Part shown: positions 1 through 48,527 of the stretch, piece by piece
Layout of the letters: each line of letters begins with the position of its first letter
Numbering within the stretch: the first letter of the stretch is position 1
Source of the DNA: Nitrospirota bacterium
Lineage (GTDB): Bacteria > Nitrospirota > Thermodesulfovibrionia > Thermodesulfovibrionales > UBA6898
Direction: 5' to 3'
DNA: 48,527 nt
Assembly: GCA_004321925.1 (NCBI GenBank)
Contig: SCQH01000001.1
Coordinates: 1 to 48,527 of the forward strand
Notes under the pieces: generated by a model
Seen by the model: only the letters and a program-made list of their open reading frames with translations
Told to the model about the DNA's origin: nothing
The model's database searches: none
Translations under genes and position numbers: made by a program

Positions 1-684
1 GACGATGCCCCCGAAGACCCCGAGCTTTGAATAGGGGATGACCACATTCTTGACGACCTCCCACTTTGTCGCCCCGATCGCATAGGCTGATTCTTTGACG
101 ACCGCAGGGGTCAGATTAAAGGAATCTCTCGCAATGCTCGCGGTAAAGGGGATGATCATAATGCTCAAAATGACGCTCGCCGTCAGTATATCGATACCCA
201 TCGGGGTACCCTCAAAAAGGAAGCTCACGAAGGGCAACCCGGCAGTGGCCTTCTTGAGGAACGGTTCTATATACGTGCTCATGATCGGCGAGAGGGTAAA
301 AAGCCCCCACATGCCGTAGATGATGCTCGGGATGGCGGCCAGAAGCTCTATGGCAATGCCGATAGGGGCTTTCAGGAAATTCGGCGATATCTCGGTCACA
401 AAAATGGCGATTCCGATGGCAACGGGGATAGCGAAAACCATGGCAAGAAAGGTCGTTACAACCGTCCCGTAAATATTGGTCAGGGCGCCGAAGGATTCCT
501 TGACCGGGTTCCAGTCCGTCGACGTGAGAAACTTAATGATGCCAAACTGTCCGATTGCGAGTGAGGACTCTGCGATCAGCACGTAGAGGATGCCGATGAT
601 AAAGACAATGACCGTAAATGAGGCTATGCCGGTAACTGAGGCAAAGACCATGTCCATCGGATTCTTTCTCTGAAGATCACCCAT
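1..684 (-). CDS. pstC: PstC, phosphate ABC transporter permease (C-terminus beyond the window)
   Basis: Inner-membrane permease that, with PstA, forms the channel of the high-affinity phosphate ABC transporter fed by PstS. The 228 visible codons run from ATG at 684 to the window edge without a stop; PstC is normally about 300 residues, so roughly the last quarter is missing. The N-terminus (MGDLQRKNPMDMVFAS) leads into a hydrophobic helix, followed by a block containing AALPSIIYGMWGLF-like sequence (seen as LLAAIPSIIYGMWGLFTL), the conserved cytoplasmic-loop signature of PstC/PstA permeases, and later SIARDSFNLTPAVVKESAYA, the EAA-type loop that contacts PstB. It lies 81 bases downstream of pstS, beyond a strong terminator, so it is probably expressed at a lower level than pstS by read-through. 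An AAGGTG ribosome-binding sequence precedes the start at a long spacing. Confidence 0.93.
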   Translation of the reverse strand, partial: MGDLQRKNPMDMVFASVTGIASFTVIVFIIGILYVLIAESSLAIGQFGIIKFLTSTDWNPVKESFGALTNIYGTVVTTFLAMVFAIPVAIGIAIFVTEISPNFLKAPIGIAIELLAAIPSIIYGMWGLFTLSPIMSTYIEPFLKKATAGLPFVSFLFEGTPMGIDILTASVILSIMIIPFTASIARDSFNLTPAVVKESAYAIGATKWEVVKNVVIPYSKLGVFGGIV

Positions 685-721
685 TGATCAATTTCACCTT
701 TTTCATAGAATCGGTTAGCGC

Positions 722-752
722 AAAAAAACGGGGCAGGTACGGGCCTGCCCCG
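722..752 (-). terminator. Intrinsic terminator between pstS and pstC
   Basis: On the minus strand a 9-bp perfect stem (CGGGGCAGG / CCTGCCCCG, loop of six) is followed directly by seven T residues. It sits 14 bases past the pstS stop and before pstC. Inference: it limits read-through so that the binding protein is made in excess over the permease, as in many binding-protein-dependent transporters. Confidence 0.88.
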
Positions 753-765
753 ATAAAAAAATATC

Positions 766-1776
766 CTACTGCAGGCCGTTTGCCTTCCAGTATCCCCTCA
801 CCTTTTCCTTTAACCCCTTGGGGAGCGGGACATAGACAAGCTCCCTGGCCTTATTATCGCCGTTTTTGAACGACCAGTCAAAGAATTTTACGACCTTCCT
901 GTTGGAATCGGTCTTTTCCTTTGCAAGGAGTATGAAGGTGGCCCCTGCGATCGGCCATGACTTTTTGCCGGGGGCGTTCGTCAGCCAGAGGTAAAAGTCC
1001 TTTTTGGCATCGAAATCGCCGGTCTCGGCTGCATCCTCAAAGCTCTCAAAGCTCGGCTCGACGAAATTACCGGCCGCATTCTTAAGCTGCGCATGGTTAA
1101 GTTTGTTCTGCTTTGCATAGGCGAACTCAACATAGCCTATGGAGTTGGGAGTCCTCTTCACATAGTTGGCCACTCCCTCGTTGCCCTTGCCGCCGATCCC
1201 GGCAGGGAACTTGACCGCCTTGCCTGAGCCGACCTTGTCCTTCCAGGCAGGGCAGACCTGCGCAAGATAGTTGGTGAATATCGCCGTGGTGCCTGAACCG
1301 TCCGAGCGGTAGACAACGGTAATTCCGGCGGCCGGCAGTTTCAGACCGGGGTTCATCTTTTTTATCTTTTCATCATCCCACCGCTTTATATCTCCCAGGA
1401 ACATCCTGCAGAGCGTGTCGGAGTCGAGTTTGAGCTCCCCCGGCTTGACAGCCGCAAGATTGACAACGGGTACGACACCTCCGATGACCGCCGGGAACTG
1501 CAGGAGCCTGTCCTTCTTAAGCTTGTCCGGCATCAGCGGGTCGTCTGAGGCTCCGAAATCAACGGTCCTCTCTGTGACCTGCCTCTGGCCGCCGCCTGAG
1601 CCTATGGACTGATAGTTAAGCTGAACGCCGGCGACCTTGTTATACTCATAGGACCAGGCAGAGTAGACCGGATAGGGGAAGGTTGCCCCTGCTCCGTTCA
1701 GTGTTTCGGCTGCATACGCAGAGGTAAACGAAAAGGCCAAGGCCACAACCAATGCTGCTTTTAAGATAGTTTTCAT
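766..1776 (-). CDS. pstS: PstS, periplasmic phosphate-binding protein
   Basis: Exported receptor that binds phosphate and delivers it to PstC/PstA. ATG at 1776 is preferred to an in-frame start 12 codons upstream, because it is preceded by AAAGGAGA and begins a classical signal peptide (MKTILKAALVVALAFSF, then an AYA-A cleavage site). The mature protein starts ETLNGAGATFPYPVYSAW, the PstS family signature, and has the phosphate-contacting segments QSIGSGGGQ, DFGASDDPL and YRSDGSGTT. The 336-residue length is normal. The gene is first in the pst operon and is preceded by a Pho box. The regulators PhoB/PhoR are encoded 1.5 kb away on the same strand, separated by two unrelated genes. Confidence 0.95.
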   Translation of the reverse strand: MKTILKAALVVALAFSFTSAYAAETLNGAGATFPYPVYSAWSYEYNKVAGVQLNYQSIGSGGGQRQVTERTVDFGASDDPLMPDKLKKDRLLQFPAVIGGVVPVVNLAAVKPGELKLDSDTLCRMFLGDIKRWDDEKIKKMNPGLKLPAAGITVVYRSDGSGTTAIFTNYLAQVCPAWKDKVGSGKAVKFPAGIGGKGNEGVANYVKRTPNSIGYVEFAYAKQNKLNHAQLKNAAGNFVEPSFESFEDAAETGDFDAKKDFYLWLTNAPGKKSWPIAGATFILLAKEKTDSNRKVVKFFDWSFKNGDNKARELVYVPLPKGLKEKVRGYWKANGLQ

Positions 1777-1800
1777 ATGTATTCTCCTTTGTATTCTTAG

Positions 1801-1832
1801 AATATACCTCAATTGTTACAGGAATATTACAA
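1801..1832 (-). promoter_or_regulatory. Pho box and -10 element of pstS
   Basis: On the minus strand TTGTAAT-ATTC-CTGTAAC (1832 to 1815) fits the PhoB box: two 7-bp repeats resembling CTGTCAT separated by 4 bp. Eight bases further on is TATATT (1806-1801), a good -10, with no separate -35, which is the layout of PhoB-activated promoters. The pstS start is 25 bases beyond. The rest of the 1777-2097 gap holds nothing else I can support. Confidence 0.72.
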
Positions 1833-2097
1833 CCCGATTAATTATTAATTACTTCTTAAATGTCTTTACCCGGCGGCGTCCTGAATCCGAAACAATGAGT
1901 GCCGAAAGGATTAAGCAAGGGCACCGCAGGAAATTCCTGATACTGTGTTAACAACCGCACATTGATTCTTAAAGGTTTTTCCACCCGTTTATTCCAGGAT
2001 ATGCTATATTGATAATGAAAATGGGGAAATTACGAAGGTTCGCATATTAATTGTTAGCACGCAAATAATAAAGAAACATGGGGAATATATCTTAACG

Positions 2098-2667
2098 ATG
2101 CCGCTCAATTTCATGGTCAATGAAAACAAAATTAAATCAATTTTAAAAGAAAGAGAATTATTAAAAGTTAATTCACTAAATAAGGCAGTGGCTCCCGAAA
2201 GCCGCAAATCGCTTCTCATTCTGGCCTCCGGAGTCTACATCATTGGACTCGCTTATGGTCTGTGGATTTCAACAGATATTAATAATCTCATGGTTATGTG
2301 GAGCATTACACTCACGCTTTTATATGGGTTTTCTATCTTCATTATAATTTTCCTAACAACAGCCAAAGGCAGCCCATTGATTATTACAGAGAAAGGAATT
2401 GTATGTCGGCCTATTGTTGCTGAATTTTGGGAAGACATTGAAAGTTACAACTGGGAAGAATTTAAGGGAGGAACCTGTATGCCCGGTTCTACACTTTTTT
2501 CAATCGGCGAAGGTATCAGCCTCAAATTAAAGACAAAGGGACTTTTGCCACGAACGCAGCTACAGGGTCGCACTATTTTCGGGACTTATTTAATTTTCTT
2601 CTCTCCTGAACAAATGGCGATTACGGAAAATATATTCGATCAACAAGGAATTAATAAGTCACAATGA
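2098..2667 (+). CDS. Hypothetical two-helix membrane protein with a PH-like C-terminal half
   Basis: I cannot name this 189-residue protein. A charged N-terminus of about 40 residues is followed by two hydrophobic helices (roughly 40-60 and 68-88), then a soluble half beginning PLIITEKGIVCRPIVAEFW with alternating short strands (SYNWEEF, GISLKLKTKG). That arrangement resembles the bacterial PH-like domains found behind a pair of membrane helices; this is an inference from pattern only. The gene is markedly AT-rich against its GC-rich neighbours and sits on the opposite strand between phoR and pstS, which suggests acquisition. Initiation is uncertain: ATG at 2098 lacks a close Shine-Dalgarno sequence, and an in-frame ATG lies at 2113. 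Confidence 0.6.
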   Translation: MPLNFMVNENKIKSILKERELLKVNSLNKAVAPESRKSLLILASGVYIIGLAYGLWISTDINNLMVMWSITLTLLYGFSIFIIIFLTTAKGSPLIITEKGIVCRPIVAEFWEDIESYNWEEFKGGTCMPGSTLFSIGEGISLKLKTKGLLPRTQLQGRTIFGTYLIFFSPEQMAITENIFDQQGINKSQ

Positions 2668-2793
2668 AAAAAGCTACCATGCAAATCAATCAGACTGGCA
2701 ATAGCCTTGGTCTGTTTTCAAAGCGTGGTTGAGCAATCGGGTTATTTATTTCGTTATGTGAAGGATAATGGATAATTACAAAATAATAAGACT

Positions 2794-3240
2794 ATGACAA
2801 CCTATCCTGCAACCGCCATCACCAACTTTTATTATTCTTGGAGAATTATATTTTGCATTATAGTCGTACTTGCGGGCACTGCGGTGGTAATTTGGGAAAG
2901 ATATACAACGATGGTGGGAAAATATATATTGTTTATGTATGGGAAGGCCATTGCTTTTTTTGCACTTGCAATAGTACTTAAGGGTCTGCTTTCCTTTGAA
3001 AACGTGTGGTATATAACATATATGATGAAATATATAACATACTTAGGTGATCCCGCCGCCTACGATGGGTTGAGTATCCCATTGCCTTTTGCATATTTAT
3101 ATTTAAGTATGGCGATAACTGGCACGATTTTGAATTTAGCAAACCAGCTTGTGCCTATCAAAAGGAGTAATGAAGTCAGCATCAGATTCAAGAGAAAGGC
3201 AAGACCACATAACAAGCCCATTGAGGCGGACCGGGATTAA
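2794..3240 (+). CDS. Hypothetical small integral membrane protein
   Basis: Unrecognised 148-residue protein with three hydrophobic segments (about residues 15-35, 45-65 and 98-118) and a short basic tail. It is AT-rich and on the plus strand like its upstream neighbour, again foreign-looking relative to the pho/pst genes around it. Its last codons (ending NKPIEADRD) run into the ACATAACAAG...GAGGCGGACC sequence described separately as a possible integron attC half site; open reading frames in gene cassettes often run into attC in this way. No function can be assigned. Confidence 0.55.
   Translation: MTTYPATAITNFYYSWRIIFCIIVVLAGTAVVIWERYTTMVGKYILFMYGKAIAFFALAIVLKGLLSFENVWYITYMMKYITYLGDPAAYDGLSIPLPFAYLYLSMAITGTILNLANQLVPIKRSNEVSIRFKRKARPHNKPIEADRD
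3207..3231 (+). other. attC-like half site (R''/L''-type) at the end of the AT-rich insert
   Basis: ACATAAC (3207-3213) followed by AAGCCCATTGAGGCGGACC resembles the left half of integron attC sites, for example the TAACAA...TCAAG.GGGAC start of Vibrio cholerae repeats. ACATAAC is the exact reverse complement of GTTATGT at 2753-2759, upstream of the 2794-3240 gene, as expected for R'' and R' once a cassette is circularised. The right half (L' and R') was not found before phoR, so the site would be incomplete. Confidence 0.3.
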
Positions 3241-3278
3241 TGCTGCTTTCTTTTTCAAGGTCAGTCCGGTAAGAGGCC

Positions 3279-5012
3279 TTACAGGTAGATCCTGATCCTT
3301 GTCCCTTTGCCCTGGGTGCTTTCGATCTGCATGGTCCAGCCGTGGGCCCGGACAAGATGTTTGACGATAGCAAGCCCCAACCCTGTGCCACCCATCTTTC
3401 TCGACCGGGCAGGATCAACGCGGTAAAATCTCTCTCCGAGCCTTTCGAGATGCTTGGCCGGGACGCCTGTGCCGGTGTCCTCGACAAAAAGGAACACCTG
3501 TTCTTTTTCGAAACCGAGACCGAAAACAACACCGCCGGTCTCGGTGAACTTGATGGCATTATCGACCAGATTCGTCAATATCTGGATGACCCTGTTCTTG
3601 TCGGCGTTAATTTCCGATACTGAAGCGGTGTTCGATGCGGTCAGGGAGAGGTTCTTTGCTGCTGCCCTGTCGGCAAAAAGGTCAATGACATTTTTGAAGA
3701 CATCATCCACGGCAATGAGGGTCTTCTCGACACGTATCACGCCAAGCTCTATCTTGGAGATCGTCATAAGGTCGTCCACCAGGCTGTTTATGCGCTCGCT
3801 GTTCGACTTTATGGTCCGGATGAACCCGGCGGCATGTTCCTTGTCGTCGAGGGCCCCGTCGAGGAGCGTGTCGGCAAAACCCTTTATCGCCGTGATCGGG
3901 GTCTTGAGCTCATGGGACACATTGGCGACAAAATCCTTTCTGACCTGTTCAAGCTTCTCTATCTGCGTAATGTCATGAAATACTGCCACGAAGCCTGAGA
4001 GGCCCTGCCCCCCGTAAAAGAGCGGTGATACCCGCGCCTTGAAAAACTTTTCCTCCGGGACATCGACCCTGAACTCCGTGCTGCCTGATGAAAGGGTCGA
4101 ACGCACCTCTTCCACCAGGTCCGTAAATTCATGCTTGCGTACAACATCGACGAACTGGGCCCCGATAAACGTGATATCTCCGAAGAATTCCCTGGCCGAG
4201 GAACTGGCAAGCGTGATGACCCCTTTGGCATCCACGATCAGGAGGGCATCCGGAATGCTCCTGAGGATGACATTCAGGCGGTTCCTCTCTTCTTCGTCAG
4301 TATTCATCATGCCCTGCAGTTTGACCGACATCAGCGTAAGGTTTTCAGCGATCTCGTTGAATTCCCCGGCGCTGCTCAGAAAAAGCCGTTTATCTATTTC
4401 ACCCCGTGAAAGGGACCGGGAGAAATCGGTTATCTGTTTCAGGAGCCTCCTGAGATGGTCTGTCTGAAGCATGGACAGCATCCCCAGGGCGATCAGCACG
4501 GCAACGGCAACGATGATGATCTTTATCCGCAGGAGATTGACTGCCTGGTCGACCTCCTGCAGGGGCATGGAGAGCCGTATAAAACCCGCGGGGCTCTCCC
4601 CCTCACCTATCTTTTTGGCAACATACAGAAAATCATATTTCAGCGTATCACTATAGCGTATTGCAGCGCCTGCGTCAAAGAGAAGCGCCTGCTCTATCTC
4701 TGTCCTGTGGAGGTGGTTGTCCATCGAGGGAGAGTAATAGTCCGAATCGCCGATCACCCTGCCCTCTTTCCCGATGACCGTGACCCGCACCCCGGTATCT
4801 TTTTTCAGCTCTCTGCAGAGGCCGTCAAGATTCTTCGGAATGAAGGATACGCTCTTTGAGATCAGGTTGATCTGTACCGAGAGGTTTGCCTTGAGGTTGG
4901 CGATATAGCTCTCGCGCACGGCAGAGGTGATATAGACCTCAACAAAGATCACGGCAAGGACCATGACAACAGCGTACAGGATGAAGGTCCGTCTGAAGAT
5001 GCCGTGCTTCAT
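3279..5012 (-). CDS. phoR: PhoR, phosphate-regulon sensor histidine kinase
   Basis: Membrane sensor kinase partner of PhoB. The 577 residues read in order: transmembrane helix (about 9-30), a periplasmic region of about 125 residues, a second helix (about 163-183), HAMP linker (about 185-240), PAS domain (about 245-350), HisKA with the phospho-acceptor in NVSHELKTPI (His367), and HATPase with an N box around Asn485, DTGTG (G1) and GGTGLGL (G2). The long extracytoplasmic loop differs from E. coli PhoR, which has almost none, but matches PhoR/PnpS of many other phyla. The start overlaps the phoB stop by four bases (ATGA), so the two are translationally coupled. A role in the Pho regulon is inferred from this pairing and from the nearby pst genes with a Pho box. 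Confidence 0.9.
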   Translation of the reverse strand: MKHGIFRRTFILYAVVMVLAVIFVEVYITSAVRESYIANLKANLSVQINLISKSVSFIPKNLDGLCRELKKDTGVRVTVIGKEGRVIGDSDYYSPSMDNHLHRTEIEQALLFDAGAAIRYSDTLKYDFLYVAKKIGEGESPAGFIRLSMPLQEVDQAVNLLRIKIIIVAVAVLIALGMLSMLQTDHLRRLLKQITDFSRSLSRGEIDKRLFLSSAGEFNEIAENLTLMSVKLQGMMNTDEEERNRLNVILRSIPDALLIVDAKGVITLASSSAREFFGDITFIGAQFVDVVRKHEFTDLVEEVRSTLSSGSTEFRVDVPEEKFFKARVSPLFYGGQGLSGFVAVFHDITQIEKLEQVRKDFVANVSHELKTPITAIKGFADTLLDGALDDKEHAAGFIRTIKSNSERINSLVDDLMTISKIELGVIRVEKTLIAVDDVFKNVIDLFADRAAAKNLSLTASNTASVSEINADKNRVIQILTNLVDNAIKFTETGGVVFGLGFEKEQVFLFVEDTGTGVPAKHLERLGERFYRVDPARSRKMGGTGLGLAIVKHLVRAHGWTMQIESTQGKGTRIRIYL

Positions 5013-5707
5013 GCTGCGCCGTCCACGAAGTAGCCGATCCCTCTCCTCGTCTTTATATATTCCGGGTTTGAAGGATCGTCCTCGATCCGGGCGCGCATCC
5101 TCCGGATGTGCACGTCAACCGTTCTGGGCTCCACAAAGGCCTCGTCCTTCCAGACCGCATCAAGCAGCTGGTCGCGGCTGAATACCTTTCCGCGCCGCTC
5201 GGCAAGATACAGCAGCAGTCTGAACTCGGTCGTGCTCAGGGCCAGAGGAACATTCTTCTTCAGGACGGTATAGGACTCCTTGTCGATCAGCAGATCGCCG
5301 AGCCTGATAACGCTCTCTTCGGCCGGCTTTTTTGCAGCCCTTCGTAAGACAGCCTTCACGCGGGCAACCAGTTCACGCGGGCTGAAGGGCTTCGCCATAT
5401 AATCGTCTGCCCCGAGCTCAAGCCCGACTATCCGGTCGATCTCCTCTCCCTTGGCCGTGAGCATTATTATCGGGATATTTTTTGTCCTGGGATCGTTCCT
5501 GAGGATGCGGCAGAGCTCGCTGCCCTGCATGCCGGGAAGCATGAGATCAAGGATAACAAAATCAAACAGTTGGTTTTTGATCAGGTTGAGCGCCTCTTCC
5601 CCGTCCAGCGCGGTTGCGGTCTCAAACCCCTCTTTTTTGAGATTGTAGGAGACCAGCTCGATAATATCAGGCTCGTCATCGACCACCAATATCTTCTTTG
5701 TGCTCAC
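5009..5707 (-). CDS. phoB: PhoB-type response regulator
   Basis: OmpR/PhoB-family transcription factor of 232 residues. The receiver domain has the acidic pocket VVDDE, phospho-acceptor Asp54 (FVILDLMLPG), Thr84 and Lys106 (AKPF). A winged-helix DNA-binding domain fills residues about 130-230 (LSTTEFRLLLYLAERRGKVF, then RTVDVHIRRMRARIE). The start is GTG at 5707. It is first in the phoB-phoR pair. It probably binds the 7-4-7 box upstream of pstS. A promoter with TTGCAT and TATAAG hexamers would start transcription almost at the GTG, so the mRNA may be nearly leaderless. Confidence 0.92.
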   Translation of the reverse strand: MSTKKILVVDDEPDIIELVSYNLKKEGFETATALDGEEALNLIKNQLFDFVILDLMLPGMQGSELCRILRNDPRTKNIPIIMLTAKGEEIDRIVGLELGADDYMAKPFSPRELVARVKAVLRRAAKKPAEESVIRLGDLLIDKESYTVLKKNVPLALSTTEFRLLLYLAERRGKVFSRDQLLDAVWKDEAFVEPRTVDVHIRRMRARIEDDPSNPEYIKTRRGIGYFVDGAA

Positions 5708-5713
5708 GCTCTA

Positions 5714-5755
5714 CTTATAGCATGCGGCAGGACCGTGATGCAACAGGCAGGACCG
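5714..5755 (-). promoter_or_regulatory. Putative phoB promoter with a 20-bp-spaced direct repeat
   Basis: On the minus strand TTGCAT (5743-5738), an 18-bp spacer and TATAAG (5719-5714) form a plausible promoter for phoB. A perfect 10-bp repeat, CGGTCCTGCC, occurs twice (5755-5746 and 5735-5726), exactly 20 bp apart, with one copy upstream of the -35 and the other within the spacer. Two helical turns of spacing suggests a dimeric regulator site. It does not look like a Pho box. Confidence 0.4.
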
Positions 5756-5854
5756 GCCTGCACCCTGCCGCCGCCTCACAACTCTATCTATAGCGGTTTT
5801 GTCTCTGTTCCGATATAATCAAAAAGGGTCCTGCGCCTCCGGCGACGCGACCCG

Positions 5855-5884
5855 TTGACAAAAATAATGGCGACACTGCATATT
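5855..5884 (+). promoter_or_regulatory. Putative promoter of the acyltransferase/PAS gene pair
   Basis: TTGACA (5855-5860), an 18-bp spacer and CATATT (5879-5884) lie just upstream of the ATG at 5893. The predicted start site falls within about two bases of that ATG. A second in-frame ATG at 5899 would leave room for the GGGG run as a ribosome-binding site. Confidence 0.5.
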
Positions 5885-5892
5885 GACGGGGT

Positions 5893-7236
5893 ATGAACAT
5901 GCAAGGCAGGCTGAACATTTTTCAGAGAACGATGCTGAAGTGGGACGAGTTCCACCCGTACAATGCGATCGGTCTGCTGAAGGTCCCCGGCCGCCTTGAC
6001 GCCCAGCGCCTGAAGTCTGCGCTGAACAGATCGATCGAGAGGCGCGGCATCGGCAGGTTCAGGCTCGACCGGAAGCTCCGGGCCTATTCCTATCCGGGGG
6101 GGAGCTATACTGCCGACCTCAGGGTCATCTCAGGCGCTGAGGACTCCCTGAAGGCGGCCCATAACGAGGTGGAGCTCCAGCTGAACATGCGGTTCGTCGA
6201 GGCGGACGGCGAGATCAACCCCTTCAGGTTCTTTGCCGTGGACGGCCCGGACTTCTTTTATCTCGGCATCGTCTATTTCCACGTGATCGCCGACGGCTAC
6301 TCGCTTGCCCAGCTGGCCAAAGACATCGCCCGTGCCTATCAGTCTGCTGACGATGAGGCCCTCCTGCAGTGCACTGACCTCTATCCCGATACCTGCCGGA
6401 GCATGTTCAGGAGGAAGCCCGTCTCGTTCTTCCTCCCGTCACTTTCGATACCTAATTTCCTGTCCGGCCTCAGACGGTCGACGAAACCCTATCAGATGTA
6501 TCATGTCAACGACCAGCAGCTTGGGTTCAGGCTCCTGCGGTGCGACGCGCCGATCGCGGCAACGCTCTCTGCTGTGGCCCATACCTGGGGGGTGACGCAG
6601 AACGATGTCCTGCTGGCGCTCGTCTTTAAGGTGATAGCCCCGTTCGTCTCTGAAAAAAAGGTCAGGGACAAGAAAAAGAGGATGGCGATCGGCGCGGCGA
6701 TCAGCATCAGCAGGGAGCTCGGGATAAAGCTCCGGGGGACCTTCGGCGTCTTCCTGAGTTCGTTCACTGTCTCTCATATGGACCCTGCTTCGCATTCCCT
6801 TGAGGTCCTCTCAAAGGATATCAGCCGGCAGACCCTCCGGATACGGAAAAGACGTCTCTACCTGGTTACGCTCTTTGAAAAGTGGCTTGCCCTTAAGTTC
6901 ATGCCCCTGATGCAGCGGAAGCAGCAGATGAAGTTCTACCCGAAGAACTATCCGCTCTGGGCTGCCCTGACGAACATGAATTTCAAGACCCTGATGGATG
7001 ACCTGGAAGGCGGCAGGGAGATCGAACTGGCCTCGACCGTATCGACCGGGCCGAGCTGTCCGATCGCCTTTTCGGTCATACGGGTCAGAGAGACCATCCA
7101 TGCGGGGATAAGCTTCAGGTTGGCGGTCTTTTCCAGGGCCGAGGTCGAACAGATAGCAGCCGACTTTCTGAGATATGCCCGGGAGCTGACAGCCCTTCCT
7201 GTCACGCCCAAAAAAGGGCGGCAGGAGGAGGCATGA
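5893..7236 (+). CDS. Condensation-fold (CoA-dependent acyltransferase-like) protein
   Basis: A 447-residue cytoplasmic protein of the chloramphenicol-acetyltransferase/condensation superfamily. The diagnostic HxxxDG motif is intact: HVIADG at residues 130-135, preceded by the hydrophobic strand FFYLGIVYF. The N-terminal half begins NIFQRTMLKWDEFHPYNAIG and the C-terminal half contains a long GAAISISRELGIKLRGTFGV-type segment, in line with the two pseudo-domains of this fold. No carrier-protein, adenylation or other synthetase domain is present, so it acts as a free-standing enzyme. Members of the fold transfer acyl groups to alcohols or amines (wax ester synthases, PapA-type acyltransferases, free-standing condensation enzymes); the substrate here is unknown. 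Its stop overlaps the start of the next gene by four bases. Confidence 0.75.
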   Translation: MNMQGRLNIFQRTMLKWDEFHPYNAIGLLKVPGRLDAQRLKSALNRSIERRGIGRFRLDRKLRAYSYPGGSYTADLRVISGAEDSLKAAHNEVELQLNMRFVEADGEINPFRFFAVDGPDFFYLGIVYFHVIADGYSLAQLAKDIARAYQSADDEALLQCTDLYPDTCRSMFRRKPVSFFLPSLSIPNFLSGLRRSTKPYQMYHVNDQQLGFRLLRCDAPIAATLSAVAHTWGVTQNDVLLALVFKVIAPFVSEKKVRDKKKRMAIGAAISISRELGIKLRGTFGVFLSSFTVSHMDPASHSLEVLSKDISRQTLRIRKRRLYLVTLFEKWLALKFMPLMQRKQQMKFYPKNYPLWAALTNMNFKTLMDDLEGGREIELASTVSTGPSCPIAFSVIRVRETIHAGISFRLAVFSRAEVEQIAADFLRYARELTALPVTPKKGRQEEA

Positions 7237-7826
7237 AGGACCTGCTGCTTGCGCAGGCCGATTTCCTGAGGGAGGTCTTTGAAGCGATACCGGCCATGCT
7301 CCTGATCGTTGACGATGATGTCCGGATCCTGCACCTCAACTCGTCTGCCTCGGCCGGGCTCGGCCTTGACCTCAACCTGGTCCATAAGAAACGCGGCGGC
7401 GATGTGCTGCACTGCATCCATGCGGCTGAAGTCCCCGGGGGGTGCGGGAAGGCAGTGGCCTGCAGCGACTGCCTTATCAGGAACTCCGTTGGAGAAGCGC
7501 TGCAGGGGAGCAGGACATACCGCAGGCAGACGCGCATGGAACTGGTTAACGGCAAAACCAGGACGGAACTGCATCTCCTGCTGACAGCCTCACCCTTTAA
7601 ATACGATGGCACGCGGTATGTCGTGATGACCCTCGAAAATATCAGTGAACTGATACAATTAAAAAGCCTGCTGCCTATCTGCATGCACTGCAAGAAGATC
7701 CGGGATGACGAGGGATACTGGAATGATGTCTCTCATTATCTTCAGGCACATCTCGATATCGAGTTCTCCCACGGACTCTGCCAGGACTGCCTCGAAAAGC
7801 ATTATCCTGACTCGGGCAGAAAATAA
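7233..7826 (+). CDS. PAS-domain protein with a C-terminal double-CxxC module
   Basis: A 197-residue soluble protein. Residues about 10-140 form a PAS domain that carries its own cysteine cluster (HCIHAAEVPGGCGKAVACSDC), a pattern seen in PAS domains of many anaerobes. After a short linker (ENISELIQLKSLLPI) comes a C-terminal module with CMHCKKIRDDEGYW and later CQDCLEKHYP, which usually follows PAS or receiver domains and probably binds a metal. No kinase, cyclase or DNA-binding output domain is present, so it may act by protein contact. It overlaps the acyltransferase gene by four bases, which implies a functional link, possibly redox or ligand control of that enzyme (inference). Confidence 0.75.
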   Translation: MKDLLLAQADFLREVFEAIPAMLLIVDDDVRILHLNSSASAGLGLDLNLVHKKRGGDVLHCIHAAEVPGGCGKAVACSDCLIRNSVGEALQGSRTYRRQTRMELVNGKTRTELHLLLTASPFKYDGTRYVVMTLENISELIQLKSLLPICMHCKKIRDDEGYWNDVSHYLQAHLDIEFSHGLCQDCLEKHYPDSGRK

Positions 7827-7858
7827 CCAACAAAAACAGGTAGTTCTTTCCATTTACA

Positions 7859-7908
7859 AGGACAGGGGCCTATCTCCGGATCGAGATATTCTCCCTGTCC
7901 TCTTATTT
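7859..7908 (+). terminator. Hairpin terminator after the PAS protein gene
   Basis: AGGACAGGG (7859-7867) pairs with CCCTGTCCT (7893-7901), a 9-bp perfect stem, with an inner ATCTC/GAGAT stem in the loop. It is followed by CTTATTTTA, a moderate U-tract. It separates the PAS gene from the lexA promoter six bases further on. Confidence 0.65.
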
Positions 7909-7913
7909 TATGC

Positions 7914-7942
7914 TTGACAGTGAACGTTCGTTCACCTATACT
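7914..7942 (+). promoter_or_regulatory. lexA promoter with embedded LexA operator
   Basis: TTGACA (7914-7919), a spacer of exactly 17 bp, and TATACT (7937-7942) form a near-consensus promoter. The spacer holds a perfect 16-bp palindrome, GTGAACG-TT-CGTTCAC (7920-7935), containing GAAC-N4-GTTC, the SOS-box type described for LexA of Gram-positive bacteria. LexA bound here would cover both hexamers, giving tight autoregulation. Confidence 0.88.
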
Positions 7943-7960
7943 ATCTTTATGGAAGACGGC

Positions 7961-8539
7961 ATGCAGGACAGTATCCTCAGGTCGAGGATAGACGAATTAA
8001 AGAACTTCTACCGCAGTCAGGGCAGGATGCCGAGCCTCTCGGAGGTCGGGGAGATCGTCGGCTTCAGGTCCAAGAATGCCTCGCATAAATTCATCAACAA
8101 GCTCATAAAGCTCAATATCCTTGAGCGTGACGCCAAGGGCAGGCTCATACCAAAGTCCATGGCGGCTTCACTGAGGGTCCTCGGAACGGTCGAGGCAGGC
8201 TTCCCTGCGGCTGCCGAACAGATGCTTGCGGACACCCTCTGTCTCGACGACCTGCTGGTCCGCCACCCCGACAGCACCTTCATGCTGCAAGTCTCGGGCG
8301 AGTCGATGTCCGGGGCAGGCATACTCCCCGGGGACATGGTGATAGTCGACAAGGACAGGGGCCCGAAGCAGGGAGATATTGTCATCGCAGAGGTGGACGG
8401 CGACTGGACCATGAAGTATCTCGAAAAACAGGGCGATGATATTACGCTACTGCCTGCCAATCCGGCGTTCAGCCCTATCAGGCCGCTTCGTGAACTCAAA
8501 ATAGCAGGCGTGGTAACAGCAGTTATCAGAAAATATTGA
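7961..8539 (+). CDS. lexA: LexA-type SOS repressor
   Basis: Self-cleaving transcriptional repressor of the DNA-damage response. An N-terminal winged helix (SRIDELKNFYRSQGRMPSLS, then VGFRSKNASHKFINKL) aligns with LexA; the cleavage site is the Ala-Gly of VEAGFP; the catalytic dyad is Ser in GESMSG and Lys in WTMKYL. Upstream in-frame starts at 7910 and 7949 exist, but the promoter's -10 ends at 7942, so transcription should begin near 7949 and a start at 7910 is impossible from this promoter. ATG 7961 has GGAAG five bases upstream and fits the family's usual N-terminus; a leaderless start at 7949 is the alternative. A small membrane protein gene follows 26 bases downstream and is probably co-transcribed. 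Confidence 0.9.
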   Translation: MQDSILRSRIDELKNFYRSQGRMPSLSEVGEIVGFRSKNASHKFINKLIKLNILERDAKGRLIPKSMAASLRVLGTVEAGFPAAAEQMLADTLCLDDLLVRHPDSTFMLQVSGESMSGAGILPGDMVIVDKDRGPKQGDIVIAEVDGDWTMKYLEKQGDDITLLPANPAFSPIRPLRELKIAGVVTAVIRKY

Positions 8540-8565
8540 AGGTTAATCCATAAGGAGGATGTGAC

Positions 8566-8760
8566 ATGATCGAAGGCTACTTATTAAAGATGTTCGGCCA
8601 GATGTACTACCTGGTCGTTGCGGTCTGCGTTTTTTACGGCATACGGGGTTTCGTAAGGCAGTACCGGACGATCACCTGCATTGCAAAGAAGACCGGGATG
8701 ACCGTCAGCAGACTGGAAGAACTGCTTGAGATGCGCTACAGCCACTTGAACAAGGCGTAA
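8566..8760 (+). CDS. Small single-helix membrane protein downstream of lexA
   Basis: A 64-residue protein with an excellent ribosome-binding site (AAGGAGG before the ATG). Residues about 10-28 (FGQMYYLVVAVCVFYGIRGF) form one transmembrane helix, followed by a basic stretch and a soluble tail (CIAKKTGMTVSRLEELLEMR) that looks like a helix-turn-helix-length helical pair. I do not recognise a family. No terminator separates it from lexA, so it should be SOS-induced. Small membrane proteins next to lexA in other bacteria (YneA in Bacillus, DivS in Corynebacterium) delay division after DNA damage; an analogous role is possible but rests only on position and topology. Confidence 0.7.
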   Translation: MIEGYLLKMFGQMYYLVVAVCVFYGIRGFVRQYRTITCIAKKTGMTVSRLEELLEMRYSHLNKA

Positions 8761-8840
8761 GGCCCCTCAGCAGTTCCGGCGGCTCTTGTACATACGGCCG
8801 GCAGGACGGGTATAATAGACGATCATTATGACCGTGACCT

Positions 8841-9848
8841 ATGCCGCATAAAGAAGAGAACAGATGGCCTCAGATCGCTGAAGCGATCTCTGCTGTCAGG
8901 AAAGATGCAGCACTGCGTGCAGATGTCGGGAAGCTTGCCGGAAGGTTCAGCCAGGAGCTCGCCGGGATTTACGGTCCTGCAGGCTGCGCGGTCTTCCTGA
9001 TAGACGACAGTGGTACAAACTTCCTTGCGAAAAAGGGGCTTAAATTCCCTGATCAGCTAAAACAGTTCTCTGCCGGCTCCCCCCTGATGCAGTACCTTTC
9101 CGGAAGGGCCGGGGGCATACTATTGACGGACAGGCAGGAAGACCCCGTCAGCAGGGAACTCTTTCCTGTGGCTGATGCTGAATCGGTGCTCTGCTGTCCC
9201 GTGCTTTCAGATGACGGCATCCGCGGACTTATCTGCCTGTCCACCTCAGAAAAAGGGGCCTTTTCATCAGATGACCTGAAGCTCGTTGATCTCGTTGCAG
9301 GGGAGCTGACCCTGCTCATGACAGAGGCCTCGCTCAGGACAAAGATCGGAGCCCTTGAGTTCAGGGACCGGCTGACCGGCTGCCTTAACCGGAAAAAATT
9401 CTCTGAAGATATCGAGGTCGATATCCCCTGCTCGGAACGCTATGGAAAACCGCTTTCGCTTTTAAAGATCGATCTCGATATCGTCAGGCAGGGCAGCGGC
9501 CAGCCGGACCGTATCAGCAGCGACGAGATACTCAGAAAGATCGGGGAGACCCTGTCCTACAGCATCCGTATGTGCGACAAGCTCTACCGCTATGCAGAAA
9601 GGGAGTTTATCCTGACCCTCCCGGGGATCGATAAGGAGCGGGCCGCCTTTGCCGCCACCAGGATGCAGAAGGTCCTCGGTCAGATCCGGTTCGGTGAAGA
9701 AACAGCCGGCGGGGGAAAGGTAATCTTCAGTATCGGCATTGCAAGCTTCCCGGCAGATGCAGTATTCAGGGACGGACTGATAAGGGCGCTGAACGCCGCG
9801 ATCCGTGAGGCCAAAGAGGCCGGCGGCGATGCCGCAGTCCTCTTCTAG
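8841..9848 (+). CDS. GAF-GGDEF protein with a degenerate cyclase active site
   Basis: A 335-residue soluble protein. Residues about 20-165 form a GAF-like domain (CAVFLIDDSGTNFLAKKG, then CCPVLSDDGIRGLICLS). Residues about 172-335 form a GGDEF domain, recognisable from RDRLTGCLNRKKF, LLKIDLD, ISSDEILRKIGETL and FSIGIASFP. The signature loop, where active diguanylate cyclases have GGDEF or GGEEF, reads AEREF (252-256) after CDKLYRY. Loss of both glycines predicts no cyclase activity, so the domain may act as a nucleotide sensor or scaffold. A TATAAT at 8811-8816 with a poorly spaced TTGTAC could serve as promoter. The ATG at 8841 has no clear ribosome-binding site. Confidence 0.82.
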   Translation: MPHKEENRWPQIAEAISAVRKDAALRADVGKLAGRFSQELAGIYGPAGCAVFLIDDSGTNFLAKKGLKFPDQLKQFSAGSPLMQYLSGRAGGILLTDRQEDPVSRELFPVADAESVLCCPVLSDDGIRGLICLSTSEKGAFSSDDLKLVDLVAGELTLLMTEASLRTKIGALEFRDRLTGCLNRKKFSEDIEVDIPCSERYGKPLSLLKIDLDIVRQGSGQPDRISSDEILRKIGETLSYSIRMCDKLYRYAEREFILTLPGIDKERAAFAATRMQKVLGQIRFGEETAGGGKVIFSIGIASFPADAVFRDGLIRALNAAIREAKEAGGDAAVLF

Positions 9849-9863
9849 AGGGACCGGTCAGGT

Positions 9864-10739
9864 TCAGCCCCTGAGGTACTGATTGAACCAGGCCAGGCAC
9901 CTGCCCCAGGCATCTTTGGCAGGCTCTGCCCGGTAACTGGGGCGGTAGTCGGCATGAAAGGCATGAGGCGCACCAGGGTAGATGACAAATTCGGCGGTCT
10001 TTCCGGCTGCCTTCAGCTCAGCCTCCATCTCTTTCACATCCGCCACCGGGATACCAAGGTCCTCAGCGCCGTAGAGGCCAAGGACAGGCGCGGTGATCCT
10101 GCCGGCAACATCGAGCGGCCCTTCAGTCCTCACCCCTTTGGTTTTGGAGGGCTTGATCTGGCCGTACCACGATACCGCAGCCTTCAGTTCAGGATTTCTG
10201 GCTGCAAAGAGAAGGGCATAGAGCCCGCCCCTGCAGAATCCGGTGACACCGACCCTGTCGGCCCGTGCAGCAGGATGCTTTTTGATATGGGCCATCAGGG
10301 CATCCAGGTCAGCCATGACGCGGCTGTCAGGGACCTTGTCGGCCACCGAGCGGACCGCCGCCATATCAGGCAGCGTCAGCACGCCCCCTTCCCTCGCATA
10401 CGGTTCGAACGTGACCGCATGGAAGCCCTCTTTCGCAAACCGCCGGGTGACGTCCTTTATGTGTTCATGCAGGCCGAAGATCTCGGGGATGACCAGAACA
10501 ACCGGATATCTTCCGGCTGCCGACGGACGCGCCTCATAGACCGGTATTTGGAAATCAGCAGCGGTGACCGTGCCCTCAGCTGCGGCAAGACCATCGCTGG
10601 AGGTGGTGATCACCTCGCCTGCCACCGGCGTTGCGGCAGGCGCATAGCCCGCTAGCACGGCCCCGGTCACGGCCGCGCGGGCCAGGAACTCCCGCCGGGT
10701 CATTCCGTGGTAAGCATTTGCAAGCCAGTCTCTGGTCAT
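9864..10739 (-). CDS. Tat-exported dienelactone hydrolase family protein
   Basis: Alpha/beta hydrolase of the dienelactone hydrolase type, 291 residues. The N-terminus contains the twin-arginine motif TRREFLARAA followed by a hydrophobic stretch, so it should be exported folded. The catalytic triad is visible: Cys169 in GFCRGG (nucleophile, Cys as in classical DLH), Asp227 in GAEDLGIP and His259 in GAPHAFHAD; Glu86 in IPEIFG matches the residue that activates the cysteine. The physiological substrate is unknown. The start is either ATG 10739 or the ATG 12 codons inside, directly before the Tat motif. It lies 12 bases behind rpiB, so the two are probably co-transcribed, and it converges with the GGDEF gene. 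Confidence 0.85.
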   Translation of the reverse strand: MTRDWLANAYHGMTRREFLARAAVTGAVLAGYAPAATPVAGEVITTSSDGLAAAEGTVTAADFQIPVYEARPSAAGRYPVVLVIPEIFGLHEHIKDVTRRFAKEGFHAVTFEPYAREGGVLTLPDMAAVRSVADKVPDSRVMADLDALMAHIKKHPAARADRVGVTGFCRGGLYALLFAARNPELKAAVSWYGQIKPSKTKGVRTEGPLDVAGRITAPVLGLYGAEDLGIPVADVKEMEAELKAAGKTAEFVIYPGAPHAFHADYRPSYRAEPAKDAWGRCLAWFNQYLRG

Positions 10740-10751
10740 AGCAATTTCATG

Positions 10752-11189
10752 TTAGCTGATCTTTTCCATCTTTTCAAGCCGCCTCTGATGGCGGCCACCT
10801 TCGAACTCAGCCTCCATCCAGGCATCCACAATGCCAATGCCCTCTTCCGCTGTCATCATCCGCGCCCCCAAAGAGATGACGTTTGCATTGTTATGCTTTT
10901 TGCTTAACCGGGCGCTTGCCACATTCCAGCAGACCCCGCAGCGTATGCCCCTGACCTTGTTGGCTACCATGGCCTCACCATTGCCGCTGCCCCCAAAGAC
11001 AATGCCGAGGTCACTTTCTCCCCGTGCCACGCTTTCAGCCGCAGGCCTTATGAAATCAGGATAATCGACCGGCTCATCACTGTCCGTCCCGAAATCAGCG
11101 ACAACATACCCCTTTGCCGACAGGTGGGCCTTGATCACCTCTTTGAGATGAAAACCCGCATGGTCTGTGCCGAGTGCAATGGTTGTCAT
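10752..11189 (-). CDS. rpiB: Ribose-5-phosphate isomerase B
   Basis: Interconverts ribose 5-phosphate and ribulose 5-phosphate in the pentose phosphate pathway. The 145 residues are the normal length, starting TIALGTDHAGFHLKEVIKAH, the RpiB signature. The active-site loop reads FGGSGNGEAM: as in the mycobacterial-type enzymes, the E. coli catalytic cysteine is absent and Glu72 would be the base. SARLSKKHNNANVISLGAR matches the conserved substrate-binding stretch. The gene lies between a dienelactone hydrolase gene and a REP-type repeat cluster. Confidence 0.93.
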   Translation of the reverse strand: MTTIALGTDHAGFHLKEVIKAHLSAKGYVVADFGTDSDEPVDYPDFIRPAAESVARGESDLGIVFGGSGNGEAMVANKVRGIRCGVCWNVASARLSKKHNNANVISLGARMMTAEEGIGIVDAWMEAEFEGGRHQRRLEKMEKIS

Positions 11190-11200
11190 ATTAATATTTC

Positions 11201-11296
11201 TAGGGGCTCGATTTATCGCGCCCTCTTTATCGACGCCCTTTTTTTGTTTTGATTTATCGGATCGCAGTCCACGGGCGCAATGAATTGCGCCCCTAC
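11201..11296. repeat. REP-type palindromic unit A
   Basis: A pair of hairpins bounded by TAGGGGC at the left and GCCCCTAC at the right. The left hairpin is GGGCTCGAT-TT-ATCGCGCCC with one mismatch (11204-11223); the right one is GGGCGCAA-TGAA-TTGCGCCC, perfect (11273-11292). It closely matches unit B. It covers the 3' end of the transposase reading frame and encodes its last residues. Confidence 0.85.
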
Positions 11297-11998
11297 AATT
11301 ATTTTCATGCCGCGACCCATATCCAATGGTACAGAATCAGCCTGAAAATTGCGATCTTTACAGACAACAGCAGGATTGTTTTCATCCTCGCTCCAGCCCA
11401 TCGGGTTTTCACTGATATATTGGCGGATCCGATTCATTCCCTCTTCACTGCGTATGACGTGCTCGTAATAATTGCGCTGCCAGACGGGGTGCCCTGGGGT
11501 GTTTTGGATTTGGTTGATGGCATGGGTGCATCGTGCCTTAAACGCACGCACAATTTCACCAACCGCCGTAGGGGCGTGATTTATCGCGCCCTCTTTGTTG
11601 TTTTGATTTGTTGGGTGACGATCACAGGGCGCAATGAATTGCGCCCCTGCATTGTTTATTACGATAATTCCGTGAAAATGATTCGGCATCACAATAAATT
11701 CGTCTATATCGGCATTCAGAAAATGGTCCGGTATTTGATGCCATACAGCCCGGATCATCTGTCCCGCATCATTCAACCGCATCGCCCCGCCAACAATATC
11801 TCCGAACAAACATTCCCTGTTCTGCGTGCAGATGGTCACAAAATATGCCCCGGCCTGCGAATAATCGTACCCCTTTAGTCGAATGGATTGGCGGTGGTGC
11901 TTGTCAGATTCGTATTTCAAAATATCGTGTAGGGGCAGGTCTTGTGCCTGCCCTGATTTCGTCGTTATCGTTCGTCGTAGAAAAATGGGCACCCACAA
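11213..11998 (-). CDS. REP-associated tyrosine transposase (IS200-like, Y1 family)
   Basis: Single-strand transposase of the RAYT group, thought to mobilise REP palindromes. The conserved core begins HRQSIRLKGYDYSQAGAYFV and CTQNRECLFG; the HUH motif is in MPNHFHGIIVI (His107, His109); the tyrosine region is WQRNYYEHVIRSEEGMNRI (Tyr177/178). Its frame is unusual. The first about 23 residues are encoded by repeat unit C, residues about 118-143 by unit B, and the last about 25 by unit A, so palindromic repeats supply the start, an internal insertion and the tail. The insertion, just after the HUH motif, is in frame and leaves no stop. The native start may instead be a TTG at 11920, giving LKYESDKHHRQ. 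Activity is uncertain. Confidence 0.85.
   Translation of the reverse strand: MWVPIFLRRTITTKSGQAQDLPLHDILKYESDKHHRQSIRLKGYDYSQAGAYFVTICTQNRECLFGDIVGGAMRLNDAGQMIRAVWHQIPDHFLNADIDEFIVMPNHFHGIIVINNAGAQFIAPCDRHPTNQNNKEGAINHAPTAVGEIVRAFKARCTHAINQIQNTPGHPVWQRNYYEHVIRSEEGMNRIRQYISENPMGWSEDENNPAVVCKDRNFQADSVPLDMGRGMKIIVGAQFIAPVDCDPINQNKKRASIKRAR
11568..11650. repeat. REP-type palindromic unit B, inside the transposase gene
   Basis: GTAGGGGC...GCCCCTGC with two hairpins: GGGCGTGAT-TT-ATCGCGCCC (11572-11591, one T-C mismatch) and GGGCGCAA-TGAA-TTGCGCCC (11627-11646). It is a near copy of unit A with a shorter middle. It lies in frame within the transposase gene. Confidence 0.85.
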
Positions 11999-12011
11999 GA
12001 GGTGCCCCTAC
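11929..12011. repeat. REP-type palindromic unit C
   Basis: GTAGGGGC...GCCCCTAC with two hairpins: GGGCAGG/CCTGCCC (11933-11953) and GGGCACC/GGTGCCC (11987-12007). It shares termini and the following CAATTATT with unit A but has different inner stems, so it is a second subtype. It covers the 5' end of the transposase reading frame. Confidence 0.8.
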
Positions 12012-12050
12012 AATTATTATCCCGTGAAAATGATATGTTCAATATGCCTT

Positions 12051-12073
12051 CCCATATCAAATGATACAGAATC
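12051..12073 (-). repeat. Duplicated fragment of the transposase 3' end
   Basis: This 23-base stretch matches 11316-11338 at 21 of 23 positions. In the transposase it encodes DSVPLDMG near the C-terminus. In both places it lies just upstream (minus strand) of a repeat unit, C here and A there, so the RAYT core is bracketed by two copies of the arrangement fragment plus REP unit. No other gene is visible in 11999-12180. Confidence 0.6.
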
Positions 12074-12131
12074 CATTTGGGAATTCATAGCAGGAAACGA
12101 CTTTTGGCACAGCCCTGAAAAGGGGGGGGGA

Positions 12132-12170
12132 GAGGGGCTTCCCTTGTTGGGGGGGAGCGGGAAGCCCCTC
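12132..12170 (-). terminator. Hairpin downstream of ftsZ, probable end of the dcw transcript
   Basis: A 12-bp perfect inverted repeat, GAGGGGCTTCCC and GGGAAGCCCCTC, with a 15-base loop lies 10 bases past the ftsZ stop. On the minus strand it is followed by a C-rich run and then TTTT, so the U-tract is weak and displaced. Termination may need a factor. Confidence 0.6.
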
Positions 12171-12180
12171 GGGGGAAGAC

Positions 12181-13338
12181 TTAGAATTCTTTCATGGACG
12201 ACTTCCTGAGGAAGGTCGGCAGATCGATCGCCTCTTCGTATTTGAACCCTTCCGTGCCTTTCGGCACCGCCTCAAGATCGAAATTGATGTTCTTCGCCAG
12301 GACGCGGTCAGACCCTTTATAGGTAAGCGGCTCCTTCACCGGGGTCCATTTCTTTATCTGAGGAAGCTCGACCTTTTCCTTCTTCTCCTCGAACCCGGTC
12401 GCGATGACCGTCACCCGCACCTCGTCGTCGATGTCAGGGTCGATGACCGCTCCGAGGATCACATTGACATCCTCATGGGCCATGTCGTAGATAAGGGCGG
12501 CAGCCTCCTGGACCTCGCTGTGAGACAGCTGCATGCCGCCGGTGATATTGAGGAGTATGCCTTTTGCGCCTTCGATCGTGGAGTCCTCCAGCAGGGGGTT
12601 CGATATGGCCTGTTTGGCCGCCTCGAAGGCCCCGCCTTCTCCCTTGCCTTTGCCCGAGCCCATGACAGCGCGGCCGGTATTTTCCATGATCGTCCTGACG
12701 TCTGCAAAATCGACGTTGATGAGGCCGGGCACCAGAATGATGTCCGATATGCCCTGGACAGCCTGCCTCAGGACATCGTTGGCGATAGAAAAGGATTTGA
12801 GCATCGGGGTGCCCTTGTCAACGACCAGGCTTATCCGGTCGTTCGGGATGACGATGAGCGTATCGACCTGCTGGGAGAGTTCCTTTATCCCGTCCTCAGC
12901 ATTGCGGAGCCTGCGTTTCCCTTCATAGAAAAAGGGCTTGGTCACAATGGCGACGGTCAGGATGCCGAGCTCCTTTGCGATGCCTGCGATGACAGGCGCT
13001 GCGCCGGTCCCCGTGCCTCCGCCCATGCCGGCGGTTATGAAGACCATGTCGCAGCCGTCCATGGCATCCATGAGCGCGGTCCTGTCCTCCAGTGCCGCCT
13101 GCCTGCCCATCTCAGGGTTCGACCCGGCCCCAAGGCCCCGCGTCAGCTCGGTGCCTATCTGGACCTTCACCGGAGCGAGGGACGTCTCCAGCACCTGCAG
13201 GTCGGTATTGACCGCAATGAACTCCACCCCGTGCAGGGTCGATGCGATCATATTATTGACGGCATTGCCGCCTGCTCCGCCTGCCCCTATGACCTTGATC
13301 CTCGCCTTCTGCCCCCTTATTTCTTCGATCTCGAACAT
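12181..13338 (-). CDS. ftsZ: FtsZ, tubulin-like division GTPase
   Basis: Forms the cytokinetic ring. The 385 residues start MFEIEEIRGQKARIKVIGAG. The GTP-binding signature GGGTGTG is at 106-112, the synergy (T7) loop has NVDFADVR, and after a variable linker the C-terminal conserved peptide DLPTFLRKS binds FtsA and other partners. ATG 13338 is preceded by GAAGGGGG and overlaps the end of ftsA by 22 bases. It is the last gene of the dcw cluster. Confidence 0.97.
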   Translation of the reverse strand: MFEIEEIRGQKARIKVIGAGGAGGNAVNNMIASTLHGVEFIAVNTDLQVLETSLAPVKVQIGTELTRGLGAGSNPEMGRQAALEDRTALMDAMDGCDMVFITAGMGGGTGTGAAPVIAGIAKELGILTVAIVTKPFFYEGKRRLRNAEDGIKELSQQVDTLIVIPNDRISLVVDKGTPMLKSFSIANDVLRQAVQGISDIILVPGLINVDFADVRTIMENTGRAVMGSGKGKGEGGAFEAAKQAISNPLLEDSTIEGAKGILLNITGGMQLSHSEVQEAAALIYDMAHEDVNVILGAVIDPDIDDEVRVTVIATGFEEKKEKVELPQIKKWTPVKEPLTYKGSDRVLAKNINFDLEAVPKGTEGFKYEEAIDLPTFLRKSSMKEF

Positions 13339-14594
13339 ACTGTACCCCCTTCTTTTTTATGATTAATATCTGTTGTCTCTGCATGTCTGAATATATCCCG
13401 CGCCCAGTGCTTCATCTTCCCGAGCATACTATTGACGTCCTCGGCATGAACGGTCTTTGTCCGGTCATGTTCGGGATAGGAGGCGACAAGCCCCACCCCG
13501 GTTGAATACTGCGGGTTCTTGATGATCGGCTCAAGCCCGTTCATCATGTCCGGAAGACCGACCCGCACCGGCAGATCAAGGGTGGACTCCGCCAGTTTGT
13601 CAAAACCCTTCAGCAGCGACGAACCCCCGGTCATGACGACCCCGTAAATGGCATGCTCGTACCCGCAGCAGCGCTTCAGCTCTCCCCGCACCATCTCGAG
13701 GACCTCCTCGCAGCGGGGCTGTATGATCTGGACGAGGCATTCCGAAGGTATCGTCTTGACCTGTCCGCCCGACTGGGTTATCTGGATATCCGCAGGCAGG
13801 TCAGCTGCCTGGCCGGCCACGGCCCCGGAGAGCTTCTTCAGGATCTCGGCATCCGGCATGGTGACCCGCAGGCCAACCGCAATATCATTGGTTATGTGGT
13901 TGCCGCCTATGCCGAGCACCGAGGCATGCCTGAGGCTTCCATCCTTGAAGAGCGCTATATCTGTGGTGCCGCCGCCGATATCGACGAGCACGACACCGGA
14001 CTCTTTCTCAAGCCGGGTGAGCGTTGCCCTTGCAGATGCAAGCGGCTCAAAGACGATATCGACGACATCGAGCCCGGCCTTCTCGCAGCATTTCAGAAGG
14101 TTCTGGATCGAGGAGACTGCGCCGGTGATGATATGGACCCTGGCCTCGAGCCTGACGCCCGACATGCCGACGGGGTTGGTGATGCCCTCCTGACCGTCAA
14201 GGATGAACTCGGTCGGAATGACATGGAGTATCTCCCGGTCAAGAGGGATGTAGACCGTCCTGGCCGCTTCAATGGCCCGCTCGATGTCTGAAGGGGTCAC
14301 CTCGCTGCCTTTTATCCCGACCGCGCCCTGGCTGCTGAAGCCTTTGATATGCCCCCCGGAGATGCCGACCGAGACCGACTTGATCCGAACCCCCGTGCAG
14401 GCCTCTGTCTCGGCAAGCGCCCTCCTGATCGAATCGACCGTATCGTCGATATTGATCACCATCCCCTTGCGGAGCCCGACCGAATGGGTCACACCCATGC
14501 CGATCAGGTCCAGGCCGCCGGGATGCTCAGCTGCCGCAACCGCGCATATCTTGGTCGTGCCCACATCCAGCCCCACAATGATGTGCTGCCTCAT
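13317..14594 (-). CDS. ftsA: FtsA, actin-like membrane anchor of the Z ring
   Basis: Tethers FtsZ to the membrane and recruits later divisome proteins. The 425 residues begin IIVGLDVGTTKICAV (phosphate-1 loop), with the inserted 1C subdomain around residues 85-160, the phosphate-2 motif VLVDIGGGTTDIALF and the adenosine motif GVVMTGGSSLLKGF. A basic, partly amphipathic segment near the C-terminus (MLGKMKHWARDIFRHAE) fits the membrane-targeting helix, though a further 17 or so residues follow it. It overlaps ftsQ by four bases (ATGA) and ftsZ by 22. Confidence 0.95.
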   Translation of the reverse strand: MRQHIIVGLDVGTTKICAVAAAEHPGGLDLIGMGVTHSVGLRKGMVINIDDTVDSIRRALAETEACTGVRIKSVSVGISGGHIKGFSSQGAVGIKGSEVTPSDIERAIEAARTVYIPLDREILHVIPTEFILDGQEGITNPVGMSGVRLEARVHIITGAVSSIQNLLKCCEKAGLDVVDIVFEPLASARATLTRLEKESGVVLVDIGGGTTDIALFKDGSLRHASVLGIGGNHITNDIAVGLRVTMPDAEILKKLSGAVAGQAADLPADIQITQSGGQVKTIPSECLVQIIQPRCEEVLEMVRGELKRCCGYEHAIYGVVMTGGSSLLKGFDKLAESTLDLPVRVGLPDMMNGLEPIIKNPQYSTGVGLVASYPEHDRTKTVHAEDVNSMLGKMKHWARDIFRHAETTDINHKKEGGTVCSRSKK

Positions 14595-15376
14595 CGCCGG
14601 ACCACCTCGTTCACCGGTTTGACGACAACCTTGTTGGCGAACCTCAGGTCAATATAGTCGACCGGGATGCGCCTGGTACGGATCTCTTCCTCAAGTTCCA
14701 TGAAACGCGTAAGCTTGTCCTGGTATTCGCCGCTGCCGATCTTCACGACGACCCCGTCGAGGTTCACGGTCATGTCCTGCGGCCTGTTGGCGATGACCTC
14801 GATGCGGTCCTTGCGCGACATGAGTCCGGACTCTTTTATCGCCCTGACCAGGCTGATCGCCTCGGTGAAACCCTCTTTTTTATTGAAGGGATTGCCGATG
14901 ATGACCGGCAGGAACGGCACCGGGCTGTCCCTGAGCTCCTCCAGGAGTTTCCCCTTGTTGTCCATGATGAAGAACCGGCTGTCCATCTGCAGGAGGGCAA
15001 AGGGCTCTGCCTCCCTGACCTTTATATGCAGGGTATCAGGGTACTCCTTTCTGACGGAGAGGGACTGTACCCAGGGGGACGCGCTCATGTTCTTGTAGAC
15101 CTGGGCCGCAGGCAGACCCGCAAGGTTCTCTCCGCCTTTGAGCCCGGTCAGCTGCCTGAGGTCCTCATCAGAGAGATGCTCACTCCCTGAAAAGACGATA
15201 TGCTGCAGGGGAAAGGCCGAGCGGACAAGGACGGTGACCAGGTATATAGACGACAGGACAGCCAGGAGCGGCAGCAGTATGATCCCGAAATTCTTCATGC
15301 GCGAGACCGCGGGCGATGTGCCGCCTCCCTTTTTGACCAGGGTGTTCTTCCTGCCCTTTTTGGCCGGTTTTTTCAA
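14591..15376 (-). CDS. ftsQ: FtsQ/DivIB division protein
   Basis: Bitopic divisome protein linking early and late components. The 261 residues have a very basic cytoplasmic N-terminus, one transmembrane helix (about 30-52), then a POTRA domain starting [20 protein letters not shown] and the FtsQ beta domain ([19 protein letters not shown] and the following region). Sequence conservation is low, as is normal for this family; the position between ddl and ftsA supports the call. It overlaps both neighbours by four bases. Confidence 0.9.
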
Positions 15377-16302
15377 GCCGCTGCTCCTTCCATGATCTTT
15401 TCTATCAGGGCCGGAAAATCAAGCCCGGCTGACTGCGCTATCTTCGGGAGCAGGCTGGTCTCGGTCATCCCAGGGATGGTGTTGACCTCAAGGACGAACG
15501 GGTTCCTCTCCCTGTCAATGATCAGGTCGACCCGGGTGGCGCCTCTGCAGCCAAGCGCCCGGTGGGCTGCCAGGGCCGCCTTCTTCGCCCTGCTGTATGT
15601 CCTGGCATCCAGCTGCGGGGGCATGATATATTCGGTCATCCCTGCGGTATATTTTGCCTTGTAACTGTAAAACTCATCAGAGGGCCTTACCTCGACGCCC
15701 CCAAGCACCTCATCGTTGAGAATGCCTATCTGCACTTCCTGTCCTTTGATATATTTCTCGATGACCACTTCCTCCCCATAGCCAAAGGCGTCCTTCAGCG
15801 CCTTTGACAGGGCAGTTCTTTCCCTGACGATCTCGACCCCGACGCTCGAACCCTCAGCTGAAGGCTTTACCACCCAGGGCAGACTGAACCCTGGCCGGAT
15901 GCCGGACCCGGACCTGCCTACTCCGGACCTCAGGACCACCCTGAAGGGAGGCACCGGTATGCCGTGGTAGAGGAATGTCTTTTTGGAGGCGACCTTGTCC
16001 ATGGCCAGCGCCGAGGCAAGGATGCCTGAACCCGTGTACGGGATATTCATCACCTCAAGCAACCCCTGCACGGCCCCGTTCTCCCCATGACCGCCATGGA
16101 GCACGATAAAGGCCAGGTTTATCTTCTCTTTTTTAAGGACTGAGCAGAGGTCTGAGCGGGCGTCGATCGCCTTCGCGTTATAGTTGCGCGACAGAAGGGC
16201 CTTCAACACTGCCCTGCCGCTCCTGAGCGAGACCTCCCTCTCGGACGTATCGCCCCCGAGGAGCACCCCGATCTTTATTGTCTTCATCTTTTTCCTGTTC
16301 AC
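15373..16302 (-). CDS. ddl: D-alanine--D-alanine ligase
   Basis: ATP-dependent ligase making D-Ala-D-Ala for the peptidoglycan stem. The 309-residue ATP-grasp protein has an N-terminal [17 protein letters not shown], the [15 protein letters not shown] loop, [16 protein letters not shown] and, near the end, [18 protein letters not shown] with the metal ligands. GTG at 16302 is chosen because GAGGAGG lies five bases upstream; ATG 16287 is a weaker alternative. It lies 11 bases behind murB and overlaps ftsQ by four. Confidence 0.95.
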
Positions 16303-16313
16303 CCCGGCCTCCT

Positions 16314-17240
16314 CTATGCCCTGCCGATCACCCAGATCTCGGGTTCCAGCGTTATGCCGAATTTCTTCCGGACGACCTCTGAAACGCTCTCCATCAGGGC
16401 CAGGTAATCGGACGCGGTGCCGCTGCCCCTGTTCACAAAGAAATTCGCATGGAGCGCGCTGACCTCTATGTCGCCCTGCCGCATGCCTTTACAGCCTGCC
16501 TCGTCCATCAGCCTGCCGGCGGATGTGCCTTCCGGGTTCCGAAAGACGCAGCCCGCCGATCGTTCGGAGACCGGCTGGCTCTGCACCTTCTCGCGGAAGA
16601 AGCCGTCCGTCCTTTTTGCGACCGCCCCGGGTTCGTCACGTTTGAAGATGAGGTTCGCACTCAGGACGATATCGGTCGGAAGGATGTCCGAACCACGGTA
16701 CCTGAAACCCAGGCCCTCTGCCTTGAAGCGTTCGAGCCTGCCGTCGGCATCCATGATAGCGACCGAAATGAGCAGGTCCTTCATCTCGCTGCCGTAAGAC
16801 CCGGCGTTGCAGCATATCGCGCCGCCCACGGTCCCGGGGATGCCAGTCAAGCCCTCGATGCCGGCAAAGCCTTGTTCTTTGCAGAAATTGACCAGCCGCT
16901 GCAGGGGGACCCCGGCCTCAACGAAGAGCTCCGCCTTATTGGTGTCTTCCTTCAGGACCTCTATCCGGTCAAAGGCATGCGTGAAGATGACCGCCCCGTC
17001 TATCCCCTCATCCCTGACAAGGATATTGCTCCCCTTGCCGAGGGTGAAGAAGGGCATCTTCTTTTTCTTCAGCATCGCCACGAGATTGCGCATCGACAAA
17101 GGATCATCCGGTGTCATAAAGAGCCCTGCGCTGCCGCCGATGCCGAGAGTGGTATAGTCCTTCATCAGGACGTTAAAACCGATATGGCCCTGGTACATGC
17201 CCTTGAGCTCCTCCCGCCACTGCTGCTCATTTATTTCCAT
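16314..17240 (-). CDS. murB: MurB, UDP-N-acetylenolpyruvoylglucosamine reductase
   Basis: FAD enzyme that reduces UDP-GlcNAc-enolpyruvate to UDP-MurNAc. ATG 17240 ([14 protein letters not shown]) follows GAGGTG and overlaps the murC stop by 14 bases; the frame stays open upstream, but only through murC. The 308 residues show the FAD-binding motifs [13 protein letters not shown] and [15 protein letters not shown], the catalytic serine in [12 protein letters not shown], and the final glutamate in [11 protein letters not shown]. The length and absence of the extra loop fit the Gram-positive-like type II enzyme. Confidence 0.95.
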
Positions 17241-18618
17241 GCAGCACCTCAAGGACCTTTTCCCCGGCCTTCCAGACATCGCCGGCGCCAAGCGTCAAAA
17301 CGATGTCCCCTGCCCTCAGCTCCGGAACCAGGGACTTCACCGCATCGTCCATGCCGGCGCAATAGACCACATGATCGTTGCCCTTTGCCCTGATCCGGTC
17401 ATGGAGGGCCTTTGCGGTCACTCCCTCAATCGGTCTTTCTCCGGCAGGATAGATATCCAGGAGCAGCACCTTATGCGGCCCGTTCAGGGACCCGGCGAAT
17501 TCATCCATCAGGTCAGCGGTCCGGGTATACCGGTGGGGCTGGAACAACACAAAGAGCCTGGCCGTGCCCGCAAGGAACCCGACATTTTCGATGGCCGCTG
17601 CAAGCGTTGCCCGAACCTCGGTGGGATGATGGCCGTAATCATCATAGACCCTTATCCCGCCAGCCTCGCCCTTGAACTCGAACCTGCGCATTATACCGCT
17701 GAAGCCGGCAAGCGCCTCCTGTACCGCCCGGATATCCATCTTCAGCTCAAGACAGACGCCGATGCAGGCCAGGGCATTCAGCACATTATGCTGTCCCGGC
17801 ACCGGGATGGTGAAACTCCCGGCAGCGCTGTTCCTGAAGAGCACATCAAAGCTGGTCGACATGAAACCCTTGCGGATATTGACCGCCCGCAGGTCAGCCT
17901 CTTCGGTGAAGCCATAGGTCACATACCGCCTGTGGATATGGGGAACAAGCTCACGGATATGTTCGTTTTCGAGGCAGATGATCGAGACGCCGTAGAACGG
18001 GACCTTGTTGATGAAGGAACAGAAGGCATCCTTGAGCCGGCCCATGTCCCTGAAAAATTCCATATGTTCACGGTCGATGTTCGTCACGACCGCGATGGTC
18101 GGGGAGAGCTTCAGGAATGAGCCGTCGCTCTCATCAGCCTCGGCGACCAGGAACTCCCCGCTCCCGAGCCTGGCATTGCTGCCGATGCCCTTGAGCTTGC
18201 CGCCGATGATGATCGTGGGGTCAAGGCCGCCGTGACCGAGCACCGTTGAGATCAGGGAGGTTGTCGTGGTCTTGCCGTGCGCCCCTGCAACGAGGATGCT
18301 GTACTTCAGCCGTGCAAGCTCTGCCAGCATCTCGGCCCTCGGGATGACCGGGACAGCCCGCTGTTTTGCCGCAACGACCTCGGGGTTATCGTCGCTGACC
18401 GCAGAGGAGATGACCACGACATCCGCGGTCGCCACATTCTCAGCCCTGTGGCCGGTGCTGATCCTGATCCCCATGCTACCGAGCCTCCGGGTGGTCTCTG
18501 ACTCCTTCAGGTCCGAGCCGGTCACCTCATAGCCGAGGTTCGAAAGCACCTCGGCTATGCCGGACATGCCGATGCCGCCGATGCCGACAAAATGTATGAC
18601 GCGGTATTTCTCAAACAT
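17227..18618 (-). CDS. murC: MurC, UDP-N-acetylmuramate--L-alanine ligase
   Basis: Adds L-Ala to UDP-MurNAc, the first peptide step. The 463 residues start MFEKYRVIHFVGIGGIGMSG, the N-terminal Rossmann signature; the ATP loop is VAGAHGKTTTTSL and the ligand-binding DDYGHHPTEV is present. An in-frame GTG five codons upstream (18633) is possible, but ATG 18618 matches the family's N-terminus. The gene is separated from murG by 228 bases holding a large inverted repeat, the only long gap inside the dcw cluster. Confidence 0.96.
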   Translation of the reverse strand: MFEKYRVIHFVGIGGIGMSGIAEVLSNLGYEVTGSDLKESETTRRLGSMGIRISTGHRAENVATADVVVISSAVSDDNPEVVAAKQRAVPVIPRAEMLAELARLKYSILVAGAHGKTTTTSLISTVLGHGGLDPTIIIGGKLKGIGSNARLGSGEFLVAEADESDGSFLKLSPTIAVVTNIDREHMEFFRDMGRLKDAFCSFINKVPFYGVSIICLENEHIRELVPHIHRRYVTYGFTEEADLRAVNIRKGFMSTSFDVLFRNSAAGSFTIPVPGQHNVLNALACIGVCLELKMDIRAVQEALAGFSGIMRRFEFKGEAGGIRVYDDYGHHPTEVRATLAAAIENVGFLAGTARLFVLFQPHRYTRTADLMDEFAGSLNGPHKVLLLDIYPAGERPIEGVTAKALHDRIRAKGNDHVVYCAGMDDAVKSLVPELRAGDIVLTLGAGDVWKAGEKVLEVLHGNK

Positions 18619-18657
18619 TCCCGACCCCGTCACCCCTATATTTTTTCACATTAATAG

Positions 18658-18834
18658 CAGCAGGCAGGGCTGACTTGAGCGACATTGCCCTCTTTTCGTT
18701 GCCGTTCTTAGCGAAATGGAGCGTGAAACAGACTTGAGTGTCTGAACCCGCAGGGTGAGTTTCAAGTCTGTAGCGCAATGAGCTTAGAACGGCAGAAAAA
18801 GGGCTCCCGGAGCGAAAGTCGGCCCTGCCTGCTG
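18658..18834. repeat. 177-bp near-perfect palindromic element between murG and murC
   Basis: Nested complementary arms cover the whole element: CAGCAGGCAGGGC/GCCCTGCCTGCTG (13 bp, 18658-18670 with 18822-18834), TGCCGTTCT/AGAACGGCA (18700-18708 with 18786-18794) and ACAGACTTGA/TCAAGTCTGT (18728-18737 with 18762-18771). Further partial pairing joins them, such as GCCCTCTTTTC against GAAAAAGGGC. A transcript would fold into one long hairpin with an apical loop of about 24 bases. No open frame in it looks genuine. It may be a non-autonomous mobile repeat (MITE-like) or an RNA processing or regulatory structure in the dcw message. Confidence 0.8.
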
Positions 18835-18846
18835 TAACATTCATGT

Positions 18847-19944
18847 TCATACTTTTTTCACCAGGCTCATGGCTATGTCCACGATGCGGGAACAGGCATC
18901 GGGCCTCCCGAGTCCTTTGCTGGCGGTCTTCATCTCGGCCCTCAGGCCGCTGTTCTGGTAAAGCTCCCGGATGGTCGCGGCCAAGGTCTCTCCCTTGAGG
19001 TCGCCCTCGGGCATCACCATTGCCGCCCCCATCTCCCTGAGCTTCATGGCATTGAACTCCTGGTGCCGGCCTGCTGCGTAGGGATACGGCACAAGCACCG
19101 CAGGCTTGCCGAGTGCGGTCAGTTCGGCAAGGGTGGTAGCGCCCGCCCGTGATATGACAATGTCGGCGGCGGCATATGCCTCGGACATCTGGTAGATGAA
19201 CGGGGCCACGGTGCCGCTCATGCCGGCCTTCCGGTATGACTCGCGTATCCCCTCGAAATCCCTGTCCCCGGTCTGGTGCAGGAACTGGATATCCCCCCGT
19301 ATGTCCGAAAGGTGATTCAGCGCATCGACCATTGCCCTGTTTATGGCCCGGGCACCGGAACTGCCGCCGAAGACGAAGACGGTGAAGAGGTCCTTGTTCA
19401 GGGAAAAGAGCCTGCAGGCCGCCTCGCGGTCACCCGTAAGGATCCTCGGACGTATCGGGTTGCCGGTGAGGAAGGTCTTACTCATCGGGAAGGACGAGAG
19501 GCTCTCATGATAGGTCACGCATATCGACTTGACGAACTTGCCGAGTATCCTGTTGGTCAGGCCCGGCACCGAGTTCTGCTCATGGATCATCGTCGGGATG
19601 GATTTCAGGTCCGCGATCAGGACGAGCGCACCGGAGGCATACCCGCCCACGCCGATCACGATATCAGGCCTGACGCTGTTGAGGATGCTGCGCGCATCAA
19701 AAAAAGAGAGCACCAGCTTCACGATACCCGAAACTTTCTTTACAAAGGACTTGCCGACAATGCCTTCCGCCCTGAGGAATTTTATCGGATATCCCTCCCT
19801 CGGGATTATCCGGGCCTCGATGCCATGCTCGGTCCCGACGAATACGATCTCGGCAGCACTGTCTCTGCGTTTGAACTCCTCTGCAAGGGCAAGGCCGGGG
19901 AAAAGGTGTCCGCCGGTGCCTCCGCCCGCTATCATCACCTTCAA
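18847..19944 (-). CDS. murG: MurG, lipid II synthase (GlcNAc transferase)
   Basis: Transfers GlcNAc to lipid I at the inner face of the membrane. The 365 residues begin KVMIAGGGTGGHLFPGLALA (G loop 1); further signatures are GVGGYASGALVLIADL, HEQNSVPGLTNRIL, the C-domain VFGGSSGARAIN, SRAGATTLAELTALGKPAVL and GRHQEFNA, which contact UDP-GlcNAc. It overlaps ftsW by four bases (ATGA). Confidence 0.97.
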   Translation of the reverse strand: MKVMIAGGGTGGHLFPGLALAEEFKRRDSAAEIVFVGTEHGIEARIIPREGYPIKFLRAEGIVGKSFVKKVSGIVKLVLSFFDARSILNSVRPDIVIGVGGYASGALVLIADLKSIPTMIHEQNSVPGLTNRILGKFVKSICVTYHESLSSFPMSKTFLTGNPIRPRILTGDREAACRLFSLNKDLFTVFVFGGSSGARAINRAMVDALNHLSDIRGDIQFLHQTGDRDFEGIRESYRKAGMSGTVAPFIYQMSEAYAAADIVISRAGATTLAELTALGKPAVLVPYPYAAGRHQEFNAMKLREMGAAMVMPEGDLKGETLAATIRELYQNSGLRAEMKTASKGLGRPDACSRIVDIAMSLVKKV

Positions 19945-21152
19945 TGCGCCTCCCCTTTTCTGCCGTAGATATTTCTGCGCGCCACCCTGCGGGCCTTCAT
20001 CGTCCCGGCCTCGCGGACCGTTGCCGCGTCATCCCCCCGGGAGATCCTCAGGAGTATGCCGATGGCGGCCATGTTCACCAGCAGTGCCGAGCCGCCATAG
20101 CTCAGGAACGGCAGGGGCAGGCCCTTGGTCGGCACCATCCCGGTGACGACCGCGAAATTGATCAGCGCCTGGAGCGAGATCATGAGGGTCAGTCCGTAGG
20201 AGAGATAGCAGACAAATTTATCTTCGGACCTGTTCGAGATCGAAATGCCCCTCATGAAGAGAAAGACAAAGAGCGCGATGAGGACCGTGGCCCCCACCAG
20301 TCCCAGTTCCTCGCCGACCAGACAGAATATGAAGTCCGTATGCGAGGCCGGCAGGAACGAGAGCTTCTGTTTGGACTCGCCAAGGCCGAGGCCGGTGATC
20401 CCGCCGGAGCCCAGGGCGATAAAGGACTGGACAAGCTGAAAGCCGCTGCCGAGGGGGTCCTTCCACGGGTCCAGGAAGGACGTGATCCGCCTGAGGCGGT
20501 ACGGTTCCATGACCAGTTTGTAGATGACCGGGACGGCAAGCAGCAGGACCGGGGCAAGGTATCTCAGCCTCATCCCGGAGATGAAGAGCATCGACAGGGT
20601 AATGAAGGCAAGGCTCATGGTCGAGCCGAAATCGGGCTGTTTGAGAAAGACCACCTGGAAAAGGGCCATGACCACAAGCGGCTTGATGAAGGAGGTGAAC
20701 TTCTTCGTGTCGTAATCAGGCTGCGAAAGGTACCGGGCAAGGAAGATCACCATCGCCAGTTTCACCAGCTCCGAGGGCTGAAAGGTCGTGGGCCAGAGCC
20801 GTATCCACCTGCGGGCGCCCCCTGCCTTAACCCCGATATACGGGAGAAAGACCATGGTCAGCAGGACAAAGGAAAAGATCAGGAGCGGCACCGCGGCCTT
20901 TTCCAGGGATGAGGGCTTGATCCGGTACGTAAAGAACAGGACCATGAAACCGAGGACCATGGTAAAGAGATGCCTTTTGAAATAATAGAACTCGGTGATG
21001 TTCCTCTTCGCCAGGAGCGGGGTGATCACCGACGTGGAACTGTATATCATGAGTGAACCGAAGGCCATCAAAAGCAGCATGGCAAGGAGAAGCCCCTTGT
21101 CGTAGGACTTTATGACAGGCGCCTTCAATGTTGCGCTCCGGGCCTGCATCAT
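19941..21152 (-). CDS. ftsW: FtsW, SEDS-family peptidoglycan polymerase
   Basis: Integral membrane glycosyltransferase that polymerises lipid II at the septum together with FtsI. The 403 residues contain about ten hydrophobic helices and the SEDS motifs: KQPDFGSTM with the catalytic-type aspartate, GGARRWIRLWPTTFQPSELV, and near the end PTKGLPLPFLSYGGSALL. ATG 21152 overlaps the murD stop (ATGA). Confidence 0.96.
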   Translation of the reverse strand: MMQARSATLKAPVIKSYDKGLLLAMLLLMAFGSLMIYSSTSVITPLLAKRNITEFYYFKRHLFTMVLGFMVLFFTYRIKPSSLEKAAVPLLIFSFVLLTMVFLPYIGVKAGGARRWIRLWPTTFQPSELVKLAMVIFLARYLSQPDYDTKKFTSFIKPLVVMALFQVVFLKQPDFGSTMSLAFITLSMLFISGMRLRYLAPVLLLAVPVIYKLVMEPYRLRRITSFLDPWKDPLGSGFQLVQSFIALGSGGITGLGLGESKQKLSFLPASHTDFIFCLVGEELGLVGATVLIALFVFLFMRGISISNRSEDKFVCYLSYGLTLMISLQALINFAVVTGMVPTKGLPLPFLSYGGSALLVNMAAIGILLRISRGDDAATVREAGTMKARRVARRNIYGRKGEAH

Positions 21153-22579
21153 CCGTTGAGCTCCATGACGGATCTTTTGAACTGCCTGCCCCTGTCCTCG
21201 AAATCACGGAACATGTCGAAGCTCGCGCAGGCCGGAGACAGGAGGACAACATCCCCCGGACGGGCCTTGCTGCGGGAGAGGGCAACGGCCTCATGCATAT
21301 TCTGAGCGCTGAGGATCTCGGTCAGACCCCCGATCGCCTCAGCGATCTTTCCGGCTGCCTCCCCGATCAGGACCACGGCCCTGACCTTGCGGGAGACAAG
21401 GTCCCGAAGGGCCTTGAAATCGCCCGCCTTGTCCCGTCCGCCCGCGATGAGGACTATCGGTCCATGAAAGCTTTCTATCGACTTCAGGACAGCATCCACA
21501 TTCGTACCCTTTGAGTCATTGACATAGCGCACCCCCTCAAGCTCGCGCACTGCTTCAAGCCGGTGCTCAAGCCCCCTGAACTCGCGGAGCGAGGACCTGA
21601 CCGCTTCGGGACTGCAGCCTGCAAGGAGGGCCATGGCCGAAGCGGCCATGGCATTCTCCAGGTTATGGACCCCTTGTATACCGATCTCATCGGTTCCTAT
21701 CAATACTATGGGCTCCCGGTCAGAACAGACCGGCATGCTGCACCAGACCTTGCCGTCCTGACTGAATACTCCGTTCACCTTCTGCCTCCTGCTGAAGAAA
21801 TATACCCGGGGCCCGCTCTCCCCAGCCTTCTTCAGGCCTGCTTCGTACAGTTTCATCACCCCGGGGTCATCGGCGTTGAGGACAAGGAGATCTCCCTGCG
21901 CCTGGTTCTCAAAGATCCTGGCCTTTGCCTCGGCATACGCATCGAGGGACGGGTACCGGTCCATATGGTCGGGTGTTACATTCAGGACCGCGGCTATGCG
22001 GGGCCTGAAGGCCGCGATGGTCTCGAGCTGAAAACTGGACACCTCGGCAACGACACAATCGAACTTCTCCCGGACCGCGGCGCCAGGCATGCTGCCGGGC
22101 TCCCCGCAGGCGAGGATCTCCTCGGTCAGCGCATTGCCGATATTGCCGCCCAGCAGTGTCCTGGCCCCGTTCTTTCTGAGCATCAGGTCCAGGAGCGTGG
22201 TGGTGGTCGATTTTCCGTTCGACCCTGTCACTGCCATGAACGGGATATCCCTGTCCCTGGCCTCGTGCAGGATCTCGTAGGCAAGTTCGAGCTCTCCGAT
22301 GACCGGAACTCCCCGTGCCTTTGCGGCTGCTATCGGCGGGATAGTGGGCACACCAGGGCTCACGACGAGCAGGTCGGCCGCCAGAAAGAGTTCATCCGGA
22401 TGGCCCCCCAGGACGGTCCTGACCTCGGGCGAGAGCCTTCCGAGCTGATCCTGCAGGTCTGCCGCCGGCTTCATATCAGTGACCGTCACCAGCGCACCCA
22501 TCCCTGCCAGGAGGTTTGCAGCCCCGACACCGCTTCGTGCAAGTCCGACCACGATGACGCTCTTACCCTTTAGGTCCAT
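21149..22579 (-). CDS. murD: MurD, UDP-MurNAc-L-Ala--D-glutamate ligase
   Basis: Adds D-Glu to UDP-MurNAc-L-Ala. The 476 residues begin MDLKGKSVIVVGLARSGVGA; the ATP loop is VTGSNGKSTTTTL, and the C-terminal domain has YVNDSKGTNVDAV and LIAGGRDKAGDF. The frame is open further upstream inside the carboxypeptidase gene, but ATG 22579, with GGTGAT upstream, gives the normal N-terminus. It overlaps the preceding gene's end by 17 bases and ftsW by four. Confidence 0.96.
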   Translation of the reverse strand: MDLKGKSVIVVGLARSGVGAANLLAGMGALVTVTDMKPAADLQDQLGRLSPEVRTVLGGHPDELFLAADLLVVSPGVPTIPPIAAAKARGVPVIGELELAYEILHEARDRDIPFMAVTGSNGKSTTTTLLDLMLRKNGARTLLGGNIGNALTEEILACGEPGSMPGAAVREKFDCVVAEVSSFQLETIAAFRPRIAAVLNVTPDHMDRYPSLDAYAEAKARIFENQAQGDLLVLNADDPGVMKLYEAGLKKAGESGPRVYFFSRRQKVNGVFSQDGKVWCSMPVCSDREPIVLIGTDEIGIQGVHNLENAMAASAMALLAGCSPEAVRSSLREFRGLEHRLEAVRELEGVRYVNDSKGTNVDAVLKSIESFHGPIVLIAGGRDKAGDFKALRDLVSRKVRAVVLIGEAAGKIAEAIGGLTEILSAQNMHEAVALSRSKARPGDVVLLSPACASFDMFRDFEDRGRQFKRSVMELNG

Positions 22580-23696
22580 TATCACCATACAGCGCGATCG
22601 TCGTACCCCGCGCCTTTTTCCGGGGGGATCTCTTTTTTGCATACATCTTGCCGGCCCCTTTTTTATTCTTTGCCGACAGCTTTGAGGTCCTCTTCTTCGA
22701 CGACAGCTTTGCGTATTTCTTATGTTTTGCCGGGACCGCCCTCTCCCCGTGGACCTTCATGCTGCCTGAACCGCCATCGCCTTCCGGTGAATAAACGGCA
22801 CGGGATGCCCGGGATATCCTGTCATCGGTCCTGGCCAGGTAGACGACCGGTTCCTCGGTCTTGTTGAGCACCTTTGAGCCGAAGGCCATGAGCTCCTCGG
22901 ACTCTTTCCAGAGGAGGTCCCTGCTGGGAGTTCCCAGGAGAGAGACGATCAGGGTCTCCTTGTCGCGCTCACCGGCACAGACGAAGCAGTGGCGCGCCTG
23001 CCGGGTGTAACCGGTCTTGCCGCCCAGGATCTCCTCGTCCGACCAGAGGAGTTTGTTCGTGTTCTTGATGAACATGGTCTTGCCGGCCTCAGTGGCAACC
23101 TCGGTTATCCGGGTATTGATGATCTCCTTGAGGACCGGGTACTTGATCGCCTGCCTCATGATCTTGGCAAGGTCATAGGCCGTGATATACTGCCCCTTAC
23201 CGGGCAGGCCGTTAGCGTTGATGAAGTGTGTGTTGTTCGCACCGATCGCGATCGCCTTACGGTTCATGAGGCCCACGAACTGCTCCTCGGAACCGCCGAC
23301 CGCCTCCGCAAGCGCAACAGAGGCGTCGTTGGCAGACCTCATCAGCGCGGCATACAGCAGCGTCTCGATCGTGACCTTGTCCCCTTCCTTCAGGCCGACC
23401 CTCGTCGGCGAGGTCTGCGAGGCCTTTTTGCTGACCGTGGTCACATCGCTCAGGCGCGCCCGCTCAAGGACGACCAGCGCCGTCATCAGCTTCGTCGTGC
23501 TTGCCGGCATCAGCCTCTGGTCCGGGTTCTTCGCATACAGGACCCTTCCGGTCTCGGCGTCCATGACGACGGCGGCGCGCGAGCGTATCTCCTCTGCGCC
23601 GGCGGTCTGGACCAGCAGCAGGCAGCCGATGGCCAGCGAAGCAGCCTGCAGGTTCCTCATAAATCTGACAACTGACTGACGATTCTTCATTTTCAC
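22563..23696 (-). CDS. D-alanyl-D-alanine carboxypeptidase (peptidase S11, DacA/DacF-like) within the dcw cluster
   Basis: Penicillin-binding protein that trims the terminal D-Ala from stem peptides in the periplasm. After a signal peptide (cleavage near AGA-EEI, residues 32-35), the active-site motifs are STTK (66-69), SAN (121-123) and KTG (227-229). The 377 residues lack a typical PBP5 C-terminal membrane-binding amphipathic helix. The tail from about residue 320 is very rich in Lys and Arg (HKKYAKLSSKKRTSK and similar), perhaps binding anionic cell-wall polymers or lipids. Its place between mraY and murD, with a four-base overlap to mraY, is not standard for dcw clusters. Confidence 0.93.
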   Translation of the reverse strand: MKMKNRQSVVRFMRNLQAASLAIGCLLLVQTAGAEEIRSRAAVVMDAETGRVLYAKNPDQRLMPASTTKLMTALVVLERARLSDVTTVSKKASQTSPTRVGLKEGDKVTIETLLYAALMRSANDASVALAEAVGGSEEQFVGLMNRKAIAIGANNTHFINANGLPGKGQYITAYDLAKIMRQAIKYPVLKEIINTRITEVATEAGKTMFIKNTNKLLWSDEEILGGKTGYTRQARHCFVCAGERDKETLIVSLLGTPSRDLLWKESEELMAFGSKVLNKTEEPVVYLARTDDRISRASRAVYSPEGDGGSGSMKVHGERAVPAKHKKYAKLSSKKRTSKLSAKNKKGAGKMYAKKRSPRKKARGTTIALYGDNGPKG

Positions 23697-24775
23697 CTCA
23701 ATTTCAGCGATGCGAGACTGAGCAGCGCAAGCATTATTCCGACGATCCAGAAACGTATAATGACCTTCGATTCATGCCACCCCTTCAGCTCAAAGTGATG
23801 ATGGATCGGGGCCATTCTGAATATCCTCTTCCCTGTTAATTTAAAGGATGCGACCTGGAACACGACCGACAGCGTCTCGATCACAAAAATGCCCCCCACA
23901 AGAGCGAGCACGATCTCGTGCTTGGTGATCACGGCAAGCGTCCCGAGCGCCCCGCCAAGACCGAGGGATCCGACATCTCCCATGAATATATCCGCGGGAT
24001 AGGCGTTGAACCATAAAAAGCCGAGAGCGGCCCCGAGCATGGCCCCGCAGATGACCGTGAGTTCCCCGGTGCCCTGCAGGTAGAGCACCTGGAGGTACTG
24101 GGCAAATTTCACGTTCCCGGAAATATAGACCAGGATCATATTGGCCAGGAGGGCGATCCCGACCAGGCCGATCGCCAGTCCGTCGATACCGTCGGTAAGG
24201 TTCACGGCGTTTGAGGAGCCGACCATGACGATCACCGAAAACGGGATATAGAACCAGCCAAGGTCTATCAGCCATCTTTTGAAGAACGGTATGCTCAGGA
24301 CATCGTTGTATGGGTCCTTGGGATTGAAATAAAGAACAGCCCCGATGATCAGGGCTATGCCGATCTGCCCGCCGAACTTGTAGCAGGCCCTGAGGCCCTT
24401 GGGGTTCTTCCTGACCACCTTCAGGTAATCATCCAGCAGGCCGATGCCGCTGAAGCTGATCAGGGAGCAGAGCATGACCCAGACGTACATATTTTCGAGG
24501 TCGCCCCAGAGAAGGACCGTTATCAGTATGGCAATGACGATGATGAGGCCGCCCATGGTCGGGGTCCCTGACTTTTTCAGATGCGTCTGCGGGCCGTCGT
24601 CTCGGATCTGCTGGGTCACGCTGACCTTCCGGAGGAACTCTATTATCCGGGGACCGATCAGCAGGGAAAGCAGCATCGCGGTTATGATCGCCAGGGCGGT
24701 CCTGAACGTTATATACCGGAAGACGTTGGCCGGGGTCAAAAGGTTATGGAGACTGTAGAGGGCCTTATACAGCAT
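23693..24775 (-). CDS. mraY: MraY, lipid I synthase
   Basis: Transfers phospho-MurNAc-pentapeptide to undecaprenyl phosphate. ATG 24775 (MLYKALYSLHNLL) gives the usual 360 residues and overlaps the murF stop by 11 bases. The signature residues are present: DDYLKVVRKNPKGL, NLTDGIDGLAIG, FMGDVGSLGLGG and APIHHHFELKGWHE. About ten transmembrane helices are visible. Confidence 0.97.
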   Translation of the reverse strand: MLYKALYSLHNLLTPANVFRYITFRTALAIITAMLLSLLIGPRIIEFLRKVSVTQQIRDDGPQTHLKKSGTPTMGGLIIVIAILITVLLWGDLENMYVWVMLCSLISFSGIGLLDDYLKVVRKNPKGLRACYKFGGQIGIALIIGAVLYFNPKDPYNDVLSIPFFKRWLIDLGWFYIPFSVIVMVGSSNAVNLTDGIDGLAIGLVGIALLANMILVYISGNVKFAQYLQVLYLQGTGELTVICGAMLGAALGFLWFNAYPADIFMGDVGSLGLGGALGTLAVITKHEIVLALVGGIFVIETLSVVFQVASFKLTGKRIFRMAPIHHHFELKGWHESKVIIRFWIVGIMLALLSLASLKLR

Positions 24776-26135
24776 ACCCGCTCCCGGCCGCAATGGAGGC
24801 CTCGACCTCCGACAGCACCAGTTCCATCTTCATGCCCCTGGACCCTTTCAGCAGGATGGTGTCGCCCTCCCTGCATAGATCCGAGAGGATCGCCCCTGCC
24901 TGGAGTGAGTCCTCGACGGTGTAGCAGTCCCCCTCGAATCCGGCAGAGGCCTTCTGCATCAGCGGACCGACCGCGATCAGCAGGCCGATATTCAGTGCGT
25001 TGAGCCTCTTCACAAGGTCCTGGTGCAGTTCTTCTGCCCGCGGACCGAGTTCGAGCATGTCACCCAGAACAGCGATCGTCCTGCTCCTCTTGAGCCTGCT
25101 GAGCTCCCTGAGGGCCTCTTCCATCGATGCCGGGTTGGCGTTATAGGCATCGACGATCAGGAGCATGCCTGCACGTTCCTTCAGTTCAAGTCTCAGCGGC
25201 ACACCGGTAAACATTTCGAGTCCTTTTTTGATATCGTCGATACTGATCCCGCAGGCAAAGGCCACAGAGGCTGCTGCCAGGGCGTTCGTGATATTGAACC
25301 TGCCGGAGAGCTTCAGCTCCACCGCAGTCTCCTGCCCGTCAGGACAGCAGAGCCTGAAGCCTGAGCCTCTTTCATGCAGCGTGATATCCCGGCCGCTCAG
25401 GTCGGCTTTTTTATCGATCCCGTAGGTCAGCATGCTCCCCGTATAGCCCCTGGTCCCTTCGACCAGGAAGGCGTCGTCCGCATTCACGGCAAAGGTCTTC
25501 GCATAGGCAAGGACCTCAAGGTCAGTGTCCCTGACAGCGCTGAGCTCTCCGAAGCCCTCAAGATGGGCAGGCCCGACATTGGTGGTGACCGCATGATCAG
25601 GCCGGGCTATCTCGCAGAGGAGCCTGATATCGCCCGGTGCGTTCGATCCCAGTTCAAGGACCATGACGTCCTCGTCACCCGCCATCCTGGTCATGCAGAG
25701 CGGGACCCCGATATGGTTATTGAGGTTGCCGGTGGTCTTGAGCACCTTATGCCGCAGACCGAATATGGAGGCGATGAGCTCCTTGGTCGTGGTCTTGCCG
25801 TTGGTGCCGGTGACCGCGATTACCGGAATGCTGCGGCGTGCCCTGAGAAAGCGGGCTATGTCCTGGAGGGCCGTAAGGGTGTTGCCGGTCTGGATGATCG
25901 TCCTGCCGGCCATCGCCTCTGCAGGCGGCGTATCCACGAGCGCGCCGGCGCCCTTTGCGAGCGCCTGGTCAAGGAAGGCATGCCCGTCAAAACGATCGCC
26001 ACGGAGCGCCACGAAGAGCTCGCCCTCTCCGATGGTCCTTGAATCGATCGACAGGCCGGAGAAATCCGCATGCTCTTGCTGCAGCAGTTTTCCCCCGGTC
26101 GCCTTCAGTATGTCCTGAACCGTTAAATGTCCCAT
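24765..26135 (-). CDS. murF: MurF, UDP-MurNAc-tripeptide--D-Ala-D-Ala ligase
   Basis: Adds D-Ala-D-Ala made by Ddl to the tripeptide precursor. The 456 residues show the N-terminal substrate domain (SIDSRTIGEGELFVALRG), the ATP loop VTGTNGKTTTKEL, NNHIGVPLCMTRM and, in the C-domain, DAYNANPASMEEAL and VLGDMLELG. It lies 37 bases behind murE, the largest spacing in the upstream half of the cluster. Confidence 0.96.
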   Translation of the reverse strand: MGHLTVQDILKATGGKLLQQEHADFSGLSIDSRTIGEGELFVALRGDRFDGHAFLDQALAKGAGALVDTPPAEAMAGRTIIQTGNTLTALQDIARFLRARRSIPVIAVTGTNGKTTTKELIASIFGLRHKVLKTTGNLNNHIGVPLCMTRMAGDEDVMVLELGSNAPGDIRLLCEIARPDHAVTTNVGPAHLEGFGELSAVRDTDLEVLAYAKTFAVNADDAFLVEGTRGYTGSMLTYGIDKKADLSGRDITLHERGSGFRLCCPDGQETAVELKLSGRFNITNALAAASVAFACGISIDDIKKGLEMFTGVPLRLELKERAGMLLIVDAYNANPASMEEALRELSRLKRSRTIAVLGDMLELGPRAEELHQDLVKRLNALNIGLLIAVGPLMQKASAGFEGDCYTVEDSLQAGAILSDLCREGDTILLKGSRGMKMELVLSEVEASIAAGSGYAV

Positions 26136-26172
26136 CTTCTCCCGTTTGTTCTCCCTCTTTGCAGGCTGCAGG

Positions 26173-27648
26173 CTATCTCTTTATTATAGAATGCCTGATC
26201 ATATCCTGCAGCACTTCCCTGTCGCTGAACGCATATCTCTGTCCAGCCGCCTCCTGATAATCTTCATGCCCCTTGCCGGCGACCAGCAGGACATCACCCC
26301 TGCCGGCCATCATCACGCCCCTCCTGATCGCCTCTTTCCTGTCAGGCTCCGTCATATAGTTCTTCCTGACAGCCCCGGCCTCTATCTCCCGGATGATCTC
26401 TTCAGGCCGCTCGGACCGCGGGTTGTCGGAGGTTATGATCACAAAGTCGCTCAGCCGGGTCGCCACCGCGCCCATACGCGGCCTTTTGCCCCTGTCGCGG
26501 TTGCCGCCGCAGCCGAAGACGGTGATGATCTTCCCGCTGGCAAGACCGCGGGCAGTATAGATGAGCCTTTCGAGGGCATCCTCGGTATGGGCATAGTCGA
26601 TGACCGCCAGAAAAGGCTGGCCCGCCTCGATCTGCTCAAAACGGCCAGGGACGGTCCCGGACCCCCTGATGCCTTCGAGTATCAGGTCCATCGGCATGCC
26701 TGATGAAAGGGCGGCGCCCATGGCAGCCAGGATGTTATAGACATTCGGCAGGCCGATGAGCGGGGAGACCACAGCATGCTCTTTGCCGTTATGCAGGACT
26801 TTGAAACGCAGCCCCTCGGGCAGGTTCTCGATCTTGGTGGCCATGAGGTCCGACCCGGCGCTGAGCCCGTAAGTATGGAGGTTCTTGCAGCACTGCTGCA
26901 GTCTCCTGCCGTAATCGTCGTCGGCATTTATCACGGCGTATCCGCTGCCGTTAAGCAACTCGGTAAAGAGCCTCTCTTTGGCATGGTAGTAGCCCTCCAT
27001 CGTATCATGGAAATCCAGATGGTCACGGGTGAGGTTGGTGAAGATGACCGTCCGAAAGAGCGTCCCGTCGACCCTCCTCTGTGCCAGGGCATGGGACGAG
27101 ACCTCGGTAATGACATGGCTGCAGCCTGCCTGCAGCATCTCCCTGAGGAGCCCCTGGAACTTCACCGGCCCGGGCGTTGTATGGCTTGCGGCGTAGACCT
27201 CGGAACCGATCATGTACTGTATGGTGCCGATCAGGCCGACCTTCCGCCCCCAGGCCTCAAGGATCGCTTTTATGATGTATGATGTTGTTGTTTTGCCGTT
27301 CGTACCGGTGATGCCGATCACCTGCAGCGTCTCTGAGGGCCTCCCGTAGAAATTGGCTGCGGCCGCTGCAAGGGCTGCCCTGCTGTCAGCCACCCTGACA
27401 AAAACAACCGCCGGGTTCTCCTGCGCGGGCACTGCTGCCTCCGGTCTTTCATAGAGCACAGCTGCTGCCCCTTTTTTGACCGCATCGGCGACAAAGCCAT
27501 GGCCGTCGGCATGTTCACCGTTTACGGCAACAAAGAGACCGCCCGGGACAAGGGTCCTGGAGTCATCGGTCATACCGGTGATCTCAACCCCGGTGTCTCC
27601 GGTTATCTTCTCTGTCTCTATGCCCTGCAGTATTCCGCTGAGCTTCAT
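26173..27648 (-). CDS. murE: MurE, UDP-MurNAc-L-Ala-D-Glu--meso-DAP ligase
   Basis: Adds the third stem residue. The 491 residues contain DSRTLVPGGLFVAVNG, the ATP loop ITGTNGKTTTSYI, and YHAKERLFTE with the lysine that is carbamylated in this family. DNPRSE is the motif of enzymes that use meso-diaminopimelate rather than lysine, so the wall should be of the DAP type. It overlaps ftsI by four bases. Confidence 0.96.
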   Translation of the reverse strand: MKLSGILQGIETEKITGDTGVEITGMTDDSRTLVPGGLFVAVNGEHADGHGFVADAVKKGAAAVLYERPEAAVPAQENPAVVFVRVADSRAALAAAAANFYGRPSETLQVIGITGTNGKTTTSYIIKAILEAWGRKVGLIGTIQYMIGSEVYAASHTTPGPVKFQGLLREMLQAGCSHVITEVSSHALAQRRVDGTLFRTVIFTNLTRDHLDFHDTMEGYYHAKERLFTELLNGSGYAVINADDDYGRRLQQCCKNLHTYGLSAGSDLMATKIENLPEGLRFKVLHNGKEHAVVSPLIGLPNVYNILAAMGAALSSGMPMDLILEGIRGSGTVPGRFEQIEAGQPFLAVIDYAHTEDALERLIYTARGLASGKIITVFGCGGNRDRGKRPRMGAVATRLSDFVIITSDNPRSERPEEIIREIEAGAVRKNYMTEPDRKEAIRRGVMMAGRGDVLLVAGKGHEDYQEAAGQRYAFSDREVLQDMIRHSIIKR

Positions 27649-29405
27649 TTTGCGACCATAAGGATATTTTTCTCACGGCTGTCGTCACGCGGCACATTCA
27701 GATAGGAAAGCGACTGGTCGGCGATGCTTTTGAAGATCGGACCGGCGACGACACCGCCATAGATAGCGCCCCTGGGTTCATAGACGACCACGATCATCGC
27801 CAGCCTCGGGTTGTCGGCAGGGACGAACCCGACAAAGGAGCTCACGAACCGGTCCTTCGAATAGCGCTTGGTCCTGCGGTCGATGAGTTGAGCCGTACCT
27901 GTCTTGCCGGCAACCTGGTTGCCGTCCACGGCAGCGCCGGTCGCTGTCCCGCCCTCTTCGACAACGGTCTTCAGGATGTCCTTGAATATGGTGGCGGTCT
28001 GTTCGGAGATGATCCTTTTTTTGTCCTTGTCCGTGAACGAAAAGACCGGCAGCCCGTCGTGGGTCCGGATCTCCTGCACGACATGCGGGGTCACCAGATA
28101 CCCCCCGTTGGCGATCGCGGCATAGGCGCGCAGCACCTGCAGCGGGGTGACCGCAACCTCCTGGCCAATAGGGATGGCGCCGATCGAGGTCGCGGACCAT
28201 TTCTCAGGCTTGCGGATCCAGCCGGAGACCTCGCCGGGAAGGTCGATGCCGGTACGGTCGCCATAGCCGAAGAGCTTTGAATATTTATAGACATTCTCCT
28301 TGCCGAGCTTCATCCCGATCATGATGGACCCAACGTTCGAGGATTTCTGGATCACCTCTTTGAAGGTGAGGAGCCCATGCCGGTGTGCATCGTGGATGAC
28401 CTTGCCGCCCACCTCGATGCTCCCCCTGCCGCAGTCAAAGGTCGAGTCGAGACGAAAGAGCTTTTCCTCAAGCGCAGCGGTCCCGACGATTATCTTGTAG
28501 GTGGACCCCGGCTCGTAGATATCGGTTATGGCCCTGTTCCTGACGTCGTTCTTCCCTGCCTTGCCTATCTCGTTGAGGTCATAGGTCGGCCGGTTCGCCA
28601 GCGCAAGGATCTCTCCGGTGGCCGGGTCCATGACGATGGCCGTGGCAGCGACCGCCCGCCATCTGGCCATGGCCTTTTCGAGTTCTTTTTCGGCGATATA
28701 CTGCAGGCTCTCATCGATCGTCAGAAGGACATTATTGCCCTTGGCCTCCATATTGACGCCTGAGGAAAGGACCTTCCCGCTTGCGTCGCGGGAGAAACTG
28801 ACCTTGCCCCCCGCGATCCTGAGATACTTGTCGTACGCAAGCTCTATGCCTTCAAGGGGCTGGTTATCGAGCCCGACATTACCGATGATATGCGCGGCAA
28901 GCTCCCCGCGCGGATAGACACGCTTGGGCTCGGAAATAAAACCGAAGCCCCTGACGGAAGGGGTCCCGGGCCGGGAATCCGCACTAAGCGCATCCCGTAC
29001 CTTCTGCACCCTTTCCTGCGAGAGCTTCCGGTTGATCCAGGTGAACCTCTTTTCCTGATCGAACTTTGCCTGTATGGCGCGGGGCTCCATGTTGAGGGCA
29101 GAGGAGAGGCGGTTCACGCGTTCCTTGTCGATAGAGACCTCCTTGGCATCACAGTAAAGGGATTCCAGTTCAACGTTGATCGCAAACTCCCGACCCCTCC
29201 TGTCGAAGATATTCCCCCGCATCACCTGGATATCCTCTGACTTCACCTGCTGCATCTTTGCCTTTTCGGCAAAGAGCTTGTGGTTGAAGATCATCAGGTC
29301 CGTCAGGCGCAGAAAGATCGCGATAAACCCGAATATGATGGTTGTACTTAATATGACCGACCTTTTTTTGTTCAGTCCTGTATCGTTCTGCAGGCCCTGC
29401 CCCAT
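27645..29405 (-). CDS. ftsI: FtsI, septal D,D-transpeptidase (PBP3 type)
   Basis: Cross-links septal peptidoglycan together with FtsW. The 586 residues have a short cytoplasmic N-terminus, one transmembrane anchor (about 16-40), a pedestal domain with RGNIFDRRGREFA, and a transpeptidase domain with STYK (301-304), SSN (356-358) and KTGTA (502-506). There is no PASTA domain. It lies three bases behind ftsL and overlaps murE by four. Confidence 0.96.
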   Translation of the reverse strand: MGQGLQNDTGLNKKRSVILSTTIIFGFIAIFLRLTDLMIFNHKLFAEKAKMQQVKSEDIQVMRGNIFDRRGREFAINVELESLYCDAKEVSIDKERVNRLSSALNMEPRAIQAKFDQEKRFTWINRKLSQERVQKVRDALSADSRPGTPSVRGFGFISEPKRVYPRGELAAHIIGNVGLDNQPLEGIELAYDKYLRIAGGKVSFSRDASGKVLSSGVNMEAKGNNVLLTIDESLQYIAEKELEKAMARWRAVAATAIVMDPATGEILALANRPTYDLNEIGKAGKNDVRNRAITDIYEPGSTYKIIVGTAALEEKLFRLDSTFDCGRGSIEVGGKVIHDAHRHGLLTFKEVIQKSSNVGSIMIGMKLGKENVYKYSKLFGYGDRTGIDLPGEVSGWIRKPEKWSATSIGAIPIGQEVAVTPLQVLRAYAAIANGGYLVTPHVVQEIRTHDGLPVFSFTDKDKKRIISEQTATIFKDILKTVVEEGGTATGAAVDGNQVAGKTGTAQLIDRRTKRYSKDRFVSSFVGFVPADNPRLAMIVVVYEPRGAIYGGVVAGPIFKSIADQSLSYLNVPRDDSREKNILMVAK

Positions 29406-29408
29406 CGG

Positions 29409-29813
29409 TCAGTTCTTGTCCCCTGTCGTGAGGGATGCCCGGTAGGGTTCGGGTCCTTTGTCCTTCTTCACATGCACGACCTTTGTCCTGTCAGGGGTCA
29501 CATAGCCGGCGGTCACATAGTGCCTGTCATCCGGCGTTCTCAGCGCCTTGTTCTGGGTGGTGTTCTGGGCAACCGTCTGCAGGGACGAGGTCACCTTCGA
29601 GACAGACATGAGCTGTGCCCGTTCGGCCAGCAGCTTTTTCGTGTCTTTGCGGGCCTCCGTGGCCCGCTCTTCGATCGTCCGGAGCGTATAGGTAAGGGTC
29701 ACGATGCTCGACCTCAGCCATATCATAAAGAAGAGGCCTGCCAGAAGCAGGAGAACACACAGGGGTCTGTAGATCAATGATGCGAAATTACCGTCTGCCT
29801 TGGTCCTGGTCAT
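29409..29813 (-). CDS. ftsL: FtsL, bitopic division protein
   Basis: A 134-residue protein with one transmembrane helix (about 14-34) and an extracytoplasmic heptad-rich coiled coil (about 35-80), the FtsL architecture. The conserved position between rsmH and ftsI supports the name; sequence similarity in this family is minimal. A basic, Thr-rich tail of about 45 residues follows the coiled coil and is longer than usual. It overlaps rsmH by four bases. Confidence 0.85.
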   Translation of the reverse strand: MTRTKADGNFASLIYRPLCVLLLLAGLFFMIWLRSSIVTLTYTLRTIEERATEARKDTKKLLAERAQLMSVSKVTSSLQTVAQNTTQNKALRTPDDRHYVTAGYVTPDRTKVVHVKKDKGPEPYRASLTTGDKN

Positions 29814-30685
29814 AGCTTCTCCGCTCCTCTCAGTTTTGCGCTCCGTGAAGAAGGGTTCTGCCTCATCTCCGTTGCATCAGGGACGAGGGGCTTCTTCGTG
29901 AGCGGCCGTAACAGCATCTGCTGTGCATTTTCCTTTATGTAGTGCTTCACGATCCTGTCCTCAAGAGAGTGGTACGAGATGACACAGAACCTCCCTCCCT
30001 GTTTCAGGATCCTCAGGGATGCGGCAAGCCCTTTTCTGAGCTCCTCCATCTCCCGGTTGACCTCGATGCGCAGTGCCTGGAACGTCCTGGTGGCAGGATG
30101 GGTCCTGCCGGTCCGTCCGACGCTGCGCTCGATGATCTCTGCAAGTTCGGAACAGGTATCGATCGTCTTTTTCTGCCTGGCCATGCCAAGGGCCCGGACG
30201 ATCCGCGGGGCACGGTACTCCTCGCCGTATTCCTTCAGCACGCGGATCAGTTCCTTGTCAGGATAGGTATTGACAACGTCCCAGGCCGAAACAGGCTGGC
30301 GCTGGTCCATGCGCATATCGAGCCTCTCGCCCGAATTGAAGCTGAAGCCCCTTTCAAGGTCCTTCAGCTGCATCATCGAAACGCCGAGATCAAGGAGCAG
30401 GCCGTCAGCTTCGGTGATGCCTGCCTCAGCCAGCAGGGCCTCCATATCCGAGAAACTGCCCCGTTTCAATATGAGCCTGTTGTCCGGCAGGCGAAGCGCG
30501 GTCCTTCTGAGGGCCTCTTCGTCCCTGTCAATGCCGAGAACTCGTCCATTCTGACCAATCTTTCCCAACAACACCTCAGAATGCCCCCCCAGTCCTACTG
30601 TTGCATCTATGTATGTACCGCCCTCAACGGGTGAGAGCAGTTCGACCGCCTCCCTGATGAGCACCGGGAGATGGTCTGTCGTCAT
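29810..30685 (-). CDS. rsmH: RsmH (MraW), 16S rRNA m4C1402 methyltransferase
   Basis: S-adenosylmethionine-dependent methyltransferase acting on C1402 of 16S rRNA. The 291 residues start TTDHLPVLIREAVELL and contain the SAM loop DATVGLGGHSEVLL, then GLLLDLGVSMMQL, RGFSFNSGERLDMRMD and the C-terminal VISYHSLEDRIVKHY. It lies three bases behind mraZ. Confidence 0.97.
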   Translation of the reverse strand: MTTDHLPVLIREAVELLSPVEGGTYIDATVGLGGHSEVLLGKIGQNGRVLGIDRDEEALRRTALRLPDNRLILKRGSFSDMEALLAEAGITEADGLLLDLGVSMMQLKDLERGFSFNSGERLDMRMDQRQPVSAWDVVNTYPDKELIRVLKEYGEEYRAPRIVRALGMARQKKTIDTCSELAEIIERSVGRTGRTHPATRTFQALRIEVNREMEELRKGLAASLRILKQGGRFCVISYHSLEDRIVKHYIKENAQQMLLRPLTKKPLVPDATEMRQNPSSRSAKLRGAEKL

Positions 30686-30688
30686 CGG

Positions 30689-31141
30689 CTAAATACCAAA
30701 GCCGGTGAGCTTTTCCTCGAATGCCTTCCTGTCGATGAGCGCGGGGTCGGTCGCAAGGTCCCATTCCTTCCTGTCCCAGAGGTCGATGATGTTTATCTGG
30801 CCTACGATGACGATCTCTGAATCCAGCCCCGCATCTTCCCGCTGCGCTGCCGGAACCAGTATCCTCCCCTGTTTGTCAAGATCGATCTCCTGGGCGGAGG
30901 CTATGACCTTGCGCTTGAAATACTTGACCGCCTCGTCCATGCTCGGCAGTTTGCGGACCTTATCCTCAAGCGCATTCCATTCCACCTGAGGATATATATG
31001 AAGACATTTATCAAAGGCATCGTTTGCGAGATAGAGCTTTGCGTTATAATTGGAGGAAATGATCTCCCTGAAAGGAGCAGGAATGATGATCCGTCCCTTT
31101 GCATCGGCGGTGTAATAATACTTTCCAGTAAAGCCTGGCAC
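30689..31141 (-). CDS. mraZ: MraZ, transcriptional regulator of the dcw operon
   Basis: AbrB-like DNA-binding protein that regulates its own operon through MraZ boxes. The 150 residues comprise two duplicated swapped-hairpin domains with the motifs DAKGRIIIPAPFRE and DKQGRILVPAAQRE, as in all MraZ proteins. GTG 31141 is chosen because GGAGG lies four bases upstream and the start then reads MPGFTGKYYYTADAKGR, the normal N-terminus; an upstream in-frame GTG at 31162 lies inside the operator repeats. At 150 residues it has its normal length and is first in the cluster. Confidence 0.94.
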   Translation of the reverse strand: MPGFTGKYYYTADAKGRIIIPAPFREIISSNYNAKLYLANDAFDKCLHIYPQVEWNALEDKVRKLPSMDEAVKYFKRKVIASAQEIDLDKQGRILVPAAQREDAGLDSEIVIVGQINIIDLWDRKEWDLATDPALIDRKAFEEKLTGFGI

Positions 31142-31148
31142 TTTTCCT

Positions 31149-31204
31149 CCACTTTCTACCACTATTTACCACTTAAATATAAAGGAAGGAGAAAAATGTG
31201 TCAA
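31149..31204 (-). promoter_or_regulatory. dcw promoter with three MraZ boxes
   Basis: On the minus strand TTGACA (31204-31199), a spacer of exactly 17 bp and TATATT (31181-31176) form a near-consensus sigma-70 promoter. Immediately downstream, AGTGG occurs three times at exact 10-bp intervals (31173-31169, 31163-31159, 31153-31149) within longer similar decamers. This is the layout of MraZ-binding boxes. The third box merges into the GGAGG ribosome-binding site of mraZ, so bound MraZ would block both promoter escape and the leader. Confidence 0.85.
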
Positions 31205-31328
31205 GCAAAAAATGCGATATTCCGTTATTTTTCTGTATGTTGGGTATCAGGATCCATCGGCCACAAGATATGGGACATCGAGAAATCTGCCTGTTGACAG
31301 AGGGAGGCGGCAGATAATAAAGTGTAGC

Positions 31329-32921
31329 ATGACACGGAAGACCTCCCGGGGACTGATCTTCATAACGATCATCCTGATGCAGACAGCGTCCGTCTCTGCT
31401 GTCTTCGCAGGCCCTCGTCCATCACCGGAAGATCGGGGGCGGGAGATCTATTTCACCGGCACCTCGTCATCCGGCAGGCCGGTCGCCGCCTATTTCGGTC
31501 ACGACCTTATAGAGATCCGCGGCAAAGGCGCCGCCTGTGCCGGCTGCCACGGGTATGACGGAAAGGGCAGGCCTGAAAGCAGTGTCGTGCCGACGAACAT
31601 CACCGGGAAATATCTGCTGAAAGCCTTCGGACATATACATCCGGACGGAATGATGCATGAGGCCTTCACCAAAGACTCGCTCAGGAGCTACCTCAGAGAC
31701 GGCATATATCCGGGCAATAAACGCGGAGATCCGGCCATGCCCGTCTATGATATGCCTGATGAAGACCTGGACGCCCTCGTCGCTTTTCTTGCCGTCCTCG
31801 GAACGCTCAATGATCCTGGGTTGACCGGACGTGCCATCAGGGTCGGGACGATCATACCCCTGAACGATCTTCCGGGCGATCCGGGCCAGGTCGTCGAAAA
31901 GACACTCCGCTCGTATTTCGAGGATATCAACGACAATGGCGGCATCTACAACAGAAAGATAGAGCTTACGGTCGGGAGGATCCCCTCCGGCATGAGATCA
32001 CCTGAAGAATATATCAGGACCTTCCTTGAGAAGGAGGAGCTCTTCTGCCTGGTCAGCACGTTCACTCCCGGATCTGACCCTGAACTGCAATCACTTGCCG
32101 AGACGCTGCAGACGCCCCTTGTCGGTCCGCTGACACTCCATCCGCCTGAAAGCGAATCTCTGCGCCGGTACAGCTTCTATATATTCCCCGGACTGAGGGA
32201 TCAGATACTGGCCCTTGTGTCCTATTCCCGCAGCCACCTCGGACCCGACGATCCCGAGATCGCCATACTCTACCCTGAAAAGAAGGAGACCGCCGCGATC
32301 GCGGCCGCTGCTGCAGAGCGGTATACGCACCTGGGTTGGAGAAAGATCCTCATGCTGTCATACGGACCCGGCAGATTCGACGGCAGGGAAGCATACCGGC
32401 ATCTCCGTGAGAAGAAGATCCAGCTCCTGATATCTCTGGGAGCAGAGGCAGAGACCTCATCCCTCGTGGCGGCCGCAGACCCGGACTGGACCCCGTATAT
32501 CCTGATGTCCGGCATGCTCTCCGGACACGTCGTTTCGGCGATGCCAAAGACTTTGAAAGACAGGGCCTATCTGGCATATCCCGCACTGCCGGAGGCCGGT
32601 CCTGACAAAGAACAGGCCGGCACGTCGGATGCCCGGACCCCTGCGGTGCCGCGCCAGGCCCGTCAGCTTGCGAAGTTGTCCGCAACGGCGGCGGCAAAGA
32701 TCATGGTGGAAGGGCTGCGCCGTTCAGGCAGGGAACTGAGCCGCGAGCGTTTTCTGGAAGCGCTCGAGGGACTGGCAGACTTCGAAACCGGTCTGACTCC
32801 CCCGCTGACCTTTGACAGGAACAGACGGGTCGGAGCTGCCGGCGCCTATATTATGGTCCCGGCAACCGATCCTCACGGGAAAGAAAGCCTCTCGTCGAAG
32901 GGCTGGTTTTCCTCTCAGTAG
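31329..32921 (+). CDS. Cytochrome c domain fused to a type 1 periplasmic-binding protein
   Basis: A secreted 530-residue fusion. The ATG at 31329 opens a signal peptide (MTRKTSRGLIFITIILMQTA); an open frame extends upstream but lacks a signal. Residues about 30-160 form a class I cytochrome c domain with heme site CAGCH (Cys70, Cys73, His74) and a candidate axial Met in GDPAMPVYDMP (137 or 142). From about 165 to the end there is a Leu/Ile/Val-type binding-protein fold: IRVGTIIPLNDLPGDPGQ, YFEDINDNGGIYNRKIELTV, FCLVSTFTPGSDPEL, then VPRQARQLAKLSATAAAKIM. No ABC permease is nearby. It diverges from mraZ and converges on the multicopper-oxidase genes, so it may be an electron-transfer or ligand-sensing partner of that system (inference). 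Confidence 0.85.
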   Translation: MTRKTSRGLIFITIILMQTASVSAVFAGPRPSPEDRGREIYFTGTSSSGRPVAAYFGHDLIEIRGKGAACAGCHGYDGKGRPESSVVPTNITGKYLLKAFGHIHPDGMMHEAFTKDSLRSYLRDGIYPGNKRGDPAMPVYDMPDEDLDALVAFLAVLGTLNDPGLTGRAIRVGTIIPLNDLPGDPGQVVEKTLRSYFEDINDNGGIYNRKIELTVGRIPSGMRSPEEYIRTFLEKEELFCLVSTFTPGSDPELQSLAETLQTPLVGPLTLHPPESESLRRYSFYIFPGLRDQILALVSYSRSHLGPDDPEIAILYPEKKETAAIAAAAAERYTHLGWRKILMLSYGPGRFDGREAYRHLREKKIQLLISLGAEAETSSLVAAADPDWTPYILMSGMLSGHVVSAMPKTLKDRAYLAYPALPEAGPDKEQAGTSDARTPAVPRQARQLAKLSATAAAKIMVEGLRRSGRELSRERFLEALEGLADFETGLTPPLTFDRNRRVGAAGAYIMVPATDPHGKESLSSKGWFSSQ

Positions 32922-32953
32922 GCCTGTCGGTCCATTCCATTTGACGAACAAAA

Positions 32954-32979
32954 AAGGGGGCCGGTCGTCCGGCCCCCTT
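32954..32979 (-). terminator. Terminator of the multicopper-oxidase operon
   Basis: AAGGGGGCCGG and CCGGCCCCCTT form an 11-bp perfect stem with a four-base loop. On the minus strand it is followed by a T run, 24 bases past the end of the CotA-like gene. On the plus strand no U-tract follows, although the stem may still slow transcription coming from the cytochrome-fusion gene. Confidence 0.85.
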
Positions 32980-33003
32980 CGAAAAGCTGCTGTCCTGCTG
33001 ATG

Positions 33004-35157
33004 CTATTTCCTGCTGAAAAAGAAATCCTTCTTTTTTGAGACCACAACAGCTTCTGCCGGAGTTGCCACGACCTGGAAGGGTCTCATCATCTCGTTCTCC
33101 TCATGAGAGAGAATATGACAGTGGAACATATAGGTGCCTATGATGTCGAATCGGGCCCTCACCCTTACATAGCCCGGATTGACAACGGTGCCGGGACCGG
33201 AGACCTCTGCCGGGGGGACCTTGACCGTATCCTTCCACACATTCATCTCGTTCGGTGCGATCGCATACGGTGACCCGGGCGGCGCGGTGCCGGGCTCAAA
33301 ACCCGGATCGGCATTGGGGATAAGCGCCGCGGGGTTCACCTGCGGCATCATGCCCGCCCCGTCGGCACGGAGATAGTTCCCGTCCGTCCCGTCGGTCATC
33401 AGGTAACCCTTTTCTATCACCTGGAAGGCCACCAGGTGCTGGTGCATCGGATGCACATCCGGTGTCGTGTTTATGATGACCCAGTCCTCTATAGCGTTGA
33501 CAACGGGCTTTTCGGTTATCGGGTCATCGAATCTCAACCCGTTGATCAGAAGCTGCATACGGTTGCTCACGGTGTTGGTGAAGGGATCAAGGAGAGCCGA
33601 CTGGGATTCGCTCCTTTCCTGCAGGTCGATATACCTGATCAGACCTGAGGTGCTGTCCCCGCCCTCCGGCGCGGGAAGACCGGCAAATACCTTAAGGGAT
33701 CGTTTCAGGGATGAGATCGCAGCGGTCGTATCAGCTCCGGAAAGCGGTTTTTTCACATTGAATTTCATGACCTTGCCGGTCGTCTTGGGGTCGAGAGTTG
33801 CCGGGTCCTCCGCATCCGGGCCGAAGGCACCGCTGAACGGCGCAGGGGCGTCGTTCCTGAGCAGTACGTTCCTGCCGTTAAAGATGCGGTGCGAAAAATC
33901 GATGATCACGTCCGCCCGCTCGCCGTTCCCGATGAGGAGTCCGCGGGGTCCGCTGCCGGTGGCGACCTCAACAGCATTATTAGCAAAGCCCTGCTCTGCA
34001 GCTATCTGGACAACCGGCCATGACTCACCCGGATTCAGGGAGTCTTTGGTTATCGGCAGACCGGTCTGCGCATCCTGGAACCAGAGGTTGAACATCCTTG
34101 AGTCCGCAGCATTAAGGAAACGGAAGCGGTACCTCCTCGGCTCAACGTCAAAATAAGGCCAGGCCTGACCATTGACGACGATGACATCCCCGAAGAACTC
34201 CGGTTTTATCGAGGGTATGATATTGCCGTCCTTGTCATGCATCGGCTCAAAATCGATCGTGCTGAGATTCTTCCCTGTTTTAAAGGCGAGCGATCCGTCG
34301 GCATAAAAGGTCTTGTCCTGAAGCACGAGAGGCACCTCATAATTCCCCTTCGGCAGGTTGAGAGAGTCCTCAACGCTGTCCCTCAGGAGATAAAAGGCGG
34401 CAACTCCGGCATACGGGTTGAGACGGGTAATGCCCATGGCATGGTCATGGAACCAGAGGGTCGCTGCCGGCTGGTCGTTTCTGTATGTATAGGTCACGAA
34501 GTTCGTGGCCGGCCTTGCGGGCCTTCCCCGCACCGGGTCGGCAGGCAGTGCCCAGAGGGCCTGGACCGCCGGATCGTTCGTTATCCATGCCTCGGGATGG
34601 CCGTCGAATTCGGCATCGACATGGCCGCCGTGCAGGTGCGTGACGGTCCTTATTTCAGGCTCGCCCCGGCTCGCGCCGGTTATCGTCGGGTCAACAGGGA
34701 AAAGGTGTCTGGTAAGGTACTTCCCGGAATCGTCCCTCAGATCGTTGACATACCTGACCTGTACCGGGACACCTGCCCTGGCCTCGATCGTAGGACCGTA
34801 GATCCCCAGGAACAGCCCGTTTATCTCATACCCCCAGGTCGTCGATCTTATCGGCCGGCCGGTCGTAGGATCGATGATCCTGCTGCCATCGATATTCCTC
34901 AGACCGAAATCCCAGTCTGTCCTCTGCCTGACCGTGGCCGTGAAGAAGGCCGGGTTGCCGGTGTCGACCGGTGCAGCAGGGATCTGTATCAGCGGGTTTG
35001 CGAACTGCTGCAACGCACTGGCGTTGAGAGGATTCTTCGCTGCCGGCGATACTGCCGGCGCTGCGCTGCTGCCGCCGCCACCTCCCCCGCACCCGATGCC
35101 CAGAGATACGAGACTGAATAGAACGAACCCCAGATAACGCTGCCATCCTCGTGTCAT
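33004..35157 (-). CDS. CotA-like multicopper oxidase lipoprotein
   Basis: Three-cupredoxin copper oxidase of the CotA/bilirubin-oxidase type, 717 residues. A lipobox (LGIGC, Cys23) predicts a lipid-anchored, secreted protein; a Gly/Ala-rich linker follows. All copper motifs are intact: THLHGGH (His174, 176), WFHDH (His237, 239), HPMHQH (His569, 572, 574) and FHCHILSHEENEMM (His679, Cys680, His681, His685, with Met690 as axial ligand). Such enzymes pass electrons from phenols, bilirubin, Cu(I) or Mn(II) to oxygen through the type 1 and trinuclear sites. The start has AAAGGAGGA upstream. A 103-base gap separates it from the SCO gene and includes a TATAAT (35244-35239), so it may also have its own promoter. 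Confidence 0.93.
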   Translation of the reverse strand: MTRGWQRYLGFVLFSLVSLGIGCGGGGGGSSAAPAVSPAAKNPLNASALQQFANPLIQIPAAPVDTGNPAFFTATVRQRTDWDFGLRNIDGSRIIDPTTGRPIRSTTWGYEINGLFLGIYGPTIEARAGVPVQVRYVNDLRDDSGKYLTRHLFPVDPTITGASRGEPEIRTVTHLHGGHVDAEFDGHPEAWITNDPAVQALWALPADPVRGRPARPATNFVTYTYRNDQPAATLWFHDHAMGITRLNPYAGVAAFYLLRDSVEDSLNLPKGNYEVPLVLQDKTFYADGSLAFKTGKNLSTIDFEPMHDKDGNIIPSIKPEFFGDVIVVNGQAWPYFDVEPRRYRFRFLNAADSRMFNLWFQDAQTGLPITKDSLNPGESWPVVQIAAEQGFANNAVEVATGSGPRGLLIGNGERADVIIDFSHRIFNGRNVLLRNDAPAPFSGAFGPDAEDPATLDPKTTGKVMKFNVKKPLSGADTTAAISSLKRSLKVFAGLPAPEGGDSTSGLIRYIDLQERSESQSALLDPFTNTVSNRMQLLINGLRFDDPITEKPVVNAIEDWVIINTTPDVHPMHQHLVAFQVIEKGYLMTDGTDGNYLRADGAGMMPQVNPAALIPNADPGFEPGTAPPGSPYAIAPNEMNVWKDTVKVPPAEVSGPGTVVNPGYVRVRARFDIIGTYMFHCHILSHEENEMMRPFQVVATPAEAVVVSKKKDFFFSRK

Positions 35158-35260
35158 GCTTCCTCCTTTTTATCACTGTCCCGTGATGGTCACCGCCCTG
35201 TCGGACCGGGCGGATGCATCCGGCGCATTCATACCGCGATTATACTATGCTCAGAGCCGA

Positions 35261-35896
35261 TCATCTACCTTTTATTCCTTCTTCCCGGGCCCTCTCCTCT
35301 TCCAGCCGGTCCAGGACCCTTATGACCTGCTCAGGAGAAGGGAACCCGTTGAGACGTCTCCAGACCCCCCTGCGGCCGTCACCGATCAGTATGGCCGGCG
35401 GATGTTTGGCCTTGTCCCGGGAATAGACATCAAGCCCGGTCAATATCCGGTCAACGTGCTGCTTCTTCCCGGTCAGAAAGGTCCAGCCCGTCTGCGCCTT
35501 CTGCCGTTCTGCATACTGCTTCAGTCTCGGGGGGGTGTCAGTGGCCGGATCGATAGAAAGAGATATCAGGCGCACATCCCTTTCGAGCCTGTTTCCGAGG
35601 AGTTCCTGGGTCCTGACAAATATGGCGTCCAGCACCGGGCAGATGGTTGTGCAGGTAGTATAGATGAACGTTATGGCGACCAGCTTGTCGCTGATCAGAT
35701 CACTTTTGAACCGCAGATATTTCCCCTGCTGGTCCTGAAGTTCAAGGTCCGGGAGTGTTATGCTGACGGAGTCAGCGCCGGGCGAAGTACGCGGTTTCGG
35801 CAGCCCGGGCCCTTCTGCCCCTGCGATCGGCCCGGAGGGCAGGACCACCGGATGGCAGAGCAGCAGCAGAAGCCCTATCACGAGGGACCTTGTCAC
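35261..35896 (-). CDS. SCO1/SenC-type copper chaperone
   Basis: Thioredoxin-fold copper-binding protein of 211 residues with a signal peptide or anchor at residues 1-26. The copper site is complete: CTTIC (Cys82, Cys86) and His165 (AKHPPAILIGD). SCO proteins deliver copper to the CuA centre of cytochrome oxidase or act as periplasmic thiol-disulfide proteins; next to two multicopper oxidases the likely job is copper loading of these enzymes. It overlaps the beta-propeller gene by four bases (ATGA). Confidence 0.92.
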   Translation of the reverse strand: MTRSLVIGLLLLLCHPVVLPSGPIAGAEGPGLPKPRTSPGADSVSITLPDLELQDQQGKYLRFKSDLISDKLVAITFIYTTCTTICPVLDAIFVRTQELLGNRLERDVRLISLSIDPATDTPPRLKQYAERQKAQTGWTFLTGKKQHVDRILTGLDVYSRDKAKHPPAILIGDGRRGVWRRLNGFPSPEQVIRVLDRLEEERAREEGIKGR

Positions 35897-37866
35897 CGTG
35901 CCTCCCGCCTCCTTCCTGTCTCCCTGAGATCACTGTCTTTTGCATTCAAAACTGAGTAGGGTATCCGGGCATAGCCGGCATTGAGCGAACGGCTCCCAAG
36001 GAAAAGGTAGTATACGCCCGGCTCAGGGACCCTGATGCGTATTTCGTACGACCCGTTCTCTAGCGGTACTGCCGGATAGCGCTGTTTCCAGGCACCGGGG
36101 GTGCGCGTGAGAATGGTCGTGATATCGCCGACCCCGGTGATCGGTTCGTTGCTGTCCAGATCTTTCAAACGGAACCGGAAGACAGTCTCTGTTCCGGCGA
36201 TGATCGTATTGTCCTCGGTCAGAACATCCACCCTAACCTGCTTTTTGTCATCCTTCCCGGCCGCTGAAGGGTCAGGCTTTGCATCGAATTCGAAGCAGGC
36301 GGTCAGCCGCGGTGAGTCCAGGAGCATCGCCACCCGGTATCTTCCCGCCAGCGGAAGCTTCGTCTTCGCTGAGTAGGTCCCTTTGGCCGTCTCCCGTATG
36401 TTCCTGTCTATGACATGGACCGCCCTGGGCACCCGGCCGTAGCTCCGGAAACTTCCCATCGAGACCTCCATGCCTTCCATATAGTAGTATATCAACCCGT
36501 CAGCCGGATTGGTTATGAGCACTGTCGCATTTTCACCGGAGGGGACGATCGTATCGGCAGATGCATGGTTCAGGTATTCTCCCGGCGGTCTTTCCCCTGC
36601 AACGATCTTCAGCACGGGAAGGTTCTCATCCCTGCCGACCGAAGACATGGGGATGACCGCAACATCCGCGGCACCGGACAATTGTATATAGGCAAACCCC
36701 TCAGTAAACGAGATCCTGTCCGGCCCCCTTCCGACGGCGGTCTTCTGGACGATCCGGCCCATGGAGGAATCGAGTATCTCGACCGTACCTTCTTTCTTAT
36801 TCGTCACAAAGCCCCAGCGTCCGCCCGGTTCGAAACGCACGGATGCAAGACCTGGTTTCAGGGTTATCTGCCTGATGAGTTCACGGCTTTCAGTATCGAT
36901 GACCGCTACGGTCCCGGAGGTCTCATGGACCACATATACCGCGTGTGCCAGACCGGACGCCGCGATCGCCATTGGCCGGTCCCCTGTCCTGATCTCTCTG
37001 ATCTTCTTCAGCGTCTGGATATCGACGACTGAAACAGTCCCGTCCTCTGCATTGGTAATGAAAGCGCTCAGGCTGTCCTCGGAAAAGGCTATCTCATGAT
37101 GCCCTCTTCCGGTCCGAATGGTTGCGGCAGGGCTCAGGGTGACTGCGTCGATGACCGTGACTCCGCCCACACCGGTGTCAGCAGGATCATTCCCCACCCA
37201 GAGATAGCGGGCATCGGGCTGCAGGGCAATACGCACAGGATTGATGCCGGCATCGATGTTCTTCAGGACGCTGAAGGTTTCGGTATCCAGGACAGCGACC
37301 TGGCCCGCCTTCGGCATGGTGACAAAGAGCCGCCTGTCGTTCCTCCCCCTGACCCAGTCCTCTCCCGGTCTGTTGAGCAGGATCATCGCAAGGAGGTTCG
37401 TCCTGCCTGTCATGGCGACCAGTGGGTCGATGACCGAGATGCTGGCATCATCGTTCATCGAGAGTATGTAGTAGGTATTCAGGTCAATGTCCGGCCTGGA
37501 GGCCAGATTCCCCTTCAGGTAGACCTTGATCTTTTCCCTGCAGGCGGCTGCCGGGTCATTATCCGCCTTTTCTGCCGGCTTGATGAGGTCCAGCCAGACA
37601 GCGGGCCTCAGGCCTGAGACCGGCGCGCCTGATGATGCATCACTGATATGAAACCTGACCGATGCCAGGTCCCCTTGTGTGACGACCTTCGACCCGCCTG
37701 CGGGGTCAACAGAAAAGTTTATACTAAGGCCCTTTTCAACCACCTCGTTCAGGGACGCAGCGGCTGCAGCCACTCCCCGCGACAATAGGCCGGTCATGAG
37801 CAGACAGCAGAGAAAGACCCTGCAGCCCGGCCCGGGCCTTCTCCTGCCGGACAGCTGCCTTCTCAC
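35893..37866 (-). CDS. Secreted YVTN-type beta-propeller protein
   Basis: A 657-residue exported protein. GTG 37866 overlaps the stop of the giant oxidase gene (GTGA) and follows GAGGG; an ATG at 37890 would extend it back into that gene. After the signal sequence (FLCCLLMTGLLSRGVAAAAA) an Ig-like segment precedes a propeller of about seven repeats, for example GQVAVLDTETFSVLKNIDAG, GGVTVIDAVTLSPAATIRTG, GTVSVVDIQTLKKIREIRTG and GTVAVIDTESRELIRQITLK. A second beta-rich region forms the C-terminus (about 520-657). YVTN propellers bind proteins or cofactors on the cell surface and often accompany copper or quinohemoprotein enzymes. It has no heme motif. It is probably a structural partner of the giant oxidase. 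Confidence 0.88.
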   Translation of the reverse strand: MRRQLSGRRRPGPGCRVFLCCLLMTGLLSRGVAAAAASLNEVVEKGLSINFSVDPAGGSKVVTQGDLASVRFHISDASSGAPVSGLRPAVWLDLIKPAEKADNDPAAACREKIKVYLKGNLASRPDIDLNTYYILSMNDDASISVIDPLVAMTGRTNLLAMILLNRPGEDWVRGRNDRRLFVTMPKAGQVAVLDTETFSVLKNIDAGINPVRIALQPDARYLWVGNDPADTGVGGVTVIDAVTLSPAATIRTGRGHHEIAFSEDSLSAFITNAEDGTVSVVDIQTLKKIREIRTGDRPMAIAASGLAHAVYVVHETSGTVAVIDTESRELIRQITLKPGLASVRFEPGGRWGFVTNKKEGTVEILDSSMGRIVQKTAVGRGPDRISFTEGFAYIQLSGAADVAVIPMSSVGRDENLPVLKIVAGERPPGEYLNHASADTIVPSGENATVLITNPADGLIYYYMEGMEVSMGSFRSYGRVPRAVHVIDRNIRETAKGTYSAKTKLPLAGRYRVAMLLDSPRLTACFEFDAKPDPSAAGKDDKKQVRVDVLTEDNTIIAGTETVFRFRLKDLDSNEPITGVGDITTILTRTPGAWKQRYPAVPLENGSYEIRIRVPEPGVYYLFLGSRSLNAGYARIPYSVLNAKDSDLRETGRRREAR

Positions 37867-40800
37867 GGAGTGACCCTCAATATGCCCCACAGCCCCTGAT
37901 AGTTGCTGAAGGAGGCTTCATCCCTGAAAAGATAATCGCCCGGTATGCCAAAAAGTCCCCCTGCTCCGTTGGCAGGGATGACATCAAAGTGATTCCCCGG
38001 CCCGACTCCTTCCTGGCTGCCTATCATCTGGGAAAATGGGTTCTTCCCTATAGTGAGCGAATTATTGAGGTAAGGCTCCCGCTGCCAGACATGGCCATGC
38101 AGGGCAAAGACCGAATTCCGGTTGGCGCCCCCGGGCTGAAGCACCCGGAACCTGATCGGCGTCCCTGCTGTTGCCGTAAATACGGGGGCAACAGGGTCCC
38201 CGCCGCCTGTAGCGTCGTTCGAATAGGCGTTGGTATAATCGAACCGTCCGTTAAGGGTCAGCGGCAGCTGCGGGCTGATCCCGAGCCGGTACCACAGAGG
38301 CTCTGTCCGGTAATTGATCGCCTTATGCCCCGAATCCTCCGCGTCCTCGATCTCCGCCACCCACGGAAGCGGCGAACCAATACCGTCGCCGTATCTGAGG
38401 TTCAGATCGGTCTGCATGATAACAACAAAATCCCGGAACGATATGCCGCCGGCAGTAACGGTTGCTGAAGCACGCGTGCCGGGATCTTCAACCCAGGAGG
38501 AGCCGCTGGGCTCAATGATCAATGCACCCACCGCGCCCTTTCCGCTATGCTTGATCCGGTCGGAGGAGATCAGGTTGGTGGCGCCGAACTCGGCCGGTCT
38601 GCCGCGGTAGACATTGCCGTCAACCGTAACGTTTCCTGCATACCAGCGATACTGTTTTACACCGCCGGGCGGGACCGTCTGCACAGGATTTCTGCCGACA
38701 TTCGCCCCGTCGCTCCTGGTGATATCATATTCAACAAGCTGCGGGTGGAGGCCCACATGGCTCGAAGGCCTCACCTCGTTTGAGTTAAAGCCCATGACAA
38801 CCGGAGGCAGCGATGAAAAGCCGTCATAGTCCGGCAGCACCTCAGGGAGCCGGTTGCGAAGCGTCACGTTGATGCATTCACCGGCAGCAGCCCTCAGGAT
38901 GAGCGGTTCAACAGGGGCCCCGGGCTTCAGCATTCCGTTCTGGCCGAGGTCTGACGTCATGACATAGAGGATCGCCCCCGGGTCATGCAGCGGCCCTGTC
39001 CCGCCGGGAAAGACGAGCCCTCCCCCGCCATCTACCGGGTCAGGGGGAAGCAAGAGGGGGGCGATCCCGGTCCGGCGCGAATTATACGTGAGCGTCCCGC
39101 CCGGGAGAACGTTCCCGGCAGTGACCGCCGTGATGTCATAGGAACGGACCGGTGCGTTTACCGGGCAGACACCGCTGAAACCTGAATCATTCAGGATAGG
39201 CCACCCGGTCTGCGGGATGGGGTTGTTCGGCAAGGGGACCAGGTTGTTCGTCCGCCTTCCGAGAGAACGTAAGATACCCCACGCCCCGTTCCAGTAGCCT
39301 TCCTTCGACGAACTTACCGAGTAGAGATAGTCAGCCTCAGTGCCTATCTGGCCTTTTTCCCGGATGATCGGGGTCTTGAGCTGGAACTGCTCGGAGATGC
39401 CCATGGACTGTGCATTCCGGTACCCTGAGTTCGGGCTGTTGTATTCCTGCGTCCACTTGAGCCCATGCAGAGTGACAATATGGGACTCCTCTGTTGCCCC
39501 GACCTGCACCCTTATTTTCACCATGTCATTTTCATAAACCCTCAACAGAGGTGTATAGGGGTCGAGGCCGCCGGCGCCGAAGGTCAGAGGGTTGCCTGCC
39601 GGCCTGCCCGGGACGTACTGGTTATGCTGCGTGTTCAGCAGAGGGTCTGCACGTTCTATCAATGAAGAAAACGCATAGGAAAGATCTCCGGCAAGACCGG
39701 GAGCCTGTGTATTGGTCAACGGGTCGCGGATGCGGAGGGCCAACGGCTCATTACGGTAGTTGACCAGGAAGGTGCCGTCATCGGCTGCGGATATTGCGGT
39801 CGGACAGCCCTCTGCCGCCGAACTGCCGTTGGGACACTCCCGGGGTTTAGCAATAAGGAAGGGGAGTCCGACCTCGACCTTACCCGGCGGATTGATCGCC
39901 TTCGCAGGGTCAGGACGCGGATGAAGCGCATCCCCGCCGCCGCCTGCCTCATAGGCAATGCCAAAGTCTGCAACGTCGAGAAAGAATTCACGATAACTGT
40001 CAACGCCTTTTTCGATATTCGCCTGCCAGCTCGTGGGGCCTCCGTCCCCTGATGCGCGGTCCTGGTCAGTGCCGAAATAGACGCCTGTCTCAGGGTCGCG
40101 CCAGCGGGAACCCGAGGGTTCGATCAGAAGGGTGCTGTAGAGGCCTGCCTGCTGGTGCGAAGAAGGTCCGAGGTGGTCGTGCGAAAAAACGTTCCCGAGT
40201 CCCCGGTCCCGCCCCTCATTGTTGCGGAGCGGATCGACATACCAGCGCTGGATCGTTGCCCGGGCCCCGGTTATGTCCCTGCCGTTGAACGAGGGGCCGA
40301 AAAAGGTATGCGGCCTGGGTTCCGGGCAGGGTCCCGTTGCCGGCCCCGGCAGCGGCGGGCATTGGTTGAAGGCCCGGATCGCCGATATCCTTTCGCGGAT
40401 CTCGTCGGGGCTGAAGGTCGCGTCCTCATAATTCCAGCCGTTCGTCCCGCCGTCAGAGGAGAGGACCTCGAACTTTACCAGATGGATATGCTGCGATATG
40501 ATATCGGTCGGTGTCCGCACCTGAAAATCGTCCTGCTCATAGACATTCGGGACGAGATTCGTATGGTATGCGGTCACGCAGTCGCCGCTGTTGGCGCGCA
40601 TAACGAGCGGCTGGGGCGGCCTGATACCCTCGACCGTCGGCAGCGCATCCTTCCAGAGCGTCACAATGCGTGACTGCGGGAAATGCCAGCCGGCCTTGTT
40701 CAGGACCATGTCGAACTGGATGTCGGCCATCTTATAGATCCTCGGCAGACCGGTCGGCTCCCCGTTGTCCGCCCTGCAAGGGTCGGCATAGGGTGCGCCC

Positions 40801-42902
40801 TGCTGCGGGGGAAGACCATTAAGCTCATAGAACGAAGGGTTCCCTTCAGGGGTATATGAGGGATGGAACCGGATCGCGTGGGCATTCATCGCATTCTGCT
40901 CCTGTGGCTCACCTGTCTCCCTGAAAAATACGGACCCTGCCGAGATAACCTCCTTGCTGAAATCAAGAGGCGTCTCAGTATGTGTTGCTTCTCCGGAAAG
41001 GAGGATATGCCGGGGCAGTCCTCCGTCCATGCGGGGGGCAGACTCGTCCATGAAATTGTCCGCTGGGTTCTCCAGTACCATGTCAAGCGGAGGTGACGGC
41101 GGGCGATGGCCTGCAACCCCGGGGATAAAGAACGGGAACCCGAAGTTTTTTCCCGCTGCCAGGTCAGAGGTATCAAACTGTATCTGTCCGTCCACGATAA
41201 ATGCCTTTCCCGGCATCGGCGGCATGGGGTTCCCCGGGACCGGCACGATCGCAGGGATCGGCGTGCCCGCAGCTATCTCCCCGTCAGGGAGGGCCCGCGC
41301 TCCTGCGGCAGGCCTTCCGTCCGGGTCCAGCAGGGTACCTGCCTCGAACACGTCATGGTTTCTCCAGAGCTCCCACATGCCCTGCGCAAAATGGGGATAG
41401 AAATGGCAGTGGAATATCGAATCCCCCGGCGCCCTGTTGCGGTTCCCACCGCCGTTATAGACCATCTCATACGTATAACCCGACCCCGGACCTATGTGCT
41501 GGGCATCCAGGTAGTTGGAATTGTCGTCATCCGGGGTGAAGAGCCACTGGTGCTGGTGCAGGTGAAAGATATGGTGCTCCTTGGGTCCTGCATGCAGGTT
41601 CCTGATCTTGGTATGGTCTCCTATATAGCCATGATGTACGTTCGAGGGATCATCCGGATAAAAGGCCATTGTTGCCTTTGGTCCGCCGGTGATCCTCCCG
41701 AAAAATGCTGCATTTGCCGGTACGTCGACGACCATGGCAGGATCTCCGACAGCCCAGGATGTCAGAAAGAATTCCTCGAACTTGCAGCCGGCACAATTCC
41801 GCATGGGGCCGACGCCAAGCCTGTTTGCGACAATTTCGGGGCCGACAGCGGCAGAGCCGTAATTGATGGCAAAGCCATCCTTTACCCCGGCCAGAGTTGA
41901 ACTGAAGAGCGGGTCGCTGAAAATAGGGAAGGCCTGCTGGAGGGTCGATTCATCATGGAATATCACGGTGAACTCCCGGAACGGCCGGTCCCGGTCAGGG
42001 TATGCCGGGTTGACGGGATAGGTCCCTGCGGGAAAGCCGCCCCTGCCGGGTCCGGTGATGATGGCGTTGAGGTCTGAATGGACCAGCGTGTTGTTGTCAA
42101 GGACCCTCAGGACCGGGCGTCCCGCGAGCGGCCCGCTGCTGTAGCGTGCCTCATAGTCGATGATCGGATGGCCGTCAGGGGTCGTTCCGATGGTTGCCTC
42201 TGCAAGGTCGGCCTGGGTCACCTGGCTCCGGTACCACTCAGAACCCTGCGGCTCCACGTTGATGGCGCCGAAGAGACCGGAAGGCGTATGACCACCGTTG
42301 CCCTCGCCCCCGGCGGTCGCGCCCATGCTGTAGAGCAGGTAGGTATTTTCCCGCTCTGCATAGAGCGTATAGGTACGGGACTGCCCCGGGCCAACCAGGC
42401 TGCTGCTGTTGCGTCCGACCTTTGACCCGTCGTCAGCGCTGCTGCTGACAGCCTGCATACCGTTCACATGGATCGATACGTTCCTTGTAGCCGGCTGCTC
42501 AAGGACTTCCCGGGCATTGGGATTATCATCGACCTCAGCAACAATGGCTGAAGGCGACAGCAGGTTCGTAAAATGTATCTGCAGACAGCCCCCGGCATGC
42601 ATGCGAAGCACCAGCGGCCGCGGCCGCTTGTCAGACCTCAGGGAGACCTGTCCGGGAACTCCTCCTGATCCGATCGGCTGTCCTGAGAGACTATGGACCA
42701 CATCTTCCCTCAGGGCAAAGATCATGGCGGCAGGATTGACCGCGCCAAGCCGGTTGTAGAAAATGACCTCATCCAGGGCAACAACATTTGCGACCAGGCA
42801 GTCCGCGGCCCCGGCTTCCGCCGGGAAACCGGACAGGCATACGAGCCCGGCCAGGACGATCATTATCATACTCACTGTTCCGTAACGAAGCTTTTCAGCC
42901 AT
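37863..42902 (-). CDS. Giant multicopper oxidase (MofA/OmpB-like size and motifs)
   Basis: A secreted 1679-residue cupredoxin-repeat oxidase. ATG 42902 is chosen over an upstream in-frame ATG (42944) because GGGAGGA lies five bases before it and a signal peptide starts at once (KLRYGTVSMIMIVLAGLVCL). Copper motifs in order: HHIFHLHQHQW (443-453), HCHFYPHFAQGM (498-509), QHIHLVKF (804-811), HDHLGPSSHQQ (908-918), HIVTLHG (1141-1147) and HGHVW (1602-1606). Thus the usual C-terminal-type motifs come before the usual N-terminal-type ones. An isolated CxxC (370-373) sits in NCAGCKFEE. The size recalls MofA of Leptothrix and OmpB of Geobacter, implicated in Mn or Fe redox chemistry; that comparison is from memory. 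It follows a receiver-protein gene by 38 bases. Confidence 0.9.
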   Translation of the reverse strand: MAEKLRYGTVSMIMIVLAGLVCLSGFPAEAGAADCLVANVVALDEVIFYNRLGAVNPAAMIFALREDVVHSLSGQPIGSGGVPGQVSLRSDKRPRPLVLRMHAGGCLQIHFTNLLSPSAIVAEVDDNPNAREVLEQPATRNVSIHVNGMQAVSSSADDGSKVGRNSSSLVGPGQSRTYTLYAERENTYLLYSMGATAGGEGNGGHTPSGLFGAINVEPQGSEWYRSQVTQADLAEATIGTTPDGHPIIDYEARYSSGPLAGRPVLRVLDNNTLVHSDLNAIITGPGRGGFPAGTYPVNPAYPDRDRPFREFTVIFHDESTLQQAFPIFSDPLFSSTLAGVKDGFAINYGSAAVGPEIVANRLGVGPMRNCAGCKFEEFFLTSWAVGDPAMVVDVPANAAFFGRITGGPKATMAFYPDDPSNVHHGYIGDHTKIRNLHAGPKEHHIFHLHQHQWLFTPDDDNSNYLDAQHIGPGSGYTYEMVYNGGGNRNRAPGDSIFHCHFYPHFAQGMWELWRNHDVFEAGTLLDPDGRPAAGARALPDGEIAAGTPIPAIVPVPGNPMPPMPGKAFIVDGQIQFDTSDLAAGKNFGFPFFIPGVAGHRPPSPPLDMVLENPADNFMDESAPRMDGGLPRHILLSGEATHTETPLDFSKEVISAGSVFFRETGEPQEQNAMNAHAIRFHPSYTPEGNPSFYELNGLPPQQGAPYADPCRADNGEPTGLPRIYKMADIQFDMVLNKAGWHFPQSRIVTLWKDALPTVEGIRPPQPLVMRANSGDCVTAYHTNLVPNVYEQDDFQVRTPTDIISQHIHLVKFEVLSSDGGTNGWNYEDATFSPDEIRERISAIRAFNQCPPLPGPATGPCPEPRPHTFFGPSFNGRDITGARATIQRWYVDPLRNNEGRDRGLGNVFSHDHLGPSSHQQAGLYSTLLIEPSGSRWRDPETGVYFGTDQDRASGDGGPTSWQANIEKGVDSYREFFLDVADFGIAYEAGGGGDALHPRPDPAKAINPPGKVEVGLPFLIAKPRECPNGSSAAEGCPTAISAADDGTFLVNYRNEPLALRIRDPLTNTQAPGLAGDLSYAFSSLIERADPLLNTQHNQYVPGRPAGNPLTFGAGGLDPYTPLLRVYENDMVKIRVQVGATEESHIVTLHGLKWTQEYNSPNSGYRNAQSMGISEQFQLKTPIIREKGQIGTEADYLYSVSSSKEGYWNGAWGILRSLGRRTNNLVPLPNNPIPQTGWPILNDSGFSGVCPVNAPVRSYDITAVTAGNVLPGGTLTYNSRRTGIAPLLLPPDPVDGGGGLVFPGGTGPLHDPGAILYVMTSDLGQNGMLKPGAPVEPLILRAAAGECINVTLRNRLPEVLPDYDGFSSLPPVVMGFNSNEVRPSSHVGLHPQLVEYDITRSDGANVGRNPVQTVPPGGVKQYRWYAGNVTVDGNVYRGRPAEFGATNLISSDRIKHSGKGAVGALIIEPSGSSWVEDPGTRASATVTAGGISFRDFVVIMQTDLNLRYGDGIGSPLPWVAEIEDAEDSGHKAINYRTEPLWYRLGISPQLPLTLNGRFDYTNAYSNDATGGGDPVAPVFTATAGTPIRFRVLQPGGANRNSVFALHGHVWQREPYLNNSLTIGKNPFSQMIGSQEGVGPGNHFDVIPANGAGGLFGIPGDYLFRDEASFSNYQGLWGILRVTP

Positions 42903-42940
42903 CTCTGTCCTCCCAATGTTTATATCTGCAATATTTCTTT

Positions 42941-43318
42941 TCATCTTCCTGAAAGTCTGTCTATCTCTTCGCCCAGTTCATACAGCAACTGATCAAGACC
43001 GAAGGGCTTGGCTAGACATTGGGAGACCCGGAACGGCAGAAGCCGTTCACTCACCTCCGCGCTATCGTTCCCCGTCATCACCATTACTGTTACGGAAGGA
43101 TAATTCTTTGCGGTATGGGCCAGGAGCTCAAATCCGTCCATGACCGGCATATTCAGGTCCGTGATGAGCATGTCGATCCGATGGGAGCTCATGATATCAA
43201 CCGCCCTCTGGCCGTTCTTGGCAGAAAGGATCGTCAGCCGCTCAAAACGTTTTCTGAGGTTGCAGCACAGATACAAAAGAAGTGCCGCATCATCGTCCAC
43301 TATCAGTATCTTCTTCAT
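42941..43318 (-). CDS. Stand-alone receiver-domain protein
   Basis: A 125-residue CheY-like receiver with no output domain: acidic pocket IVDDD, phospho-acceptor Asp54 (MLITDLNMPVMDG), Thr82 and Lys104 (CLAKPFG). The start at 43318 follows GGAGAG. It is the first gene behind the -24/-12 promoter and is separated by only 38 bases from the giant oxidase, so a cytoplasmic signalling protein is co-transcribed with secreted copper enzymes. It may compete for phosphate from the adjacent kinase and so give feedback (inference). Confidence 0.88.
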   Translation of the reverse strand: MKKILIVDDDAALLLYLCCNLRKRFERLTILSAKNGQRAVDIMSSHRIDMLITDLNMPVMDGFELLAHTAKNYPSVTVMVMTGNDSAEVSERLLPFRVSQCLAKPFGLDQLLYELGEEIDRLSGR

Positions 43319-43377
43319 CTCTCCTCACTGGTCGGGATACGATCGTGATTAATATTTTTTAATAGTACTGATGATTG

Positions 43378-43393
43378 AGCAATAACGAGGCCA
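43378..43393 (-). promoter_or_regulatory. Sigma-54 (-24/-12) promoter of the oxidase operon
   Basis: On the minus strand TGGCCTCGTTATTGCT matches the sigma-54 consensus at the key positions: GG and GC separated by exactly 10 bp, with TGGC and TTGCW intact. Predicted transcription starts near 43367, 49 bases before the receiver gene. The gene just upstream encodes a sigma-54 activator. Confidence 0.72.
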
Positions 43394-43487
43394 GACAGAG
43401 GAAAACTTATTATGCCTTAAAATTAGTGAGTTAAGCGTGAGAGAGACGAGAGGGAGGATTTATAAGGCTCAAAACAGGCCGGTCATT

Positions 43488-43497
43488 ATGGGCCCAT
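43488..43497. promoter_or_regulatory. Palindrome, candidate activator-binding site
   Basis: ATGGGCCCAT, a perfect 10-bp palindrome, lies between the activator gene's stop and the -24/-12 promoter, centred about 125 bp upstream of the predicted start, a usual distance for NtrC-family enhancers. Only one copy is present, so support is weak. A looser CTTAA-N10-TTAAG repeat lies at 43416-43435. Confidence 0.35.
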
Positions 43498-43500
43498 GGC

Positions 43501-44838
43501 TCATTTCAGGCCGAATTCCTTCAGCTTTCGTTTGAAAGTGGACAGAGGGACCCCGAGCTCCCTTGCAGTCTTCGTTACATTGCCCGAGAACGTCCTGAAC
43601 GCAGCAGTTATATATCTCTTTTCCATCTCCTCAAGGGGGAGGATCTCAGGAGGGTCGGGCAATGCATTAACCGGTCCATCGGCAGCGTTCCTCTTTCCCA
43701 GGAGTTCAGATGGCCTCAGATCAGGTCCGGTTGCCAGGATGACCGCCCTCTCAAGGATATTCTTCAGCTCCCGGACATTGCCCGGCCAGTCATACTGTTG
43801 CAGCCGCTGCATCTCCGGGTCCGACAACCGGAATACCCTGCCGCCCTTTATCCTGGCGAGAAGGTAGCTGCAGAGCTCGGGTATGTCCCGTGACCTCTCC
43901 CGCAACGACGGGATGATTATCCGCAGGACGCTTAAGCGGTAGTAGAGATCTTTTCTGAAGGTCCGGCCGATGGCCTCCTCGATGTTGATATTGGTCGCCG
44001 CAATGATCCGTACATTGACAGGGGTCACGTTCTCGCTGCCGAGCCTCCTCACCTTTTTTTCCTCAAGGACATCGAGCAGTTTTGACTGCAGGTGAAGCGG
44101 CATCTCCCCGATCTCGTCCAGGAAGAGCGTCCCGTTTTCGGCCATCTCCACGATCCCTTTTCTTGTCTTGGCCGCACCGGTGAACGCACCTTTTTCATAG
44201 CCGAAGAGCTCCGCCTCGATCAGGTTTTCGGGCAGCGCGGTACAGTTGATGCTCAGAAACGGGAATTGCCTGGCCCCGCTCTTCATATGGATCGTCTTTG
44301 CAATGAGGTTCTTGCCCGTCCCTGTCTCTCCCGAGATCAGGACAGGGACATCGGAGGAGGCAGCGAGAGCGACCAGCCTCAGGACATCACTCATCCCGGT
44401 GCTGCCGACGACGACCGTTTCGCTCGACTCCCTGTCTGCGAGCACCCTGAAACGTTCATCGGCATTATGCCGTTCGACCGCCTTATCTACCACCACCGGG
44501 AGGATCTTATGGTAGGTGTGCCCCCTGCCCTTGATAAGGTAATCATAGGCCCCGGCCTTCATGGCCCTGACCGCGATCTCCTCGTCCCCCGCGCCGGTCG
44601 TTATGATCACCGGGATATCGGTCTTCAGGGCAAGGATATCAAAGGCAGTTCCGTCACCCAGCAGATAGTCCGAGATAATGACATCGAAAGACCCGTCATC
44701 GATCCTCTTTTTCGCCTCAGCGACCGAACTGACCATAGTATAGTTATAGGGAAGATCTTCACCGGCCACGAAACGCCGGAAAGCCATCCGGTCGACCTCG
44801 TCATCCTCCACCAACAAGATCCTTATGGGCGCCGTCAT
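43501..44838 (-). CDS. NtrC-family sigma-54-dependent response regulator
   Basis: A 445-residue transcription activator. Residues about 1-120 form a receiver with phospho-acceptor Asp57 (FDVIISDYLLGDG). The AAA+ domain has GETGTGK (Walker A), the sigma-54-contacting GAFTGA loop, GTLFLDEIGE (Walker B) and the arginine-finger region FRKDLYYRLSVLRI. A Fis-type helix-turn-helix ends the protein (NVTKTARELGVPLSTFKRKL). ATG 44838 overlaps the kinase stop (ATGA); a GTG three codons earlier is possible. It points at the -24/-12 promoter just downstream and probably activates the oxidase operon. Confidence 0.93.
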   Translation of the reverse strand: MTAPIRILLVEDDEVDRMAFRRFVAGEDLPYNYTMVSSVAEAKKRIDDGSFDVIISDYLLGDGTAFDILALKTDIPVIITTGAGDEEIAVRAMKAGAYDYLIKGRGHTYHKILPVVVDKAVERHNADERFRVLADRESSETVVVGSTGMSDVLRLVALAASSDVPVLISGETGTGKNLIAKTIHMKSGARQFPFLSINCTALPENLIEAELFGYEKGAFTGAAKTRKGIVEMAENGTLFLDEIGEMPLHLQSKLLDVLEEKKVRRLGSENVTPVNVRIIAATNINIEEAIGRTFRKDLYYRLSVLRIIIPSLRERSRDIPELCSYLLARIKGGRVFRLSDPEMQRLQQYDWPGNVRELKNILERAVILATGPDLRPSELLGKRNAADGPVNALPDPPEILPLEEMEKRYITAAFRTFSGNVTKTARELGVPLSTFKRKLKEFGLK

Positions 44839-45974
44839 CCCCGGCACTCCCGCGGAAGGGTAAAAAAGAAGGTGCTCCCTTTTCCGGCCTCGGACTCGAC
44901 CCAGACCTTCCCCCCATACAGCTCGATGTTCTTTTTCACTACGGCAAGCCCTATGCCCGAACTTCCATCCTCATTGCTGCCGGACACGGTCTGGAAGAGC
45001 TGAAATATCCTGTCGAAGTGTCTTGTTTCGATCCCCCTGCCGTTGTCGGAAATGCTGAACAGATAATGACCGTTGTCCGGCCGAAAGTTGATGCGGACCA
45101 CCCCGGCCGGTTTATCCATCGCCTGCAGCGCATTGCTGAGCAGGTTCTGGAACACCTGCTCCATACGGGCCGGCTGGCAAAACACTGTCGGCAGCCTCTC
45201 TTCAATGATAATTTTGACCTGGACGGGCGGAGCAAGCATTTCGACGATCCGGGGCACGAGCTCATTGAGGTCGACTTCCTTCATCTCCTCCCTCTCCCAG
45301 CCCAGCTTTGAATATTCCAGGATGCCTTCAATGAGAGAATACATCCCACGGACCCTGTTCTTCAGAAGAGCGATCTTTTCTCTCCCCTGTTCGTCAAGTT
45401 TGTCTGCATAATCATCCGACAGCCAGGAGGCCAGGGAATTGATCGCCCGGAGCGGGGCCTTCAGATCGTGTGATACAATGTGAGCGAACTCGGCCAGCTC
45501 CCTGTTTGCGGCCTGCAGTTCAAGGATCAGATGCTTCTGGTGCACCTCTGCCTTTTTCCGCTCGGTAATGTCGCGGAGAAAAACAAAGAGCCGGTCCGGA
45601 GGGCCCTGCAGATAGTTTGTGCTGACCTCTGCATCGATGATCCTCCCGTCCTTGCAGCGATGACGGGTCTCAAAGCGGTCAGAGCCGGTCTTGATCACCT
45701 TCTGCATATGGAGAGCAATTTCTTCGGGGCTTTCATTCACCTCAATATCCCCGATCTGCATTCCAAGCAGTTCTTCCCTGCTATACCCCACCATGCTGCA
45801 ATAGGCTTCGTTCACAGCCAGGAACTTTCCGCCGGTGTCGACGATCCAGAAGCCATCCATCGCAGCCCTGATGATCGTATTGATCTCGTCTTCGGCAGAA
45901 CAGGGAACGGCTTGCAGATCTTTCTCCCGCCGGTCTTTAAGGATCGGGAGCTTATGGTCCTGTCTGTCTTTCAT
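44835..45974 (-). CDS. PAS-domain sensor histidine kinase (soluble)
   Basis: A 379-residue kinase without membrane helices. A PAS domain (about 28-140; AMDGFWIVDTGGKFLAVNEA) is followed by a short coiled coil, HisKA with phospho-acceptor His169 (HIVSHDLKAPLRAINSL) and a HATPase domain (NLLSNALQAM, SDNGRGI, GSSGIGLAVVKKN). It therefore senses an intracellular or diffusible cue. It overlaps the sigma-54 regulator gene by four bases, so the two form a two-component pair. Confidence 0.92.
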   Translation of the reverse strand: MKDRQDHKLPILKDRREKDLQAVPCSAEDEINTIIRAAMDGFWIVDTGGKFLAVNEAYCSMVGYSREELLGMQIGDIEVNESPEEIALHMQKVIKTGSDRFETRHRCKDGRIIDAEVSTNYLQGPPDRLFVFLRDITERKKAEVHQKHLILELQAANRELAEFAHIVSHDLKAPLRAINSLASWLSDDYADKLDEQGREKIALLKNRVRGMYSLIEGILEYSKLGWEREEMKEVDLNELVPRIVEMLAPPVQVKIIIEERLPTVFCQPARMEQVFQNLLSNALQAMDKPAGVVRINFRPDNGHYLFSISDNGRGIETRHFDRIFQLFQTVSGSNEDGSSGIGLAVVKKNIELYGGKVWVESEAGKGSTFFFTLPRECRG

Positions 45975-46026
45975 TTCTTATGTGATAATCAGGGGACGCA
46001 TCAGACTTCCCCCCTGAATGCAGTCG

Positions 46027-46794
46027 CTACTTTTTGTCCACCAGTTCCTTGATCGCGGCAGCTTCACGGAAGCCTGAGATGGCCCTGCCGTTTGGCAGTA
46101 CCATGACAGGTGTACCATTGAACCCGAGCTTCTTTGCCAGCGCGATGTTCTTGTCAACATCGGTCGTCTTGCAGGCAGCCTTCGCTATCGGCTTTTTCTC
46201 AAAGGCCTCCTCAAGCAGGGCAAGGGACTTCCCGCAAACGATCGCCTTTGATTTCTCATAGGCCCCCTTATGGGTCGGAAGAGGGAACATCTTTATCTGA
46301 AAGGCTATGTCCTTCCTTTCCTCGACCACCTTCTTCATCTCCTTATGGAGCTTTGAGCAGAACGGGCAGTCAGGATCGGTAAAGACGATGACCTTGATCT
46401 TGGCGTCCTTGCTCCCCAGCAGTATCGCATCGCCCAGGGGGATCTTCGAGACATCGACCCTGTTCACCTCCGAGTATCTCTCCTGGGTCACGTTCTTCTT
46501 GCCCTTGATATCGATGATCGACCCGGAGACCGCGTATTTCTTTGTCACATCGAGGTAGACCAGCCCTTTTTTGTTGTCGGCCTCGAACTCGATCTCCCAC
46601 ATCGCCTTCAGAGGCGACAGCTGCACACCCTTGACCTTGATGTTCGGGATGATGTCCTTGAGTATCGTGGCCGCCTCCTCCTTCTTCAGGGTGTGGCACT
46701 TGGCACAGTCCTGGTCCTTGCTGCTGAAACCAAAAGAAAAAGCAGCAGGGATGACCATTGAGACCACCAGTGTGAATAATAATATTTTACGCAT
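46027..46794 (-). CDS. DsbC-like thiol:disulfide protein with an N-terminal CxxCH motif
   Basis: A periplasmic 255-residue protein. The signal peptide covers about residues 1-21. Right after it comes DCAKCHTLKKEEA (Cys30, Cys33, His34), a c-type heme attachment pattern. Residues about 45-115 resemble the DsbC dimerisation domain (IKVKGVQLSPLKAMWEIEF), and from about 130 a thioredoxin fold has the catalytic pair DCPFC (Cys143, Cys146), a cis-proline loop (NGTPVMVL) and a second cysteine pair (Cys187, Cys208). The likely role is disulfide isomerisation or apocytochrome and copper-protein maturation; heme binding is unproven. A TCAGGGG/CCCCTGA hairpin (45989-46017) follows it and might be a weak terminator before the kinase gene. 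Confidence 0.87.
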   Translation of the reverse strand: MRKILLFTLVVSMVIPAAFSFGFSSKDQDCAKCHTLKKEEAATILKDIIPNIKVKGVQLSPLKAMWEIEFEADNKKGLVYLDVTKKYAVSGSIIDIKGKKNVTQERYSEVNRVDVSKIPLGDAILLGSKDAKIKVIVFTDPDCPFCSKLHKEMKKVVEERKDIAFQIKMFPLPTHKGAYEKSKAIVCGKSLALLEEAFEKKPIAKAACKTTDVDKNIALAKKLGFNGTPVMVLPNGRAISGFREAAAIKELVDKK

Positions 46795-46812
46795 TATGCC
46801 TCCTGTATAATT

Positions 46813-47526
46813 CTATTTGCCGGTTATGTTCAGATGGGGCTTCACATCCTTCTCAAAGGAAAGCCCCGAAAAATATTTCCCGATGGCCGTCCGGTATTCA
46901 CCGACAGAGCTCATCGCCTGCTGTGCAAGGGCAAACCTCTGTTCAAGGCCTATCCTGCCTCCATTGTCCTTGAGGGACTTTATAAATCCCGCATACTGGG
47001 AAGGGGCGGTCAGCACGGCAACGCTGTGCCAGTTCTTGGCAGAGGCCATGGTCATGGCCGGACCGCCGATATCGATATTCACCCGGGCGGTCTCGGACGT
47101 TGTCCCTTCCTTTGCAACAACCGAGGTGAAGGGATAGAGGTTGCCGACGAAGACATCGAAGTAAACGCCCGGGGAGCCTCCCATTGCCGCGAGGGTCCGA
47201 TACAGATATTCCTCGTGAGCAGGGTTGCCCCTTTCAGCCAGCAGACCTGCATGTATCTTGGGGTGAAGCGTCTTGACCAGCCCGCCCTCCATCTCCGGCG
47301 CTCCGGTGAAGTCCTCGACCGGGGAGTAGTTCTTTGAGGCATTGCTGCCGAGTATCTCCATGATCTTCTTGCCGGTCCCGCCGGTCGAATAGAACCGTGC
47401 CGATGGACTGACCTCAAGGATGCCCCGTATGAGCTCCTCAAGCCCTGCCTTGTCGAAGACGCTGACAAGGATATGCTCCGGCTTTATGCGGTCGACCACC
47501 TGATATGCATTTTCTCTGATGCTCAT
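46813..47526 (-). CDS. purH: Stand-alone IMP cyclohydrolase (N-terminal domain of PurH)
   Basis: Closes the purine ring, FAICAR to IMP, the last step of de novo synthesis. The 237 residues correspond only to the MGS-fold cyclohydrolase half of bifunctional PurH: VSVFDKAGLEELIRGILE, FYSTGGTGKKIMEILG, VEDFTGAPEMEGGLVKTLHP (catalytic lysine region), FVGNLYPF and IDIGGPAMTMASAKN. The AICAR transformylase half is absent and the gene ends with a normal stop, so formylation must be done by another protein (a separate transformylase or formate-dependent PurP). The ATG at 47526 follows GGGGGAG. It lies 32 bases behind the small dual-CxxC gene. Confidence 0.9.
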   Translation of the reverse strand: MSIRENAYQVVDRIKPEHILVSVFDKAGLEELIRGILEVSPSARFYSTGGTGKKIMEILGSNASKNYSPVEDFTGAPEMEGGLVKTLHPKIHAGLLAERGNPAHEEYLYRTLAAMGGSPGVYFDVFVGNLYPFTSVVAKEGTTSETARVNIDIGGPAMTMASAKNWHSVAVLTAPSQYAGFIKSLKDNGGRIGLEQRFALAQQAMSSVGEYRTAIGKYFSGLSFEKDVKPHLNITGK

Positions 47527-47558
47527 ATGAACTCCCCCTGTCTTAATAATGAACTGTA

Positions 47559-47750
47559 TTAGGCCCGGTCACAGGACCGGTTCGATATCTTTTCCCAGAC
47601 CTTCTCGTCTATCTCGTCGGCATAATCCGCGAGGCCGTATCTTCTGCCGCATTCCATGCAGCGCAGGCTGACAGCCCTTCAGCCAAAGGAGAGCATCAGC
47701 CTCCCTTTGCATTCCCTGCAGCGCATGTCCGTATCGAGTGTTCTGGTCAT
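47559..47750 (-). CDS. Small dual-CxxC protein with an in-frame UGA, probable selenoprotein
   Basis: A 63-codon frame from ATG 47750 to TAA 47559, interrupted only by TGA at codon 24 (47681-47679). Both sides of the TGA look coding and belong together: CREC (11-14) before it and CMEC (31-34) after it, then an acidic tail with YADEIDEKVWEKI. I recall a family of small dual-CxxC proteins that includes selenoproteins, and this fits. A SECIS-like hairpin lies 16 bases after the TGA. If read as selenocysteine, the product has Sec24 between two CxxC pairs, suggesting a redox or metal-binding role. The alternative is a recent nonsense mutation or an assembly error. It is probably co-transcribed with purH. 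A start at ATG 47726 is also possible; neither has a clear ribosome-binding site. Confidence 0.62.
47646..47662 (-). ncRNA. SECIS-like hairpin downstream of the UGA codon
   Basis: In the mRNA, GCUGCAU-GGA-AUGCGGC forms a 7-bp stem (one U-G wobble) with a GGA loop, starting 16 nucleotides after the UGA. Bacterial SECIS elements lie inside the reading frame at this distance, with G at the start of a small apical loop. The fit was judged by eye only. Confidence 0.5.
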
Positions 47751-47869
47751 AGATGATATTGTATCTTAAGCAGGGATATTTTTTAAAATAGATGCACTCA
47801 GGGAATTAAGAAACAAGTGAACGCCTTGTTGCGAGATCTGGCTGAGCATTTCGTTCTGTGTGTCTTATT

Positions 47870-48091
47870 TTATGATTCAGATTCTGAGCGGGGAATTCCG
47901 GACTGTCTGACAATAGACTGGAGTGTACCAATTTTGATTTCATTATGGTCAGGGACCGGAACAGTAATGGTCCCTTCAGATATCTTTTTCTGCATAACAA
48001 TATGACTGCCTCTTCTTCTTACCTCGCTGAACCCGTGCTGTGCCAGAATCGTGCAAACATCTTTGCCCGAAAGGACACGGAGTCTACCCAA
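47870..48091 (-). CDS. hicA: HicA toxin
   Basis: Small double-stranded-RNA-binding-domain mRNA interferase of a type II toxin-antitoxin module. TTG at 48091 is preferred: it gives GRLRVLSGKDVCTILAQHGF, the usual HicA N-terminus, has GAGGT upstream and overlaps the hicB stop by eight bases. The 73 residues contain the catalytic histidine in RRRGSHIVMQ and the following VPVPDHNEIKIGTLQSIVR. It is second in the operon, behind its antitoxin, the reverse of the common hicAB order. Confidence 0.9.
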   Translation of the reverse strand: MGRLRVLSGKDVCTILAQHGFSEVRRRGSHIVMQKKISEGTITVPVPDHNEIKIGTLQSIVRQSGIPRSESES

Positions 48092-48305
48092 CGGCGACCT
48101 CAACTTGTGTTACAAATATATCCCCGTGAAGCCGCTGCTTTATCTCCTCGGGAGAGGCAGTTTGAAAAAATAATTCCAATGCCTCTTTAAGGTTATCGCG
48201 CGCCTGCTCTATGGTATCGCCCTGACTCGCTATATCAAGCTCTGGGCAAAGAGATACATATCCGTCATTTTCTTTTTCTATGATTGCCGTCAGTTTTTGT
48301 GTCAT
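48084..48305 (-). CDS. hicB: HicB antitoxin
   Basis: A 73-residue antitoxin with the partial RNase H-like fold of HicB (LTAIIEKENDGYVSLCPELD, then GDTIEQARDNLKEALELFF). There is no C-terminal helix-turn-helix or ribbon-helix-helix, so DNA binding would have to come from another part or partner. It has an AAGGAGG ribosome-binding site and is the first gene of the hicB-hicA pair. Confidence 0.9.
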   Translation of the reverse strand: MTQKLTAIIEKENDGYVSLCPELDIASQGDTIEQARDNLKEALELFFQTASPEEIKQRLHGDIFVTQVEVAVG

Positions 48306-48325
48306 CTCGCCTCCTTTTTGCCTTT

Positions 48326-48356
48326 ATTATACCTATATTCGGTATTTTTTATAGGT
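48326..48356 (-). promoter_or_regulatory. hicBA promoter -10 and candidate operator
   Basis: On the minus strand the perfect inverted repeat ACCTATA-N12-TATAGGT (48356-48331) runs directly into TATAAT (48331-48326), 20 bases before hicB. A consensus -35 is not visible. A palindrome abutting the -10 suggests autoregulation by the HicB-HicA complex. Confidence 0.55.
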
Positions 48357-48441
48357 CGAAACTACTGTCTGCAAGGTCCTGGATGTACTGCGGAAGTGCC
48401 CGGAAGAGTTTCCAAAACTCCGGCGAGGCGAAATGCTTCAA
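48349..48441 (-). pseudogene. Remnant of a RelE/ParE-like toxin gene (N-terminal part)
   Basis: In the frame from TTG 48441 to TAA 48349 the 30 codons read KHFASPEFWKLFRALPQYIQ followed by DLADSSFDL. This resembles the N-terminal helical hairpin of RelE-superfamily toxins (FW..F..LP..IQ.LA...F.LL), which continue for another 50-60 residues. The stop lies inside the hicBA operator, so the hicBA module appears to have replaced the rest. Upstream to the window edge (48442-48527) I see nothing else that I can support. Confidence 0.35.
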
Positions 48442-48527
48442 ATTTCGGAACAGTTCCCGGACTTAAACGACTTAAGTGCCGCCCCCCCTATTTCTGTTCT
48501 ATTCATAATGCGTCCACATGCGAGATC

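Follow-up and report, generated by a model that had tools for sequence, protein, structure and literature searches.

A 63-codon gene on the minus strand of the window (the whole stretch of DNA analysed, 48,527 nucleotides in length) almost certainly encodes a selenoprotein, in which a single in-frame UGA would be decoded as selenocysteine (Sec), and which belongs to the NF041197 family, known also as OS_HP3 or 'hypothetical protein DW'. The assignment draws on a residue 24 that is either Sec or Cys throughout the homologues, a conserved hairpin just downstream of the UGA, the presence of the Sec machinery in the genome, and the match to the family profile. It bears out the earlier note, which had put the locus forward as a candidate selenoprotein, and whose coordinates, TGA codon number, two CxxC motifs and hairpin loop starting with G were all correct (Table 1). 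With TGA read as U, the translation of the gene is MTRTLDTDMRCRECKGRLMLSFG-U-RAVSLRCMECGRRYGLADYADEIDEKVWEKISNRSCDRA.

Table 1. Features of the selenoprotein gene, with positions numbered along the window.
Feature	Position	Strand	Basis
63-codon selenoprotein gene, NF041197 family	47559..47750	minus	TGA=U translation, profile match, 125-locus alignment
Start codon ATG	47750-47748	minus	
Stop codon TAA	47561-47559	minus	
In-frame UGA (TGA), codon 24, read as selenocysteine	47679..47681	minus	U 119, C 6 among 125 aligned loci
First CxxC, C11-x-x-C14 (codons 11-14)	47709..47720	minus	invariant in alignments
Second CxxC, C31-x-x-C34 (codons 31-34)	47649..47660	minus	invariant in alignments
Conserved C-terminal tail SCDRA + stop	47559..47576	minus	family consensus [PS]-C-[ND]-R-[AV]
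Bacterial SECIS-like hairpin inside the reading frame (stem of 7 bp, loop GGA)	47646..47662	minus	kept pairs and synonymous recoding comparison

In a profile search the full 63-residue read-through product, which the earlier note had proposed to search, matched NCBIfam NF041197, 'dual CXXC motif small (seleno)protein', with 58.7 bits (cut-off 40) along the whole model (positions 1-52 of 53), and the Sec or Cys between two CxxC motifs that marks this family is represented here by U24 between C11/C14 and C31/C34. A six-frame search with the same profile gave 49.3 bits, with one TGA inside the match, and this was the sole match in the genome from which the window derives. For the read-through product no Pfam family scored above its cut-off, and an Rfam scan of the region returned nothing meaningful. 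The curated profile matches on both sides of the TGA, in agreement with the earlier impression that the frame is coding-like on either side of this codon. The family itself had been catalogued as a selenoprotein before the present analysis: a 2026 review (PMC13188914) enters NF041197 as OS_HP3, with reference to the 2007 work that first described it from the Delta symbiont of Olavius algarvensis, and a second time as 'hypothetical protein DW', taken from the deep-Sep paper, in which this protein comes from Desulfosarcina and has both TGA- and Cys-containing homologues (PMC12013277). The gene described here is a new member, not a new kind of system; it shares with the catalogued family the full-model match, the dual CxxC arrangement and the Sec or Cys between the motifs, and nothing was found that sets it apart, the adjacency to a purH-type gene being lineage-specific. 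Ordinary ORF calling does break the gene at the UGA, as had been foreseen, but the further expectation that standard annotation would leave a blank at this place need not hold for a pipeline that uses NF041197.

Among 396 genomes scanned from the same phylum, 152 carry the family, and in nearly all of these the match contains one TGA and no more. For alignment, 125 distinct loci were assembled, the window included; all but one came from the phylum scan, the exception being a Thermodesulfovibrio MAG obtained by a related-locus search. The codon aligned to position 24 is TGA in 119 loci and Cys in six (L012, L014, L020, L025, L054 and L055), and no other residue occurs, which answers the question, raised at the outset, whether homologues hold Sec or Cys at this position. 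C11, C14, C31 and C34 are invariant, Y43, W52, R58 and R62 nearly so, and the frame runs ungapped on both sides of the UGA across the 124 full-length loci. The Cys position of the C-terminal tail is less strictly kept, with Cys in 106 of the 125 loci, Ser in 15 and Ala in 4. Chance can be excluded, because the curated profile matches both sides of the TGA and position 24 is restricted to U or C in all 125 loci.

The genome of the window (3.2 Mb, 120 contigs) contains the four genes for which the earlier note had advised a search, namely selA (521 bits), selB (388 bits), selC, i.e. a tRNA-Sec with the anticodon UCA (70.6 bits, found by ARAGORN as well), and selD, which itself holds an in-frame UGA within SSCAGUAAKFSP (CAGU motif). 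One in-frame TGA is also found in a full-length match to the formate dehydrogenase alpha subunit. Along these lines, SelA was detected in 50 of the 54 UGA-bearing genomes tested; its absence from the other four is likely due to MAG assembly gaps, since three of them have a full-length selB and the fourth (G041) a tRNA-Sec candidate. Of the six genomes with the Cys form, three have selA and selB in full, two have neither above the cut-off, and one (G244) has both in fragmentary form, so that the Cys form is found in genomes that have the machinery as well as in genomes that lack it. In G244, selA and selB are present as fragments only (contigs C97 and C105), a tRNA-Sec candidate of 66.9 bits (L159) lies beside the selA fragments, and the family member (L014) has Cys in place of Sec; this genome is likely a snapshot of Sec decoding being lost.

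The hairpin GCUGCAU-GGA-AUGCGGC comprises 17 nt and begins 16 nt past the UGA (+17 to +33). Its five central pairs, +18/+32 to +22/+28, are kept in 115-119 of the 119 Sec genes, and the first base of the loop is G in 113 of them. At the innermost position, +23/+27, 38 genes have U-A and 24 have C-G, a change on both sides, although 40 of the 119 have no pair there. Since the codons for C-M-E-C-G tend to pair with themselves, synonymous recodings served as the control (300 per gene, weighted by local codon usage). The Sec genes have a mean hairpin energy of -8.6 kcal/mol, as compared with -2.6 kcal/mol for their recodings; in 118 of 119 the native hairpin is the more stable when set against the average of that gene's recodings, and 79% of the Sec genes reach p<=0.05. 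For the six Cys homologues the corresponding means are -3.3 (observed) and -2.8 kcal/mol (recoded), with three of the six below their own recoding mean; L014 and L054 retain a moderately stable hairpin, which derives in part from the self-pairing of the C-M-E-C-G codons. When folded as a single sequence, the 54 nt of the window's own gene were not significantly more stable than dinucleotide shuffles (z -0.58). The hairpin of the window taken singly is thus not unusually stable, and the case for a SECIS element rests on the comparison across homologues, by which the hairpin is judged to be conserved far beyond what the coding sequence forces. The earlier observation of a hairpin with a G-starting loop at SECIS distance thereby gains a counterpart in nearly all of the Sec genes compared. 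On this comparative evidence SelB, carrying Sec-tRNA(UCA) and bound to the hairpin just 3' of UGA codon 24, would insert Sec at this codon in place of termination, and this read-through would yield the 63-residue protein.

Other readings of the UGA are hard to reconcile with these data. For an assembly of 120 contigs one might consider that the TGA arose through a sequencing error, or that a Cys-type gene in decay has acquired it by nonsense mutation. The same TGA is present, however, in four other genomes of the genus, so that a sequencing error becomes very improbable, and in 119 of the 125 homologous loci; moreover, the hairpin 3' of the TGA is under selection, and there is hardly any probability left for either version. 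Marginally less improbable, though still very much so, is a genuine stop separating two halves that do not form one protein: the frame is maintained without gaps on both sides across the 124 full-length loci, six genomes have Cys where the others have U, and the Sec machinery is present. Reassignment or suppression of UGA as another amino acid in this lineage, e.g. as Trp, is as extremely improbable as error or decay, for nothing was found in its favour, Cys is the sole alternative residue among the homologues, a UCA tRNA-Sec is present, and the UGAs detected elsewhere in long genes belong to selD and formate dehydrogenase, i.e. to known selenoproteins.

The earlier note had described the gene as directly preceding purH, and the start codon of an IMP cyclohydrolase (purH-type) gene is indeed situated 32 nt downstream of the selenoprotein stop codon, but this adjacency is lineage-specific, being restricted to part of the lineage, and no feature of the family: only 16 of the 125 loci have an IMP cyclohydrolase gene as one of the first two genes downstream, with other genes taking this place in other lineages, and on these grounds purH was dismissed as a functional partner. 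The 'purH' gene (46813-47526, minus) encodes 237 residues, which correspond to the initial part of the bifunctional AICARFT/IMPCHase domain only; it is probably of a stand-alone type rather than truncated, because the IMP cyclohydrolases of close relatives have the same length (~235 residues). It is followed by a gene for a DsbC-like thioredoxin-fold protein (DsbC_N plus thioredoxin domain; 46027-46794, minus), found in several relatives too. A short way upstream of the selenoprotein gene lies a probable toxin-antitoxin pair (47870-48305, minus), in which a toxin gene of the HicA type (PF07927) overlaps a HicB-like UPF0150 gene that scores below its curated cut-off. Across the family the first neighbour is co-directional in 97 of 123 loci, and elsewhere the co-directional gene that follows most often encodes a CxxCxxCC (PF03692) protein (17 loci), L13 followed by S9 (16), a YacP-like NYN protein (12) or S20 (9), where the ribosomal proteins L13, S9 and S20 (rplM, rpsI, rpsT) were named from their sequences, without a family scan. 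The PF03692 protein is a putative zinc/iron chelator; its gene comes immediately after that of the selenoprotein in 17 of the 125 loci and sometimes overlaps the end of the latter (e.g. L140, L141 and L102).

An AlphaFold2 model of medium confidence (pLDDT 70.5), calculated from a 68-sequence alignment, shows two strands (residues 17-22 and 27-31) joined by a turn that contains residue 24, a further short strand, and a helix at 49-56. Structural matches to the model were weak and mostly zinc ribbons, among them the RNA polymerase subunits RPB9/RPC11 and topoisomerase I (best Foldseek E 0.29; VIA Z <=3.7), and a profile search against PDB sequences gave partial, zinc-finger-like matches only. 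The zinc ribbons of RPB9/RPC11 and topoisomerase I, and likewise the small zinc-finger protein ZifS (8yoz), resemble the present protein in having two CxxC knuckles that flank a β-hairpin, with the reservation that the structural matches are weak; none of these proteins is known to carry Sec. Motif and model together suggest that the four invariant CxxC cysteines form a Cys4 pair of zinc-ribbon knuckles, and that the Sec in the β-hairpin turn between them is probably exposed and points away from the knuckles.

With regard to function, we tentatively favour a ribbon that serves as scaffold and presents one strongly nucleophilic selenolate for redox or electrophile chemistry, such that the protein might act as a reductant or respond to electrophiles or metals, with a partner protein or thiol as the presumed resolving partner of the selenolate. 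Somewhat less probable is a selenenylsulfide redox pair between Sec24 and the C-terminal Cys61, in the manner of thioredoxin reductase, with the zinc ribbon in a purely structural role. In favour of such a pair, the C-terminal Cys is kept in 103 of the 119 Sec forms and in three of the six Cys forms, but 16 of the 119 Sec forms have Ser or Ala instead, so that this Cys cannot be needed everywhere; an essential Sec-Cys61 pair is unsupported for the same reason. It is improbable, by a wide margin, that a zinc ribbon with a catalytic selenolate at the tip of its β-hairpin acts on an RNA- or ribosome-associated partner, a proposal that takes up the frequent position of the family gene beside rplM-rpsI, rpsT or a YacP-type NYN nuclease gene. 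If the neighbourhood reflects function, the selenoprotein would be linked to the machinery of translation or of RNA.

The gene, which ordinary ORF calling splits at its UGA, has thus been confirmed on comparative evidence as that of a real selenoprotein. As the hairpin and the codons for the second CxxC overlap, one and the same stretch of sequence is under constraint at the level of both protein and RNA. The family is common in the phylum, mostly in its Sec form, and this makes it a reasonable target for biochemistry.
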